A DNA stretch of 60,778 nt from Bacillota bacterium (lineage in GTDB: Bacteria; Bacillota; Clostridia; Oscillospirales; Feifaniaceae): assembly GCA_030705925.1 (NCBI GenBank), contig JAUZPM010000004.1, positions 1-60,778 on the forward strand, given 5' to 3'. The translations under genes and the position numbers were made by a program. Each line of letters begins with the position of its first letter. Within the stretch, counting starts at the first letter, position 1. A model generated the notes under the pieces. That model saw only the letters and a program-made list of their open reading frames with translations. It did not search any database and was not told the DNA's origin. Below are positions 1 to 60,778 of this stretch, piece by piece.

Positions 1-141
1 GTATCCGACTATGCAAGAGATGACATCCTGCTGTTAGCCGCAAACGGTTACATCAACGGCACTGACGGCATGATCAACCCAACCGGCACAGCAACAAGAG
101 GCGAAACAGCTCAGATGCTGACAAACTTCTTTAAAAAATAA
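1..141 (+). CDS. SLH-domain surface protein, C-terminal end only
   Basis: Reading frame 1 is open from the window edge to a TAA at 139-141 and encodes the last 46 residues of an SLH (S-layer homology) domain. It contains the typical run NGYINGTDG followed by NPTGTATRGETAQML. The end is almost residue-for-residue the same as the C-terminus of the giant surface protein that follows (NGFINGTDG, NPTGTATRAETAQML), so the two are paralogues sitting in tandem. SLH domains bind pyruvylated secondary cell-wall polymers and hold exoproteins on the surface. The rest of the gene lies outside the window, so its enzymatic part is unknown. Confidence 0.85.
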   Translation, partial: VSDYARDDILLLAANGYINGTDGMINPTGTATRGETAQMLTNFFKK

Positions 142-156
142 TCTCCATAACAAAGT

Positions 157-185
157 AAAAGGTGCCGGAAGGCACCTTTTACTTT
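157..185 (+). terminator. Rho-independent terminator after the SLH gene
   Basis: A perfect 10-bp stem, AAAAGGTGCC / GGCACCTTTT, closes a GGAA loop and runs into a T-rich tract, 16 bases after the stop codon of the SLH gene. Confidence 0.9.
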
Positions 186-284
186 TATTGTTTAACAACC
201 AGTATCAGTGAAGTCTTCAGTCACTCCTAAAATTATAACGATGAAAATTTTAGGTTAACTAATGTTACATTACATCTAATTAAA

Positions 285-612
285 AGATTCAAATGCCAAC
301 CGAGTGCAACTGATATGCAATGCTTCTGATGCTGACTCGTGGTGGCATCTTTGCGGTGGATAAAACCGGACAGGTATTAATATAGTTGTAAATCAATAAT
401 TCTACAAATGTGAATATGACTGAAAACGATTTGGAATTGTTCAGCATCAGCAACAAATGTGATATAGGATATGTTCGTATTGTTTTAATGGATCTGAGCG
501 CCAACTCTGTTAGATGATATTGAACAGATGAAATAATTTATCCAACTGGTAATTAACAAAAGCAGAAACAGCACAGATGTTATATGCTATTTTCGTAAGA
601 TCAAAGTAAGAA
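285..612 (+). pseudogene. Decayed SLH-domain gene fragment
   Basis: No open frame remains, but the DNA can be aligned by eye with the SLH region of the large gene downstream. CTTCTGATGCTGACTCG and TTTGCGGTGGATAAAAC near 324-369 match the segment around 9628-9672. GGATATGTTCGTATTG near 467-482 matches 9800-9815. GCAGAAACAGCACAGATG near 562-579 matches 9995-10012. The matches are in the same order and at similar spacing, and stops and small indels interrupt every frame. This is the dead 3' end of a third SLH gene between two living ones. It explains most of the sequence between the first terminator and position 612. Confidence 0.75.
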
Positions 613-692
613 TTTAATTAGACTAAGGTTGCAAATTTAGGTAGAAATTATTGTGCTATTACCCCCCCTATATGCAATAGACTCAGATTTAG

Positions 693-726
693 GACAAAGT
701 ACCAGAAATTGATACTTTGTCTTTTT
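693..726 (+). terminator. Terminator-like hairpin after the SLH remnant
   Basis: GACAAAGTA and TACTTTGTC (693-701 and 713-721) form a 9-bp stem followed by TTTTT. It probably served the decayed SLH gene. The same stem sequence recurs at 35520-35548. From 727 to about 1030 I see only AT-rich sequence without a supportable gene. Confidence 0.6.
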
Positions 727-1031
727 AATGCAAGGAGTGTTAAAATAGAAGCAATTGATAAAATATTTAAAATCTAAAAGAGGTCTGGAAGTAAGTGAGC
801 ATATGCTTGTTACAAATTTGGTGATTAAGATACATTTTATTGAATAATTTAAAATAATTTGACTTCAAATATGTCATTAATGAGTAGCTAAATATGGGCA
901 AAAAATTAGTATTTACACTAGTTTTTTTGCTGTTATTAGTTGTTTTGTATGAGCACTAAATATGTAATAAGCGCAGGAGATTTGTTTTAACGGAAATTGA
1001 ACTATATACATATCCGCTAACTTTACACATA

Positions 1032-1060
1032 TTGAAATCAAGCTATATAGTGTATATAGT
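1032..1060 (+). promoter_or_regulatory. Candidate sigma-A promoter of the giant surface protein gene
   Basis: TTGAAA (1032-1037), a 17-bp spacer and TATAGT (1055-1060) lie about 83 bases before the start codon. A short imperfect hairpin (CTGATGTC with GATATCAG, about 1075-1102) would be in the leader. GGGGG at 1132-1136 is the ribosome binding site. Confidence 0.5.
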
Positions 1061-1142
1061 AAGTTATAGGGAATCTGATGTCCTGAATTGCGAGATATCA
1101 GATCAAGTTGTGATTTAGACAAATTAATTTAGGGGGAATTAC

Positions 1143-4100
1143 ATGAGCAAGACATTTCGAACAGTGCTGTCTGCACTGTTGGCATTTAGCATGATTTTAA
1201 GCGTATTTCCAGCTGGTATATACGCCGCAGATGATGCCAATACGCCAGTAACCAACGACAGTATATCGCAACCTAATGAAAACCAGACTGGTGCGAGCGG
1301 TTCAACAGATAGTTCCGCAACCGAGAATAGTACCAATGCTGATGATAAGACCACAACTCAAAGTAATACAGATGTAACAACACAAACTGACACAGCTACC
1401 CCAACTGATACAAATGCAGCTACTCAGTCTAATGAGAGTGCAACCATTCAATCTGTTACTGACAATGGTCTGATTATTACTGAAATTGATGCAGATCCGA
1501 GTGAACAGTCGGATGCGACTGAGTTTATTGAGGCATATGTTTCAGGAACTGAATCTATACCACTTTCAGATTTAAGAATAGACTTTAGCTATGGTGGGAG
1601 TGACCCAGAATTCTTAACAGAAACAGGTGGGCCTACTGAGCTTAAGCCTGGAGAAGTCTATGTTTTTGCATTATATTTGGATAATGATTATAAGGCAGGC
1701 TATAAGTATACTACAGATGAGCAGAAAGCAAGTTTCTGGAAATTCTTTGCAAGCAATGCTGATTTCAGCACTTGTGAAACTAGCGGTTTAGTTCCAGATG
1801 TAGCCCATAGGATTATTGCTCCTATGTTTTCACTAGATACTTTGAAGAATGTAAATGGAAGGGCTAACCTTCATAACAGCGGAACAAATAATGCAATTAG
1901 TTTTTATTCTTTATCGAAACAAAAAAATATTGCAACTTCTACATATTCATACTCAGTGGATTGTTCTTCAGGTAAAAGTGCGACGTATAAACAAGGGACT
2001 GACGGAGTTAATTCAGCTATATTTCAACAAAAGGCAATTTCTACCCCTGGTAAGATATTCGCAGGGCAGAAACCACTTGATATAAATGATACTATTGCGC
2101 CAACAATTAACCATACGCCAATTACTTCCGTTGATTTTACACAAATTAATAATTTGCTTGTTACAGCTGATATTACCGATAATACGGATGTAAGATCTGC
2201 AACTTTACACTATAAGAAGAGCGGCGGTTCATGGAAAGCGTATACTGAAGACTTTATATTTGAAAACCCGGGTTATTCAACTGAAAAGACATTTAAGTTT
2301 ACAATACCAGCTGCCGATATCACTGGTACAAACGAGATAGATTATTATATTGAGGCAACTGATGGTAATAATAATACTACACTTTCAGCAAGCTCAAATG
2401 CCCCCAACAAAATCCAGGTCATTGATAATGAGGGACCGGATATTAGTATAACATCCCCAACTGATGGAATTACAGTTGAAGGAAATTATTATGATAAATT
2501 AATTGCTTCAATTAGTGATGAATTCGGAATTGACGCAACTTCATTGAAAATCGAGTATGATGGCAACACTATAGCCGTTCCAGCATCAAATTACAATTCT
2601 GGTGTAATGACTTATTCGTTTGCTAAGGCACAGCTAGGTGTAGGGACACATGAAGTGACGGTTGAAGCTAAGGATAAGAATGGTAATGCTTCTGCTGCTA
2701 AAGTTTCAATAGTTGTAAAAGACTATACAACACCACAGATATCATATGCTCCGCTAGACTACGCAGGGTATAAAGAGGACGCAATATTTAATGCCGAAGT
2801 TGCAAGTTCTTCTAATGATGGCGCAGTTCTTAATTACAGAAAATTCGGAACGAATGATTCGTTTTCTACAATTGCTATGACAAAGGGCAGTGCAAGACAA
2901 GCCGGAAGCCTGAATGCGCAGAAATTTACTGCAAAAATAGCATATAAAGATCTAAAGAATTTAAATAAAATCGAATATTATATCTCATCCGGAGACTTAA
3001 AAACACCTACATATTCAACATTTGCTCAACAGACTACTGATCTGATTATGACGGAACTTTGCGTAAATGCTGATAACGTGGTTGTAGACAATACTGGTTA
3101 TGATGCTTGGGAATTTGTAAAGGTTTATAATGCTTCAAGCAGATATATTAATTTAAAAGATTATAAACTTGGATACGAGTGGTATGCTGGAAGTATCAAA
3201 AAGGGAATATGGTTTAATAATATAAGTCAATATACACCGTGTGAAGGGCTTGTTGAACCAGATAGTATAAATGTTGCGCCAAATGATTACCGGATTTTGT
3301 GGATCAAGCAGAATGCGCCAAGAAGTGCGATGGAAAATCTTACAAGAACTGATTTTGTAAATAAATACTCACCTAAAGTTCCTCTTGATAAAGTGTGCAT
3401 GGCAGAAAGCTTTAATTACAGTGATGGGACACCAGAACAAGGAGTTGAGGGTGGAAACTTCTTTCTTGAGAATTTGCAAACATCATCACAATGTTTTAAT
3501 TTAATCCTTGCAAAAAAAGATGCTACAGTTAATAATTATGAAGACAACACTACACCTGCACTGAATTTTACGGGTGGGAATTCTACTTACCTTACTAATG
3601 GGGTCACAATTGAATACAAGTGGAATGACTCAAAAGGAATAACAGAACCTTATGCTTCAATATCTGGTAATGCCACAAAAATGACATCGTTCTATTCATA
3701 CGATCAAAAGCCTTGGGATTTTACAGATAATGTTGCACCATCGTTTTCAAATTATACACCACCAACTTCAATTGGATTAGCAGATTTAAGCCTTTCTGTA
3801 TCCGCATCTGATAATAATGATATACGTTACATCAAACTATACTACAAATCAGAAGATGAATTAAGTTATAAAGAACTGACTTACGATTGTGCATCATCTT
3901 CAACAACAGGTAGTGTTAAGTCGGCAACAGGTACATTTACAATACCGGCTACGCAAATAGCATATATGAATAAACTTCAATATTATTTTGCGGTAGCTGA
4001 CGCGGGCTTAAATATAACAACACTCCCTGCAAATGCATCCAACCCTTATACAGTTGATGTTCAAAAGACAACCGGCACACTTTCATACCCGGAAGTTGCA

Positions 4101-7100
4101 GTAACCGAATACGGCGCATTTCCTCAAGGCGCAGCAAAACAGGGCAGCGACGGTAATGTATTTGAATTTGTTGAGCTTGTAAATTTGAGCGGAAAGGATT
4201 TAGATCCAACGAAATTCAAACTTATGCTAACAACGTACGACTCTGCAACCGGTGCTACTAGTAGTTATGCAAATGATCTTGTACGCGAGAGCACAGTAAC
4301 AGGGAACTCTTGGAAAGCTAATACGCCGCTTGTTTGCTGCCTATATAATACTGATATAATGACTACTGTTGATACACCATATTTGTGGGGAACAGACAAC
4401 GATATGCAAAGGATTTGGTCTGATTTCATTAAATTTTATGGTTGCCCTAATATCCCCAAAGAAAATAGAGTATTAGCAGTGGAATACAATAGCGGGAACA
4501 GTTCTACATTAAGAACAACAACTATAAATGGTGTTACCTACAATGGATTTAATCTGCCAAATTCAGCGCATGCGGTACTTTCAGTTATGGATTGTACCAA
4601 TTCTACAGCTACCGCAATATGCCAGGCGGAATATAACAAAGATTCAACTCAAGTTACTTCTAACAAGACTTTGGAATTTTCATACGCTCCAAAATTTGGC
4701 GCAGTTGTTGGAAAGATGCTTATTTCAGCTGTTGGAGTAACAGCGAATCCTTACCATTTAGAAGATTATCAGCAACCGAAGTCATCTCCGAATTCACCAG
4801 TCTTTGACCAATATTCTCATTCAGAGTATCGGCAACCAGACGAGAATGATTTTAGAGTTAAAATTACTGATCAGGACAATGATATTCAAAATGTCTATTT
4901 GTATTACAAATTAGAAAATGATAATGATTTCTCGGTTGTGAATATGACAAAAGATCTGCAGCATGATAATGAGTACGTAGCATCTATTCCGCTGGCCAAT
5001 TTAAAGGCTTCTGAAGAGATCAAGTATTACTTTATTGCAACTGACGGTGCAAACATAACAACATTGCCAACAGATGTATTTAATCCCTATCATGAATTAT
5101 GTAAAGACACCGAGGGACCAAGAGTAATTTCATCAACGCCGGTTGATCGAACGACTCTTCATACAGGATGTTTCTCAACAGGGATTACCCTTAAGCTTTC
5201 AGATATTGCAGGGGTTGATCCAAGTTCATTAAAAATGACTTTTGACGGTAAAGATGTAACTGATAAAATATCATACTCAAATAATACTGTTACCTATAAC
5301 CCAGGTATTCTTTCTGATTTAAAGGTTTATAACATTGATCTTACAGTTGGTGATGAGTATGGTGGGTCTGTAGACGGAAAGTATCCGAATCAGCATATTT
5401 CTACTCGTCACATGACATTTACTCTTGGTAAGATAGACGATTCGCTTTCAGGAGTCGGCAATATTATTCATTCACCGTTGACATGGGTGTCGACAAGTCA
5501 GGATTTGATTATTTCAGCTGTTGTATCTGATGTTTCCGATAGTAACTCACTTACTGTTAATTACGGCTTTGATGGCGTGTCATCCGGCAAAAGTGTGAAT
5601 ATGACTAAAAATACAAATTTGAGCTCTAAAAAGTCCGATTCTCAGTATGTTTCATATTATGAAGCAACGATACCGAAAGATCAACTTATGGGACATTCTA
5701 AAATAGGCTATACAATTGTATCTTCAGGAACAACAAATAAGCAAATCCCCAGTGAAAATGGTAGTTGCTACAATGTTGAGATTCGCAATAAATTCAATAT
5801 TCCTGATCTTATGATTACAGAGTTATCATCTAACCCAGAGGCAAGTGGACATTTCGATTATGTTGAAATTTATAATTCCTCAAATAGTGATATTGACCTG
5901 ATGGATTATAGACTTGATTATCAACCTAGTCCGATATCAAATCCATCTCTGGTAAAATCAATCAAGATTTCTGATAGTTGGGAGTTTTCTCCATCAGCAA
6001 TATCTTATGATTCAAAAGGTAACAAACAGTTTATTCTTGCACCGGGTGAGTGTGCAGTGGCACTTTTTGACCAGTTCGAGTATGGTGACCAATGGGATCT
6101 TTCAACATACAGGCAGTATAGGAATAATGCAAATGAGTTTGATCCTAATACACCTTTAGCAGCTAACACAAAGCTAATTAGGTTAAAAGCTTGCGATACC
6201 GCTAACAGTAATCTATTCCATATGAATTCAACCGGAACAAGAACTGTTATGATAGCGAAAAATGATATGGCTCCAGGTACTGCAATCTGTAAAGTTACTT
6301 ATAATGATACTATGTCACAGGGAATTAACGACTCTATTATCGGTAAAAGTGTTCAATATGGTCTGCCTGAAAACGATGCTGATCCTACAGTTCTCAAGAA
6401 AATAGCTACAAATACTAATTATTCGCCTGGATATGTAGCACCTGAACAAAGATCGTTTAATATGGCCGATAAAACATCTCCATATATATTATATGAAAAC
6501 ACCCAAACAGCGGCCATAAACGCTAACGGGGATGTTAACATTGAGGTTCAGATTGTAGATGATACCGAACTTAGAAGTGAATACTTATACTATAAGTCGT
6601 TTAATACTGACGGGTATGTGAAGACTAAACTTACAGCTGAGAATGGAAAAGAAAATTATTATACCTGCACAATACCCTATGATGCGGTTAAGTATGCAGA
6701 TCAGCTTCAGTATTATATTGAAGCATCTGATGGGTTGCATACAGTTACTTTAAAAGATAGTAACGGTGAACCGTTTGCTATTAAGTATACAGATACACAG
6801 GGACCTCAAATAACATATTTCAAGCCAGAACCATATTACTATTATGAAAATGTGTATATTCCGAATATTCAAATAAAGTTTGAGGATGTCTCTGGGATAG
6901 ATACATCTTCAGTGAAGCTTTTAATAGACGGAAAGGATGTCACATCAGAAGCTGGACTTACGAGTGATAGTCGAGGAAATGTACTCAAATATTCACCGAC
7001 TACAGCGCTTTCAGCAGGTAAACATAACATTGAATTTTTAGTTTCTGATAAATCCTCAGCACATAACCAGACTGACCAAAAATCAGAGTTCAGCATGGGC

Positions 7101-10046
7101 GACAGCGATAATCTTAACCACTATTCAGCTGAAGTTCATTCGCATTCAAACTATTCTGACGGTACAGGTACGCCTGATGAGGCTTATACATGGGCTCGTG
7201 ATCAAGCAAAACTTGACATATTTGAGCTCTCAGACCACAGCCGTGTCGAAGGTGAACGTTTCTACTGGGATGTCATGGACTTACCGAAAATTGCAGCAAA
7301 ATATTATAAACCAGGCCCGGGCGGATATCTTGCAATGGGCGGTTATGAAATGACTTGGTCGGGTTCAAATGGAGGACTTAACGGTCATATGACTGTTGCA
7401 AATTGCACACAGGATTCGGATTTTGATTTTGATTCATCAGATGAGCTTCCTGAGTTTTACGAGAAGTATCAAGGTAATCCTAATGTTGTTCTTCAGTTTA
7501 ACCACCCTGGAGATTACTGGGGCGACTTCAATGATTACGATTATTACTCTGAGGCAACCGACAAAGTACTTGACCTATGCGAATTCCAAAATCCAGTATC
7601 TGATTATCAAAATGAATATGCACGTGCATTGTCTAAAGGCTGGCATGTTAATCCTTCGTTCAACGAGGATAACCATAGTAAAGCCTGGGGCTCTGCTAGA
7701 CCAGAATGCGGAAAAGTTATAATGGGCGGACTTACCAAAGATAATCTTATAGAAGCTTACAGGATGAACAGAGGTTATGAGGCTGCATCAACTACAACAT
7801 TCGTTGATTATAAAGTTAACGGACAATGGATGGGATCGAGACTTAAGAATCCTTCTGATCTTAATTTTGACATAACAGTTGCAGATACATCCAAAGATGA
7901 AACCGGTACATTGAGCATCATAACTGAAGACAACATTGTTGTTTATCAAAAGACATTTGCAGCGGGTGATTTAGTACAAAGCGACAAGTATGGTAATAAG
8001 AATAAGGTTGTTCATATAAATGATCTTACACTACCTGCTGAATACAAGTATTATTATGTCCGCTTTATAGACAGTGCTGGCTATTATTCAATAACAGCGC
8101 CGGTATGGGTTGAAAAAGATGACCCTGTCGTTAAAATAACTGATACTAAGATTGGGTTGAACTCATCAAGTGATACTCCTAACACTGTAGTTACCAGCTT
8201 CCAAAACACGACAGATAAAACATTGTCAAATGTAGAAGTTGATTACTATAGAAGTAATGACAATGGTTTTACTCTTTCAACAAATCTCCAAACTACACCA
8301 GCGATTACACCTATTGCAAAGAGAACTTTTGATACAGTAAATCCGCATGAAACTGTGCAGTCCGGAATGGATTTTGCAACTGATGCAAACAGACGTATTT
8401 ATTCAATTGTAAGAGCAAATGTTGATGGCAAAAATTACGTAGCTGTAGGTTATGTAACATTGTCAGATTTATTGATTACTGAAATTGTATCAAACTCTAA
8501 TCCTGTTACTATAAATGGAGTATATACTAAACACCCATTTGAATATCTTGAAATTTATAATAATAGTAACAACACAGTAAACCTCAAAAATTATACTGTT
8601 GCAAGAAGAGAAAGTTGGGGTAACGATACTGCCAATGCTACGTCATACACAATAACCAATGACTTTTATGTCAAGCCGCGCAGTGCAAAAATTATTTGGA
8701 TTAAAGATAATTCCTCTTCATCTATAGGTGGCACAAATAATCTTACCATTGATGATTTTAACAAATTCTATGGAACAAATTACACACTTGCAAATCCAGT
8801 GAAAGGTACTCCAGATCCAAATGCAATGGTTTATCTAATGAGCAAACTCGGGTTATACTACATTAACTGGTCTCACTTTGATTTGAATAATCCGAGCGGA
8901 ACAACGATTTCAAAAGCAATATTCAACGAAGGCGAATCTTGGCAGAAAGATGCTGTCGGAAATAAGGCTTTAACGTTCAGTTATTCTGTTGATGGAACAA
9001 TTAGGGAAACCAAGATTGCAAACAATGCAAAACCGACTCCAGGAACTGTTTTAGATGAGCAGGTTCCGTTTATTACATCAGACTATAGCTTAAGCGCTTT
9101 GTCTCTGCAGACTAATAGTGGAACCGTTAAAGTTAATTTGACGGATAAAAATACGAGTTACCGTGTATCTGTTCCTGAAGGGACAACAAATGTTACAGTT
9201 ATACCGGTGACGAAAGATCCTTCATTAAAGGTTAAAGTTAACGGTGTTGAACAGTATAGCGGTCAGGGCTTAACGACGTTGACACTGAGTAAGACCACTG
9301 GTGCAACTGCTCTAATCGAGATTTATTACAGCAGCAATGAATTAAAGGCGACATACACAGTAACTGTTGGTTCCGGTGAGATTAATGTAGGTTCAGATAA
9401 TGGCAGCTCGGGAAGTTCAAGCGGTGGAAGCAGTTCTGGCGGTACTGATACATCAGGCGGAACCGATACAACAAATCCGACAGATGGCAGCACAACTACT
9501 ACAACAACATTCTCTGATACTTCTAATCATTGGGCTAATAGTGCGATTACCTATATTGCGGGCAAAGGAATCATCAAAGGCTATGAAGACGGAACATTTA
9601 AACCTGACGCAACAGTGAACCGTGGTGACTTTACGCTTATGCTGATGAGGGCGTTTGCCGGAGATAAGACTGGATCAGGCACATTCAATGATGTAGATGC
9701 AAATGCATATTATGCAAGTGCAGTTGCAGTAGCAAAAGATCTTGGCATTGCGACAGGATCAGATGGGTCATTTAACCCAACAGCGAATGTGACAAGAGAG
9801 GATATGTTCGTATTGTTTGCAAGGACACTTAGAGCATTCAACTTGCTAGACGAAAAGGTAGATATCTCTAAGGTTTCGTTCAGTGATTCAGACAGCATAG
9901 CAGATTATGCAAAGAATGACATTCTACTTCTTGCTGCGAATGGTTTTATAAATGGAACAGATGGAAAGATAAATCCGACAGGCACAGCAACAAGAGCAGA
10001 AACAGCGCAGATGCTGTACAATTATTTCTCAAAAAAATCTTCTTAA
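1143..10046 (+). CDS. Giant secreted SLH protein with lamin-tail-like domains and a PHP (CehA/McbA-type) metallohydrolase
   Basis: The 2967-residue protein starts after a GGGGG site with a signal peptide (residues 1-28, cut after IYA), then a Ser/Thr/Asn-rich stretch to about 105. Five lamin-tail-like (LTD) domains begin near 109, 633, 983, 1556 and 2442, each with the signature 'ITE(I/L)...(F/Y)(V/L)E(I/V)YN'. Between them are repeated Ig-like modules with 'D(N/D)...LYYKS...YYI(E)A(T/S)DG' strands. A PHP-type hydrolase domain spans about 1990-2230, with HSHSNYSDG and a later SDHS metal-ligand motif. A Gly/Ser/Thr linker (about 2752-2788) leads to three SLH domains (about 2790-2967) that anchor it to the wall. 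PHP domains of this type are metal-dependent phosphoesterases or hydrolases. LTD domains occur in surface and DNA-handling proteins. The substrate is unknown; a role in extracellular phosphodiester or nucleic-acid use is only an inference. Confidence 0.85.
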   Translation: MSKTFRTVLSALLAFSMILSVFPAGIYAADDANTPVTNDSISQPNENQTGASGSTDSSATENSTNADDKTTTQSNTDVTTQTDTATPTDTNAATQSNESATIQSVTDNGLIITEIDADPSEQSDATEFIEAYVSGTESIPLSDLRIDFSYGGSDPEFLTETGGPTELKPGEVYVFALYLDNDYKAGYKYTTDEQKASFWKFFASNADFSTCETSGLVPDVAHRIIAPMFSLDTLKNVNGRANLHNSGTNNAISFYSLSKQKNIATSTYSYSVDCSSGKSATYKQGTDGVNSAIFQQKAISTPGKIFAGQKPLDINDTIAPTINHTPITSVDFTQINNLLVTADITDNTDVRSATLHYKKSGGSWKAYTEDFIFENPGYSTEKTFKFTIPAADITGTNEIDYYIEATDGNNNTTLSASSNAPNKIQVIDNEGPDISITSPTDGITVEGNYYDKLIASISDEFGIDATSLKIEYDGNTIAVPASNYNSGVMTYSFAKAQLGVGTHEVTVEAKDKNGNASAAKVSIVVKDYTTPQISYAPLDYAGYKEDAIFNAEVASSSNDGAVLNYRKFGTNDSFSTIAMTKGSARQAGSLNAQKFTAKIAYKDLKNLNKIEYYISSGDLKTPTYSTFAQQTTDLIMTELCVNADNVVVDNTGYDAWEFVKVYNASSRYINLKDYKLGYEWYAGSIKKGIWFNNISQYTPCEGLVEPDSINVAPNDYRILWIKQNAPRSAMENLTRTDFVNKYSPKVPLDKVCMAESFNYSDGTPEQGVEGGNFFLENLQTSSQCFNLILAKKDATVNNYEDNTTPALNFTGGNSTYLTNGVTIEYKWNDSKGITEPYASISGNATKMTSFYSYDQKPWDFTDNVAPSFSNYTPPTSIGLADLSLSVSASDNNDIRYIKLYYKSEDELSYKELTYDCASSSTTGSVKSATGTFTIPATQIAYMNKLQYYFAVADAGLNITTLPANASNPYTVDVQKTTGTLSYPEVAVTEYGAFPQGAAKQGSDGNVFEFVELVNLSGKDLDPTKFKLMLTTYDSATGATSSYANDLVRESTVTGNSWKANTPLVCCLYNTDIMTTVDTPYLWGTDNDMQRIWSDFIKFYGCPNIPKENRVLAVEYNSGNSSTLRTTTINGVTYNGFNLPNSAHAVLSVMDCTNSTATAICQAEYNKDSTQVTSNKTLEFSYAPKFGAVVGKMLISAVGVTANPYHLEDYQQPKSSPNSPVFDQYSHSEYRQPDENDFRVKITDQDNDIQNVYLYYKLENDNDFSVVNMTKDLQHDNEYVASIPLANLKASEEIKYYFIATDGANITTLPTDVFNPYHELCKDTEGPRVISSTPVDRTTLHTGCFSTGITLKLSDIAGVDPSSLKMTFDGKDVTDKISYSNNTVTYNPGILSDLKVYNIDLTVGDEYGGSVDGKYPNQHISTRHMTFTLGKIDDSLSGVGNIIHSPLTWVSTSQDLIISAVVSDVSDSNSLTVNYGFDGVSSGKSVNMTKNTNLSSKKSDSQYVSYYEATIPKDQLMGHSKIGYTIVSSGTTNKQIPSENGSCYNVEIRNKFNIPDLMITELSSNPEASGHFDYVEIYNSSNSDIDLMDYRLDYQPSPISNPSLVKSIKISDSWEFSPSAISYDSKGNKQFILAPGECAVALFDQFEYGDQWDLSTYRQYRNNANEFDPNTPLAANTKLIRLKACDTANSNLFHMNSTGTRTVMIAKNDMAPGTAICKVTYNDTMSQGINDSIIGKSVQYGLPENDADPTVLKKIATNTNYSPGYVAPEQRSFNMADKTSPYILYENTQTAAINANGDVNIEVQIVDDTELRSEYLYYKSFNTDGYVKTKLTAENGKENYYTCTIPYDAVKYADQLQYYIEASDGLHTVTLKDSNGEPFAIKYTDTQGPQITYFKPEPYYYYENVYIPNIQIKFEDVSGIDTSSVKLLIDGKDVTSEAGLTSDSRGNVLKYSPTTALSAGKHNIEFLVSDKSSAHNQTDQKSEFSMGDSDNLNHYSAEVHSHSNYSDGTGTPDEAYTWARDQAKLDIFELSDHSRVEGERFYWDVMDLPKIAAKYYKPGPGGYLAMGGYEMTWSGSNGGLNGHMTVANCTQDSDFDFDSSDELPEFYEKYQGNPNVVLQFNHPGDYWGDFNDYDYYSEATDKVLDLCEFQNPVSDYQNEYARALSKGWHVNPSFNEDNHSKAWGSARPECGKVIMGGLTKDNLIEAYRMNRGYEAASTTTFVDYKVNGQWMGSRLKNPSDLNFDITVADTSKDETGTLSIITEDNIVVYQKTFAAGDLVQSDKYGNKNKVVHINDLTLPAEYKYYYVRFIDSAGYYSITAPVWVEKDDPVVKITDTKIGLNSSSDTPNTVVTSFQNTTDKTLSNVEVDYYRSNDNGFTLSTNLQTTPAITPIAKRTFDTVNPHETVQSGMDFATDANRRIYSIVRANVDGKNYVAVGYVTLSDLLITEIVSNSNPVTINGVYTKHPFEYLEIYNNSNNTVNLKNYTVARRESWGNDTANATSYTITNDFYVKPRSAKIIWIKDNSSSSIGGTNNLTIDDFNKFYGTNYTLANPVKGTPDPNAMVYLMSKLGLYYINWSHFDLNNPSGTTISKAIFNEGESWQKDAVGNKALTFSYSVDGTIRETKIANNAKPTPGTVLDEQVPFITSDYSLSALSLQTNSGTVKVNLTDKNTSYRVSVPEGTTNVTVIPVTKDPSLKVKVNGVEQYSGQGLTTLTLSKTTGATALIEIYYSSNELKATYTVTVGSGEINVGSDNGSSGSSSGGSSSGGTDTSGGTDTTNPTDGSTTTTTTFSDTSNHWANSAITYIAGKGIIKGYEDGTFKPDATVNRGDFTLMLMRAFAGDKTGSGTFNDVDANAYYASAVAVAKDLGIATGSDGSFNPTANVTREDMFVLFARTLRAFNLLDEKVDISKVSFSDSDSIADYAKNDILLLAANGFINGTDGKINPTGTATRAETAQMLYNYFSKKSS

Positions 10047-10070
10047 ATTTAAACCCAAATAAAAATAAGG

Positions 10071-10104
10071 AGGCTGTTGCAAAACGAAAGTTTTGCAACA
10101 GCCT
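10071..10104. terminator. 15-bp palindromic hairpin at the end of the surface-protein gene and IS remnant
   Basis: AGGCTGTTGCAAAAC and GTTTTGCAACAGCCT form a perfect 15-bp stem around GAAA, 24 bases past the stop codon. It doubles as the terminal repeat of the IS remnant and probably ends transcription from both sides, although the T-tract is weak. Confidence 0.6.
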
Positions 10105-10120
10105 CTATTTCTGTCCGATT

Positions 10121-10925
10121 GTGAAAGATCGCGACACCTGTGGCGTAATCGTTGTTCACAGCGATATGCACATTGTATCACGGCTTGAGCTGCCCGTTGC
10201 GCATATAGTCTTTTTTCATGTGCGTAAAGGTGGCGTCCGGGTCTGTTTCGGTGTAGATGTTGCTGGTGTTTCCCGTCATAAACAGCTTTTTCTTATAAGC
10301 ATACATTTTCCCAACAGGGTGCAGAGCGTCTCATATACGTGCTGCACCGATGGCTTGCGGCGACCGATTTCACGCGCAAACTTAATCCCGGCGCTTTCTC
10401 CGAATCCACTAACCCGAAGAACTTTTTCAGAGGCACTTTACCGAAAATCTCACGCCGTTCAAATTCCTGCCGTACGGCTTTCTACGCCTTGGTCGGATAT
10501 TTTCCTGTCGTTTTGGACCAGGCGAATGAATATCGTCTCGCGCGGCTTTCCAGTTGGTGCCGTCGAATACCTCGTCGCGTTCTGTTTCGCCCAGCTTCTC
10601 CAGACGACGGGTGAACTGATAAGACAGGCCTTCCTCAGTATCTTTGGTGTGCCCGGTGCTAACCCGGCAAAGGTGCTGTAGTCTGGCACTGGTTCCCCCT
10701 GCAGCAGCCACATGAACTCCAAACGCTTCCGGCGGGCTTCCTCCAGTTTGCGCGTCGAGTAGATGTCGCACATGTAGCCATTTACCAACACCTGAAAGAT
10801 AATCCGGGGGTTGGTTATCGGTTTTCTTTCTTTTAAAGAATAGGCGCGATATAGTTTCCTGTAATCAAGTTCTCAGACTGGACACTTGAAGCCGTACCGG
10901 GTCATTCAGCGGTAATTTCCATATT
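10121..10925 (-). pseudogene. IS1182-family transposase, frameshifted and truncated
   Basis: Read on the minus strand, the N-terminal part gives DYRKLYRAYSLKERKP and then GYMCDIYSTRKLEEARR and FMWLLQG, the classic IS1182 transposase start. A frameshift follows, then QFTRRLEKLGE in another frame. Further on comes TDPDATFTHMKKDYMRNGQLKP, a stop, and YNVHIAV, which is the 'K..DPDATF..MK.D.M.NGQLKPGYN' motif found before the C-terminal catalytic part. The rest of that part is missing. Several frames and at least one in-frame stop separate these pieces, so no active enzyme can be made. Confidence 0.8.
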
Positions 10926-11014
10926 CATTGGGAACGTCAACTGTTGAAAATCCTACTCAAATTTGTTATGATCTAAGTGCTTTTGAATTTGTTTCACAAC
11001 TTAATTCTAAAGCA

Positions 11015-11062
11015 AAAAGTCGGGGCAACCAACCCTTTCGGGATGATTGCTCCGACTTTTTT
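11015..11062 (+). terminator. Strong hairpin with T-run inside the IS remnant
   Basis: AAAAAGTCGGGGCAA (11015-11029) pairs with TTGCTCCGACTTTTT (11047-11061), with one G-U pair, and an inner CCC/GGG stem extends it. The stem ends in a T-run. It lies close to the right inverted repeat and would insulate the element from outside transcription. Confidence 0.65.
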
Positions 11063-11084
11063 GCGGGCTGTTTTGCAACAGCGT

Positions 11085-11659
11085 CAATATTTTTGCATTG
11101 CAATTTTTGCGAAAGCGCCACCAACTGTGCTGATGGCATTAAGATTTTTTAGATATAAAAAAACCAATATGCCGATAAAAACTGTATTTATTTTAGCAAA
11201 AGAAGGGAGTAGTATATGTAAGAATGAAAGCGGAAACAGGAAAAATCCAAGGGTATTGTTTGATAGAAAATGCATAAATAATACAATAGTTGGCATAGGC
11301 GGCTGCATTCATATGCTGGCTAAAATAATGCGGAAGATTAGTGCTAGGAACTATATTTTTCCAAATAGAAAAGGTATATATTTAATGAGGCATAGATTTT
11401 GGTCGAATGATATGATTCAACAGGAAAGAATGAAAACGCAATAGTAAAGTAAGATTACCATTAGGAGAAGACTAAATGACACTTAAAGAATATAAAACCG
11501 TGGTGACAGGTTGCAACACTTCTTCGATTAGAGACTGCATCCGCACCATTAGGTGCAGCCAGTAAAGAGAGAATTGCTAACAATAAAGACACGGAAAAGC
11601 CGGGGAAACTATAAAATTAGTAATTAATTATTTGGATAGATTTAAAAATAATATAAACT
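11085..11659. other. Intergenic stretch without a recognisable gene
   Basis: The longest open frame ends at 11444 on the plus strand. Its last 92 codons (from ATG 11169) resemble no family I know, no ribosome binding site stands out, and it begins against the IS remnant. A 29-codon frame from 11476 is equally anonymous. The region reads as AT-rich, probably decayed sequence on the far side of the IS element. Confidence 0.4.
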
Positions 11660-11723
11660 GGAGATGGTATAATAAACTGCTTTTCGTCATGTTTATCTTG
11701 TAAAAGTTTACTATACCATCTCC
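11660..11723. repeat. Long inverted repeat downstream of tepA
   Basis: GGAGATGGTATA (11660-11671) and TATACCATCTCC (11712-11723) are exact inverted copies, extended imperfectly by TAAAC and GTTTA, around a loop of about 40 bases. There is no T-run on either side. It may be a processing or stabilising hairpin at the 3' end of the tepA transcript, or a remnant of a small inverted-repeat element. Confidence 0.6.
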
Positions 11724-11738
11724 GAAGCTGTATATTTC

Positions 11739-12458
11739 CTAGTCCGAATTTTGCGGGGAGCGACGTGATTGAATCATAGAATATAATGAATCGAGAGCGT
11801 CTGACAATCCACCTAATTCATCGATAAGACCTACTTCAACGGCTGTTTTTCCATCTATTACTGTTCCCACATCGTTTACGAGTTCATCAGTTCTATACAT
11901 ATAGTCCCGGAGTTTCTGCTCACTTATGTGTGAGTTTGAAATAATAAAATTAGATATACGGGACTGCATTCGCTGAAAGTATTCGAATGTCTGGTGCACT
12001 CCAATCACTAATCCGTTCATACGTACAGGATGTATAGTCATTGTCGCAGACGGGACAATAAATGATTTTTTAGATGATACAGCTAGAGGAACTCCAATCG
12101 AATGTCCCCCTCCTAATACAAGAGAGACAGTTGGCTTTTTCATTCCAGACACCATTTCAGAAATTGCGAGCCCTGCCTCAACATCTCCGCCCATAGTATT
12201 AAGAATAAGCAGCAATCCTTCTATTTCATCACTGTCTTCGACTGCAACTAACTGAGGTAAAACATGTTCATATTTAGTTGTTTTATTTTGGGGAGGAAGA
12301 ATATAATGGCCTTCGATTTGCCCGATTATAGTTATGCAGTGTATAATCCCACGACTGGATTTGGACGTTATACTGCCAAATTCCTGCGTGCGCTGCATTT
12401 CTTCCTTATTAGGGGTATCCTCTGCATCATCGTCTCCTGATATAAATCGACTATTCAT
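11739..12458 (-). CDS. tepA: ClpP-fold serine protease, TepA family
   Basis: The 239-residue protein has the ClpP/crotonase-like fold of TepA, a Bacillus protein linked to protein export. The line LLLILNTMGGDVEAGLAISE is the substrate-binding strand. GGGHSIGVPLA carries the expected nucleophilic serine, and MTIHPVRM the expected histidine. The length is close to that of B. subtilis TepA (about 245). The frame extends upstream to a GTG at 12473, but that codon lies inside the Shine-Dalgarno sequence AGAGGTG. The ATG at 12458, 12 bases after it, is the better start. The gene follows rsmI on the same strand, separated by a terminator whose stem contains this ribosome binding site. Confidence 0.85.
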   Translation of the reverse strand: MNSRFISGDDDAEDTPNKEEMQRTQEFGSITSKSSRGIIHCITIIGQIEGHYILPPQNKTTKYEHVLPQLVAVEDSDEIEGLLLILNTMGGDVEAGLAISEMVSGMKKPTVSLVLGGGHSIGVPLAVSSKKSFIVPSATMTIHPVRMNGLVIGVHQTFEYFQRMQSRISNFIISNSHISEQKLRDYMYRTDELVNDVGTVIDGKTAVEVGLIDELGGLSDALDSLYSMIQSRRSPQNSD

Positions 12459-12502
12459 AAAAAACGCAAACACCTCTTTTATAAATAGTGTTTGCGTTTT
12501 TT
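12459..12502 (-). terminator. Terminator between rsmI and tepA that contains the tepA ribosome binding site
   Basis: On the minus strand AAAAAACGCAAACAC pairs with GTGTTTGCGTTTTTT, a perfect 15-bp stem ending in six Ts. The ATG of tepA follows the last T directly. The tepA Shine-Dalgarno AGAGGTG lies at the loop and base of the 3' arm, so its GTG is paired when the hairpin forms. The hairpin should lower both readthrough from rsmI and translation of tepA. Confidence 0.8.
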
Positions 12503-12512
12503 ATATTATTTA

Positions 12513-13367
12513 TCAATCTGTAAAACAGATTTTATAAACTTCATTTCGAGACAAATTAAACGTATCAGCAGTTTTTTTGACGGCTGCATTTTTGGGAAGT
12601 CCTAATTTAATATTCATATCGATGTCGGCAATCAATTTATCTTTTAAGCTGATGTCATTTAAATCAGGATGCTCAGGTGCTTTTTTGGGCATTCCATCGA
12701 TAACTAAAACAAATTCTCCTTTCGGAGGTTTTTCCTCATATATCTGTATGGCTTGTGATAGAGTTGTTCTTATGACTTCTTCATGCAATTTTGTCATTTC
12801 TCTAGCTATACTGATTTTACGGTCTCCAAGCGTATCATAAAGATCGCGCAATGTTTCTTTTAGTTTATGAGGAGCTTCATAGAAAACCATAGTTCTTGTT
12901 TCTTCTTTAATATCATTCAAATGCTGCATACGATTTTTATGAGCTTTCGTAAGAAAGCCCTCAAATGTAAAACGTCCAGTTGGCAAGCCGGATAAAGCGA
13001 GTGCGGTGACAACGGCTGATGGACCTGGAACAGCAAATACTTCTATGCCTCTTTCTCCGCAAAGCCTAACAATATCCTCGCCGGGATCAGAAATTGCAGG
13101 CATTCCTGCATCTGTCACGAGAGCACAGCATTCGTTTTTTTCCAGTCGCGCGCATATTTCTTCTCCGCGTTCTCTTATATTATGCTCATAATAACTTATA
13201 AGAGGCTTTTTTATGTTAAATACTGATAAAAGTTTAGCAGTAACCCGGGTATCTTCGGCCGCAATAAAATCACATTCACGAAGTATAAACTGTGCGCGAG
13301 GCGACATATCCTCCAAATTTCCAAGAGGAGTTCCCACAAGATAAAGAGCTCCTTTTTTAACTATCAT
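12513..13367 (-). CDS. rsmI: 16S rRNA (cytidine-1402-2'-O)-methyltransferase
   Basis: RsmI methylates the 2'-OH of C1402 in the ribosomal decoding centre, using S-adenosylmethionine. The 284 residues match the family length. The family signatures are LYLVGTPLGNLEDMSPRA (about 8-25), IAAEDTR (about 35-41), LVTDAGMPAISDPGE and VPGPSAVVTALALSG, and the C-terminus keeps the helix-rich tail. The start ATG overlaps the stop of the upstream methyltransferase gene (TAATG), so the two are translationally coupled. It is followed by a strong terminator before tepA. Confidence 0.95.
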   Translation of the reverse strand: MIVKKGALYLVGTPLGNLEDMSPRAQFILRECDFIAAEDTRVTAKLLSVFNIKKPLISYYEHNIRERGEEICARLEKNECCALVTDAGMPAISDPGEDIVRLCGERGIEVFAVPGPSAVVTALALSGLPTGRFTFEGFLTKAHKNRMQHLNDIKEETRTMVFYEAPHKLKETLRDLYDTLGDRKISIAREMTKLHEEVIRTTLSQAIQIYEEKPPKGEFVLVIDGMPKKAPEHPDLNDISLKDKLIADIDMNIKLGLPKNAAVKKTADTFNLSRNEVYKICFTD

Positions 13368-14104
13368 TACTTTACCTCCCGCCGGTATATTCGGCGTGTT
13401 TCTTCTGTTTCGTTTCCATTTTCGTCATAAATATAAAGTGGGGGCAAAACAAGAAGACCATCTCGCCCGTTTTTAAGCCCCTCAATCAGCACAAGATTAG
13501 GGGAACTATATTGTTTTGAATGTACAAATCTGATCCTTTTTACGGGAATATTATATGAATTGAATGCGATTATTACGTCGCAAAGTCTTTCAGGCCTGTG
13601 AACGATAAAAACTTTGCCGTGATCGCAAAGAAGGTAAGCAGCAGCTTTTGCAATATCATTGATAGTAGCATGCACCTCGTGATGGGCAGTTAAAAAATCA
13701 TTATTAGTACTTGATAGACCAGTTTCAAATTTTTTATAAGGCGGATTACTGATGATAGCATTATAGTCGTTGGATTTTAGCAGGGCATTAATGTTTTTAA
13801 TATCAAAATTATGAACGGTTATAACCTGTTCCAATTTATTTAATTTTACACTTCTGGATGCCATATCGGCATATTCATCTAAAAGTTCAACAGCATCGAT
13901 ATGGGAAGGGGAATAGTGCTCATGAAGCAAGAGAGGTATTATCCCACTTCCTGTTCCAAGATCGCATACTCTCGCGTTCTTTTTAATTCGCGCAAAATCA
14001 GCGAGAAGGACGGCATCAAGACCGAACTTGACGCCTTTTTTTTTCTGTATGATATTTAAGCCTGCAATCTGTAAATCATCAACTGTTTCGTCATCATGCA
14101 CCAT
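13367..14104 (-). CDS. trmN: tRNA1(Val) adenine-37 N6-methyltransferase family (YabB/TrmN6-like)
   Basis: This 245-residue class I SAM-dependent methyltransferase has motif I VCDLGTGSGIIPLLL and the N6-adenine catalytic motif ISNPPYK, which points to methylation of a base amino group, in this family A37 of tRNA1(Val). The opening DGLxIIQKKKGVKFGLDAVLLADF (here after LQIAGLN) is typical of YabB. The frame is open to 14278, but the first 58 codons look random and contain a terminator. ATG 14104, seven bases after GGGGTG, is the natural start. yabB-rsmI neighbourhood is common in Firmicutes. Confidence 0.88.
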   Translation of the reverse strand: MVHDDETVDDLQIAGLNIIQKKKGVKFGLDAVLLADFARIKKNARVCDLGTGSGIIPLLLHEHYSPSHIDAVELLDEYADMASRSVKLNKLEQVITVHNFDIKNINALLKSNDYNAIISNPPYKKFETGLSSTNNDFLTAHHEVHATINDIAKAAAYLLCDHGKVFIVHRPERLCDVIIAFNSYNIPVKRIRFVHSKQYSSPNLVLIEGLKNGRDGLLVLPPLYIYDENGNETEETRRIYRREVK

Positions 14105-14144
14105 TAATTTCACCCCAAGGTTTAGTTTATCATAAAATATAAAA

Positions 14145-14172
14145 ATAAAACAGGGTGTTAACCCTGTTTTAT
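14145..14172. terminator. Bidirectional terminator between ferredoxin and trmN
   Basis: ATAAAACAGGGT and ACCCTGTTTTAT form a 12-bp stem with a short loop. The A/T-rich ends give a T-run on both strands. On the minus strand it ends the ferredoxin transcript, so trmN-rsmI need readthrough or a weak promoter in the 40 bases that remain. Confidence 0.75.
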
Positions 14173-14186
14173 ATGTACTGCAACTC

Positions 14187-14402
<216 letters not shown>

Positions 14403-14404
14403 TT

Positions 14405-14422
14405 ATGTTATTATAATAACAA
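14405..14422 (-). promoter_or_regulatory. Rex-like redox operator overlapping the ferredoxin promoter
   Basis: ATGTTATTATAATAACAA contains a perfect 16-bp palindrome (TGTTATTA/TAATAACA). It agrees with the Rex box TTGTTAANNNNTTAACAA at 11 of the 14 defined positions. On the minus strand it includes a TATAAT that can serve as the -10 element, about 50 bases before the ferredoxin start. Rex is the NADH/NAD+-sensing repressor of Gram-positive bacteria. Its action here is an inference. Confidence 0.5.
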
Positions 14423-14443
14423 ACTCCTTAAACAATTTCAATC

Positions 14444-16015
14444 CTATTCCTGAATATATTTAAGTGCATATTCCATCTGAGCATCCTGCTGTGTTGAAAT
14501 GTTTTTAGCAAGGTTAACAACATCAGTCAACATGTTAAATGTCTGAAGATCTAAAACGCCGGTAACAGGAATGCCTGCGTTTGTCTGGAACTTCTTTATT
14601 GCTTCAGTTGTTTTATCATCAAAAAGGTTATCAACACTGTCAAGTACTCCGACAATTTTAAGACGCTGTTCCAGAGCTATTACAGTATCACTTAATAAGC
14701 CTTCTTTAACACTCGTATAATTGTCGTGATTTAGGGGCTTGAACTGATAACCTGGGTATGTCGGGTCAGGATTGGTTATTACTTGATCGGGAACTATTCC
14801 GACTCCGTTATAGTGATTACCCTTTGGTGATGTAATCTCAAAATCAACAGCGAGAAGGACGGAGTTGTCTGACATTGGGAACCCCTGCATTCCTACGCCT
14901 TTACCGTACGACGTTTGACCAATGATTTGTGCTCCCAGTAACTCGCGAAGTGAAATTGTCATTACTTCTGCGGCAGAGTAGGAGTTCTTATTAATCAATA
15001 TTGCGACTTTATCAAAAGCTTTGCCGATCCCGGTAGAATAATAGCTTGTATCGACATCAACACCCTTTTTAAAGTTGGTTTTAAAAAGCAATTTTCCTTT
15101 AGTCGGGATAAGTTTGTCGATGTATGCCGCTGCATTTTCAAGTTCCCCGCCAGGGTTATCACGCAAGTCAAATACGATCCTTTTAATTCCTGAATTATAT
15201 ATGTCATCAATCGCAGCGTTATATTCTTCAATAGTTCCCATAAAATCATCTATGCGAACAACTGCATAAGGAACCTTTCCGTCCGTATGTTTTTCCCAAA
15301 ATACGACGTTGGCAGTAAATGCTTCCTTTGAAAGCTTTGTGGTATATAATATATGATCAGATGGTCTGTAAAGAGAAGCCGTGATATTCTTATCACCGGC
15401 AGCGGCTAATATAGATGATGGATCTCCATTTCCATAAAGCCTTTGGCCATTAATTGTGTAGAATATATCGCCTTCACAAATACCAGCCTTAGCAGCCGGA
15501 GTGTTATCGTACACACGAATAACCTTAGCAATGCCGTCTTGATACAAATATTTTATACCTAAACCAGTCAATGATTTTTGGTTAATAAAAGAATCCCATT
15601 CTTCAGCTGTTAAATAGGCATTGAATTGATTGTGAGACTGCAGCATCATATTGACAAACGCAGGCATCATATCAGGGTAATTCATCAAAAGATTGTATAC
15701 TAATCCCTCGAGAAGTTCCTGCTCAGTAACATCCTCATCATTTGATACATCAAGATAAGTCTTCAGGACCTCATAAAACAATTTAACAGCTTCATCACCG
15801 GTAAGCGCGCTGCCTTTATCATCTTCGGCTTTCTGCTGCGCTTCCGCTAAGAACTTTAGAAAGTCGTCATACGATGGAGTATTACTGCTTGTGGACGCGC
15901 TGTTTGGCGTAGCTGCGGCCTTGGTTGCTTCTTCGGCAAAAGTGGTTGCGCTGAAAGATAAAATCAAGGATAATGCTAAGAAAAGTGATATGAATTTTGA
16001 TACGTACCTTTTCAT
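14444..16015 (-). CDS. S41 C-terminal processing peptidase with PDZ and peptidoglycan-binding domains
   Basis: The 523-residue exported serine protease of the CtpA/CtpB type begins with a signal peptide (about 1-28, MKRYVSKFISLFLALSLILS). A helical region follows, then a PDZ domain (about 155-235, GLGIKYLYQDG and NTPAAKAGICEGD). The S41 core (about 245-410) has the catalytic Ser in NKNSYSAAEV near 347 and the Lys in TSYGKGVG near 370. A C-terminal peptidoglycan-binding repeat (about 440-510, KIVGVLDSVDNLFDDKTTEAIKKFQ) fits action at the wall. In spore formers such proteases can trigger sigma-K processing by cutting SpoIVFA, and a SpoIVFA/FB pair is encoded in this window. That link is speculative. 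Confidence 0.9.
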   Translation of the reverse strand: MKRYVSKFISLFLALSLILSFSATTFAEEATKAAATPNSASTSSNTPSYDDFLKFLAEAQQKAEDDKGSALTGDEAVKLFYEVLKTYLDVSNDEDVTEQELLEGLVYNLLMNYPDMMPAFVNMMLQSHNQFNAYLTAEEWDSFINQKSLTGLGIKYLYQDGIAKVIRVYDNTPAAKAGICEGDIFYTINGQRLYGNGDPSSILAAAGDKNITASLYRPSDHILYTTKLSKEAFTANVVFWEKHTDGKVPYAVVRIDDFMGTIEEYNAAIDDIYNSGIKRIVFDLRDNPGGELENAAAYIDKLIPTKGKLLFKTNFKKGVDVDTSYYSTGIGKAFDKVAILINKNSYSAAEVMTISLRELLGAQIIGQTSYGKGVGMQGFPMSDNSVLLAVDFEITSPKGNHYNGVGIVPDQVITNPDPTYPGYQFKPLNHDNYTSVKEGLLSDTVIALEQRLKIVGVLDSVDNLFDDKTTEAIKKFQTNAGIPVTGVLDLQTFNMLTDVVNLAKNISTQQDAQMEYALKYIQE

Positions 16016-16028
16016 TATGTAGTCTCCT

Positions 16029-17708
16029 TTACATTTTTTCTGGAGCTTCGATATTAATTATGCGTAGAGCATTATTAATTACTTGTCTAGCAGCCTGGCA
16101 TAAGGAAAGACGCGCATACATAAGTTCTTCATCCTTGCAGCGCACATAGCATGCATTATAGAATTTATGAAAGGCACTAGAAATTTCTACGGCAAAACGT
16201 GTCATTTTTGTAGGCTCGAGATTTTCAGCTGCACAGCGTATTTCCTCAGGGAAGACAGCAAGAAGGCGTATAAGATCACGTTCTTCCGGCGCTGTTAACC
16301 GTGAAAGATTTACTTCATCAGTATTTTTGGGTGTAATTCCTTCAGCAGACAGATTTTTTAATATACTGCATATACGAGCGTGCGCATATTGAACGTAAAA
16401 AACTGGATTATCGCTGCTCTGTTTAACTGCAAGGTCAAGATCAAAGTCCATCGCGCTGTCGCTTAATTTAAAGTCAAAGAAAAATCGTGCCGCATCTACC
16501 GGGATCTCATGTAAGAGGTCTGCAAGAGAAATGGTTTTACCAGTGCGTTTTGACATGCGTACGATTTCGCCGCCACGCATCAGTCTAACAAGCTGAATAA
16601 GTACAAACTGGAGGCAGTCAGGTTGTAAACCTAGAGCTGCGACGCCTGCCTTAAAACGCAATGTATGTCCATGGTGGTCAGCACCGAAAACGTCGATTAC
16701 CTTGTCAAAATGGCGTTCCAAAAATTTGTTACGATGATATGCAATGTCTACAGCGTAATAAGTATAAAAACCGTTTGACTTTTTAAGTACTTCATCTTTT
16801 TCACAGCCAAACTGTGTTGTCCTGAACCACAGAGCTCCGTCCTGCTCATAAACATAACCTGCGTCAGAAAGCATTTTAACAGTATCTTCAACATATCCGC
16901 TCTTATGCAGTTCACTTTCAAAAAACCACCGATCATACTTAATTCGATAATTTTCAAGGTCTTTCTGCATTTTTTCTATATTTTTCTTCAGAGTATATTC
17001 GACCAGAATTTTTCTTCTCTCATCTTCTGGTTTGCTCAATAAACTGTCGCCATATATTTTTGCGCATTCAGCCGCTCTTTCACGAACGTCGTCTCCATGA
17101 TAACCGTCTTCTGGAAACTCAGCAGCATCTTCTCCTTTAAAATACTGTATATAACGAACTGAAAGCGAACGTGACAGCACGTCCACCTGATTTCCGGCGT
17201 CATTAACATAAAATTCACGTGAGACATCATAGCCAGACCATGAAAGAATTGTAGCAAGAGTATCTCCTACAACTCCGCCGCGCGCATTTCCCATGTGCAT
17301 TGGCCCGGTAGGGTTCGCTGATACAAACTCTACCATTACTTTTTTGCCTTCTCCAATATTGCTTTTGCCGTAATCGATTCCATTACTGATTATGCTTGTT
17401 ACAACACCGGAAAAGTAGCTGTCTGATAAATAAAAATTAATAAATCCAGGGCCTGCAACTTCAACCTTGTTAACAAGAGAATCAGAGGTATCGATATGTT
17501 CAACTATCGCCGACGCGACAGTTCGCGGGTTCATTTTAAGCAAGCCTGCCGCCTTTAGAGCAACATTTGTTGAAAAATCACCGTGTGATTTATCTTTTGG
17601 TTCGGAAACCTCAATCTCGGTTTCAATATCATAGCCGCATTGCTTTATAGCTGTTTCAATAAGCGTTTTGATGTGACTGACCGCTTGCAGTATCGGGTTT
17701 GAAAACAA
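16029..17708 (-). CDS. argS: Arginyl-tRNA synthetase
   Basis: This class I aminoacyl-tRNA synthetase charges tRNA-Arg. The HIGH-like motif is PTGPMHMGNARGG (near residue 138) and the KMSKS-like motif is MSKRTGK (near 384). The C-terminal DALR anticodon-binding domain ends in INNALRIINIEAPEKM. The frame opens at ATG 17735, which overlaps the upstream stop codon by four bases. However, a perfect AGGAGG lies inside that extension, exactly seven bases before a TTG at 17708, giving 559 residues, the usual size. I chose TTG. The preceding DUF1934 gene is its usual partner in Firmicutes. Confidence 0.93.
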   Translation of the reverse strand: MFSNPILQAVSHIKTLIETAIKQCGYDIETEIEVSEPKDKSHGDFSTNVALKAAGLLKMNPRTVASAIVEHIDTSDSLVNKVEVAGPGFINFYLSDSYFSGVVTSIISNGIDYGKSNIGEGKKVMVEFVSANPTGPMHMGNARGGVVGDTLATILSWSGYDVSREFYVNDAGNQVDVLSRSLSVRYIQYFKGEDAAEFPEDGYHGDDVRERAAECAKIYGDSLLSKPEDERRKILVEYTLKKNIEKMQKDLENYRIKYDRWFFESELHKSGYVEDTVKMLSDAGYVYEQDGALWFRTTQFGCEKDEVLKKSNGFYTYYAVDIAYHRNKFLERHFDKVIDVFGADHHGHTLRFKAGVAALGLQPDCLQFVLIQLVRLMRGGEIVRMSKRTGKTISLADLLHEIPVDAARFFFDFKLSDSAMDFDLDLAVKQSSDNPVFYVQYAHARICSILKNLSAEGITPKNTDEVNLSRLTAPEERDLIRLLAVFPEEIRCAAENLEPTKMTRFAVEISSAFHKFYNACYVRCKDEELMYARLSLCQAARQVINNALRIINIEAPEKM

Positions 17709-17731
17709 TTTTACTCCTCCTGATGATTTCT

Positions 17732-18154
17732 TCATTCTTTTGTTTCGATCAAAATATTTATTCTATTACGACTGAGCAGCGCACTGCTCATATCAAGAGT
17801 ATATTCAATATAAAGAGAGCCGCCATTTTCGCCTAGTTTTAAGTCGATGTCAATGGTACTGACACAAATCGTGATGTATCCTTCTCCTGTATCGTACATA
17901 CAGTGATTTCTTTCACCTTTTTGAAAAACCATTTCATGGTTTACAGATCCCTTACGGGTAAGAACTATACGGCTATTTTCGATATCTAGCGATGTAATAA
18001 CGCCCTCAAGACCTGTTATTTGAGATTCATTGTAACATATATAGTAATGACTGTCAATTTTTGAAAATTCTCCGCTTGTCACGAATTTAATGCTGTCATT
18101 ATTTCCGTCGTCGAAGAGCTGTTCACTGTTTATAGTAATTATTGCTTCGTCCAT
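17732..18154 (-). CDS. DUF1934 (YwiB-like) beta-barrel protein
   Basis: The 140-residue protein belongs to the DUF1934/YwiB family: short, all-beta, calycin-like, without known activity. Recognisable features are the alternating strands of KFVTSGEFSKIDSHYYICYNES and the late TIDIDLKLGENGGSLYIEYTLD segment. There is no signal peptide, so it is cytosolic. The family is found directly before argS in many Firmicutes, as here. It has a good AAGGAG site and sits 15 bases after murI. Confidence 0.85.
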   Translation of the reverse strand: MDEAIITINSEQLFDDGNNDSIKFVTSGEFSKIDSHYYICYNESQITGLEGVITSLDIENSRIVLTRKGSVNHEMVFQKGERNHCMYDTGEGYITICVSTIDIDLKLGENGGSLYIEYTLDMSSALLSRNRINILIETKE

Positions 18155-18169
18155 GCTGTTTCTCCTTTA

Positions 18170-18988
18170 TCAGTATTTATCTATGTTAACAAGCGAGGGA
18201 CGAATAGTATAGGCTTTTCCCAAAAATATTTCAGCTATATGTTTAAAAGAATCTATATCTGAAGATACATAAAAATCGGGATTTCCTTTACAGTTGTCTG
18301 AAAGCGAACCTCTGTCTTTAAGAACATCGTGTGCAGTTTTTACTGCTTCTTCTGCCGGATTAACAAGGGTCACAGAATCTCCGCAAACGCTTTGAATGAT
18401 TTCTGAAAGGAAAGGATAATGCGTACACCCAAGAACAAGGGTGTCGATATTTTCTTTCAAAAGTGGTTCAAGGTATTCCTGGGCGACAAGCTTGGCAACC
18501 CTGTCGCCTTTATGGAAGCGGCCATTCTCAACAAGTGGCACAAAAAGTGGAGCAGGCATGGGAAATACCTGCACTGAAGAATCTTTCCGTGTTATGGCAT
18601 CATTATATGCGCCTGACTTAATAGCAGCAGCAGTGGCTAAAACACCGATACGACCGTTTCTAGTTTTGCTGACAGCGGCTGCCGAGCCAGGTTCTACAAC
18701 CCCAATAATAGGAACAGGATACTTGTTTTTTATATGGGGCAGTACTACAGAAGAAACTGTACCGCAAGCAGCTATAATAATTTTTACATCAAAGCTTAAA
18801 AGAAAATTAAAATCCGAAGATGCGAATTTTTCGATTGTGTCAAAAGAACGCCCTCCATAAGGCATATGTTCAGTATCGCCGAAATATATGATATGTTCAT
18901 TGGGTAAATATTTTTCAGCAGCATGAACGGCAGTAAGCCCTCCCACGCCGCTGTCAAATATTCCGATACAATCTGACAAAAGGTTCAT
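18170..18988 (-). CDS. murI: Glutamate racemase
   Basis: MurI makes D-glutamate for peptidoglycan by a two-cysteine, cofactor-free racemisation. Both catalytic regions are visible: GIFDSGVGGLTA near the N-terminus with the first cysteine in IIAACGTVSS, and the second in LVLGCTHYPFL. About 272 residues is standard. Two starts are possible: TTG 18997 (MERMNLL) without a clear ribosome site, and ATG 18988, which GGAAAGG precedes closely. The ATG is used here. It lies between a cell-wall-type secreted protein and the DUF1934-argS pair. Confidence 0.95.
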   Translation of the reverse strand: MNLLSDCIGIFDSGVGGLTAVHAAEKYLPNEHIIYFGDTEHMPYGGRSFDTIEKFASSDFNFLLSFDVKIIIAACGTVSSVVLPHIKNKYPVPIIGVVEPGSAAAVSKTRNGRIGVLATAAAIKSGAYNDAITRKDSSVQVFPMPAPLFVPLVENGRFHKGDRVAKLVAQEYLEPLLKENIDTLVLGCTHYPFLSEIIQSVCGDSVTLVNPAEEAVKTAHDVLKDRGSLSDNCKGNPDFYVSSDIDSFKHIAEIFLGKAYTIRPSLVNIDKY

Positions 18989-19013
18989 CCTTTCCAATAT
19001 ACTGTCTAATATT

Positions 19014-20114
19014 CTATTCCATTAATAAAGGGAAATTAACTGGCTTAGTTGTTTCATAAAGCGGGCGCAGGTGATAACCAGCGTTCTGCATATAAGTAAT
19101 AAGTCCCGGAAGTATTATCGTAGCTGTATTTGTATTATTTACTAAAATAACCGAATTCCATTTAATTCTTTCAAGGTTGCGCTGTGTCATCAAAAGCTGG
19201 GTGGAAGGTTCTACATCACCGAATCGGGCTTCTGTAAATTCAATATTATACTTCCATGTTCTATAGCCGCTTTTAACGAGATCGGCATTAACACTGTCGG
19301 TATTATACTGAGATCCATGCCGCAGCATAACAAGACGTGATCGGGTGTATGTGAGTTTTTGCAGGATATCATTTAAGCGGTTGAATTCATCAGCGATTTG
19401 AGCTGACGTTAACCCCTGTTTTGCTTCAAAATCCGGCGAGAGCATAAGACCGATATCCTGCCCCTCTATTACAAGCTGACGCATAAGGGAAGCGTTGCTT
19501 TGAATCTGGTCGCCTGTAAAAAAGAATACCGCTTTACAGTTTGAATTGCGCAGAATCTTAAGCTGTGTTTGGGTATACTGAGACGTGCCGATTATACAGA
19601 GGTAAAAATTAGGATTATCAGTTTTGTTATTAAAATCAGATGGCATATTATGCATAAGCCGTTCTATATCACTGTCTGAAATCTGTGATGTTCTTGTCTT
19701 TATCCGATATATTCCTGGTGACGGCTCACTGAATATCCCCCCAAGCTCACTTACAACGAACAACGCGGGTATATATGTTATACCATTCTGAATCGGAACT
19801 TTTTTTTCATAGAATCTATTATCATAGGTAACTGCAATGTTATTTTCACGATAAAAACTTATAGACACCGTACCTTTATATACAGTTAGAGTATCTGTAA
19901 CTTCGTCGTATTTATAGTTGCCCCCGACAACTGCTAGGACAGTCTGAACAGGGAAGAAAACCTCATCATCAATAATTATTGGCTGTTCATTTGAAGGGAG
20001 GTATACAATGTCATCATTTTTAATAAAAGGCATGGTTGTATCAGCTGAAGGCGTAATAGTCAACAGCGAGCAAAATAAACATACCGTTAGAAAGTATGAA
20101 ACAGCTTTTTTCAA
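19014..20114 (-). CDS. Secreted copper-amine-oxidase-N plus degenerate NodB (polysaccharide deacetylase-like) protein
   Basis: The 366-residue exported protein begins with TTG behind GGGGTG. It has a signal peptide (about 1-24), a copper amine oxidase N-terminal-like domain (about 40-150, with PIIIDDEVFFPVQTVLAVVGG and IPALFVVSELGG) and a NodB-like barrel (about 165-366). KAVFFFTGDQIQSNASLMRQL corresponds to the 'ATFFV.G......P.L...' strand of deacetylases. The metal ligands are missing: no TFDDG-type aspartate pair is present, and the H(S/T)xxxH position reads GLMLSPDF. It is therefore unlikely to deacetylate, and may bind glycan or act as scaffold. It precedes murI in the same run. Confidence 0.75.
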   Translation of the reverse strand: MKKAVSYFLTVCLFCSLLTITPSADTTMPFIKNDDIVYLPSNEQPIIIDDEVFFPVQTVLAVVGGNYKYDEVTDTLTVYKGTVSISFYRENNIAVTYDNRFYEKKVPIQNGITYIPALFVVSELGGIFSEPSPGIYRIKTRTSQISDSDIERLMHNMPSDFNNKTDNPNFYLCIIGTSQYTQTQLKILRNSNCKAVFFFTGDQIQSNASLMRQLVIEGQDIGLMLSPDFEAKQGLTSAQIADEFNRLNDILQKLTYTRSRLVMLRHGSQYNTDSVNADLVKSGYRTWKYNIEFTEARFGDVEPSTQLLMTQRNLERIKWNSVILVNNTNTATIILPGLITYMQNAGYHLRPLYETTKPVNFPLLME

Positions 20115-20135
20115 CCAATCACCCCGAGGAATAGT

Positions 20136-20540
20136 TTAAAAATCCTTTAGCGGAATACCGTTTGAATCAACGTTTATTTCCTTTGCAAGAATCAAGATTC
20201 CCTCAATAAATCCCCAGATCGATCCTATTCCGCATGTAATAATTGTTATTATAATCTGCCAGACAGCACGGTTTGTAAACCCTAAATAAAAATTATGGAC
20301 ACCAAAACCACCCAAAAAGATACCGAAAAGACCAGCAGCGAGCCGTGATTTTGGCTCAGTATCAAAAGGAGATGTCTGAGAATGCGTGAAAACCTGACCA
20401 CAGCTTGTGCAGACTGCATCAGTTGGGCGAACTTCTTTACCGCAGTTATTACAATAATTATTGCCAAAACCGCGTGAAGCCCTACACCTGGGGCATACAT
20501 TCATATCGCCAATATCCAACCCACAGACTCTGCAAAACAT
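20136..20540 (-). CDS. Zinc-ribbon TM2-domain membrane protein
   Basis: The 134-residue protein has two N-terminal zinc-ribbon pairs (CRVCG...CPRC and CNNCG...CTSCG, residues 3-50), a polar linker, then a TM2 domain. The latter is a pair of membrane helices in AAGLFGIFLGGFGVHNFYLG and IITIITCGIGSIWGFIEGI, with the hallmark G-G-HxFYLG. The function of TM2 proteins in bacteria is not established. The start follows GGAGG. It is divergent from the deo operon and may share its 130-base promoter region. Confidence 0.88.
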   Translation of the reverse strand: MFCRVCGLDIGDMNVCPRCRASRGFGNNYCNNCGKEVRPTDAVCTSCGQVFTHSQTSPFDTEPKSRLAAGLFGIFLGGFGVHNFYLGFTNRAVWQIIITIITCGIGSIWGFIEGILILAKEINVDSNGIPLKDF

Positions 20541-20670
20541 AAAATACCTCCATTTTACACAAATAATTATATAGATAATATATAATCAAGTATATACGAA
20601 AATACCATGAAAAACAACGTTTATTTTCCTTATATAGTTGTTTATAATAAGGATATAAATAGCAAAATGT

Positions 20671-21855
20671 TTGGAAGTGAGCGGTATAAAAAGAGTTGTA
20701 TTAATTGTTCTTGACAGCGTAGGTATCGGGGCACTGCCGGATGCTTGTAAGTACAAAGATGAAGGAAGCAATACGATTGGTCATATTGCAAAAACATTAG
20801 GCTTAAATGTGCCAAATATGAGGATGCTGGGTCTTGCTAATATAGAAGCGGAAATAGGTCTTGAAAAAGTGCCTGAGCCTATTGGAGCATATGGTAAACT
20901 TGCAGAGGTATCTTCCGGAAAGGATACTACTACAGGACATTGGGAAATTGCGGGGATTAAGCTCGAAAAAGCATTTCCGACCTATCCAAACGGATTTCCT
21001 CCTGATATAGTAAATGCTTTGCAGAATGCATTTGAAACAAATATTTTGTGCAACAGTGTTGCATCCGGCACTGAAATTATTGCCCGGCTTGGCGATGAAC
21101 ATGTCAAAACAGGCTATCCAATTGTTTATACTTCTGCCGACAGTGTTTTGCAGATAGCAGCACATGAGGACATATATCCTCCTGAAAAGCTTTATGACCT
21201 GTGCCGAAAAGCTAGAAGTATAATGACTGGAGAACATGCAGTTGGCAGAATAATTGCACGACCTTTTACTGGAACGAGCGGTTCTTATACCAGAACTAAA
21301 AATAGGAGAGATTTTTCACTTAATCCAATTGCACCTACAGTGCTTGATGCTGCAGTTGAAAAGGGATACTCCGTCTGCGCTGTCGGTAAAATCGAAGATA
21401 TATTTGCCGGCAAGGGTATTACTAAATCAAACCATATATCTGGGAATAGCGCATGTATTGACGCAACTTTAGAATATATGAAGACGTCACGTGACGGAAT
21501 TATATTTACAAATCTTGTTGACTTTGATATGCTGTATGGGCATAGGAACGATGTTGTAGGGTATAAAAATGCCCTTGAATATTTTGATTCGCGAATTCCT
21601 GAATTAACAAAGTCTTTAGAAGATGACGACATCCTTCTTATAACGGCGGATCATGGCTGTGATCCAACAACCCCGAGCACTGATCACAGCAGAGAATATA
21701 TTCCTCTTCTAATCTTCGGCAAAAATGTTAAAAGCGGAGTTAATATAGGGACTAGAAAAACATTTTCAGATATAGCGGAAACGATTTCAGAGTATCTGGA
21801 CTTAAACAAGAGTTTCGGAGCGAAGAGCTTTTTAAATGAAATAAGGAGAAAGTAA
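20671..21855 (+). CDS. deoB: Phosphopentomutase
   Basis: DeoB interconverts (deoxy)ribose 1-phosphate and 5-phosphate, feeding nucleoside breakdown. This is an alkaline-phosphatase-superfamily enzyme with [15 protein letters not shown] (metal-binding Asp), the [13 protein letters not shown] loop with the phosphate-accepting Thr, and the late [19 protein letters not shown] metal site. The length of 394 is normal. The start is odd: no ATG lies in frame. TTG 20671, GTG 20677 or even AUA 20686 behind GGAAGTGAG are candidates. An out-of-frame ATG at 20667 reads MFGSERYK and would join RVVLIV if one A were lost from the A5 run at 20688-20692. It opens the deoBCD operon. Confidence 0.92.
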
Positions 21856-21857
21856 CT

Positions 21858-22526
21858 GTGACTAAATTCGAGTTGGCGAAATTTATAGATCATACGAATC
21901 TGCATGCCGAGGCGCTTCCTTCGGATATAGAAAGGCTATGCAGCGAAGCGGGAAAATATAACTTTGCTTCTGTTTGCATCAATCCAGTGTATGTAGCTCT
22001 TGCAGCAGAACTTCTTAAAAATAGCGATGTAAAAGTCTGCACAGTAATTGGATTCCCTCTTGGAGCGGGCACAGCGGCGTCAAAAGCGTTTGAAGCCGCA
22101 GATGCGGTTGATAACGGAGCTCAAGAACTCGACATGGTTATTAATATAGGGGCACTTAAATCAGGAAATTTAGGACAAGTTGAAGAAGAAATTAGGGCAG
22201 TTGTTCTTGCTGCGGACGGGAGAACTGTAAAAGTAATAATAGAAACGTGCCTTTTAACAGATGAGGAAAAAGTATCAGCCTGTTTAGCTGCCAAGAAAGC
22301 TGGGGCGGATTTTGTAAAGACATCAACAGGATTTTCGACAGGAGGTGCTACTCCTGAGGATATTTTACTAATGCGCAAAACGGTTGGGTCAGACTTTGGA
22401 GTAAAAGCTTCAGGAGGTATTCGCTCAGCTCAGGATGCAATTTTAATGATTAAGTCGGGAGCAAATAGAATAGGAACCAGCGCAGGTGTAAAAATCGTTG
22501 AAAGTTTTGAAGGTGAAATAATATGA
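21858..22526 (+). CDS. deoC: Deoxyribose-phosphate aldolase
   Basis: DeoC splits 2-deoxyribose 5-phosphate into glyceraldehyde 3-phosphate and acetaldehyde by a Schiff-base mechanism. The 222-residue TIM barrel shows [11 protein letters not shown] at the start, [11 protein letters not shown], and the Schiff-base lysine in [15 protein letters not shown], plus VKASGGIRS as phosphate-binding loop. It starts with GTG, two bases after the deoB stop and behind AAGGAGA, and its last codons overlap the deoD start (ATGA). Confidence 0.96.
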
Positions 22527-23221
22527 GTACTCATATTGAAGCTAAAAAAGGAGAAATTGTGGAATCAGTATTGATGCCTGGAGATCCTATGAGGGCTAAA
22601 TATATCGCTGAAAATTTTTTATCTGATATAATTTGTTACAATAATGTTAGGGGAATGTTGGGCTTCAGCGGTGTTTATCATGGAAAACGCGTATCGGTTC
22701 AGGGAAGCGGTATGGGAATGCCGTCTATCTCGATCTATGTAAATGAGCTGTTATCCGAGTATAAAGTGAACACTATAATCCGAGTTGGCACCTGCGGAGC
22801 TTTCTCAGAAAAGCTAAATCCTCGGGACATCGTTCTTGCAATGTCATGCTGTACAGACAGTTCACTATGTAAACGAATTTTTAAGGGATTAGATTACGCA
22901 CCGACAGCAAGTTTTAGTTTGCTAAAAAAAGCCGCGGAAATTGCTGAAAATTCTGAAAAGTGCTTTTCGGTGGGGACAATATTATCAACTGATACTTTTT
23001 ATCAGCCCGATCCTGATATGTGGAAGATTTGGAGAGATTACGGAGTGTTGGCAGTGGAGATGGAGACAGCGGCTCTATACACATATGCCGCAAAGTATAA
23101 AGCAAACGCACTCTCCATCCTTACTGTCAGTGATAGTTTGGTGACCGGTAACGAAACAACATCAAATGAGCGTGAAAAAACTTTTTCGGATATGGTGGAA
23201 ATTGCTTTGAAAATATTATAA
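22523..23221 (+). CDS. deoD: Purine-nucleoside phosphorylase, DeoD type
   Basis: This enzyme splits purine (deoxy)nucleosides with phosphate to base plus (deoxy)ribose 1-phosphate, the substrate of deoB. The 232 residues fit the hexameric DeoD class: [18 protein letters not shown] (phosphate loop), [36 protein letters not shown] (ribose-binding Glu) and [18 protein letters not shown] with the catalytic Asp. It ends the deoB-deoC-deoD operon. No clear terminator follows before the convergent gene. Confidence 0.96.
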
Positions 23222-23273
23222 TATTTTATAAATTATTTGTATTTTGCAATCACTAAATAGTTATATAGAAATA

Positions 23274-23726
23274 TTAATCTTTGGGATCTATTTCGTACTT
23301 TCTGATTAAGCTTTGGAGTTCATGCATATGATTGCGTGATTGGCTCATGTGATTTTCAACGAGATTATAGCTGTCCTTTTCAATGCCATCATATAATACT
23401 TTTTGAGCAGACTCGATATTTATTGTTTCTCCTAAATGTGCGCTTTTTAAGATTCCTATTGGCGTGTGTCCGGCCATTTTGCGCGCTGTATATGAAATAT
23501 CCTGCATTATGCCTGCCATTCCGCTGCCCTTAAGAGGCTGACCGCCAAGATCTTTAATTTTTTGGGCGATCTGATCAGAACTATTGGTATAATCTTTTTT
23601 AAATTGCTCAAACTTTTCTTTTAATTCGGGTTTTGATGTATCCTTAACAAATCTATCATAATTTTCAACGCCTAATTCAACACTGCGAAGAAGCTGTTGT
23701 AGTTTTTTTATTGCTTTCTCATCCAT
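23274..23726 (-). CDS. Ferritin-like helical protein of the DUF2383 type
   Basis: The 150-residue, all-helical protein has the length and heptad pattern of a four-helix bundle (KKLQQLLRSVELGVENYDRF, LKEKFEQFKKDYTNSSDQIAQKI, NHMSQSRNHMHELQSLI). It resembles DUF2383/PA2169-type ferritin-like proteins. A complete set of carboxylate and histidine iron ligands is not obvious, so metal binding is uncertain. A good AAGGAGA site precedes the start. It is a single gene convergent with deoD. Confidence 0.65.
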   Translation of the reverse strand: MDEKAIKKLQQLLRSVELGVENYDRFVKDTSKPELKEKFEQFKKDYTNSSDQIAQKIKDLGGQPLKGSGMAGIMQDISYTARKMAGHTPIGILKSAHLGETINIESAQKVLYDGIEKDSYNLVENHMSQSRNHMHELQSLIRKYEIDPKD

Positions 23727-23861
23727 CTTTATCTCTCCTTTGCAGTTTTATTTTGCCCTGAAAGATATATAAAAAACTAGGTAACTTCTGAAAAGAATTA
23801 TTAAAAATTTTCAAAGCGAATAAATTAGGTGGATTTTTTTGTATAAGTTTAAAGGAATAAT

Positions 23862-24236
23862 ATGAGATTTAAAGTTGGAGACATTATAATTATCGCAATT
23901 GTTCTTTTTTCAGCACTTTTTACCGCAATTGCATTTAGACCCCACCAAGGGGATTCATATGCTGAGATATTGATAAATGGTAAAAAAGTTGAGGATATTC
24001 AGCTTACGGGAGCAAGCGATTCTGAAAAGAAAGTTGAATATGGCGACCTATCTTTCGATATAAGTATAAAAGATCAAAAAATTGCTATCGTTCACATAAA
24101 ATGTCCTAACCAGATTTGCGTGAAAACAGGGTATATTGGACAAGTTGGACAGGTTATAGCCTGTGTTCCCAATCATATTATAATAAAAATAGTAAACAAA
24201 AGCGGAGACGGGGAGGTTGATGCTGTTGTCAAATAG
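23862..24236 (+). CDS. eetA: NusG-domain-II membrane-anchored protein, EetA-like
   Basis: The 124 residues begin with an N-terminal membrane anchor (about 7-27). An extracellular NusG_II domain follows, with its hallmark KCPNQICVKTG (Cys near 81 and 86) and VIACVPNHIIIKI. The same architecture is found in EetA of the Listeria extracellular electron transfer (EET) locus, where it is needed for electron export. It overlaps the following EetB-like gene by 17 bases and leads a same-strand run with ndh2, polyprenyl synthase, lipoprotein and apbE. Assignment rests on domain plus context; NusG_II proteins also precede Rnf-type genes in other clostridia. Confidence 0.75.
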   Translation: MRFKVGDIIIIAIVLFSALFTAIAFRPHQGDSYAEILINGKKVEDIQLTGASDSEKKVEYGDLSFDISIKDQKIAIVHIKCPNQICVKTGYIGQVGQVIACVPNHIIIKIVNKSGDGEVDAVVK

Positions 24237-24783
24237 TAAGAGCTTTAAATCTGCACTATCTCCCCAAAAAATTGCGATTATAGCAGTTTTGATTTCAATG
24301 GCTCTTGTTTTATCGGTGGTTGAACGAATGTTTCCCCCTATCGTGCCTGTTCCCGGCATAAAAATCGGGCTTCCGAATATTATGACTTTGTTTGCAATCT
24401 TTTATCTCGACACTTTATCGGCTTTTATTATAGTCGTTCTTCGCTGCATTATCGCAGCAGGATTTTTTGGAGGAGTTACTGTTTTTGCTTTTTCACTTGC
24501 TGGCGGATTATGTGCGCTTTTAATCATGAGACTTTTAAAAAGTTTGCAGAACAGATATGTTTCCTATATTGGAATCAGCATCGCTGGTGCAGCCAGCCAT
24601 AATCTTGGACAAGTTCTTGTAGCTTCATTTTTTTTACAGTCGTTTAATATATTCGCATATTTACCGTTACTCCTGCTAGGCTCAATCGTAACTGGAATTA
24701 TAACGGGATCATTGTATGCTATGGTCGACGGAAAGCTAATGCATATTCCTTATTTTAAGGGGATTAAAGAACATTATTTATAA
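24220..24783 (+). CDS. eetB: Gx-transporter / heptaprenyl-synthase-component-I-like membrane protein, EetB-like
   Basis: The integral membrane protein (187 residues from ATG 24220; TTG 24217 is also possible) has about five to six helices. The conserved VPVPGIKIGLPNIMTLFAIFYLD and GGVTVFAFSLAGGLCALLIM segments belong to the Gx transporter family, which resembles ECF S-components. Databases often label it 'heptaprenyl diphosphate synthase component I', though it is not the enzyme. In Listeria the pair EetA-EetB supports extracellular electron transfer. Translational coupling to eetA is likely, as the GGGAGG site sits inside eetA. Confidence 0.78.
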   Translation: MLLSNSKSFKSALSPQKIAIIAVLISMALVLSVVERMFPPIVPVPGIKIGLPNIMTLFAIFYLDTLSAFIIVVLRCIIAAGFFGGVTVFAFSLAGGLCALLIMRLLKSLQNRYVSYIGISIAGAASHNLGQVLVASFFLQSFNIFAYLPLLLLGSIVTGIITGSLYAMVDGKLMHIPYFKGIKEHYL

Positions 24784-24826
24784 TTATCCAGGGAGATGTA
24801 CAAACTATTTTGAGGGAGGAATAACT

Positions 24827-26836
24827 ATGTCTAAGAAGGTTTTGATAGTTGGAGCAGGTTATGCCGGTATTTCCGCTGCACTTACATTCAGCAAACGCAA
24901 GAAAAATACTGATGTTGATGTGACTGTTATCGATAGAAATAATTATCAGACATTGATGACCGAACTTCACGAAGTTGCTGGTAACCGAGTTGAACAGGAT
25001 GCAATTAAGGTTCCTCTTAATAGGGTATTTCAGTATACAGATATTAAACATTATAGTGATGATATCAAATCGTTTGACTTTGAAGCAAATGTTGTAAAAG
25101 GGGCCGAAAAAGAATATAAATACGATTATTTGATTTTAGCTCTTGGCAGCCAGACTAATTATTATGGTATCCCCGGGTTAAAAGAAAATTCATTTTCTCT
25201 TTGGTCTTATGATGACGCAGTTAGAATTCGGGAACATATAAAGATGTGCTGTGAACGTGCCCGTGGGGAAGAAGATGAAGCGAGGCGCCGCTCACTGCTG
25301 ACATTTGCGGTTGCAGGTGCCGGTTTCACAGGAATTGAAATGATCGGTGAGCTTATTCACTGGATAAGAACACTATCATCAACTTATAATCTGAACAAAA
25401 AAGAATTTCGCCTTATACTATGTGACGCGCTGCCAAATGTTTTGGCACAGGCTTGCAAGGATAATCAGGAGCGTGCGCTCAGGTATCTTAAGAAAAAAGG
25501 CGTTGAAGTAATGCTGGGATCACCTGTCAAAGAGGCTACCTCCGAAGGATTCAGATTTGGGGATCAATTCATTCCTACGAGAACTCTGATATGGTGCGCA
25601 GGGATCAGAGCCTCTGATGAAGTAGATGGGATGGGAGTTGAAGTTGTAAATCGGAGTGCTCGAACGAAAGTTGACGAGTACAACAGACTCCCAAAGTACA
25701 GAAATGTATACTCTGTAGGAGACATGGCAGGTACGCTTGATAAAGAGGGCAAAATGTATCCTGCTATGGTTGAACATGCCCACCACACCGGGCATCAGGC
25801 AGCTCTCAATATATTACGTGATATTCGCGGTGAAGGACTTAAGAAGACTGAAGTTAACATGCGCGGGTATATGTTAAGTATCGGCAATTATTTTTATCTT
25901 AATGAAATGATGGGCAAACGCTTTCCTGGTTGGATAGGCATGTTTGCAAAATATTTTGTTAACTCTAATCACATGCTGACGGTCGCCGGATTTTGGGGAG
26001 TGGCAAAGTATCTCTACCATGAATCTGTCGAAAGACGACAAAGAAGGATTTTCCTTGAAAGACACTGGTCTGAGAAAATGCAGGCATGGTGGCTGCTTCC
26101 TCTGAGGCTATTTACAGGTGGTTATTGGATATACGAAGCTGTTAAAAAGATCGGTGAAGGCTGGATGGATAAGCCTGTTATGGGCTTTATGAAAAGCACT
26201 CTGAATATTGGGGATTTACCAACGACTCAAGTATTCTATAGAATTAATCTCGGAATATTCAGATGGGGAGTTTATGCTGAAAAGCTTGCCCCGGCAGCTC
26301 CTGATACCGCAAGCAGCGCAACAACAGCAACTACAAGCGCGGTTGCAGCTGCTGTTTCAAATGCTCCTGCTGCAACATCATCGGCAACGACAGCGGTTAC
26401 GGCGGCCGCGTCTGCTGTGTCAGATAAACTTGGAGAAACGTTTTCTAAACTTGATTTTGCTCCGCTAAATTGGGTAACAACCCATTGGATACTAGGAAGC
26501 GATGCATCCACTCTATTTTTCCAACGAATGATTATAATAATCGAAATCCTGTTAGGGCTTGCCATCATAGCCGGTGCATTTACCTTTATTGCATCAGGCA
26601 TAAGCATTTTGCTGAATATCAATTTTATGGCTACCACCGGTTTATATTTAAGTGTTTGGTGGTTCCCAGTTGCATTATTCGCATTGATGGGGGGCGCGGG
26701 ACGAGCTTTTGGGCTTGATTACTATATAATGCCTTATCTCAATAATGTTTGGGAAAGATGGATCAAGGGCGGGAAATTCTCTCTCTCTATCCCGAGGGCT
26801 TTTGATCGACATTCTAATTTTGACGAACTGCTGTAA
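24827..26836 (+). CDS. ndh2: Type II NADH dehydrogenase with membrane C-terminal extension (Ndh2-like)
   Basis: The 669-residue flavoprotein begins with the FAD Rossmann motif VLIVGAGYAGISAA (about 4-17). The NADH-binding motif is FAVAGAGFTGIEMIGEL (about 161-177), and VYSVGDMAG is the second FAD site. Ordinary NDH-2 is about 400 residues. Here a C-terminal half is added: WWLLPLRLFTGGYWIYEAV (near 422), an Ala/Thr/Ser linker (about 486-535), and two or more strong membrane helices (about 565-630). Ndh2 of the Listeria EET locus has a comparable membrane tail. It would oxidise NADH and reduce a membrane quinone. The start follows GAGGGAGG. Confidence 0.85.
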   Translation: MSKKVLIVGAGYAGISAALTFSKRKKNTDVDVTVIDRNNYQTLMTELHEVAGNRVEQDAIKVPLNRVFQYTDIKHYSDDIKSFDFEANVVKGAEKEYKYDYLILALGSQTNYYGIPGLKENSFSLWSYDDAVRIREHIKMCCERARGEEDEARRRSLLTFAVAGAGFTGIEMIGELIHWIRTLSSTYNLNKKEFRLILCDALPNVLAQACKDNQERALRYLKKKGVEVMLGSPVKEATSEGFRFGDQFIPTRTLIWCAGIRASDEVDGMGVEVVNRSARTKVDEYNRLPKYRNVYSVGDMAGTLDKEGKMYPAMVEHAHHTGHQAALNILRDIRGEGLKKTEVNMRGYMLSIGNYFYLNEMMGKRFPGWIGMFAKYFVNSNHMLTVAGFWGVAKYLYHESVERRQRRIFLERHWSEKMQAWWLLPLRLFTGGYWIYEAVKKIGEGWMDKPVMGFMKSTLNIGDLPTTQVFYRINLGIFRWGVYAEKLAPAAPDTASSATTATTSAVAAAVSNAPAATSSATTAVTAAASAVSDKLGETFSKLDFAPLNWVTTHWILGSDASTLFFQRMIIIIEILLGLAIIAGAFTFIASGISILLNINFMATTGLYLSVWWFPVALFALMGGAGRAFGLDYYIMPYLNNVWERWIKGGKFSLSIPRAFDRHSNFDELL

Positions 26837-26862
26837 ATACGTAATGTAACGGAGTGATACCC

Positions 26863-27834
26863 TTGTGGCGACAGATTGACAGTGAATTTGCCGAACTGAT
26901 AAATGAGTTCGAATGCTTTTTAGAGAAGCAATTGCCGCAAAAAGGCGGTTTTTTAAGTGAGGTTTCTAAAAAAGTAATACAATCTGGAGGAAAACGCCTT
27001 CGGCCGGCATTTACTATCCTGTTTTCAATGATGGGTGAAAAAGACATCTTCACTGATAAAGAATACAAAGAACGTGTTTTTCATACTGCTGCTGCAATCG
27101 AGATTTTGCATACCGCGACTTTAATACATGATGATATTATCGACAGCGCTGATACACGGCGCGGGAAACCGACTGTTTCATGTAGTTACGGTACAAGTAT
27201 GGCTGTTTATACAGGGGATTTCTTACTGGTGCAGACAATGCTTTTGCTTTCTAAGTCTGGGCTTGATATAGAGTATTTGAATACGGCAGCTAAAGGGATG
27301 GAAGCAGTTTGCCTTGGAGAGGTCGATCAGTATTATCAAAAATATAAGATAACGACTGTATATAGTTATCTTAAGAGAATCATAAAGAAAACCGCTTTGC
27401 TGTTTTCAGTGTCAGCGACTCTTGGAGCCAGATTGTCAGGGCTTTCTGATGAAACGATAAAAAATGCCGCGCATTTTGGCCTGAATTTCGGAACTGCTTT
27501 TCAGCTTAGAGACGATATGCTGGATCTTTCATCAAATAAAAATGATACTGGAAAACCCGTTTTGAAAGATTTAAAGGACGGAGTCATTACACTCCCGCTT
27601 ATCCTGACTGCTAGGGACAATAAAAAGATCAGGTCGGAAATAGAGCAGTTTTTCGGTTCGAGAGATGATGCATTTGCTGACAGCATATTAAAGGATGTAA
27701 TAGAGGCTGGCGGTGCTTTGAAAATGCAGGGCATACTTGAAAAATATGTAATCCGAGCAAAAAAGAGACTTAACATGATGCCTGAAAGCAAAGCTAGGAA
27801 TATTCTTGCTGATATTGTAAATGTTATATACTAA
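26863..27834 (+). CDS. trans-Polyprenyl diphosphate synthase (HepT/DmkB-like)
   Basis: This class I prenyl elongase makes the isoprenoid chain of quinones. SGGKRLRPAF is the isopentenyl diphosphate site. The first Asp-rich motif is LIHDDIIDSADTRRGKPT (DDxxD). GDFLLVQT follows, and the second Asp-rich motif is FQLRDDMLDLSSN. The length (about 323) fits a medium- or long-chain synthase. GTG 26854 is in frame but lies inside GGAGTG; TTG 26863, eight bases after that site, is a better start. Position next to eetB and ndh2 suggests demethylmenaquinone side-chain synthesis as for Listeria DmkB. The chain length cannot be told from sequence alone. Confidence 0.88.
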   Translation: MWRQIDSEFAELINEFECFLEKQLPQKGGFLSEVSKKVIQSGGKRLRPAFTILFSMMGEKDIFTDKEYKERVFHTAAAIEILHTATLIHDDIIDSADTRRGKPTVSCSYGTSMAVYTGDFLLVQTMLLLSKSGLDIEYLNTAAKGMEAVCLGEVDQYYQKYKITTVYSYLKRIIKKTALLFSVSATLGARLSGLSDETIKNAAHFGLNFGTAFQLRDDMLDLSSNKNDTGKPVLKDLKDGVITLPLILTARDNKKIRSEIEQFFGSRDDAFADSILKDVIEAGGALKMQGILEKYVIRAKKRLNMMPESKARNILADIVNVIY

Positions 27835-27892
27835 TAGAGATATTTTATTAATATGACCCTGTTATGGGGATGAGCTTGAGAGGAGTTTTAAA

Positions 27893-28441
27893 ATGAAAAA
27901 ATTTGTAGCGACTACACTTGCACTGTTGCTTTTAGCAGGTTGTGCATCAGCGTCTAACAAGAAATCGGCAAATATAAAGACCGGACTTGGTGTGATAACT
28001 TCAATTGAGAGTTCAACAGATGCTACTGCCGGTAAAGACGGAAATGCGCAGGTTGACTCGGTTATAGCTGCTGTAACTCTTGACGCAGACGGGAAGCTTG
28101 CAAAGGTTTATCTTGACAGTGCCCAAACTAAAATAGGATTTAACGCAACTGGCTTACTGACAACAGATAAAACATCCGAGGTTAAGACAAAGAAGGAAAT
28201 AGGTACAGGTTACGGCATGGTAAAAGCGTCGAAAATCGGAAAAGAGTGGTATCAGCAGGCGGAGGCGTTTGAAAGCTGGGCGACAGGTAAGACTGTTGAC
28301 GAGGTTAATAAACTTAAGGTTAAACAAACAGATGCCCAGCATACAGCTGTTCCAGATGTTGCTGAATTAACTTCAAGCGTAACAATCTCAGTAGGTGACT
28401 TCCAGAAAGCAATTGCCAAGGCAGCGGCTAACGCAAAATAA
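27893..28441 (+). CDS. FMN-binding-type lipoprotein (PplA-like candidate)
   Basis: The 182-residue lipoprotein has the signal MKKFVATTLALLLLAGC and lipobox Cys17, so it sits on the outer face of the membrane. The mature part resembles the FMN_bind fold: GKLAKVYLDSAQTKIGFNATG, then YGMVKASKIGKEWYQQAEAF and WATGKTVDEVNKLK. Near the C-terminus the line DVAELTSSVTISVGDFQKAI takes the place of the flavinylation motif D..(S/T)GA(T/S), with Thr164 as likely FMN acceptor. An ApbE flavin transferase is encoded directly downstream. Listeria PplA is larger with two such domains; this one has a single domain. It is therefore a candidate electron shuttle, not proven. Confidence 0.75.
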   Translation: MKKFVATTLALLLLAGCASASNKKSANIKTGLGVITSIESSTDATAGKDGNAQVDSVIAAVTLDADGKLAKVYLDSAQTKIGFNATGLLTTDKTSEVKTKKEIGTGYGMVKASKIGKEWYQQAEAFESWATGKTVDEVNKLKVKQTDAQHTAVPDVAELTSSVTISVGDFQKAIAKAAANAK

Positions 28442-28449
28442 TATAACTG

Positions 28450-28476
28450 GCGGGCGGTCAAAGGCCGCCCGCTTAT
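28450..28476 (+). terminator. G+C-rich hairpin between the lipoprotein and apbE genes
   Basis: GCGGGCGG and CCGCCCGC form an 8-bp stem closing TCAAAGG, followed by a broken T-tract (TTATTT). It could be a partial terminator or an mRNA-stabilising end that makes the lipoprotein message more abundant than apbE. Confidence 0.65.
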
Positions 28477-28489
28477 TTATGGTGATAAA

Positions 28490-29569
28490 ATGAAACGACT
28501 GCTTGCATTTATCTTAATATTTGTTATTTTAATTTCATCATCCGGATGCCGGTTGGGCGGACCCAAGAAGTACTCTGTTGAGTTTTTCGGGGTTTTTGAT
28601 ACTGTCACTCAGGTAATAGGCTATGCTGAAAGCCAGTCAAAATTTGATTATTTCAGCAATAAAATAGAAAAAAGGCTTCAGGATCTAACTAAACTTTATG
28701 ATATTTATAATACTTACGAGGGAATAAGCAATCTCAAAACGATAAACGACAATGCCGGGAAGCAGCCTGTACATGTTGATAAAGATATAATAAATATGCT
28801 TAAGTTCAGTAGGGATAAATATGCCTTGACAGAAGGCCGTGTTAATATTGCGCTTGGCGCAGTGTTATCAATTTGGCATGATTATCGTGAGGCGGGGATA
28901 AGTGACCCAAAGAATGCAAAGTTGCCGCCGATGGACAAACTTGAGGATGCAAATAAACACACAAATATTAATGACGTTGTTATTGATGAGACTAATGACA
29001 CAGTATTTCTGCGTGATCCTGAGATGAGTCTTGATGTAGGTGCGATAGCAAAAGGATATGCTGTTGAGATTGTTGCAAAGGAAATTGAAGCTGAAGGTTT
29101 TACATCTGGAGTAATCAGCGTTGGAGGAAATGTAAGGGTCATAGGACATCCTTCTGATGGTGTTCGTAAACGCTGGGGAATCGGTTTACAGGATCCAAAA
29201 GCCGAGATTAACGGAACTCAGAATCTTCTTGATACGGTTTTTGTAAAAGACAGCTCCGTTGTTACAAGCGGGGATTATCAGCGGTATTATATAGTCGATG
29301 GGAAAAGATATAACCATATCATTGATCCGGATACATTGATGTCGGCTGATAAATTCAGAGCAGTCTCGGTAGTTACGGCAGATTCGGGTCTAGCAGATGC
29401 CTTATCTACATGCCTTTTTATTTTGGACTATGAAGACGGCCTTAAACTTGTCCAATCAATACCCGGGGTCGAGGCTTGCTGGGTCATGAAAGATGACAGC
29501 ATTAAAGCAACTGACGGGATGAAAAAAATAATGAAAAAACTTGGAGGAGCCACAGGTTCGGAGGGTTAA
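28490..29569 (+). CDS. apbE: FAD:protein FMN transferase (ApbE/FmnB-like lipoprotein)
   Basis: ApbE moves FMN from FAD onto a Thr or Ser of target proteins outside the membrane, with Mg2+. The 359 residues start with a lipoprotein signal ending ISSSGC (Cys20). Family motifs are VFDTVTQV, LDVGAIAKGYAVE (flavin and Mg site), GVISVGGNVRVIG, VVTSGDYQRYY, and HIIDPDT with metal-ligand residues. The gene follows the FMN-binding lipoprotein, its probable substrate, as fmnB and pplA do in Listeria. ApbE also serves RnfG, so a wider role is possible. Confidence 0.93.
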   Translation: MKRLLAFILIFVILISSSGCRLGGPKKYSVEFFGVFDTVTQVIGYAESQSKFDYFSNKIEKRLQDLTKLYDIYNTYEGISNLKTINDNAGKQPVHVDKDIINMLKFSRDKYALTEGRVNIALGAVLSIWHDYREAGISDPKNAKLPPMDKLEDANKHTNINDVVIDETNDTVFLRDPEMSLDVGAIAKGYAVEIVAKEIEAEGFTSGVISVGGNVRVIGHPSDGVRKRWGIGLQDPKAEINGTQNLLDTVFVKDSSVVTSGDYQRYYIVDGKRYNHIIDPDTLMSADKFRAVSVVTADSGLADALSTCLFILDYEDGLKLVQSIPGVEACWVMKDDSIKATDGMKKIMKKLGGATGSEG

Positions 29570-29571
29570 AA

Positions 29572-29913
29572 ATGAAAGAAGTTCTTAAAAAGTTTTCTGA
29601 GCGTTTTCCTTCTTTCTCTATGCTTTTTTATATCGATGTTGTCCTGCCTGCTATACTCTATTTAATAGCTCGTTTTTACAGTGGAATGTCTGCTCTTTTC
29701 CACAATTATGGATTGTTTGTTATGCGCCCCATCCCTAATTTCAAAAGCTATACAGGCATCGCGGGGACTCTTATCTGCCTATATTTTATTTTTAAAGCAG
29801 TTATAAAAAGAAACTGGGTTGACGCTGTTTTAACAATCTTTTTAACCATTGCTGTATTTGCTTATTTTTATTTCAAATTAAATTACATGGTTTCGGGTAC
29901 ATTAACATTTTGA
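29572..29913 (+). CDS. Small membrane protein of unknown function at the end of the electron-transfer cluster
   Basis: The 113-residue protein has three likely membrane helices (about 17-36, 61-78, 84-103). It is joined tightly to apbE, two bases after its stop and with the GGAGGG site inside apbE. A polar loop FHNYGLFVMRPIPNFKSYTG separates helix one from the rest. I do not recognise the family, and it is not one of the known Listeria EET components. Its coupling to apbE suggests a part in flavinylation or in membrane electron flow. Confidence 0.7.
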   Translation: MKEVLKKFSERFPSFSMLFYIDVVLPAILYLIARFYSGMSALFHNYGLFVMRPIPNFKSYTGIAGTLICLYFIFKAVIKRNWVDAVLTIFLTIAVFAYFYFKLNYMVSGTLTF

Positions 29914-30022
29914 AACTAAAAAATTTACAGTTTGTTTCGCATATTTAAAGTGCGTGTCCCGTTCTTTTTTTTACTTGCTCTCAATATACTGTATAGAGAT
30001 TAGGATACGGAGGTCTAAAACG

Positions 30023-31012
30023 GTGGAAAGAGAGCGATTTTCGCGCGGTGCCGAGGTAAGACACCGCCGCGGCAAAGTGCCGGAAACGGCTCAAAAAGGC
30101 GGGCTTTTTTGGCTTCAAATGTTTCTGAGCTTGCTTCTTATTATCGCCGGATTTCTTATACATCACGGAAAGTCGGAACAGGTAAAAGCAGTTTTTGCAA
30201 ATAGCCTTACTAAAAGCATGGATTTGTCTGACGTCAGTACGGCGGTTAACGATTTTGTTAATAAAACACCAGTAATAAAAGATATTTTCGGGGAATCTGC
30301 CGTAACTGTTTTTAGCAACAAGAAAAAGGATGATTCTAATGCAGATGAACAAGCTTTTGATCCCGAAGGCAGTGAAACAACTGAGCAAATGCCGCCGGTG
30401 ACTAAAGATGGGGCCCAGGCTGTTCCAACATCGGCGGAAGGTATGGGCGGTGCTACGGACACAGGCGGGTATATGCAGTATCTTAATATAGATGCGGGTC
30501 AAACGAAACAGGCTGAACAGCCACCACCAGCCTCGCCGTCGCCGCCTGCAGCGGCGTCACCTGAGACACAGGCACCTGCCGCTCCTGCTATCCCCGCTAA
30601 TGTAGTTACAACTAAAGTCAATACAGGGCTGAAACTAAAAATGCCTATTACTGGAACAATAACATCTCCTTTCGGTTATCGAATACACCCTACAGCAAAG
30701 GTTGAGTTATTTCATTATGGACTTGATATTGCTGCAAATACAGGAACCATTATACATGCTGCGGGTAAAGGCACCATTGAAGATACAGGCACAAATAAGA
30801 GTTACGGCAATTACGTGCTTATAAAACATAACGATGACCTATATACTTTTTATGGGCACTGCAGTGAGGTGCTTGTAAAAAAAGGAGCAAAGGTTTCTTT
30901 TTCAACTAAAATCGCGAAAGTTGGAAGCACAGGTATTTCAACAGGCCCGCATCTGCATTTTGAAATCAGGTATAAAGATAAGTACATAAATCCACAGCTC
31001 AATGCTTCCTAG
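30023..31012 (+). CDS. spoIVFA: M23 (LytM) membrane protein, SpoIVFA-like
   Basis: The 329-residue protein from GTG 30023 follows CGGAGG; an upstream extension to 29954 is unlikely. It has a basic cytoplasmic start, one membrane helix (about 34-53, LQMFLSLLLIIAGFLIHHG) and a long Pro/Ala/Thr-rich linker. A C-terminal LytM/M23 domain (about 210-325) keeps the zinc-site pattern FHYGLDIA (HxxxD) and GPHLHFEI (HxH). Followed by a SpoIVFB-type protease, this is best read as SpoIVFA, which holds SpoIVFB inactive in the mother cell until pro-sigma-K processing. The intact zinc ligands leave open some peptidoglycan activity of its own. Confidence 0.78.
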   Translation: MERERFSRGAEVRHRRGKVPETAQKGGLFWLQMFLSLLLIIAGFLIHHGKSEQVKAVFANSLTKSMDLSDVSTAVNDFVNKTPVIKDIFGESAVTVFSNKKKDDSNADEQAFDPEGSETTEQMPPVTKDGAQAVPTSAEGMGGATDTGGYMQYLNIDAGQTKQAEQPPPASPSPPAAASPETQAPAAPAIPANVVTTKVNTGLKLKMPITGTITSPFGYRIHPTAKVELFHYGLDIAANTGTIIHAAGKGTIEDTGTNKSYGNYVLIKHNDDLYTFYGHCSEVLVKKGAKVSFSTKIAKVGSTGISTGPHLHFEIRYKDKYINPQLNAS

Positions 31013-31027
31013 GCGGGGGTGCAGAAG

Positions 31028-31618
31028 ATGAAGGCAAAACTTCATATAAGCCCTCTTTTTTTTGGCATTACGGGGTTCTATATACTTGCAGACGGAACGA
31101 TATATATTGTTTACATAATTTTGTCGGCACTGCTTCATGAGGCGGCTCATATTTGGATGATTAAACGCAGCGGGGAAGGCGTTAAATCAATAGATATGAA
31201 ACCGTTTGGCGTTAACATAATATTAAAAGAAGATCATATTTTATCCTATAAAAGAGAAATACTTATTTCTTTAGCGGGTCCCTTGGTAAATCTTGCGGTT
31301 GCCACCATTTTTTTATTAATAAATAAGTTCATATATTATTCTGAAGCAGGTATGTTTATTTCACTGATAAATTTCGCTCTGGCGGGTGTAAACATGCTTC
31401 CGATATATCAGCTTGATGGTGGGCGTATCATCAAAAATCTTCTTTTAATGAAATTAGAACCGTCGACTGCTGATAAGATATGTTTTCTTATTTCAATAGC
31501 GTGTCTAACGCCCATTTTATACATTGGGGGCATTCTTTTATATAAAACTGGCCATAATTTTTCACTTTTAATAATCGGTTTTTACCTGCTGATTTGCCTT
31601 GTTATAAAATCAAATTGA
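31028..31618 (+). CDS. spoIVFB: M50 site-2 intramembrane metalloprotease, SpoIVFB-like
   Basis: The 196-residue polytopic membrane protease has the catalytic zinc motif LLHEAAHIW (HExxH, near residue 36) in a helix, and the third ligand in NMLPIYQLDGGRI (LDGG, near 137). SpoIVFB cleaves pro-sigma-K within the membrane during sporulation. The ATG at 31028 is eight bases after GGGGG; the GTG at 31019 overlaps that site. It lies 15 bases behind the SpoIVFA-like gene. Small M50 proteases have other roles too, but this pairing is typical. Confidence 0.82.
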   Translation: MKAKLHISPLFFGITGFYILADGTIYIVYIILSALLHEAAHIWMIKRSGEGVKSIDMKPFGVNIILKEDHILSYKREILISLAGPLVNLAVATIFLLINKFIYYSEAGMFISLINFALAGVNMLPIYQLDGGRIIKNLLLMKLEPSTADKICFLISIACLTPILYIGGILLYKTGHNFSLLIIGFYLLICLVIKSN

Positions 31619-31643
31619 ATTTATTAGATAAAAACGTTATAAT
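31615..31643 (+). promoter_or_regulatory. Sigma-A-type promoter for the radical-SAM pair
   Basis: TTGAAT (31615-31620), exactly 17 bases, then TATAAT (31638-31643), about 36 bases before the TTG start of the next gene. It begins within the end of spoIVFB, so a vegetative promoter separates the radical-SAM genes from the sporulation pair. Confidence 0.65.
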
Positions 31644-31678
31644 AATATATTATGATCATTTTTGAAAGGGAGTTTTGA

Positions 31679-33532
31679 TTGACAGTTTTTGAAAAGATAT
31701 TGTTCAATGTCCAAAAGCCATCCAGATATACGGGTGGAGAACTGAACAGTGTTGTAAAAAATAAAGAGGATATTTCTCTACGATTTGCGTTTTGTTTTCC
31801 TGATGTTTATGAGGTCGGGATGTCCCATCTTGGCATGAAAATAATATACAGTCTTTTAAATTCCAGGCCCGACGTTTGGTGCGAACGGGCCTTTTGCCCG
31901 TATGAGGATATGGAAGAAGAGATGAAAAAAGCGGGATTGCCGCTTTATGGACTTGAAAGCCGTGATTCTCTTTCTTATTTTGATATTTTAGGTTTTACGC
32001 TTCAAACTGAATTATCTTATACTAATATACTTCATATGCTGCGTTTATCTAATATTCCTCTTAAAAGTACCGATAGGAATGAGGATTATCCTTTGATTAT
32101 AGCAGGCGGCCCTTGCGCATATAATCCAGAGCCGCTTTACAGCTTTTTTGACTTATTCGTGCTTGGCGAAGGTGAAGAAGTCTTATTAGAGCTTGCGGAT
32201 CTTGTTATCCTCTCAAAACGAGAGGGATGGACTAAGGACAAGCTTTTGAAAGAAGCAGCGCAAATAGGCGGAATTTATGTCCCTAAATTTTATGAAGTTG
32301 ATTATAACGAGGATGGCACAATAAAAAACCGCCGTGTTACTCAAGAAGGAATACCTGCTGTTGTTCAAAAGCGTGTTGTAAAAGACCTCAATACAATGTT
32401 TTATCCTGAAAGTTTTATTGTACCTTTCGGTGAAATCATACACGACCGCATAATGCTCGAGGTATTTAGAGGGTGTATTCGCGGCTGCCGCTTTTGCCAG
32501 GCCGGAAACATTTACCGGCCAATTCGTGAAAAAAGCCCTGAGGTTTTGAATGAACAGGCTAAAAAGCTTATTTCAAGTTCGGGCTATGACGAAATATCAC
32601 TGACTTCACTGAGCACTAGTGATTATACTAAATTAGAACCTTTAACTGACACGCTTCTCGACTGGTGTGAACAGGATATGATAAGCCTGTCGCTTCCTTC
32701 GCTTCGTGTTGATAATTTTTCAACAGAGCTTATGGAAAGGGCTCAGAAAGTTCGAAAAACTGGACTTACTTTTGCCCCTGAAGCTGGTACCCAGCGAATG
32801 CGCGACATTGTTAATAAAAATGTAACTGAGGAACAGCTGATGCATACCTGCCGCATTGCTTTCAGCGGCGGATGGCATACAATCAAGCTTTATTTTATGA
32901 TCGGTCTCCCACATGAAACAATGGAAGATGTTGAAGGTATTGCCAGTCTTGCCGAGCGTGTTATTGATAATTATTTTGAAGGTATCAGGCTTGGCGAGTA
33001 CCGTAAAGGAGCTAGAGGAATAAAGGTAACTGTCAGTGTTTCTTCATTTGTTCCAAAGCCGTTTACGCCGTTTCAGTGGGCGGCCCAGGATACTATGGAA
33101 CTCCTTGAGGAAAAGCAGCAGGAACTTAGATCTTCAATTAAAAACAAACACATTTCGCTTTCCTGGCATGAACGGAAAATCAGCTTTCTTGAAGCTGTGT
33201 TCGCAAGGGGTGACCGCCGTCTTGCAGATGTAATTGAAACAGCCTATGAAAACGGCGCGAAATTTGACAATTGGGACGAGCACCTGAAATTTGATGTATG
33301 GATGGATGCGTTAAAAATCCATGGTTTATCTCCTGAGTTTTATGCAAATCGAAAGCGCCCTTATGAGGAGATACTTCCGTGGTCGTTTATCGATATTGGC
33401 GTAACAGAAAAGCATCTGCGCCTAGAGGCTGAAAGGGCAGAAGAAGTAATAACGACTCCCGACTGCAGAACGAACTGCAGAGGGTGCGGGGCGAACCGCC
33501 TTTGCGGAGGATTTTGCGATGCAAAAAATTAG
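31679..33532 (+). CDS. B12-binding-fold radical SAM protein, TIGR03960 family
   Basis: The 617-residue protein begins with TTG behind GGGAG. The N-terminal cobalamin-binding-like fold includes FCFPDVYEVGMSHLGMKII. The radical SAM core carries the cluster motif FRGCIRGCRFCQAG (CxxxCxxC, near residue 265) and the SAM-site line TFAPEAGTQRMR. A C-terminal Cys-rich end, CRTNCRGCGANRLCGGFC, may hold another cluster. The reaction is unknown. The family always pairs with a TIGR03936 protein, and here that gene overlaps by 14 bases. The pair is often near ribosomal L21 and RNase G genes, suggesting an RNA or translation role; that neighbourhood is missing here. Confidence 0.88.
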   Translation: MTVFEKILFNVQKPSRYTGGELNSVVKNKEDISLRFAFCFPDVYEVGMSHLGMKIIYSLLNSRPDVWCERAFCPYEDMEEEMKKAGLPLYGLESRDSLSYFDILGFTLQTELSYTNILHMLRLSNIPLKSTDRNEDYPLIIAGGPCAYNPEPLYSFFDLFVLGEGEEVLLELADLVILSKREGWTKDKLLKEAAQIGGIYVPKFYEVDYNEDGTIKNRRVTQEGIPAVVQKRVVKDLNTMFYPESFIVPFGEIIHDRIMLEVFRGCIRGCRFCQAGNIYRPIREKSPEVLNEQAKKLISSSGYDEISLTSLSTSDYTKLEPLTDTLLDWCEQDMISLSLPSLRVDNFSTELMERAQKVRKTGLTFAPEAGTQRMRDIVNKNVTEEQLMHTCRIAFSGGWHTIKLYFMIGLPHETMEDVEGIASLAERVIDNYFEGIRLGEYRKGARGIKVTVSVSSFVPKPFTPFQWAAQDTMELLEEKQQELRSSIKNKHISLSWHERKISFLEAVFARGDRRLADVIETAYENGAKFDNWDEHLKFDVWMDALKIHGLSPEFYANRKRPYEEILPWSFIDIGVTEKHLRLEAERAEEVITTPDCRTNCRGCGANRLCGGFCDAKN

Positions 33533-34166
33533 AATAAGGTTTGAAAAAACCGGCAATGCACGCTATATATCACATCTTGACCTTATGAGGACAATGATGC
33601 GCGCACTTAGAAGAGCAGGAATTAGCGTTAAATATACAGAGGGATTTAATCCTCATCCTCACCTGGTTTTTGGAAATCCTCTGTCACTTGGGCATGAAAG
33701 CGTTTGTGAATTATGTGATGCTGAAATCAAAGATGATATTGAAGCAAACGAAATCAAAGATAGGCTCAATGCCGTTATGCCGAAGGGACTTTGGGTGCGT
33801 GCGGTTACTGAGCAGATCATGCGGCAGAGCGAAATTGCAATGGCAAAGTATCGGATAGATATAGAAACAGAGACATCTGCAGAAGAAATCAAGCAGTTAT
33901 TTTCGAGAGATACAATAGAACTAGACAAAAAAGGAAAAGCAGGAGTAAAAAAAGTGAATATTGTTCCGCTAATCCACGCTTTTTATGCGCAGGATGGCGG
34001 CAACGGGGTTATTATTTCAACGGTTTTGGCTGCCGGAAGTTCTGAAAACCTTAATCCAGAATTTATTGTCAAGGCTTGTCAAAATGAAATACCATCTATG
34101 AAGGATTCTTTTGCAAAATATACAAGACTGGCTTTTTATAATATAGATGAAAAAATTTTTGAATAA
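33519..34166 (+). CDS. TIGR03936 family, radical-SAM-associated protein (DUF2344)
   Basis: The 215-residue protein shows RIRFEKTGNARYISHLDLMRTMMRALRRAGISVKYTEGFNPHP at its start (given in parts: RYISHLDLMR and GFNPHPHLVFGNPLSLG are the family hallmarks). It has no signal or membrane segment. It overlaps the end of its radical SAM partner, which implies coupled translation and probably a complex. The biochemical role is not known. Confidence 0.9.
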   Translation: MQKIRIRFEKTGNARYISHLDLMRTMMRALRRAGISVKYTEGFNPHPHLVFGNPLSLGHESVCELCDAEIKDDIEANEIKDRLNAVMPKGLWVRAVTEQIMRQSEIAMAKYRIDIETETSAEEIKQLFSRDTIELDKKGKAGVKKVNIVPLIHAFYAQDGGNGVIISTVLAAGSSENLNPEFIVKACQNEIPSMKDSFAKYTRLAFYNIDEKIFE

Positions 34167-34181
34167 ATGAGGGTGATAGAA

Positions 34182-35450
34182 ATGAAGATTGAAACAAAAT
34201 GCGTTCAGGGCGCGTACAAGCCCAAAAATGGCGAACCTCGGGTTCTGCCAATTGTACAGAGCACTACATACAAATATGATTCAAGTGAAGAAGTTGGAAA
34301 GCTTTTCGATCTTGAAAAGGATGGGTTCTTTTACACTCGTCTAGCTAATCCCACAGTTGCTATTGTTGAAGAAAAACTTGCAATGCTGGAAGGCGGCGTT
34401 GGCGCGGCGCTGGTTTCTTCCGGACAAACGGCATCTATGCTTTCATTATTAAATATAATGGGCTCTGGCGATCATTTCGTAAGCATGTCTGCAATTTACG
34501 GCGGAACGCTTAATCTATTTGCCGTTACGCTTAAAAAATTTGGGATTGAAGTTTCGTTTGTCAACCCGGGCGACGATGAGGAAACAATACAAAAGGCCTT
34601 TAAACCAAATACAAAGGCGTTTTTCGGTGAGACAATAGCAAATCCATCACTTGCAGTGATGGATATTGAAAAGATAGCAAAAATCGCTCATAGAAATGGT
34701 GTTCCACTTATTATTGATAATACCTTTGCAACTCCATATCTTTGTCGCCCGCTTGAACACGGCGCTGATATAGTAGTTCATTCAACAACAAAATATTTGG
34801 ATGGTCATGCAGTTCAGCTTGGCGGTGCGATTGTTGATGGTGGAACTTTCGATTGGACAAACGGAAAGTTTAATGAATTTACAGAACCAGACGAATCTTA
34901 CCATGGTATTATTTATTCAAATACATTTGGTAGATCAGCTTATATTACGAAATTAAGAGTTCAGCTTATCCGTGATACAGGTGCTATTCAGACTCCAAAC
35001 GGTGCGTTTCTTTTAAATCTAGGCATGGAAACACTTGCACTGCGTATGGACAGGCATTCTTCCAATGCTTTGAAAGTGGCGGAGTATTTAAAGACAAAGC
35101 CTGAAGTTTCTGAAGTTCGTTATCCTAAATTAGACGGTGATACTTATAAGGATTTGGCTGATAAATACCTTCCTCTTGGAGCAAGCGGAGTGGTTTCATT
35201 TACAATGAAAGACGGCAGGGAAAAGGCAATGAAATTTATGGACAGCCTAAAACTGGCTGCTATTGTTGTTCATGTTGCCGATGTGAGAACAGGAGTATTA
35301 CATCCTGCAAGTACAACTCATCGTCAGCTTTCTGACGAACAGCTTATTGCAGCCGGCATTAATCCAGGGTTTATACGGTTCTCTGTGGGAATTGAAAATG
35401 TTGACGATATAATTGCGGATATGGAGCAGGCATTTAAAGCTGCTAAGTAG
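34182..35450 (+). CDS. metY: O-acetylhomoserine sulfhydrylase
   Basis: This PLP enzyme of the cystathionine-gamma-synthase family makes homocysteine from O-acetylhomoserine and sulfide. The length (422) and the motifs YTRLANPT, LVSSGQTASMLSLL, SAIYGGTLNLF, IIDNTFATPY and HSTTKYLDGHAV (PLP-binding Lys) favour MetY over MetB or MetC. The ATG at 34182 has GAGGGTG at good distance; the earlier ATG 34167 does not. It follows the radical-SAM pair by 15 bases, so may be co-transcribed, and is closed by a strong terminator. Confidence 0.92.
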   Translation: MKIETKCVQGAYKPKNGEPRVLPIVQSTTYKYDSSEEVGKLFDLEKDGFFYTRLANPTVAIVEEKLAMLEGGVGAALVSSGQTASMLSLLNIMGSGDHFVSMSAIYGGTLNLFAVTLKKFGIEVSFVNPGDDEETIQKAFKPNTKAFFGETIANPSLAVMDIEKIAKIAHRNGVPLIIDNTFATPYLCRPLEHGADIVVHSTTKYLDGHAVQLGGAIVDGGTFDWTNGKFNEFTEPDESYHGIIYSNTFGRSAYITKLRVQLIRDTGAIQTPNGAFLLNLGMETLALRMDRHSSNALKVAEYLKTKPEVSEVRYPKLDGDTYKDLADKYLPLGASGVVSFTMKDGREKAMKFMDSLKLAAIVVHVADVRTGVLHPASTTHRQLSDEQLIAAGINPGFIRFSVGIENVDDIIADMEQAFKAAK

Positions 35451-35469
35451 GAAGTTTAATTATGTAGAT

Positions 35470-35508
35470 AAATCACCGTCTGGGTTTCAAAATTCAGACG
35501 GTGATTTT
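35470..35508 (+). terminator. Terminator of metY
   Basis: AAATCACCGTCTG and CAGACGGTGATTT form a 13-bp stem followed by Ts, 20 bases after the metY stop. Confidence 0.9.
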
Positions 35509-35513
35509 TAATT

Positions 35514-35548
35514 AAAAAAGACAAAGTACCATTTTTGATACTTTGTCT
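35514..35548 (-). terminator. Terminator of the chemoreceptor gene
   Basis: On the minus strand GACAAAGTA and TACTTTGTC (stem 35520-35548) are followed by TTTTTT, 29 bases past the stop of the chemoreceptor gene. The stem arms are identical to those at 693-721. Confidence 0.8.
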
Positions 35549-35577
35549 TCGTTTAAAGACGCATTTTTATAAAACAA

Positions 35578-36747
35578 TTATGCTGAGTATTGATTAATTT
35601 GAAGTTTTAAAGACTCTATCTGAGATGACATGCGCTGACTAGAAGTGGAGTTTTTCTCAGCAGCAGAGACATTTGTTTGTACAATGTTTGAAACTTGAAT
35701 GAGTCCCTGACGGATTTGCGCAATGCCAAGTTCCTGTTCTTTTGAAGACTCTGCTATATTGTTAAGCAATAATGTAGTTTGTTCAACTTTATCAATAATG
35801 TCGTTTAAAGCGTCTGAACTTTCATTTACAGCCTTACTGCCTTTACGAACCTTATCGAGCGAGTTTTTAACCAGAATAGAAGTCTCTTTAGCGGCTGACG
35901 ATACTTTGGTCGAAAGCTCTCTTATTTCCTCAGCAACAACAGAGAATCCTCTTCCGTACTCACCGGCCCTTGCGGCTTCAACGGAAGCATTTATAGAAAG
36001 CAAGTTCGTCTGCATTGCAATTTCATCTATTAGTTTTATAATCTTTGCAATATTATCTGATGATACTTTAATTTCTTCCATTGTTTCGACAGAATCATTC
36101 ATGCGCAAACGGCTGGTTTCTGCACTCTCACGTGACTGTTCAATAAGCGCGTTTGCAGAAGACGCATTTTCGGCGCTTTGAGTTGTCTGCGAGTAAATTT
36201 CTTCAACTGATGAAGTTAATTCTTCAACAGCACTGGATTGATCAGACGCACCTCTTGACAATTCTTCACTTGTTGTCGCAACTTGCTTTGATTCTTTTGA
36301 AACTTGTCCGGTCGCTGAGCTAATGCTTACAACAAGTTCATTGACATGATCTTTTAAGGCTATTATAGCACTGACTAATTCACCGACTTCTTTTGATTTG
36401 TTATAAAAATCGAGCTGAACTTTTAGATTACCGTTGGATGCGCTTTTTGTAAACTCTGTAATTTTTTTAATGGGGCTAGTATAAAAAGTTGAAAAGACAA
36501 AGGCAACCAAAATACTTACAAAGAACATAACAATATTTACTATTATTAGTCCAGTTGTCATATTTCCGGAAAGCGCCTGTTTTACAGAAGCATCTGCCGA
36601 ACTTCCCAAAGCCGAAAGTGATAAATTGTAAATAACAATCGATAACAGAATGCATATTACCATCATGATTAGAGTGAAATAAGAAACCATCAGAGTTTTT
36701 AGACTTAACTTTGGTTTTTTTACTTCCTTTGCTTCGCTTCGTTTCAT
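35578..36747 (-). CDS. Methyl-accepting chemotaxis protein without an extracellular sensor domain
   Basis: The protein has 389 residues from ATG 36747 (GAGGAG seven bases before; the GTG at 36762 overlaps that site). Two membrane helices (about 18-43 and 64-88) are separated by only about 20 residues. A HAMP-like segment (SPIKKITEFTKSASNGNLKVQLDF) and a long signalling coiled coil follow. The tip EIAMQTNLLSINASVEAARAGEYGRGFSVVAEEIRELS is the conserved CheA/CheW contact (hallmarks AMQTNLLSINASVEAARAGE and GFSVVAEEIREL). With so little outside the membrane, it may sense the membrane, redox state or a partner. It is a single gene. Confidence 0.92.
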   Translation of the reverse strand: MKRSEAKEVKKPKLSLKTLMVSYFTLIMMVICILLSIVIYNLSLSALGSSADASVKQALSGNMTTGLIIVNIVMFFVSILVAFVFSTFYTSPIKKITEFTKSASNGNLKVQLDFYNKSKEVGELVSAIIALKDHVNELVVSISSATGQVSKESKQVATTSEELSRGASDQSSAVEELTSSVEEIYSQTTQSAENASSANALIEQSRESAETSRLRMNDSVETMEEIKVSSDNIAKIIKLIDEIAMQTNLLSINASVEAARAGEYGRGFSVVAEEIRELSTKVSSAAKETSILVKNSLDKVRKGSKAVNESSDALNDIIDKVEQTTLLLNNIAESSKEQELGIAQIRQGLIQVSNIVQTNVSAAEKNSTSSQRMSSQIESLKLQINQYSA

Positions 36748-36801
36748 TGCTATACTCCTCACTTTATGTATATTTTAAGTTATAACATAAGTCAATAATA
36801 A

Positions 36802-37990
36802 TTAAAAAATTCCTGCTCCGTCACCAATCTCACTAACATAAAACTCAGGGAAAAGTCCTGTTTTCGAGGTGTAGTATGTAGAAACTTTACTTCTAAAGGT
36901 CTCAAGTGCTTCATTTTTAACAATGCTTACTGTGCATCCGCCGAATCCTGCGCCTGTCATACGAGACCCAAGAGTTCCGTCGACTTTCAATGCCGCCTCA
37001 ACCAACGTATCAAGTTCTTTTCCGGTTACTTCATATAAATCACGCAAAGAATCATGAGATGCGCAAAGAAGCTTCCCAAATGCTTCGATATCTCCACTAT
37101 GCAGAACTTCCATTGACTTTCTTACACGATCCTCTTCATATACGCAGTGACGAACTCTCTTTGCGATCACTTCATCTTTTATTAGGTGAATATTTTCCTC
37201 AAGCTGTTCAGGTGTTATTTCGCAGAGATAATTTATCCCCGGAAGCGCAGGCTTGAGTAAAGCCAGTCCTTGTTCACACTGAGCGCGCCTTTCGTTATAC
37301 TTACTGTCGGCAAGAGAACGCGGCTTTTTTGTATTTGAAATAACTATTGAGCAACCTTCCATTTTTATTGGGACAAGTGAAAAGTCAAGTGAACGGCAAT
37401 CAAGAAAGATCGCGTGGTCTTTCTTACCGTTCGCTGAAGCGAACTGATCCATAACACCGCAATTGACCCCGACGTAATTGTTTTCGGCACGCTGTGAAAT
37501 AACGGCCATTTCTGTCATATCAAGATTTACTGCATTGCCTTGTTCCTCAAGCCCTAACGTTGAGAGAGCCACTGCAGTTGCGACCTCTATAGACGCTGAC
37601 GAGGACAGACCGGAACCAAACGGAACGTTTCCCCAGAACAACATATCACAGCCAGGAACATTATAACCGGCTTTAATTAGTTCATCAGCAACGCCTAGCT
37701 GGTATGATCCCCATTCTTTGCCTTTATATTTATCAAGATTGTCAAGTGAAGCTGTAACTAAAAGTCCTGCTAAATCATCTGCAGCAAGACGTATTATACG
37801 GTCGCCGCGCTTACGAACAGCGACAACATTCATAAGGGTAAGTGCAGCAGGGAAAACATGTCCGCCGTTATAATCTATATGTTCACCAATCAGGTTAACA
37901 CGTGCAGGCGCGAAAAAAAAAGCGAAGTTCGCCGCTGCCTTTGCCAAATACATTTTCAAATTTCTCAGAAAGATATTGTTTACTAACCAT
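36802..37990 (-). pseudogene. galK: Galactokinase, frameshifted in a nine-base homopolymer near the 5' end
   Basis: GHMP-family galactokinase phosphorylates galactose in the Leloir pathway. Downstream of the break the motifs are intact: FFFAPARVNLIGEHIDYNGG (galactose site), GSGLSSSAS (ATP loop), GVNCGVMDQFAS and MTGAGFGGCTVS. The natural start is ATG 37990 behind GAGGTG and reads MVSKQYLSEKFENVFGKGSG then ELRFFF. A run of nine A (37913-37921, T on the coding strand) shifts it out of frame right before APARVNL. Eight would give one continuous enzyme. Without the shift only a frame from the internal ATG at 37953-37959 is left, which lacks a ribosome site and replaces the N-terminus. Real mutation, slippage switch or sequencing error are all possible. 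Confidence 0.85.
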
Positions 37991-38137
37991 TTGCCACCTC
38001 AAAAATAATATATCATATATATATTAAATGCATAATTTGAAAAAAGCAAGCTGTTTTAGACAAAAAAACCACATTATACATGAATAGGGACAATCTGGCC
38101 AAGAATAGGATATTATTGTGGGAAAGGAGCATTTGCC

Positions 38138-39124
38138 ATGAGGATGTATGTTCTAACAAAGAAGAATGTTTACGCAATTATTTTATGTCTGGTCTTTGCC
38201 ATTTTGCTTATCGGGGTTAATTTTGACAATGTTGCAACTTTTGTTAGCACCGGATCTGTACATCGCAGTTTGCCAATTTATAGGGTTCGGACTAATGATA
38301 AAAGAATAGCAATTAGCTTTGATGCAGCATGGGGAAATGAAGACACACAGACTTTGATTGATATTCTAGGAAAATATAATGTAAAGGCAACGTTTTTCGT
38401 TGTGGGCAGCTGGGTAGATAAGTATCCTGAAAGCGTGAAAGCTCTGCATGATGCCGGACACGACGTAATGAATCATTCTAGTACCCATCCTCATATGCCG
38501 CAGCTTTCTAAAGATAAAATGATTTCTGAGGTGCAAAATTGTAATGACAAGATAGAAAAGGTCACAGGGGTTCGTCCGATATTATTCAGACCTCCATTTG
38601 GGGATTATAGCAATTTAACTGTAGACACAATGAAAGAGATTGGAATGTACACGATCCAATGGGATGTTGACAGTCTCGATTGGAAGAATCCCCCTTCCTC
38701 TGATATTGTTGCAAGAGTAACATCAAAGGTCAAGGGCGGCTCGATTGTGCTGTTCCACAACGCTGCAATAAATACTCCTGCGGCATTGCCCGCCATTCTC
38801 GAAAAGCTGCAGAGCGAGGGGTACCAATTTGTCAAAATATCCGATTTAATATATAAGGACAATTACGACATCGATCATGCCGGCGAGCAGTTCCAGAAAG
38901 CCCCCGCTGCCGGTCAAACTGGCACAGCTTCGTCTGAGACTAAAAAAGATCAGTCTGATGAAAAGCAGACAAAAACTGAAAATCAAGCTGATTCTGAAAA
39001 GGATGCAGTTTCTCCGCAAAAAAATGCGGATAAGAAATCACAATCAGATTTATCGGCAAAGAAAGAAACTGAATCAGATATCAGTCAAAAGACAAATGTG
39101 AGACAGCAAACTAAATGCATTTAA
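38138..39124 (+). CDS. pdaB: Polysaccharide deacetylase, PdaB/YlxY-like
   Basis: The 328-residue protein has an N-terminal membrane anchor (about 11-31) and a NodB deacetylase domain (about 65-245). Motif 1 is IAISFDAAWGNED, which keeps one Asp. Motif 2 is HSSTHPHM (zinc His pair), motif 3 RPPFGDY, and then WDVDSLDW and VLFHN. PdaB is needed for spore cortex maintenance in Bacillus. The last 80 residues form a charged Lys/Glu/Gln/Ser tail ending SQKTNVRQQTKCI, which is unusual. The same ending is found as a remnant at 40116-40265. The start follows AAAGGAG by eight bases. Confidence 0.88.
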   Translation: MRMYVLTKKNVYAIILCLVFAILLIGVNFDNVATFVSTGSVHRSLPIYRVRTNDKRIAISFDAAWGNEDTQTLIDILGKYNVKATFFVVGSWVDKYPESVKALHDAGHDVMNHSSTHPHMPQLSKDKMISEVQNCNDKIEKVTGVRPILFRPPFGDYSNLTVDTMKEIGMYTIQWDVDSLDWKNPPSSDIVARVTSKVKGGSIVLFHNAAINTPAALPAILEKLQSEGYQFVKISDLIYKDNYDIDHAGEQFQKAPAAGQTGTASSETKKDQSDEKQTKTENQADSEKDAVSPQKNADKKSQSDLSAKKETESDISQKTNVRQQTKCI

Positions 39125-39155
39125 ATTCTGATGACCTGTCGATAAAACTTATAAA

Positions 39156-39202
39156 AAAAGCTTTAGCCGTAAGACTTAATTACGGCTGAAGCTTTTATTT
39201 TT
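39156..39202 (+). terminator. Terminator of the pdaB-like gene
   Basis: AAAAGCTTTAGCCGTAA (39156-39172) pairs with TTACGGCTGAAGCTTTT (39180-39196) with one G-U/mismatch, followed by a T-rich tract. Confidence 0.88.
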
Positions 39203-39240
39203 TCTTTAAGCAGCGGCTAACATAGCAATAATTGACTAAA

Positions 39241-39432
39241 ATGAGCCATATTCCATTTGGCACCGCGACAGAAACTTTAAATGAATGGTACTATGAAATC
39301 CGGAAAGGGTTAGCCTTGAACACCTAGAAGAAAATGCGAAGCGCTGGGCTGCCTTTGGGAGATTTGATTGAGTATATCCCAAATAAGGAACACAGGACCG
39401 AGAAAGACCTTAATCGAAGAGCATGGGAATAA
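39241..39432 (+). pseudogene. Small ORF of 63 sense codons split by an amber stop
   Basis: From ATG 39241 the frame reads MSHIPFGTATETLNEWYYEI, then a TAG at 39325-39327. It continues in the same frame with KKMRSAGLPLGDLIEYIPNK and ends at TAA 39430-39432 before a perfect terminator. The second half looks like normal protein, so this is probably a small gene with a nonsense mutation. I do not recognise the family. No clear ribosome site precedes the ATG, so it may also be the tail of a longer dead gene. Confidence 0.4.
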
Positions 39433-39451
39433 AAAAGAATAATAATGATGG

Positions 39452-39492
39452 CGGCTCATTGTTTCGGAAGCGGAACGGTGAGCCGTTTTTTT
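39452..39492 (+). terminator. Terminator after the amber-split ORF
   Basis: CGGCTCA and TGAGCCG (39452-39458, 39479-39485) with an inner GTTTCG/CGGAAC stem, followed by seven Ts. Confidence 0.85.
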
Positions 39493-39508
39493 TACTTTAA
39501 GTATTTAA

Positions 39509-39970
39509 TTAATCATTTTTATGGCGGCTTAAGTATGCGGCATACTCTGCCTTTAATTTATAATATTCATTCTCCGTAATAGCGCGCAAAGTAAAGCAAA
39601 GGTATTGGCAGATATCAACACCTTCACGCTTTAAATCATAAAGGATATGAAATGACTTAATCCCTTCCTGCTCAAAATCAGTATTAGTGATGATGTCATT
39701 GAAAGACTCCAAAAACTCTCGATAACTACGTTTGCAGAATGTTGCCCAGTTTTCTTCCGGAGTTTTGTCTTTAGGGCCTGCACTAAGCCAATATAAATCA
39801 CAAGTCGATTTTTGCACAAAGAATTGAACCTCACCGCCTGTTACTGCTAAACCAAGCTTTTCACATTCCGCTACTACAGAAGGAATATCCTCGAATTTCC
39901 AAGCGTATTCAAGCCCAGGCTTAAAAGCTTTATTAAGGATGTCTACCGGCAGTAGTTCCTCTGTATTCAT
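39509..39970 (-). CDS. Hypothetical cytosolic protein
   Basis: The 153-residue protein starts at ATG 39970 (GGATGTGA lies before it; TTG 39991 is less likely). It is acidic and soluble, rich in Glu, Tyr, Phe and Trp, without signal, membrane or metal motifs: LEYAWKFEDIPSVVAECEKL, then QFFVQKSTCDLYWLSAGPKD and ENWATFCKRSYREFLESF. Its size and aromatic content recall small immunity or phage-derived proteins, but I cannot place it. It lies in the decaying accessory stretch and has no co-oriented partner. Confidence 0.7.
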   Translation of the reverse strand: MNTEELLPVDILNKAFKPGLEYAWKFEDIPSVVAECEKLGLAVTGGEVQFFVQKSTCDLYWLSAGPKDKTPEENWATFCKRSYREFLESFNDIITNTDFEQEGIKSFHILYDLKREGVDICQYLCFTLRAITENEYYKLKAEYAAYLSRHKND

Positions 39971-40115
39971 AACATCACATCCAAGTCTCAATTTTTAACT
40001 ATTATATCATATACTTACTGGAAATTAAAGTGAAATAGCGATTTGATTGAATGTATCAAAACAACAGCTAGAAATAAGAATAAAATAAAGATGGCGCTCA
40101 CCGTTTCAGAGTTAG

Positions 40116-40265
40116 ACAAAAACTCCGATGCCAAGTACAGGACAGACGAATTCACAGCCTGATACGGGCACAGAAAAACAACCCAAAACAGGGGCAAAGA
40201 CAGAACCCAAACCGGGCGCCAGCCAAAAAACAAACGTAAGGCAGCATACTAAAGGAATCGAATAG
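40116..40265 (+). pseudogene. Remnant of a second pdaB-like C-terminal tail
   Basis: The frame from 40116 (a stop precedes it at 40113) reads TKTPMPSTGQTNSQPDTGTE and a Lys/Pro-rich stretch. It ends SQKTNVRQHTKGIE before TAG at 40263. The last residues match the end of the pdaB-like protein (SQKTNVRQQTKCI) at 11 of 13 positions. A terminator follows at the expected distance. Nothing of the catalytic domain remains, so a tandem duplicate lost everything but its 3' end. Confidence 0.65.
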
Positions 40266-40269
40266 CAAC

Positions 40270-40293
40270 AGCGGGGAGAAATCCCCGCTTTTT
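40270..40293 (+). terminator. Terminator of the duplicated tail
   Basis: AGCGGGGA and TCCCCGCT pair around GAAA and are followed by a run of five Ts. From there to 40409 I see no gene. Confidence 0.88.
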
Positions 40294-40409
40294 GGTGTTT
40301 GGAATTAAATATAACAATCAACTAATAATTGACGAATGTAAAAAATGGGATTATTATGTAAGAAAATAGCAAGTTGAATTTGTCCAAAGAGATATAAAGG
40401 ATGTGTCAT

Positions 40410-41187
40410 ATGAAAAAAAAAAAGAAACCCCGAGCTAATGCCTGAAGAAGAAGCAGATTATGATGTAATAGGTTATTATTATGGATTTGAGAAATATATG
40501 AGCAAAATGGCCGTTTTTTCTTTGGCCATGATAATCTGGATGTAGCACCCTTCTTAAAAGAATTAGATAAGATATTGCCTTATCTAAAAACAAATCATAA
40601 ATCAGGTGAAATATTTTATCGTGCACGAATAGATGACGGGATAATAAATCAATATTCTTTTCAAGATGGGCCTTTTGAAGCTTATTCAAAAGATGAATTG
40701 GGAGCACCCCCAAAATATAAAGCCAAAGATGGACGAATCAACCCCAAGGGGGTGCCATATTTATATCTTGCAAAAACACGGCGTTGCGCTTTAGCAGAAG
40801 CACGGCCTCCCATTGGCTGCACAGTTGCAATAGGAAAAGGCGTATTGTCCAGAGATGTAACAGTTGCCTCTTTTACTGGAGAACCTTGGAGTGGTCAAAG
40901 CCTATTTGAAAATAGAATGGTTATTTTTATTGGGGCCTTATTTTCATTGCCTTTAAATGGTCAAAATGATATTGAGTATTTACCGACCCAAGTTATTGCT
41001 GAATATTTGAAAAATGCAAACTTTGATGGAATAGAGTATAAAATCTGGAATCAACTTAGCGCTGTTTAATATAAATGATTGGTTTGCTGATTCCTCAACT
41101 ATTTTTGACGTAACAGATATTAAATACGAGGCTGTTAGAAGTAAAGCTTTAGTTGAAGTCTTTGGGTACCCTGATGAGAAGTTATAA
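40410..41187 (+). pseudogene. RES-domain protein (NAD+ phosphorylase fold) broken by small indels
   Basis: RES-domain toxins degrade NAD+. The core is open from 40575 to about 41040 with EIFYRARIDDG, GRINPKGVPYLYLAK, CALAEARPPIG and YLPTQVIAEYLKNANFDGIEYK, the normal RES layout. The start ATG 40410 (AAAGGA before it) continues only if the A11 run at 40413-40423 loses one base, giving MKKKRNPELMPEEEADYDVIGYYYGFEKY. A two-base AT gain near 40494-40499 must be undone to reach EQNGRFFFGHDNLDV. An extra A in 41040-41043 hides the true end, SGINLALFNINDWF to KLVEVFGYPDEKL-like residues ending at TAA 41187. No Xre-type antitoxin gene lies beside it. It is either dead or contains assembly errors. Confidence 0.75.
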
Positions 41188-41237
41188 AAAATTAGTAAAT
41201 AAATTAATTAAGCGTTATACAATAAGGAGCCATAACG

Positions 41238-42182
41238 ATGATTACAATTTTAATTGGAAACGATATAAAAACTGAAAGCCGTTCTAAAAAGGGAATAAGT
41301 TTACTAGAAGTATGCGAAAATTATGTAGTATTAGATTTAGAAACTACCGGACTTGACCCAAGTTATGATGATATTATTGAAGTTGCGGCTTTGCGGATTG
41401 AAAATAACGAAATTGTAGGACAATATCAAAGCCTTGTAAATCCAGGTTATAAAATTAGTGAATTTATTTCAAATTTGACAGGTATAACAAATGAAATGCT
41501 TTCAAAAGCACCTCATATTCAAGACGTATTGAAGCAATTTATAGATTTTATTGGTGACTCAATTGTTGTTGGACATAATGCCAATTTTGATATAAATTTT
41601 CTTTATGATAATTGCAGTAGAAATTTTGATATGCTGTTTAAAAACAATTTTATAGATACTATGAGGCTAAGCCGAAGGCTATTTAAAAAGGAAACGCATC
41701 ATCGCTTGTCCGATTTAGTTATGCGCTTCGGTATTGGCCCAACAATTGAGCATCGCGCTTTAAATGATGCTCATCAAACACATGAGTGCTATCAGTATAT
41801 GCTTAATTACATAACAGCTAATTCAATCGATATTAATTTATTGTATCCTCATAGAAGCAATTTGTTAGCAAGAGATATATGCGCAACAGCTGGAGCTTTT
41901 GATGAAAGTAGTCCTATTTTCGGGAAAACTTTTGTTTTTACCGGGGCATTAGAGCGAATGACCAGAAGGGAAGCAATGCAACTGGTTGTTAACAAAGGAG
42001 GCTTTTGCGAAGATAACGTTAATAAAAAAACAAATTATCTTATACTAGCAAATAATGAGTATTGTACTTCGATTAAAGATGGTAAAAGCAATAAACAAAA
42101 GAAAGCTGAACAGTTAAAATTATCCGGAATGGATATTGAAATAATTTCAGAGAGAGTATTTTACGATATGTTAACTGAGTAA
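41238..42182 (+). CDS. DEDDh 3'-5' exonuclease with C-terminal BRCT domain
   Basis: The 314-residue protein has an exonuclease domain of the DnaQ/PolC-epsilon type (about 28-190). Exo I is VVLDLETTGLDP (Asp and Glu), Exo II VVGHNANFDINFLYDN, and Exo III RALNDAHQTHECY (His and Asp, DEDDh). A BRCT domain follows (about 225-314, SPIFGKTFVFTGALERMTRREAMQLVVNKGG). Such fusions occur in Firmicutes and may handle damaged DNA ends, BRCT being known from DNA ligase. Start behind AAGGAG. It is a lone gene in the accessory stretch, lower in G+C than the mutS region. Confidence 0.88.
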   Translation: MITILIGNDIKTESRSKKGISLLEVCENYVVLDLETTGLDPSYDDIIEVAALRIENNEIVGQYQSLVNPGYKISEFISNLTGITNEMLSKAPHIQDVLKQFIDFIGDSIVVGHNANFDINFLYDNCSRNFDMLFKNNFIDTMRLSRRLFKKETHHRLSDLVMRFGIGPTIEHRALNDAHQTHECYQYMLNYITANSIDINLLYPHRSNLLARDICATAGAFDESSPIFGKTFVFTGALERMTRREAMQLVVNKGGFCEDNVNKKTNYLILANNEYCTSIKDGKSNKQKKAEQLKLSGMDIEIISERVFYDMLTE

Positions 42183-42271
42183 TAAAAATTCAAAATCTGC
42201 ACTCAGAGTAGTCCCATCAGAAGTCTTTGAGTATTCATGGTTGAATAGTCGCACCAAGGACAATAGACGCA

Positions 42272-42340
42272 AAAAAATAAAAGCCAATTGGAGAAAATGA
42301 CTTATTTACGCTGACTCCTCCAAGAGGCTTTTTATTTCAA
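42272..42340. terminator. Long bidirectional hairpin between the exonuclease and aminotransferase genes
   Basis: AAATAAAAGCCAATTGGAG (about 42275-42292) pairs largely with CTCCTCCAAGAGGCTTTTT (about 42315-42333). T-runs lie outside on both strands, so it can end both converging genes. Confidence 0.6.
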
Positions 42341-42397
42341 TACCCGTTTTTATTGGTACTGTTCAGTTCATCAATTTCCTCTCCGCTTTTTGCTATA

Positions 42398-43591
42398 TTA
42401 TTCTTTTATATACGCGTCCTTCAATTTTTCAAATGCCTTAAATGAACGTTCGATCATGGCTTTTGCGACGCAGTATGAGATGCGGACATAGCCGGGACAG
42501 CCGAAGCCATCGCCTGGCACTAGTAGGAGATCAAGCTGTTTTGCTTTTTCGCAAAATGCCACTGCATCGGATTCTAACGCTTTAACAAACAGATAAAAAG
42601 CACCCTCAGGTTTTACACAGTCATATCCAAGCGAAGTAAGCTTATTATATAATAGATCCCGGTTTGTCCTGTAAACATCCATATTCGATGTTTTACCAAT
42701 ACACTTTAATATAACCTTTTGGAATAAGCTTGGCGCGCATACGTAGCCTAACGCCCGCCCGGCACCGCAGACAGCTAAGTAAATTTCACGGCTTTTTTCA
42801 GCTTTGTCCGGAACTAATATATAACCTATGCGCTCACCAGGCAGGGACAGCGCTTTACTGTAGGAATAACAGACGATAGTATTGTCATAATATTTCGGGA
42901 TAAATGGGACGACAACTCTGTCATACACTATTTCCCTGTATGGTTCATCGGAGATTATGAATATAGGATGCTTGTATTCACTTGATTTTAATTTGAGTAA
43001 ATCACAGAGATTTTGAATTGTTGCCGCTGAGTAAACAGCACCGGACGGATTATTCGGTGAATTAATAATTATAGCTTTTGTGTTTTCATTAATTGTTTTT
43101 TCGAGCTCTGAAAAATTGATTTGGAATTGCCGCATATCTGGTGGCACTACTCTAAAGCCTGCTCCCGCAGCCTCAACAAATACTTTATATTCAGGAAAAT
43201 AAGGGGCTATCGAGATAAATTCATCTTTTTTGCTTTCAGTCAGGGCGCGAAAGCAGATGCTAAGTGATGCCGCGGCGCCACAAGTCATATAAAAATTATC
43301 TGCTCTAAGCTGTACTGAATATTTACTGCTCATATAGTCTGCAAGCCCCTGACGAACAGACAAATCTCCTTGCGCTGAAGTATAGCCATGGATAGAACAG
43401 GAATCTTCATTTTGAAATATTTCTTCTATTGCACCGTGTATACATTCAGGGGCAGGTACTGAGGGATTACCGATACTAAAATCAAAAACATTTTCTTTTC
43501 CGACTATATCTGCACGCAGTTTGCCATATTCGAACAGCTCTCTAATAGCGGAGCGTGTATTCCCTAGTTCATACATTTCTTTTGAAAACAT
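42398..43591 (-). CDS. PLP-dependent aminotransferase, class I/II (aspartate aminotransferase family)
   Basis: The 397-residue fold-type I enzyme has YTSAQGDLSVRQGLADYM (substrate loop), NSPNNPSGAVYS, ISDEPYREIVYD (PLP-contact Asp and Tyr) and CYSYSKALSLPGERIGY with the Schiff-base Lys, and the carboxylate Arg in VRISYCV. The N-terminal FDFSIGNPSVPAP is typical of the AspC/MalY-near group. The donor amino acid cannot be set by eye. The ATG at 43591 follows AAAGGTG; the GTG at 43600 is part of that site. It is a single gene. Confidence 0.9.
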   Translation of the reverse strand: MFSKEMYELGNTRSAIRELFEYGKLRADIVGKENVFDFSIGNPSVPAPECIHGAIEEIFQNEDSCSIHGYTSAQGDLSVRQGLADYMSSKYSVQLRADNFYMTCGAAASLSICFRALTESKKDEFISIAPYFPEYKVFVEAAGAGFRVVPPDMRQFQINFSELEKTINENTKAIIINSPNNPSGAVYSAATIQNLCDLLKLKSSEYKHPIFIISDEPYREIVYDRVVVPFIPKYYDNTIVCYSYSKALSLPGERIGYILVPDKAEKSREIYLAVCGAGRALGYVCAPSLFQKVILKCIGKTSNMDVYRTNRDLLYNKLTSLGYDCVKPEGAFYLFVKALESDAVAFCEKAKQLDLLLVPGDGFGCPGYVRISYCVAKAMIERSFKAFEKLKDAYIKE

Positions 43592-43715
43592 AATATTCAC
43601 CTTTCAAAAATCCTTTTTTACAGAATTATGATAACATTAATCAATACAATTTTTAATATAATTTTGATCACAAATTGGAATACATAATAAATAGTCTTTG
43701 CTATAAAATAAAATC

Positions 43716-43731
43716 GGATCACTTTTGATCC
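43716..43731 (+). promoter_or_regulatory. Palindrome upstream of the spore-protein gene
   Basis: GGATCA CTTT TGATCC is a perfect 6-bp inverted repeat, 28 bases before the start codon and next to the GGGGGG ribosome site. Its role is unknown: operator or small leader hairpin. Confidence 0.4.
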
Positions 43732-43759
43732 AAGTTCACAGCAAATGGGGGGTCTTAAA

Positions 43760-43939
43760 ATGGCAAACAACAAGTCGAACATTAAACAAAAAAATACGCT
43801 TAACCAATATAAAGCCGAAGCCGCAAAACAGGTTGGTGTCGATTTGAATGATGATAACATCAAAGCAAAGGATGCAGGTGCTGTTGGAGGCAGAATGGTT
43901 AAGAATATGATTGACAAGGCAAAAAGCCAGCCCAAATAG
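43760..43939 (+). CDS. Alpha/beta-type small acid-soluble spore protein
   Basis: The 59-residue basic protein has the alpha/beta SASP layout: a first helix NQYKAEAAKQVGVDL, a spacer, and a second helix GAVGGRMVKNMIDKAKSQ, equal to the family's 'G.VGG.M.K.(M/L)(I/V)' DNA-binding helix. Such proteins coat and shield DNA in the spore. The first helix lacks the common 'E(I/V)A.ELG' Glu, and the GPR protease cleavage site is not clear, so it is a diverged member. Start is ATG 43760 behind GGGGGG. A terminator follows. Confidence 0.78.
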   Translation: MANNKSNIKQKNTLNQYKAEAAKQVGVDLNDDNIKAKDAGAVGGRMVKNMIDKAKSQPK

Positions 43940-43969
43940 TTGATGAACGAATAAAGATAGATTTGTATA

Positions 43970-43997
43970 GAGGAGGAGCATTGGCTCCTCCTCTTAT
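43970..43997. terminator. Hairpin shared by the spore-protein gene and the DtxR gene
   Basis: GAGGAGGAGC and GCTCCTCCTC pair around ATTG (43970-43993), with a weak T-tract on the plus strand. Its arm abuts the stop codon of the convergent regulator gene. Confidence 0.7.
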
Positions 43998-44380
43998 TGA
44001 TGGTTATTATCAAATTGTTTCATATAATTTTCCCATTTAGATATCGTTTCTTCACTTAAGACGTGTTCCATCAGACATGCATCGTTTTCAGCGGTTCCTT
44101 CGGCAACATGGAGGACGTTAATTAAAAAGCTTTTAAGTAATTTATGTCTTGAAAGCACTTTTTTTGCGCTTTCAAGACCGTTTTCAGTCAGCCTTATATC
44201 ACCATAGTGCTCATGATCTACCAGACCCTGAGCCTTTAGAACACCTATTGCTTTATTTACGCTTGCCCTGCTGATATTCAGCTTCCGAGCAATATCCACC
44301 GAGCGAACAGTTTTATCCGTGTTGTCAGAAAGGTTATAAATAACTTCAAGATAGTTTTCACTTGATGGACGAATTGACAT
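43994..44380 (-). CDS. DtxR/MntR-family metal-dependent transcriptional regulator
   Basis: The 128-residue repressor has an N-terminal winged helix (SSENYLEVIYNLSDN, RSVDIARKLNISRASVNKAIGVLKAQGLVDHEHYGDIRLTENG in parts). A dimerisation region follows with metal ligands expected in the RHKLLKSFL, AENDACLMEHVLSEE segment (Cys, Glu, His). It has the two-domain MntR/IdeR form without an SH3 domain. It is divergent from a MATE transporter across 143 bases that hold both promoters, so autoregulation and control of the exporter are plausible. The metal (Mn or Fe) cannot be told. Confidence 0.88.
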   Translation of the reverse strand: MSIRPSSENYLEVIYNLSDNTDKTVRSVDIARKLNISRASVNKAIGVLKAQGLVDHEHYGDIRLTENGLESAKKVLSRHKLLKSFLINVLHVAEGTAENDACLMEHVLSEETISKWENYMKQFDNNHQ

Positions 44381-44406
44381 GGCAGCCTCCGATAAATTTT
44401 TACTGT

Positions 44407-44435
44407 ATTATACTACACATAATTTCCAAAAACAA
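44407..44435 (-). promoter_or_regulatory. Promoter of the DtxR-type gene
   Basis: On the minus strand TTGTTT (44435-44430), a 17-bp spacer and TATAAT (44412-44407) lie 27 bases before the start codon. Confidence 0.7.
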
Positions 44436-44480
44436 TTGACTATTTTATTGAGCGTTAATTAATTTGACATTATATTGAGC
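44434..44480 (+). repeat. Imperfect 20-bp direct repeat between divergent promoters
   Basis: AATTGACTATTTTATTGAGC (44434-44453) and AATTTGACATTATATTGAGC (44461-44480) share most positions and are spaced 27 bases start to start. They touch the -35 regions of both promoters. This fits tandem operators for the DtxR-type protein or another regulator, though neither matches a classic DtxR or MntR box. Confidence 0.5.
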
Positions 44481-44492
44481 TTTTGATAAAAT
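44464..44492 (+). promoter_or_regulatory. Promoter of the MATE transporter gene
   Basis: TTGACA (44464-44469), exactly 17 bases, TAAAAT (44487-44492), 31 bases before the start codon: a near-consensus sigma-A promoter. Confidence 0.8.
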
Positions 44493-44523
44493 ATAAGTTC
44501 AGATTTAGATAAAGGAATAAAAA

Positions 44524-45873
44524 ATGGATAGAACAAAGGAACTTGAAACACAGAAAATCTCAAAACTTATTTTTGCTTATTCTATTCCCGCAATTACTGG
44601 AATGATCATAAGCTCAGTCTATAATATAATAGACAGGATTTTTATCGGAAACTGCCCCGAACTTGGTAAAGATGGAATTGCAGGGATTACAGTTGCTTTC
44701 CCTGTCATAATCGTTTTAATGGCTATATTTTTCTTATTTGGACAGGGAGGCACTATCCTTTTCTCGATCAAGCTTGGAGAAAAAAAGCGGGAAGATGCAC
44801 AGGAGATTTTATCTTCTATTTTTATCGTGTTACTTACGAGCGGAATTATAAGCATGACATTAGGTTTGGTATTCACAGACCCATTGCTTAAAATTTTCGG
44901 TGCAACCGGAACAGTCCTGCCATTTGCCCGCCAATATCTGCAGGTTTTTCTCCTTGGCTCAATTTTTCAAAGCATGAGTCTAGGACTCAATAATCTTGTC
45001 AGAGCAGACGGACATCCTAAAATTGCAATGACTACTTTAATGATAGGAGTTGCAATAAATATTGTCCTTGCACCTATTTTCTTATACTGGTTTCATTGGG
45101 GTATGGCTGGGGCCGCCCTCGCCACAATTTTAGGGCAATCTGCAAGCGCAGTATGGATTGTTCTTCATTTTACAGGCAAGAGATGCTCTGTTCCGATAGA
45201 TTTTAAAAAGATTAAAATCACTTTTAAGTTTCTGATTATGATTGCATCTTTCGGTTTCCCATCTTTTATTATTCAGGTTGCGAACGGAATAATGAATCTG
45301 GTTTTAAACGTCAGCCTTGTAAAATATGGCGGGGATCTGGCAATTGCAGCTATGGGAACAGTAAACAGTATTGCAACGTTAATGATAATGCCTGAAGTTG
45401 GCATAGCTCAGGGGATTCAGCCGATAGTTGGATATAATTATGGTGCCCGTAAATATGACCGGGTAAAAAAGACTCTTGCGGGGGGCATTATATTCGCAAC
45501 TTGTGTTGTTTTAGTTGGTTATATTATAACAAGACTTTTCCCGGAAGCTATGATAAAAATGTTCAACAGCGATCCGGATCTTGTAAAATTAGGGTCACAT
45601 GCTTTAGTATGCTGGTTTATTGCTCTTCCGGTAGTTGGCTTTCAGATTGTTGGTTCGAACTTTTTTCAAACAGTCGGAAAGGCAAAAACAGCTATTCTGC
45701 TTAGTATGACAAGACAAATTATATTCCTTATACCGGCAATTTTGATACTGGGTTATTTATTTGGACTGGACGGTATTGTTTACGCTGCGCCATTTGCGGA
45801 TATCAGTGCGGCGCTTACAACAGGAGGATTTTTGTTCTTTACTCTAAAAAATCTTAAGGAAACTGTTAAATAA
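44524..45873 (+). CDS. MATE-family multidrug efflux transporter
   Basis: The 449-residue protein has 12 membrane helices and the MATE fold (two MatE repeats). Hallmarks are SIPAITGMIISSVYNIIDRIFIG at the start (VYNIIDRIFIG motif), NNLVRADGHPKIAM between the halves, and GIQPIVGYNYGARKYDRVKK in the second half. It exports cationic compounds using a Na+ or H+ gradient. The divergent DtxR-type regulator may control it. The start follows AAAGGA. Confidence 0.92.
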   Translation: MDRTKELETQKISKLIFAYSIPAITGMIISSVYNIIDRIFIGNCPELGKDGIAGITVAFPVIIVLMAIFFLFGQGGTILFSIKLGEKKREDAQEILSSIFIVLLTSGIISMTLGLVFTDPLLKIFGATGTVLPFARQYLQVFLLGSIFQSMSLGLNNLVRADGHPKIAMTTLMIGVAINIVLAPIFLYWFHWGMAGAALATILGQSASAVWIVLHFTGKRCSVPIDFKKIKITFKFLIMIASFGFPSFIIQVANGIMNLVLNVSLVKYGGDLAIAAMGTVNSIATLMIMPEVGIAQGIQPIVGYNYGARKYDRVKKTLAGGIIFATCVVLVGYIITRLFPEAMIKMFNSDPDLVKLGSHALVCWFIALPVVGFQIVGSNFFQTVGKAKTAILLSMTRQIIFLIPAILILGYLFGLDGIVYAAPFADISAALTTGGFLFFTLKNLKETVK

Positions 45874-45888
45874 AGTTAAAAAAGTATG

Positions 45889-45921
45889 AAGGTGCTTTCA
45901 CAGGTTGAAAGCACCTTTTTT
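45889..45921 (+). terminator. Terminator of the MATE gene
   Basis: AAGGTGCTTTCA and TGAAAGCACCTT form a 12-bp stem with loop CAGGT and a run of Ts, 15 bases after the stop. Confidence 0.92.
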
Positions 45922-45987
45922 ATTTTTGTTTTCCTGTTTTATATTCTTTTTAAAAAGCAGAAAATAATTGTGATTTGGAGTGATATC

Positions 45988-47649
45988 ATGAAAGCGATGT
46001 TCAACGCATTTTTTTCCAATATGTTAAGGTCTATTGCAGCTTTGCTGGCTGCAAGCATTGCTGCATCGCTTTCTTCATCCTCAGTTCAGGATCCCGGTTA
46101 TGACAGTATCGGCTTTTTATATGCCGGTAACACGGCTGTATACTCTAACAACGTGAAAAGAACAAACGGAAATCTTAATGTAGTGTGTCCGGATTATTTC
46201 GATCTTGATACAGACGGGCGCCTTAAAATCAGTTCTTCAGCAGACACTACTTTTGTTGATGAAATGAAAGCCAGTAATATAAAGGTCCTTCCCTTTCTCA
46301 GCAACCACTGGGATAGGGATATTGCAAGAGCGGGACTTACAAACAGAAAAAATCTGGCAGCCGAAATAGCAACAGCTGTTATACAGTATGGGTATGATGG
46401 TGTAAATATAGATATTGAAAATATAAATGAAAGTGACAGAGACAATTTTACTGATTTTATTAAGCTGCTTGCAACTGATTTGCCAACAGGATCAATTCTG
46501 TCTGTTTGTGTCGCGCCTAATCCCTGGAGCCTTAGCACTGGCTGGCAGGGCGCTTATGATTACGGCGCTCTTTCGCAGTATGCAGACAGAATATTTGTAA
46601 TGGCTTACGATGAACATTACAGTGGAGGCATTGCGGGACCAGTTGCGGGAATCTCATTTGTCGAGGGGTCTATAAAATATGCACTTCTATATGTTCCTCC
46701 AGAAAAAGTAGTTTTAGGGATACCTTTTTACGGACGATATTGGTCAAAAGACGGAAGTGTTGCGGGAAAGGCACTTACAATGTCTGATATTGAGGGCCTT
46801 GTTTCAGAGTATGGTACTGCTAAATGGTATGATCTGAAAAATGAGTGCGCAAGGGCAACAATCTATATTTCTCAGACCAATGTAAGTATGGGTTTATGGG
46901 GCGGCAAACAGCTTAAAGCCGGCACTTATGATATTTGGTATGAAAATGAGAGATCACTTAGAAAAAAAGTTTCGCTTGTTAAAGCATACGGCTTAGCAGG
47001 TGTCGGAAGCTGGGCGCTCGGGCAGGAATCACAGACTATTTGGGAAGTATACCGTGAATGGCTTACAGGACTTCCGTTCTGGGATATATCAAGACATTGG
47101 GCGCAGCAGTATATAATCGAACTTAACAGCGCAGGGGTTTTAAAAGGCGTAGAAGATGACACATTCAACCCTGATGGGCAGCTTACGCGCGGTCAGGCTG
47201 CGGCTATGCTTGTAAGGGCATTAGGTCTTTCAATAAATGTTCAATCTGAAGGATTTAAAGATACCCCAGGGCACTGGGCTGAAGAATATATTAGAACCGC
47301 TGCTGCTTATGGTATTATAGATGGTTTCCCTGACGGTACTTTTAAGCCAGATGCACCAACTTCTAGAGAGCAATTTGCCGTTATGCTTGACAGAATTTTA
47401 AATCTTCCAACCACTGTAGATTATAACCAAACATTTTATAGTGATGTGTCTTCTAACATTTGGTCATCAAGCGCGATAGTCAGACTTTCGATTGCAAGCG
47501 TTATAGGCGGATACCCTAACGGTACTTTCAGGCCACAAATTGCCTTGTCAAGGGCAGAAGCATCTAAGCTATTATCACTTGCGTTAAAACAGCCGAGAAA
47601 AACACTTACTTTTATAGCAAGAAAACCGGAGACTGTTGAACCACGATAA
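45988..47649 (+). CDS. GH18 family glycoside hydrolase with three SLH domains
   Basis: The 553-residue exported protein has an N-terminal hydrophobic segment (about 8-26). The GH18 barrel (about 30-360) carries the catalytic YDGVNIDIENI (DGxNxDxE, near residue 137), and MAYDEHYSGG and GIPFYGRYW as in SleL/YdhD-type N-acetylglucosaminidases of spores and walls. Three SLH domains (about 365-545, FWDISRHWAQQYI, HWAEEYIRTAAAYGII, SSSAIVRLSIASVIGG) attach it to the cell surface. The frame is open to 45886, but that part is the MATE terminator; ATG 45988 behind TGGAGTG is used. The role may be peptidoglycan turnover. Confidence 0.9.
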   Translation: MKAMFNAFFSNMLRSIAALLAASIAASLSSSSVQDPGYDSIGFLYAGNTAVYSNNVKRTNGNLNVVCPDYFDLDTDGRLKISSSADTTFVDEMKASNIKVLPFLSNHWDRDIARAGLTNRKNLAAEIATAVIQYGYDGVNIDIENINESDRDNFTDFIKLLATDLPTGSILSVCVAPNPWSLSTGWQGAYDYGALSQYADRIFVMAYDEHYSGGIAGPVAGISFVEGSIKYALLYVPPEKVVLGIPFYGRYWSKDGSVAGKALTMSDIEGLVSEYGTAKWYDLKNECARATIYISQTNVSMGLWGGKQLKAGTYDIWYENERSLRKKVSLVKAYGLAGVGSWALGQESQTIWEVYREWLTGLPFWDISRHWAQQYIIELNSAGVLKGVEDDTFNPDGQLTRGQAAAMLVRALGLSINVQSEGFKDTPGHWAEEYIRTAAAYGIIDGFPDGTFKPDAPTSREQFAVMLDRILNLPTTVDYNQTFYSDVSSNIWSSSAIVRLSIASVIGGYPNGTFRPQIALSRAEASKLLSLALKQPRKTLTFIARKPETVEPR

Positions 47650-47672
47650 AACCTGCAAATAAATTTCCAGAA

Positions 47673-47701
47673 TTGACATGAGCCTGCCGCGGAAGTATAA
47701 T
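47673..47701 (+). promoter_or_regulatory. Full-consensus sigma-A promoter before miaB
   Basis: TTGACA (47673-47678), 17 bases, TATAAT (47696-47701). Both hexamers are perfect. The transcript would begin near 47708, leaving a leader of about 80 bases, and may serve the whole miaB-to-ileS run. Confidence 0.88.
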
Positions 47702-47706
47702 TAAAT

Positions 47707-47739
47707 CTATATAACTCAAAGAAGTACCACGTTATATAG
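47707..47739 (+). promoter_or_regulatory. 5' leader hairpin of the miaB operon
   Basis: CTATATAAC (47707-47715) and GTTATATAG (47731-47739) form a 9-bp stem right at the expected 5' end of the transcript. A second small stem (CCTTTC with GGAAGG) follows. It could stabilise the long mRNA. I do not recognise a riboswitch. Confidence 0.5.
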
Positions 47740-47788
47740 AGCCTTTCTTTAGGAAGGGTTTAAAAATATTACTTTCCGGAGAAGATAA

Positions 47789-49198
47789 ATGAGAGAGGTC
47801 CTGCACAATATTACAGAGGAAGAACTTGGAAAACAGCATCAATTTATTGAAAAGGTCAAAGCGTTAAGTGCCGGTGAAACCAGGTTTGCTATGATACAGA
47901 CTTATGGCTGCCAGCAAAATGAAGCTGACAGTGACAGGATGCGCGGCATGCTTACAAATATGGGTTTTGAAATGACGGACGAGCGGGAAAAAGCTGACGT
48001 TATTCTGTTTAATACATGTGCGGTCAGAGAACATGCGGAACTAAAGGTATTCGGCAACATCGGCGCTTTGAAACATTTGAAAAACAAACGCCCTGAGCTT
48101 GTGATCGTGCTATGCGGATGTATGATGCAGCAGCAACATAGAATTGATGAAATCATGAAAAAGTATCCGCATATAGATATGGTTTTCGGGACGCACACAT
48201 TCTATAAGCTGCCAGAGATGCTTTATGATGTATTAACAAACAGGGATCGCCATGTTGAAATAACTGAAACCGCAACGCCAATAATAGAGGATATGCCGGT
48301 AAGACGTGAAAGCTCTTTTCAGGCTTGGGTTACTGTAATGTATGGCTGCAACAATTTTTGCTCATACTGCGTTGTGCCATATGTCCGCGGAAGGGAACGA
48401 AGCAGACATTTTGACAGCATTGTGGAAGAAGTGAAAACTCTTGCCAGTCAGGGGTATAAAGAAATTACCCTTCTTGGACAGAATGTAAATTCTTACGGCA
48501 AGGATCTTGACGAAGGAAAAGATTTTTCGGACCTGCTGACTGCCCTAAACGCTCTTCCTGGGGATTTTATTATCAGATTTATGACGAGTCATCCGAAAGA
48601 TGCGACTAAAAAGCTTATGGATACAATGGCATCCTGTGAAAAAGTTGAAAATCACCTTCATCTGCCGATTCAATCGGGAAGCAACCGGATTCTTAAGGCA
48701 ATGAACAGAAGATATACAAGAGAACAATATTTGGAACTTGTAAAATATGCACGTTCAGTAATGCCGGATATCGCTTTTACAAGTGATATAATTGTCGGAT
48801 TTCCCGGTGAAACTGAAGAAGACTTTATGGATACCGTTTCACTTATCAAAGAGGTTGAATACGACGGACTTTTCACATTTATTTATTCCAAAAGACGCCG
48901 CACACCGGCGGCTGAAATGGAAGGGCAGGTGCCTCAAAAGGAAAAACAGGACAGACTTAGCAGACTTATGGAAACCCAAAATGAAATATCCAAGGCTCGT
49001 GGCGAACACCTTTTAGGTTCTATACAGAGGGTGCTGGTTGAAGGCGTCAGCAAGACAGACAGCGATTTTATGACGGGAAGAACCAGCGGGGGGCGACTTG
49101 TACATTTTAAGACAGATGAGGATCTGACTGGAACATTCGCAAATGTTAAGATCATTGAAGCACGCGCATGGTCAACAACGGGCGAGCTTATGAAATAA
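47789..49198 (+). CDS. miaB: tRNA-2-methylthio-N6-dimethylallyladenosine synthase
   Basis: This radical SAM methylthiotransferase adds the methylthio group to i6A37 of tRNAs that read codons starting with U. The 469 residues have a UPF0004 domain with cysteines in QTYGCQQNEADS, NTCAVRE and VLCGCMMQQ, then the radical SAM motif MYGCNNFCSYCVVPYVRGRE (CxxxCxxC, near 187) and a C-terminal TRAM domain. MiaA, which makes its substrate, is encoded further down in the same run. It heads the operon behind a perfect promoter. Confidence 0.96.
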   Translation: MREVLHNITEEELGKQHQFIEKVKALSAGETRFAMIQTYGCQQNEADSDRMRGMLTNMGFEMTDEREKADVILFNTCAVREHAELKVFGNIGALKHLKNKRPELVIVLCGCMMQQQHRIDEIMKKYPHIDMVFGTHTFYKLPEMLYDVLTNRDRHVEITETATPIIEDMPVRRESSFQAWVTVMYGCNNFCSYCVVPYVRGRERSRHFDSIVEEVKTLASQGYKEITLLGQNVNSYGKDLDEGKDFSDLLTALNALPGDFIIRFMTSHPKDATKKLMDTMASCEKVENHLHLPIQSGSNRILKAMNRRYTREQYLELVKYARSVMPDIAFTSDIIVGFPGETEEDFMDTVSLIKEVEYDGLFTFIYSKRRRTPAAEMEGQVPQKEKQDRLSRLMETQNEISKARGEHLLGSIQRVLVEGVSKTDSDFMTGRTSGGRLVHFKTDEDLTGTFANVKIIEARAWSTTGELMK

Positions 49199-49217
49199 AT
49201 ATTAAAGGAGCACAAAG

Positions 49218-49604
49218 ATGAGCGTAGAAGATAAAGCAAAAGAACTTGGACAGGCAATTATAGAGGACGAAAGATATATTTCCTACGAAAAAGCCCGCTT
49301 AATTCATGATAACGATGAGGAACTTCAGGCAATGCTTGTTCGTTATGACACAATTAGAAATGATCTTGTTACAGAAAATCAGAAAGGTATTAAGGATAAT
49401 GCTAAGCTTGAAAATTTATCAAATGCGATGCAGGTTCTTTATGACCAAATAATCAAAAATGAAAATATGCTGTCCTTTTTAAACGCTAAAAATGAGATGG
49501 AAAAGCTTATGAATGAAGTTAATTCTATCATTGACTTTTATATAACCGGAGAGGAAGGCGGCTGTTCTCCCGATAAGTGCAGCGGCTGTAGTGGCTGCCA
49601 TTAA
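49218..49604 (+). CDS. YlbF/YmcA (Ric-complex-like) family protein with Cys-rich tail
   Basis: The 128-residue helical protein of the YlbF/YmcA family begins SVEDKAKELGQAIIEDERY and continues in long helices. In Bacillus YmcA, YlbF and YaaT form the Ric complex, which carries [4Fe-4S] clusters and directs RNase Y processing. The tail here, GGCSPDKCSGCSGCH, has four cysteines that could hold a cluster. It lies between miaB and mutS, the same slot as ymcA in Bacillus, so it is probably that member. The site AAAGGAG precedes the start. Confidence 0.85.
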   Translation: MSVEDKAKELGQAIIEDERYISYEKARLIHDNDEELQAMLVRYDTIRNDLVTENQKGIKDNAKLENLSNAMQVLYDQIIKNENMLSFLNAKNEMEKLMNEVNSIIDFYITGEEGGCSPDKCSGCSGCH

Positions 49605-49633
49605 AAAAGAGACAGCATGGAAGGGGTGAGAAA

Positions 49634-52255
49634 GTGGCAGAGACAACACCAATGATGCAGCAGTACTTCGAGATAAAAAAGCAAACTGAGGACTGTATAT
49701 TATTCTATCGGCTTGGCGATTTCTATGAGATGTTTTATGACGATGCAAAATTAGCCTCTAAAGAGTTGGATTTGACACTTACTGGCCGTGACTGCGGGCA
49801 GGAAGAAAGGGCGCCGATGTGCGGCGTCCCTTATCACAGCTGTGAAAGCTATATTGCAAGGCTTGTAAGCAGAGGATATAAGGTTGCAATATGCGAGCAG
49901 ATGGAAGACCCGAAACTTGCAAAAGGTCTTGTTAAACGTGATATAGTCCGCATAATAACTCCTGGAACGGTGACTGACAACAGTATGCTCGACGAGCGTA
50001 AAAATAATTATATTGCTTCCATATGTGCTGAGGGTGAAGTTGCGGGCATAGCTTTTGCAGATGTATCTACAGGTGCGCTATCCGCAACTATGCTTGACAG
50101 CGGCGGGAATCTGACCCAAAGGCTGATAAATGAGCTTGCGAAATTTAATCCGCGTGAGATACTTTTAAACGGTGACGCAAATGTAAGCCGTGAGCTTATG
50201 GCATTTATAAGCGAAAAACTTGAGGCGCTGCTGACACCGTATGAGCAGCGTCATTTTGATTATGATGAGTGTCTTGAAATAATTAATAATAAGTTTCCAA
50301 AGGATATTTCACGCGAAATTTTGGATTTCAAGCTTGTAGTATCCGCATCAGGAGCTCTTATCAATTATTTACTGGATACTCAAAAAAAAAATCTTATAAA
50401 CATAAGCAGTATTGAGTTTTATAAGCAGAGCGAGTATATGGAGCTTGACGCCGCAACAAGGCGCAATCTCGAACTTACTGAGACAATGCGTAAGGGAGAG
50501 AAAAGAGGTTCGCTTTTAGGCGTCCTTGACAGGACAAAAACGTCAATGGGCGGCAGACTATTAAGAAGATGGATAGAACAGCCGCTGTGCAGCGCAGTAC
50601 ATATAAATAACAGGCTAACCGCTGTTGATGCTCTATATGCCAAAGATGCAGTGCGTGATACGCTTTCAGAAAATCTAAAGGGCGTATATGATATTGAACG
50701 TATTATTTCGAGAGTTGTTTTCGGAACGGCAAACTGCCGTGACCTGAAATCTCTTGAAGCAACGCTTTCTAAGCTTCCGGCGGTAAAAGCCGCGGCGCTT
50801 GAGGCTCAAAACGGTTATCTTACGCGTCTTGCCGACGAAATAGATGATCTTGATGATATTAGGCAGCTTATTGCCAAGGCAATTGAAGATGAGCCGCCGT
50901 TTTCAGTGCGTGAGGGAGGACTTATTAAAAAAGGCTATAATGAAACCGTAGATGAGCTTAGAATGCTGATGACTGACAGCCGTTCCCTGCTTGCTGGGAT
51001 CGAAAACAGGGAACGTGAAGAAACAGGCATTAAAAACTTGCGCATAGCCTATAATAAAGTCTTTGGATATTTTATTGAAGTTACAAATTCATACCTTTCG
51101 ATGGTTCCTGAAAGATACATAAGAAAACAGACGCTTACTAACTGTGAGCGGTTTATAACGGAAGAACTCAAAACTATCGAGGAAAAGGTTTTAAGTGCTA
51201 GCGAGCATGTAAAAACACTTGAGTATGAGCTGTTTCTTTCCGTCCGCGATAAAGTAATGGCGGCTTCCGACAGAATCCAGAGTGCGGCTCAATCTCTTGC
51301 TGCGCTTGATGTGCTTTGTGGTTTTGCCGAGGCTGCTAGAAAAAATAGGTATACAATGCCTGAAATAATAACCTCCGGGGCAATAGACATAAAGGAGGGA
51401 CGTCATCCTGTTGTGGAAGATATGCTTAATGATACGATGTTCGTCCCTAACGATACACTGCTCGATTGCGGAGATAACAGGCTTGCAATAATTACGGGGC
51501 CGAATATGGCGGGCAAATCGACTTATATGCGCCAGGTTGCGATAATCGTGCTTATGGCTCAGGTTGGCAGCTTTGTTCCCGCAAAAAGCGCCAAAATTCC
51601 AGTTGCGGATAAGATTTTTACCCGTGTGGGAGCCTCTGATGATTTATCAACAGGCCGATCAACCTTTATGGTTGAAATGAGCGAGGTTGCATACATACTT
51701 AAAAATGCGACAAAAAACAGTCTGATCATATTTGACGAGATCGGACGTGGGACAAGCACATTCGATGGTATGAGCATTGCACGTGCTGTGTTGGAATTTG
51801 CAGCAGATAAAAAGAAACTTGGGGCAAAAACACTTTTTGCAACTCATTATCATGAGCTTACTGAACTTGAGGGTCAGTTTGAAGGCGTTAAAAATTACAA
51901 TATCGCTGTTAAAAAACGGGGAGACGATATAACGTTTTTACGGAGAATTGTAAGGGGAGGCGCCGACGAAAGCTATGGCATCGAGGTTGCGAAGCTTGCG
52001 GGCGTGCCGGATACTGTTATTGAACGTGCAAAGCATATTCTTAAAGATCTTGACGGCGGAAAAGAAACGTTTACAAGAAAAAACATTGTACAAAGCGAAG
52101 CTGAAGATGATTTTCAGCTTAATATAACCGGGGAATCTCAAAATGCGCTTCTTAAGGAAATCATTGATATTGATCTCAATACTCTAACGCCTATCGAGGG
52201 TATGAACAAACTCTATGAATTAAAAAAGAGAGCAGAGAAAATAATTGTGTGCTAG
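49634..52255 (+). CDS. mutS: DNA mismatch repair protein MutS
   Basis: MutS finds mismatches and small loops. The 873 residues have the mismatch-binding FYRLGDFYEMFYDDA (the F-x-E wedge) in domain I, core and clamp domains, and the ABC-type ATPase with Walker A GPNMAGKST (near residue 622), the signature STFMVEMSE, Walker B SLIIFDEIGRGTSTFDG and the H-loop ATHYHEL. The C-terminal helix-turn-helix is present. The start is GTG 49634 behind AAGGGG. It is coupled in order to mutL, 12 bases on. Confidence 0.97.
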   Translation: MAETTPMMQQYFEIKKQTEDCILFYRLGDFYEMFYDDAKLASKELDLTLTGRDCGQEERAPMCGVPYHSCESYIARLVSRGYKVAICEQMEDPKLAKGLVKRDIVRIITPGTVTDNSMLDERKNNYIASICAEGEVAGIAFADVSTGALSATMLDSGGNLTQRLINELAKFNPREILLNGDANVSRELMAFISEKLEALLTPYEQRHFDYDECLEIINNKFPKDISREILDFKLVVSASGALINYLLDTQKKNLINISSIEFYKQSEYMELDAATRRNLELTETMRKGEKRGSLLGVLDRTKTSMGGRLLRRWIEQPLCSAVHINNRLTAVDALYAKDAVRDTLSENLKGVYDIERIISRVVFGTANCRDLKSLEATLSKLPAVKAAALEAQNGYLTRLADEIDDLDDIRQLIAKAIEDEPPFSVREGGLIKKGYNETVDELRMLMTDSRSLLAGIENREREETGIKNLRIAYNKVFGYFIEVTNSYLSMVPERYIRKQTLTNCERFITEELKTIEEKVLSASEHVKTLEYELFLSVRDKVMAASDRIQSAAQSLAALDVLCGFAEAARKNRYTMPEIITSGAIDIKEGRHPVVEDMLNDTMFVPNDTLLDCGDNRLAIITGPNMAGKSTYMRQVAIIVLMAQVGSFVPAKSAKIPVADKIFTRVGASDDLSTGRSTFMVEMSEVAYILKNATKNSLIIFDEIGRGTSTFDGMSIARAVLEFAADKKKLGAKTLFATHYHELTELEGQFEGVKNYNIAVKKRGDDITFLRRIVRGGADESYGIEVAKLAGVPDTVIERAKHILKDLDGGKETFTRKNIVQSEAEDDFQLNITGESQNALLKEIIDIDLNTLTPIEGMNKLYELKKRAEKIIVC

Positions 52256-52267
52256 ATAAGAGGTGAT

Positions 52268-54208
52268 ATGTTGAACAGGATACAGCTTTTAAGCAAACAG
52301 GTTGCTAATCTTATCGCCGCGGGAGAAGTTGTTGACCGCCCTTCCTCTGTTGTCAAGGAACTGATCGAGAATGCAATCGACGCGGGAAGCAAATCGGTCA
52401 CTATTGAAATTAAGAATGGCGGTTCAACTTACATCAGGATTACGGATGACGGCTGCGGCATGAACAGCGAAGACGCGGCAAAGGCTTTTTTAAGACATGC
52501 CACAAGCAAGATTTCAAGAGCCGAGGATCTCTCTGCAATAAAGACGCTGGGATTTCGGGGAGAAGCGCTTGCGGCTATAGCATCTGTATCAAAGACTGAA
52601 CTTATTACCTGTGAAAAAGATTCAACATCCGGCACACGCGTTGTGGTTGAAGGCGGAGAGCTAAAAATTACAGAGGAAACGGGCGCACCCGCCGGGACAA
52701 CTATAATAGTTAGAGACTTGTTTTTCAATACGCCTGCACGCAGGAAGTTTCTAAAAAAAGATGTTACCGAATCGGCTTCTATTGCCGGCCTTGTTCAAAA
52801 TATTGCGCTTTGTAATCCTTTTATACAAATCAGATTTATCAGAGATGGAAGGGAAACCTTGTTTTCACCAGGAACGGGACTGTCAGCGGCTGTTTACGCA
52901 TGCTTTGGCAAGGAAACATCATCATTGATGCTTCCGGTCGATTTCAGCAGTGAAGGTATCCATGTAACAGGATTTGTAGGGAAACCCGAAACGGCTAGAC
53001 CCAATCGCAATATGCAGCATTTTTCAGTCAACTCCCGTATGGTAAAATCTCGCGTGCTTTCAATTGCACTTGAAGAATCAATGAAACACAGCATAATGGT
53101 TGGAAAATATCCAATCTGTGTTTTAAATGCTGAAATAGATTTTGGTGCTGTAGACGTCAATGTGCACCCGTCAAAGATTGAGGTCAAATTTTCTGACGAG
53201 CGATCTATGTATGACGCTATATTCTTTGCGGTAAGAGAGACATTGGCAAATGATAATAAAAGGCAAGAAATGCGCCTTCCGATAAAGACATCAGATGAAA
53301 AAACGGTGGATATTCAGAATCCGAAGAATGAATTTGTTCAAGAAACAGCACCAAAAATAAGTAAGCCGTCTGCCAACATCGATATCAGCGCTGCAGATTG
53401 GAGTTATCCGGATATTTCGGGCAGCCTAAAAGTTTGCGCATCAGAGCCAGCCGACGCCGCAAAATTTATGCTTAATTATTCGTCGGAAGTAGGCAAAACG
53501 CTTAAACCTGTAATTCCTGATCCAGCAGAAACAGGAAAGCAGGAAGAACAGGGAAGAATAGAGGCCGATAATACACAGGAAAATGAAGAAGTAACGTTTT
53601 GCGAAAATGAGATCAAGCAGGAGACTCTTGCAGAAGAAGAAAAATTCAGGATTGCAGGAGAGCTTTTTAATACATATATAATAGCGGAATTTGATGATAA
53701 AGTATTATTTATAGATAAACACGCAGCTCAGGAACGTATGCTTTATGAAAAGCTAAAAACTAGAGAGCATACCGCTTCGACACAAGCGTTGCTTCAACCA
53801 GTAGTTGTAAGCCTTACGCCAAACGAGCTTGCACAAATAGCAGAAAATATGAAGTTTTTAGAGAAACTCGGTTTCGAGGCTGAAATATTCGGAACAAACG
53901 AGCTTTTGGTAAGAGGGGTGCCGACAGAACTCAGCTGGGCTGATATCAATGGCCTTATAATTGATATAGCTTCACAGCTTCAGAGTGGAAAACGCGACCC
54001 ACGACCAGAGGTTTACGACGACATACTCCACTCGATAGCTTGCAAAGCCGCCATAAAGGGCGGTCAGCATAACGCATATGAAGATATTTTGAATCTAGTA
54101 AAAGAGCTGTTGGCTCAGCCCGATATCAAGCATTGCCCGCATGGAAGGCCTGTGGTTTTAGAGCTTACAAAGTCTTATTTTGAAAAACAGTTTAAGAGGC
54201 AGCAATGA
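52268..54208 (+). CDS. mutL: DNA mismatch repair protein MutL
   Basis: This GHKL ATPase and nicking endonuclease works with MutS. Motifs: VKELIENAIDAGSKS (Glu/Asn for ATP), RITDDGCGM, TLGFRGEALAAIASV and GTTIIVRDLFFNTPARRKFL in the N-terminal ATPase. An acidic linker follows (about 340-450). The C-terminal domain has IDKHAAQERMLYE, a variant of the endonuclease motif DQHAxxExxxxE with Lys for Gln, and CPHGRPVVLEL. No MutH is expected in such bacteria. Its stop overlaps the miaA start (ATGA). Confidence 0.96.
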   Translation: MLNRIQLLSKQVANLIAAGEVVDRPSSVVKELIENAIDAGSKSVTIEIKNGGSTYIRITDDGCGMNSEDAAKAFLRHATSKISRAEDLSAIKTLGFRGEALAAIASVSKTELITCEKDSTSGTRVVVEGGELKITEETGAPAGTTIIVRDLFFNTPARRKFLKKDVTESASIAGLVQNIALCNPFIQIRFIRDGRETLFSPGTGLSAAVYACFGKETSSLMLPVDFSSEGIHVTGFVGKPETARPNRNMQHFSVNSRMVKSRVLSIALEESMKHSIMVGKYPICVLNAEIDFGAVDVNVHPSKIEVKFSDERSMYDAIFFAVRETLANDNKRQEMRLPIKTSDEKTVDIQNPKNEFVQETAPKISKPSANIDISAADWSYPDISGSLKVCASEPADAAKFMLNYSSEVGKTLKPVIPDPAETGKQEEQGRIEADNTQENEEVTFCENEIKQETLAEEEKFRIAGELFNTYIIAEFDDKVLFIDKHAAQERMLYEKLKTREHTASTQALLQPVVVSLTPNELAQIAENMKFLEKLGFEAEIFGTNELLVRGVPTELSWADINGLIIDIASQLQSGKRDPRPEVYDDILHSIACKAAIKGGQHNAYEDILNLVKELLAQPDIKHCPHGRPVVLELTKSYFEKQFKRQQ

Positions 54209-55137
54209 GTAATAAAATACCGCTTATAGTTGTTTGCGGACCTACTGCTTCGGGGAAAACCAAACTTGCGGTGATGCTTGCGAAGGCTTTTGATACCGCG
54301 GTTGTTTCGGCAGACTCGATGCAGATATATAAAGGGATGGACATTGGGACAGCTAAACCGACTGAGAATGAAATGAACGGCATTCCACATTATATGATCG
54401 ATATAGTATATCCCGATAGGCGATACAGCGTTTCGGATTATGTCAGTAAAGCGGGGCAAGTCATATCTGATATAGCACAAAAAGGTAAGATTCCGATTCT
54501 TGCCGGAGGGACAGGGTTATATATTGATACACTTGTTTCAGGTACACGTTTTGGTGAGATTAAATATGATGAAAAAATCCGGGGCGAGCTTTCAGAGTTT
54601 AGCGGCTTGGAACTTAAAGAGAAGCTTTTAAAAATAGATCCCGCCGTGGCGGACAGACTTCATGAAAACGACAAGAAACGACTGATACGGGCACTTGAGA
54701 TTTATTTTACCACAGGTGTAACTATGAGTGAGTGGGAGCGGCGTTCAGTCAATGAAAGCCCATATGAGCCGCTTTATATAGGATTAACCTGCGAAAACAG
54801 GCAATTATTATATGACCGGATAAATATCAGAGTTGACACAATGATAGAACAGGGGCTTGTGGATGAGGTAAAAAATCTTTTAAATAAAGGTATTCCTCTT
54901 GACACGACGGCCATGCAGGCTATAGGATATAAAGAGATCGCAATCGCACTTAAAACTGGCGGCAGTATTACTGAAGCAGTTGAGATCGTAAAAATGGAAT
55001 CACGCAGATATGCAAAACGTCAGCTTACATGGTTTAGAAGAAACGATAAGATACACTGGTTTTTTACAGATAAGGAAAACTTTGAAGAAATTTATAGTAA
55101 AAGTAAAATAATGGTAGAAAATTCCTTCTTAATGTGA
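54205..55137 (+). CDS. miaA: tRNA dimethylallyltransferase
   Basis: MiaA transfers a dimethylallyl group to A37 of tRNAs reading UNN codons, the step before MiaB. The 310 residues have the P-loop VCGPTASGKTKLAV, DSMQIYKGMDIGTAKPT (substrate Asp), PILAGGTGLYIDTLV and RLIRALEIYFTTG, and end in YAKRQLTWFRRN. It overlaps mutL by four bases, and hfq follows after 36 bases, the order also found in Bacillus and E. coli (miaA-hfq). Confidence 0.97.
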   Translation: MSNKIPLIVVCGPTASGKTKLAVMLAKAFDTAVVSADSMQIYKGMDIGTAKPTENEMNGIPHYMIDIVYPDRRYSVSDYVSKAGQVISDIAQKGKIPILAGGTGLYIDTLVSGTRFGEIKYDEKIRGELSEFSGLELKEKLLKIDPAVADRLHENDKKRLIRALEIYFTTGVTMSEWERRSVNESPYEPLYIGLTCENRQLLYDRINIRVDTMIEQGLVDEVKNLLNKGIPLDTTAMQAIGYKEIAIALKTGGSITEAVEIVKMESRRYAKRQLTWFRRNDKIHWFFTDKENFEEIYSKSKIMVENSFLM

Positions 55138-55173
55138 TATACTGTTGACAACATAAAAGGAGGAATAAAAAAT

Positions 55174-55425
55174 ATGAAAACAAATTTAAATTTACAGGAC
55201 ATTTTTTTAAATCAGGTAAGAAAAGAAAAAATCCCGGTTACTATGTATTTGATGAACGGCGTTAAAATTGTCGGAACAGTACGCGGATTTGATAGTTTTT
55301 TAGTTATTGTCGAGAACTGCGGAATGCAGAATGCTGTATATAAACATGCTATCTCAACTATAATCCCAGCCCGTGCGGTTAATATACTTACAGGTGGAGG
55401 GATAGGAGAGCAGGAGACGGCTTAG
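55174..55425 (+). CDS. hfq: RNA chaperone Hfq
   Basis: The 83-residue Sm-like ring protein shows [23 protein letters not shown] (proximal-face Gln and Lys), the Sm1 line [13 protein letters not shown], and the Sm2 signature [12 protein letters not shown], the Gram-positive form of YKHA. It binds small RNAs and A-rich mRNA parts. A very good AAAGGAGG site suggests strong translation. A short tail rich in Gly follows the ring. Confidence 0.96.
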
Positions 55426-55447
55426 ATTAAAAATGGCGGTGAATTAG

Positions 55448-56662
55448 GTGGAAAAACGCGCGGTAAGGTTAATAGGTGTGGTGTCGGTGGTTTTAGTGAC
55501 CGCGTATTTTATCTTTCAGCTCAGCGGTTTCTTTCAGCCTGATTATACTGTCCAGACGGCGTACATGGGAACTGCCTATGATGATATTTCTGCGAACGGT
55601 TATATTATTCGTGATGAAATGGTGCTCAAGCAATCATATAAGGGAGTGCTTGCAGTTGACAGGGCCAGCGGAGAAAGAGTAGCAAAGGGAGGCCGTATTG
55701 CATCTGTTTACAGCAGCGAAGAAGAACTTGAAAAAAGGCTTGAGGTTAATAAGCTTGCTGAAAAAATAGATATTTACCAGAGAAGTCTGGATAATCTTTC
55801 ATATGGCACGTCGGAAATTGCGGAGATTGATCAAAAAATAAATGATATGTATAAAAACATATCTTCTCAGGCATCTGACGGAGACGGCATGAAAATATAT
55901 AATGAAGAAAGCGACCTTTCTATGTATCTTAACAGAAAGCAAGCAATTACAGGCAATGAAGATACGGTGAAGGCTGCACTTAATAGTCTTCAAGCTGAAT
56001 ACGACAAAAAAAAGTTGGCTCTTTCTGGAACTGTAAGCGCGATATATGCTTCTGAACCCGGATGCTTTGTAAATACTGTTGACGGACTTGAGGACAAGCT
56101 TACTCCTGATGTCGTAGACAAGCTGACTGTAAATGATATTGAAGCACTTCCAAAACTTCAATTTAAAAAAGAGGATACATCTTCAGTTATAGGCAAACTT
56201 GTCGTTGGATATGAATGGTATTTTGCAACTGTTCTGAATAAAAAGGATTTAGGCGATTTGAAAGAGGGAAGTGCAGTCAATCTGCGCTTCCCATTCGCAC
56301 TTGATATACTTGTTCCCGCTACTATAAAATCGGTTTCGGAAGACGGGGACAAATGTCTCGTTATAATAAGCAGTTCATATGTACTAAACGAGATTAATAC
56401 TATTCGTAATCAAACCGTCCAAATCGTAAAAAGTTCATATGATGGGCTGCGTGTACCTGGCGGAGCCTTGCGAGTGCAAAATAATAAAACTGGTGTATTC
56501 GTCCGGCGCGGTTCAGTGATACAGTTTGAGCCTGTTGATATTTTGGTAAACAAGGACCAATACATCATAATAAAAGCTGATGACTCTAACAACGGTGTAA
56601 AATTATATGATCAGGTTATAGTTGCAGGTAAGAATTTATATGACGGCAAGGTGGTAAACTAG
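55448..56662 (+). CDS. HlyD-like membrane-anchored protein
   Basis: The 404-residue protein has one N-terminal membrane helix (about 8-27), then a biotinyl-lipoyl-like half motif (YIIRDEMVLKQSYKGVLAVDRASGERVAKGG). A helical hairpin follows (about 85-185), and a C-terminal beta-barrel part (about 245-404) with the second half motif. That is the layout of HlyD-type adaptors. No transporter gene lies nearby. In clostridia such a gene is often seen just before yggS-sepF, so a role linked to the cell envelope or division is suggested by context only. GTG start, GCGGTGA before it. Confidence 0.75.
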   Translation: MEKRAVRLIGVVSVVLVTAYFIFQLSGFFQPDYTVQTAYMGTAYDDISANGYIIRDEMVLKQSYKGVLAVDRASGERVAKGGRIASVYSSEEELEKRLEVNKLAEKIDIYQRSLDNLSYGTSEIAEIDQKINDMYKNISSQASDGDGMKIYNEESDLSMYLNRKQAITGNEDTVKAALNSLQAEYDKKKLALSGTVSAIYASEPGCFVNTVDGLEDKLTPDVVDKLTVNDIEALPKLQFKKEDTSSVIGKLVVGYEWYFATVLNKKDLGDLKEGSAVNLRFPFALDILVPATIKSVSEDGDKCLVIISSSYVLNEINTIRNQTVQIVKSSYDGLRVPGGALRVQNNKTGVFVRRGSVIQFEPVDILVNKDQYIIIKADDSNNGVKLYDQVIVAGKNLYDGKVVN

Positions 56663-56663
56663 C

Positions 56664-57356
56664 GTGCAGGAAAAAATAGATGAAATAATGGGTGAAATCG
56701 AGAAAGCGGCGAAAAAGAGCGGAAGAAAAAAAGAGGATATTACGATCGTCGGCGTGTCAAAGACGAAACCGGCAGAGCTTATCGATGAAGCTGTAAATCT
56801 AGGGATTACTGATATAGGTGAAAATTATGTGCAGGAATTTTGCGATAAATATCCTAAAATAAGTAATACTAATAAAATAAATTTTCATTTTATTGGACAT
56901 TTGCAAAGAAATAAGGTAAAATATATTGTTGATAAAGTTTCTTTGATTCAGTCTGTTGACAATATTGCGCTCGCAAAGGAAATTGACAGGCAGTCCGCAA
57001 AAATCGGTCGTATAATGGATATACTAATAGAGGTAAATATTGGAGGAGAAGAGTCGAAAAGCGGTATCTCTCCGGACGGGCTGGACAAGCTGATATCCGA
57101 TATTTCCTTTCTTAAAAATATACGCCTTTGCGGGCTTATGGCAATTCCGCCACTTAATGCAACACAAGACGAGCTTTGTGACTACTTTAGAAGAATGAGA
57201 AAAATGTTTGATGTTCTTCGTGAACGCAATATTCCAGGCACAGATATAAAGCATTTATCCATGGGCATGAGTGCTGATTTCCCGCTTGCTATTGAAGCGG
57301 GCGCCACCATGGTTCGCATCGGGACCAGACTGTTTGGAGAAAGAATATATATATAA
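56664..57356 (+). CDS. yggS: PLP homeostasis protein, YggS/YlmE family
   Basis: This single-domain alanine-racemase-like barrel (230 residues) binds pyridoxal phosphate without known catalysis and balances PLP and amino-acid pools. Motifs: IVGVSKTKPAELI with the PLP Lys, IGENYVQEF, FHFIGHLQRNKVKY, LIEVNIGGEESKSG, and LSMGMSADFPLAIEAGATMVRIG with the phosphate-binding end. GTG start, one base after the preceding stop. It begins the division block as ylmE does in Bacillus. Confidence 0.95.
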   Translation: MQEKIDEIMGEIEKAAKKSGRKKEDITIVGVSKTKPAELIDEAVNLGITDIGENYVQEFCDKYPKISNTNKINFHFIGHLQRNKVKYIVDKVSLIQSVDNIALAKEIDRQSAKIGRIMDILIEVNIGGEESKSGISPDGLDKLISDISFLKNIRLCGLMAIPPLNATQDELCDYFRRMRKMFDVLRERNIPGTDIKHLSMGMSADFPLAIEAGATMVRIGTRLFGERIYI

Positions 57357-57372
57357 GATCGGAGGTCATAAT

Positions 57373-57837
57373 ATGGGATTATTAGGGAAAATCAAAGAAT
57401 TTATTGGATCAGATGACGAAAGTTATGAACTTGAACAGGACGATATGGATATTATTGCTAAAACAGAAGACAAGAAAGATAAACAAAAAAGTTTTGACGA
57501 TAAGGCTATATACAATTCAAACGAAAAGAAGAGCGGTAAAGTATTAAACATACATACTACAGCACAGCTTCAGGTAGTGCTTGTTAAACCAGAGCGCTTT
57601 GATGACGCTGTTAGTATTGCGGATCATCTCAATGATAAAAGAACTGTAGTTCTTAATCTTGAATCTACAAATAAGGAGGTAAGCCGCAGACTAGTCGATT
57701 TCTTAAGCGGAGTTGCCTATGCTAACGACGGTCAGATTAAAAAAGTCGCCAACAGCACCTTTATTATAACTCCATATAATGTTGATATAATGGGTGACCT
57801 GCTGGATGAGCTTGAGAGTACCGGCGTTTTCTATTAA
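57373..57837 (+). CDS. sepF: Cell division protein SepF
   Basis: SepF ties FtsZ filaments to the membrane and shapes the division septum. The 154 residues have an N-terminal amphipathic helix (MGLLGKIKEFIG), an acidic/Lys linker, and the DUF552 core (about 70-150) with VLVKPERFDDAVSIADHLNDKRTVVLNLE and DFLSGVAYANDGQIKKVANSTFIITP (given in hallmark parts). Start ATG 57373 follows GGAGG; the frame is open upstream inside yggS but has no start signal. Position matches ylmF in the ylm cluster. Confidence 0.95.
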   Translation: MGLLGKIKEFIGSDDESYELEQDDMDIIAKTEDKKDKQKSFDDKAIYNSNEKKSGKVLNIHTTAQLQVVLVKPERFDDAVSIADHLNDKRTVVLNLESTNKEVSRRLVDFLSGVAYANDGQIKKVANSTFIITPYNVDIMGDLLDELESTGVFY

Positions 57838-57846
57838 CGGAGGTAT

Positions 57847-58134
57847 ATGATGCCATCGGTCTTAACCTTTTTATATTTTATTTTGAGTTATATAATTGAT
57901 TTTTTATATATCCTTATAATCGCGCGTGCGGTAATGTCATGGTTTCCTCTTAGGGGAACACTGCTTCATATTTATGAAATTATACACGTATTAACTGAAC
58001 CAATGCTTCAGCCGATAAGAAAGCTGCTATCGAGGATAGATGTTCTTCGCGGCATGCCTATCGACTTTTCACCAATAGTTTTGCTTATTATACTGGGCTT
58101 TATTGATAGGATCTTCTTGTTTTGGAGGCCCTAG
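57847..58134 (+). CDS. yggT: YggT family membrane protein
   Basis: The 95-residue protein has two hydrophobic helices (about 5-28 and 72-91). Between them lies ARAVMSWFPLRGTLLHIYEI and LTEPMLQPIRKLLSRI, the family signature 'R.(I/V)(L/M)SW(F/V)P' and 'LTEP.L.P(I/F)R..(L/I)'. It corresponds to ylmG, linked to division-site or nucleoid distribution. It is preceded by GGAGG, nine bases after sepF. The ylmH gene (S4-domain protein) that usually follows is absent here. Confidence 0.92.
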   Translation: MMPSVLTFLYFILSYIIDFLYILIIARAVMSWFPLRGTLLHIYEIIHVLTEPMLQPIRKLLSRIDVLRGMPIDFSPIVLLIILGFIDRIFLFWRP

Positions 58135-58158
58135 CTTATTTTAAAAGGTGGGGAAGAC

Positions 58159-58962
58159 ATGTTAAAACCGTCCGATTTAAGAAACAGGACGTTTAAAAAA
58201 AATCTTGGCGGTTACAATGCGGCTGAGATCGATGAATACTTAGGTGAATTGCTTCACGACTATGAGCGGCTTTATACCGAAAATGCAACTCTTTCTGAAA
58301 CGGTTAAAAAGCTTGCGGCTATGGTTGCTGCATATAAAAAAGATGAGGAAGCAATCAAAATCGCGGTTGACAATGTTAAGCTATTATGCGACAGCCTTAT
58401 TATGGAGGCTAATGAAAAATCTGAAAGTATCATGCAGGATACAATCAGCAAAAGAGATGAAATATTATCGTCTCTTGATAGAGTGATAAAAGAAAAACGC
58501 GGAGAAATTAAAAAATTAAACGACGATATAAAGGCTTATAAGGAGAAACTTGTTTTTCATTATAAGATTCATTATGATAGCATTATCAAGCTTCCGCTGT
58601 TTGATTCAGAGGATATGCTAGCAGCAGTGGAAGAGGCGGAGCAGAGGCTTCGCGGAATTAAAAATGAAGATATTACTATTCCAGTAGTAATGACTGAAAA
58701 TGCCAGCGAAAATAAAGCCGAACCGCAAAATGAAAAAAACGATAAGGAGCAGCACCCGGAAAAACCGAATGAGTCTCCGGAAGATGTCAATGCTCTTAAT
58801 TATGACACTGAAAAATCCCTTAACGACGAACTTTACGATGAGGAGGAAATCCCCATTGAGTCTTCTTTCAAAGACGATATTCGATTCGGAGAGGATTTTG
58901 ATATAGATGAACAGGTCGGGCACGGTCTGTTCGGCAGAAAGAAGAAAAACAAAAAGGACTAA
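58159..58962 (+). CDS. divIVA: DivIVA-domain protein
   Basis: The 267-residue protein starts with the membrane-curvature-binding DivIVA motif: LKPSDLRNRTFKKNLGGYNAAEIDEYLGEL (seen as the parts FKKNLGGYNAAEIDEYL). A long coiled coil follows (about 30-165), then an acidic, disordered C-terminal third (about 175-260) ending in a Lys-rich GLFGRKKKNKKD. It marks poles and septa, and in spore formers helps chromosome anchoring. The acidic tail is long for the family. It has an AGGTGGGG ribosome site. Confidence 0.92.
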   Translation: MLKPSDLRNRTFKKNLGGYNAAEIDEYLGELLHDYERLYTENATLSETVKKLAAMVAAYKKDEEAIKIAVDNVKLLCDSLIMEANEKSESIMQDTISKRDEILSSLDRVIKEKRGEIKKLNDDIKAYKEKLVFHYKIHYDSIIKLPLFDSEDMLAAVEEAEQRLRGIKNEDITIPVVMTENASENKAEPQNEKNDKEQHPEKPNESPEDVNALNYDTEKSLNDELYDEEEIPIESSFKDDIRFGEDFDIDEQVGHGLFGRKKKNKKD

Positions 58963-58979
58963 AAAGGGAGAAATTATTC

Positions 58980-60778
58980 ATGGCACTTGATTATAACTCG
59001 ACGCTTAATCTGCCGTCTAAAGATACGGATAAATTATTTCCAATGAGGGCTAATCTGCCGTCACGTGAGCCTCAGATGCTGGATAAATGGGATAAAGAAG
59101 ACCTTTATAAACAGCTTTTGAAGCATAACGAGGGGAAACCGATGTTTTTGCTTCATGATGGTCCTCCTTATGCAAACGGGACTATTCACCTTGGAACTGC
59201 ACTAAACAAAGTGCTGAAGGATTTTATTATAAAATATAAAAGCATGACTGGGTTCAAAACCCCTTATGTTCCAGGATTTGATACGCATGGTTTGCCCACC
59301 GAACTCAAGGCGCGCAAAAAGGCGGGTATGGAGTCAACCCAGCAGATTTCGACTTTAGAGCTTCGTAAAATGTGCCGTGACTTTGCACTTGGATTTGTTA
59401 AAGATCAGACAAAACAGTTTGTAAGACTTGGTGTTCTCGGCGAATGGGATAATCCGTATATGACTCTTACCAATGATTATGTTGCCGCACAGATCGAAGT
59501 GTTCGGTGAAATGGCACAAAAGGGTTATATTTATAAAGGTTTAAAGCCTGTTTACTGGTGCCCTGAATGTCAGACTGCGCTTGCAGAGGCTGAAATAGAA
59601 TATGCTGAGGATACATGCTATTCTATTTATGTTAAATTTAAAGTAACAGATGACAAGGGAAAATTGTCAGCGCTTGGCGCTGATCTAAATAATACTTATG
59701 TAGTAATATGGACGACAACAACCTGGACATTGCCTGCAAACGTAGCTATTGCAGTAGGACCTTCATATGATTACTCTCTAATTAAATGCGGAAACGAATA
59801 TTTTGTCATGGCAAGCGAGCTTGCTGATGCAGCAATGAAGGCAGGTAAAAAGGACAACTATGAAAAAATAGGCGAAATCCGTGGCAGTGATCTTGAATAT
59901 ATCGAAACCGCACATCCTTTCCTGGATCGTAAATCAATAGTCATTGTCGGAGACCATGTTACGCTGGAGAGTGGCACTGGATGTGTTCATACTGCCCCTG
60001 GTCATGGCGTTGAAGACTATGAAGTATGCAGAAATTATCCGGAGATTCCGATGATTGTTCCGGTTGACAGCAATGGCAGAATGACTGCGGAGGCCGGTGA
60101 TTTTGTAAAAGGGCTTACAACTAATGAGGCAAACAAAGTTATTGCAAAGCATCTTGAGGAAACAGGCAATTTGTTTGCAATGGAGAAGATTATCCATCAA
60201 TATCCACACTGCTGGCGCTGTAAAGAGCCAGTCCTTTTCCGTGCAACAGAACAATGGTTCTGCTCTATATCAGATTTTGCGGATGCGGCTGTCAAGCAGA
60301 TTGAAGGGGTTCGCTGGATTCCTGAATGGGGTGAAGAACGTATCAAAAATATGGTGCGTGACCGCAGTGACTGGTGCATTTCACGTCAGCGCACTTGGGG
60401 TGTTCCTATACCTATTTTCTATTGTGAGGACTGTAAAAAGGAAATCATCAATAAAGATACAATCAATAATGTAGTTAAGATATTCAAATCTGAAGGCCCA
60501 GATGCGTGGTATGCCAAGGATGCGAGTGAACTTTTGCCGGATGGTTATAAATGTCCGCACTGCGGTGGAACCCATTTTAAAAAAGAAAAAGACATTATGG
60601 ATGTCTGGTTCGATTCCGGTTCGTCACACGCAGCTGTTTGCGCTGGCCGGGATTATCTAAAATGGCCGGCTGATTTATACCTTGAGGGTGCAGACCAGTA
60701 TCGCGGCTGGTTCCAATCTTCACTTCTGACTGCTGTTGCAACAAAAGGTGAGGCGCCGTATAAAGCTGTTGTAACACA
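58980..60778 (+). CDS. ileS: Isoleucyl-tRNA synthetase, N-terminal 599 residues (runs off the window)
   Basis: The class I synthetase for isoleucine opens with ATG 58980 behind GGGAG and reads on, without a stop, past the window end. The HIGH motif is GPPYANGTIHLGTALNK (near residue 60). PGFDTHGLPTE, the editing (CP1) domain with TTTWTLPANVAI and GTGCVHTAPGHG, and later SRQRTWGVPIPIF and MDVWFDSGSSHAA are all present. The KMSKS site would lie beyond the window. Only 17 bases separate it from divIVA, so it has no T-box of its own and depends on the upstream transcript. The order divIVA-ileS is usual in Firmicutes. Confidence 0.97.
   Translation, partial: MALDYNSTLNLPSKDTDKLFPMRANLPSREPQMLDKWDKEDLYKQLLKHNEGKPMFLLHDGPPYANGTIHLGTALNKVLKDFIIKYKSMTGFKTPYVPGFDTHGLPTELKARKKAGMESTQQISTLELRKMCRDFALGFVKDQTKQFVRLGVLGEWDNPYMTLTNDYVAAQIEVFGEMAQKGYIYKGLKPVYWCPECQTALAEAEIEYAEDTCYSIYVKFKVTDDKGKLSALGADLNNTYVVIWTTTTWTLPANVAIAVGPSYDYSLIKCGNEYFVMASELADAAMKAGKKDNYEKIGEIRGSDLEYIETAHPFLDRKSIVIVGDHVTLESGTGCVHTAPGHGVEDYEVCRNYPEIPMIVPVDSNGRMTAEAGDFVKGLTTNEANKVIAKHLEETGNLFAMEKIIHQYPHCWRCKEPVLFRATEQWFCSISDFADAAVKQIEGVRWIPEWGEERIKNMVRDRSDWCISRQRTWGVPIPIFYCEDCKKEIINKDTINNVVKIFKSEGPDAWYAKDASELLPDGYKCPHCGGTHFKKEKDIMDVWFDSGSSHAAVCAGRDYLKWPADLYLEGADQYRGWFQSSLLTAVATKGEAPYKAVVT

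Follow-up and report, generated by a model that had tools for sequence, protein, structure and literature searches.

A clostridial extracellular electron transfer locus without dmkA, and a candidate importer of a menaquinone precursor

The extracellular electron transfer (EET) locus of Listeria monocytogenes consists of ndh2, eetA, eetB, fmnA, fmnB, pplA, dmkA and dmkB. Its EetB binds FAD as the S-component of an ECF exporter and, together with FmnA, is required for the flavinylation of PplA; RibU imports flavins, and a clean deletion of eetA has no phenotype (PMC9973259). Lactiplantibacillus plantarum, which is unable to make the quinone head group itself, needs a precursor from outside for its EET, 1,4-dihydroxy-2-naphthoate (DHNA) (PMC9888254, PMC10746273). 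The exchange of soluble menaquinone precursors has been proposed, the transport genes of which "remain to be annotated"; the same work proposed the prenylation and decarboxylation steps that end the futalosine pathway and left their order open (PMC4746308). Growth that depends on menaquinone has been shown in gut bacteria, in a study that described the transporters as not yet known (PMC5738691).

Herein, we analyzed a stretch of 60,778 nucleotides (the window) from the draft genome of a clostridial bacterium of the family Feifaniaceae (assembly GCA_030705925.1, contig JAUZPM010000004.1). The original prediction placed in it a complete EET locus of the Listeria type.

The EET locus and its gene products

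All seven predicted open reading frames were found on the same strand at the predicted positions (Table 1), and six of them were assigned to EET parts. The Pfam scores of EetA, EetB, Ndh2, DmkB and ApbE were each far above the family cut-off, and the start of eetB overlaps the end of eetA. The block is bordered on one side by deoB-deoC-deoD and a ferritin-like gene, and on the other by an M23/M50 (SpoIVFA/SpoIVFB-like) peptidase pair. A riboswitch search of the window gave no match.

Table 1. Positions of the features discussed in the text. Coordinates refer to the window unless a locus is named.
Feature	Position	Strand	Basis or remark
eetA (NusG domain II protein)	23862..24236	+	Pfam PF07009 NusG_II, 82.5 bits; sole copy in the genome
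eetB (Hpre_diP_synt_I / Gx transporter family), ECF S-component type FAD exporter subunit	24217..24783	+	PF07456, 143.8 bits; function from PMC9973259
ndh2 (NADH dehydrogenase, Ndh2-type; alanine-rich linker, C-terminal membrane tail)	24827..26836	+	PF07992 Pyr_redox_2, 123.4 bits
Quinone-site motif of Ndh2	25737-25830		Compared with other EET-type Ndh2
dmkB-type long-chain polyprenyl diphosphate synthase (HepT-like)	26854..27834	+	PF00348 polyprenyl_synt, 210.4 bits
pplA-like one-domain lipoprotein, candidate FMN-acceptor Thr164 in ELTSSVT	27893..28441	+	Lipobox, motif, homology to two-domain lipoproteins
GC-rich hairpin between pplA and fmnB	28449..28473	+	Centroid -22.2 kcal/mol, z -4.0; no clear T-run
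fmnB-type FAD:protein FMN transferase (ApbE lipoprotein)	28490..29569	+	PF02424, 229.5 bits
Small membrane protein, no family	29572..29913	+	Starts 2 nt past fmnB
The two riboswitches of contig C10	L011:7556-7656 and L011:15387-15470	-	
U32 protein and aminotransferase pair	L211:12488-15713, L167:11199-14411, L117:12467-15624, L123:6017-9246		
Lipoprotein with FMN_bind and FAD_binding_2 (Clostridium drakei)	L211:3103-5028		Flavinylated reductase type

The window shares with Listeria a single block of genes on one strand that encode a tailed Ndh2, EetA, EetB, DmkB, FmnB and a PplA-like lipoprotein; this likeness is one of the parts list, FmnB being the sole Listeria protein compared directly. 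In contrast to Listeria, the locus has no dmkA, no fmnA (ECF-T) was found among the open reading frames of window positions 20000-34000, PplA has one domain rather than two, and the quinone head group is apparently finished by MqnP, MqnL and MqnM, encoded elsewhere in the genome together with a putative importer. Judged by its genes, the locus is an EET-type module, but it is short of the complete Listeria set. The predicted identity thus held, with Ndh2 and its tail, EetA, EetB, DmkB, PplA and FmnB lying next to one another, an arrangement also seen in three further genomes of the order, whereas the predicted completeness did not.

The absence of both dmkA and a RibU-type transporter from the locus had also been predicted correctly. 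In addition, NCBIfam named no RibU among the six ECF S-components of the genome. Since Listeria EetB itself exports FAD and RibU takes flavins up (PMC9973259), the lack of RibU in the locus is of no importance.

These three further genomes (G048, G081 and G010) carry full EET loci in the same gene order. Between dmkB and eetA each has a gene resembling a prenyltransferase, and none of the three has MqnL. In the two of them that were scanned, this prenyltransferase-like gene is nearest to 1,4-dihydroxy-2-naphthoate polyprenyltransferase, i.e. dmkA. Seven further loci of the order (L056, L057, L058, L062, L065, L068 and L072) have PplA, FmnB and EetA/EetB close together and neither Ndh2 nor DmkB nearby; electrons must reach PplA by another entry in these genomes.

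Ndh2 continues for about 340 residues past the Pyr_redox_2 domain and has FAD and NAD motifs. Its sequence is divergent, with 36-40% identity to the Ndh2 proteins of other EET loci. The quinone-site motif reads VEHAHHTG, against VE(N/S/A)A-(E/M/L)-(Q/H/S) in other EET-type Ndh2 proteins, which is possibly a change at the quinone site. In the trees of Ndh2 and DmkB, the window sequences formed long branches and both clustered with part of the Mqn-type loci, a grouping from which we draw no conclusion. The top NCBIfam match of DmkB was GerC3_HepT (221 bits, under its cut-off). Among solved FMN transferases, FmnB matched 1vrm of T. maritima at 1.1e-38 and 7esa/7f39 at 1.7e-37; 7F39 is Listeria FmnB (PMC12052999).

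The PplA-like lipoprotein, which has the lipobox LLLLAGC, had no match in Pfam or NCBIfam. In a sample of 197 genomes of the order, 20 others had homologues with 30-53% identity, mostly two-domain proteins of about 345 aa and most beside ApbE, whereas the window copy has one domain. Its ELTSSVT aligns to the ApbE motif, D-x-x-[S/T]-G-A-[S/T] (PMC12052999), in which D, G and A are replaced here by E, S and V, making Thr164 a candidate FMN acceptor. A structure predicted from three sequences was too poor for use (pLDDT 55). The single match to PplA in plasmid records was an Acetoanaerobium record, and the FMN_bind matches of the genome lie outside the EET locus on contigs C5 and C3.

The seventh gene was, as predicted, a small membrane protein to which no family could be assigned (best Pfam match 18.2 bits, sub-threshold). 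BLAST found no homologue of it in the compared EET and mqn loci either, and for these two reasons it was left out of the module.

A quinone gap and an mqn cluster on a second contig

The contig is unbroken across the locus, and the place of dmkA, between dmkB and eetA, is vacant. A dmkA encoded elsewhere was not found: the one UbiA-type prenyltransferase of the whole genome is MqnP-type and lies on contig C10, in the gene order mqnL-mqnP-mqnM-lipoprotein binding protein (SBP)-ABC ATPase-permease. MqnL scored 652 bits against a curated cut-off of 496. MqnP passed the subfamily model TIGR01475 and failed the stricter MqnP exception models, and MqnM passed the UbiX subfamily models.

Searches of the genome with PF02621 (MqnA and MqnD), CofH_C (MqnC and MqnE) and MenB each gave no match. 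Given that MqnP, MqnL and MqnM are present, the genome holds the last steps of the futalosine pathway and none of the tested earlier ones. Compared with the described pathway (PMC4746308), it has the terminal enzymes MqnP, MqnL and MqnM, all adjacent, and instead of MqnA, MqnC, MqnD and MqnE it has a linked SBP-ABC transporter. The original prediction was to fall if the genome had no quinone pathway; searches with these models indeed found no genes for de novo synthesis of the head group, but MqnP, MqnL and MqnM with a linked ABC importer are there. The genome is a draft, 95% complete and in 115 contigs, and the absence of a gene may be due to chance. The EET locus and the mqn cluster lie on different contigs.

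The mqn cluster region on C10 is flanked by two riboswitches: one of the tetrahydrofolate class ahead of a FolT-type ECF gene, the other of the c-di-GMP-I class, preceding the gene of a large secreted protein.

Recurrence of the cluster and properties of its binding protein

A search of 391 genomes of the class with the window genome's SBP found relatives in 38 other genomes. The mqn genes were linked to the SBP in 18 of the 20 loci first examined (L104-L123), usually in the same order, and weaker SBP relatives (at most 32% identity) had no linked mqn genes. By PF02621 search, no credible MqnA or MqnD was present in the window genome or in the 18 other cluster genomes; 15 of these 19 genomes are at least 90% complete. 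The PF02621 matches in G304, G208, G310, G360, G391, G430 and G547 were rejected as MqnA or MqnD, as they are lipoprotein binding proteins beside ABC permeases.

An SBP profile run against 84,980 named species, a sample that overlaps in part with that of the class, gave 238 relatives, of which 80 loci were fetched. Outside the Negativicutes, mqn genes were found in 49 of 55 SBP loci, all three of them in 34. Of the six loci without mqn genes, three come from contigs of less than 8 kb, and a fourth, L222, begins 1.6 kb ahead of the match. Among the Negativicutes, mqn neighbours occurred at 1 of 22 SBP loci. The same SBP is carried there by Sporomusa, Pelosinus and Selenomonas (L148-L161, L182, L184 and L191-L206), mostly with ABC genes, but in Selenomonas mostly without them.

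Ndh2 and/or DmkB were encoded within about 10 kb in 22 of the 49 mqn-bearing SBP loci, often along with EetA, EetB and either FmnB or an FMN-binding lipoprotein. Such fused loci occur, for example, in Clostridium ganghwense, C. aestuarii, C. drakei, Maledivibacter halophilus, Marinisporobacter, Vallitalea, Petroclostridium and Fervidicola ferrireducens. None of the 80 SBP loci, complete genomes included, had dmkA; each compared EET locus has either dmkA or mqnLPM with the importer. By gene content, the window genome is of the mqnLPM-importer type of EET, split between two contigs. Elsewhere, e.g. in Anaerocolumna and Thermoanaerobacterium, the mqn-importer cluster has no EET genes nearby, indicating that the importer follows mqnLPM rather than EET.

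Two other observations were made at these loci. First, in about 20 of the 80, a U32-family protein (~640 aa) and a class III aminotransferase (~424 aa) are encoded side by side near the SBP, mqn or EET genes; this pair, whose role might be in quinone modification or precursor synthesis, is absent beside the C10 cluster of the window genome. In addition, the C. drakei locus encodes a lipoprotein of the flavinylated reductase type directly before Ndh2-EetA-EetB-DmkB-FmnB-SBP-ABC, which suggests an extracytosolic reductase as the electron acceptor of that organism.

The SBP relative from Anaerocolumna was modelled from 40 sequences (pLDDT 92). The modelled fold is that of the SsuA, TauA and HMP binders and of the PQQ-binding PqqT, and also that of MqnD. 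The lipobox cysteine was invariant in the first 18 sequences, so the SBP is taken as a secreted binding protein and not as an MqnD-like enzyme. Importers of the SsuA/TauA/ThiY type and PqqT share the fold and the ABC subunit types with the C10 transporter; the SBP itself has only 13-21% identity to solved binding proteins and belongs to a separate, mqnLPM-linked subfamily. All 40 relatives have two invariant arginines, which might suit a carboxylate ligand, in a fold that binds many ligands. A secreted binding protein with ABC subunits, as would be expected of a hypothetical menaquinone-precursor importer, was found linked to mqnLPM.

The imported substrate is probably 1,4-dihydroxy-6-naphthoate. 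Without MqnA, MqnC, MqnD and MqnE, only the last soluble intermediate would be usable, which favours this compound over futalosine and its derivatives. MqnP, MqnL and MqnM belong to the futalosine branch and therefore imply the 6-carboxy isomer of the naphthoate. Since the genome has no genes to make the naphthoate, the SBP-ABC transporter probably imports what other organisms have made. The dependence on an outside precursor resembles that of L. plantarum, whose precursor is DHNA, whereas the window genome has the enzymes of the futalosine branch with a candidate importer linked to them.

Proposed pathway and its alternatives

We lean towards an EET variant that has no dmkA and in which MqnP, MqnL and MqnM complete demethylmenaquinone from imported naphthoate. 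The SBP-ABC transporter would import 1,4-dihydroxy-6-naphthoate made by other organisms. MqnP would prenylate it, with a chain presumably supplied by DmkB, and MqnL would decarboxylate it. UbiX proteins supply prenyl-FMN, and MqnM would provide this cofactor to MqnL. Ndh2 would then pass electrons from NADH to the membrane quinone, reducing demethylmenaquinone to demethylmenaquinol, from which they would reach flavinylated PplA on the outer face and finally an external acceptor. EetB, with an ECF energising module encoded elsewhere, would export FAD, and FmnB would attach FMN to PplA. The electron flow, the substrate, the direction of import and the joint working of the two clusters in the window genome are what we infer. 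Several points count against this reading: the mqn neighbours at a single one of the 22 Negativicutes SBP loci, the divergent Ndh2, the split between contigs, the draft state of the genome, and an MqnL that occurs in no other of the 197 genomes of the order. For the broader proposal, that mqnLPM and SBP-ABC constitute a stand-alone salvage unit for 1,4-dihydroxy-6-naphthoate which is spread through many clostridia and repeatedly replaces dmkA in EET loci and would be the first menaquinone head-group importer, we consider the chances evenly balanced.

An unlikely alternative is that mqnLPM finish a self-made head group from an undescribed route, perhaps involving the U32 protein and the class III aminotransferase, while the ABC transporter imports something else. 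UbiU and UbiV of O2-independent ubiquinone synthesis are U32 proteins, and the recurrence of the pair near the SBP fits such a route. However, the pair does not adjoin the clusters of the window genome, Anaerocolumna or Thermoanaerobacterium, whereas the SBP-ABC genes do, and import is the simpler reading of a lipoprotein binding protein beside the last pathway steps.

The module could also feed an envelope redox reaction, e.g. an extracytosolic reductase, rather than the reduction of iron, minerals or a partner cell. The flavinylated FAD reductase upstream of the same genes in C. drakei L211 speaks for this, but in the window a PplA-like carrier is part of the locus and a reductase of this kind does not adjoin it, and we regard this version as quite unlikely; it would alter the acceptor only and leave the pathway unchanged.

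It is very unlikely that the system is ordinary Listeria-type EET, where the assembly would have lost dmkA along with the men genes (or DHNA uptake) and mqnLPM would serve another purpose. The incomplete, fragmented assembly would allow such a loss. Against it, the dmkA slot is empty in an unbroken contig, MqnP, MqnL and MqnM already do the job, and dmkA is missing from all 80 SBP loci, complete genomes included.

Finally, as MqnL was found in no other of the 197 genomes of the order, contig C10 had to be checked as a contaminant, an origin so unlikely that we rejected it: its proline-tRNA ligase (ProRS) is the only full-length copy of the genome and is closest (72-76%) to genomes of the same family and order, and the tetranucleotide correlation with the genome is 0.96 for C10 and 0.89 for its mqn part, whereas loci of other genomes reach no more than 0.78. 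Transfer into the window genome, or retention in it alone, probably accounts for the mqn cluster.

We found no paper in the open literature, earlier notice elsewhere being possible, that joins mqnLPM or UbiD/UbiX/UbiA to EET genes, and the main text of a flavinylation survey (PMC8238504) does not mention UbiD/UbiX/UbiA. The points of interest are the apparent quinone replacement in EET and the candidate precursor importer. The conserved SBP beside the three terminal enzymes, in genomes without the upstream ones, is a concrete candidate for such an importer. If finishing demethylmenaquinone from an imported naphthoate is the correct reading, many clostridia regarded as fermenters without quinones would take up a precursor from a neighbour, turn it into demethylmenaquinone and discharge electrons with this quinone. 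Quinone cross-feeding would then be hard-wired into electron export, with a bearing on the iron reduction, syntrophy and cultivation of such bacteria.
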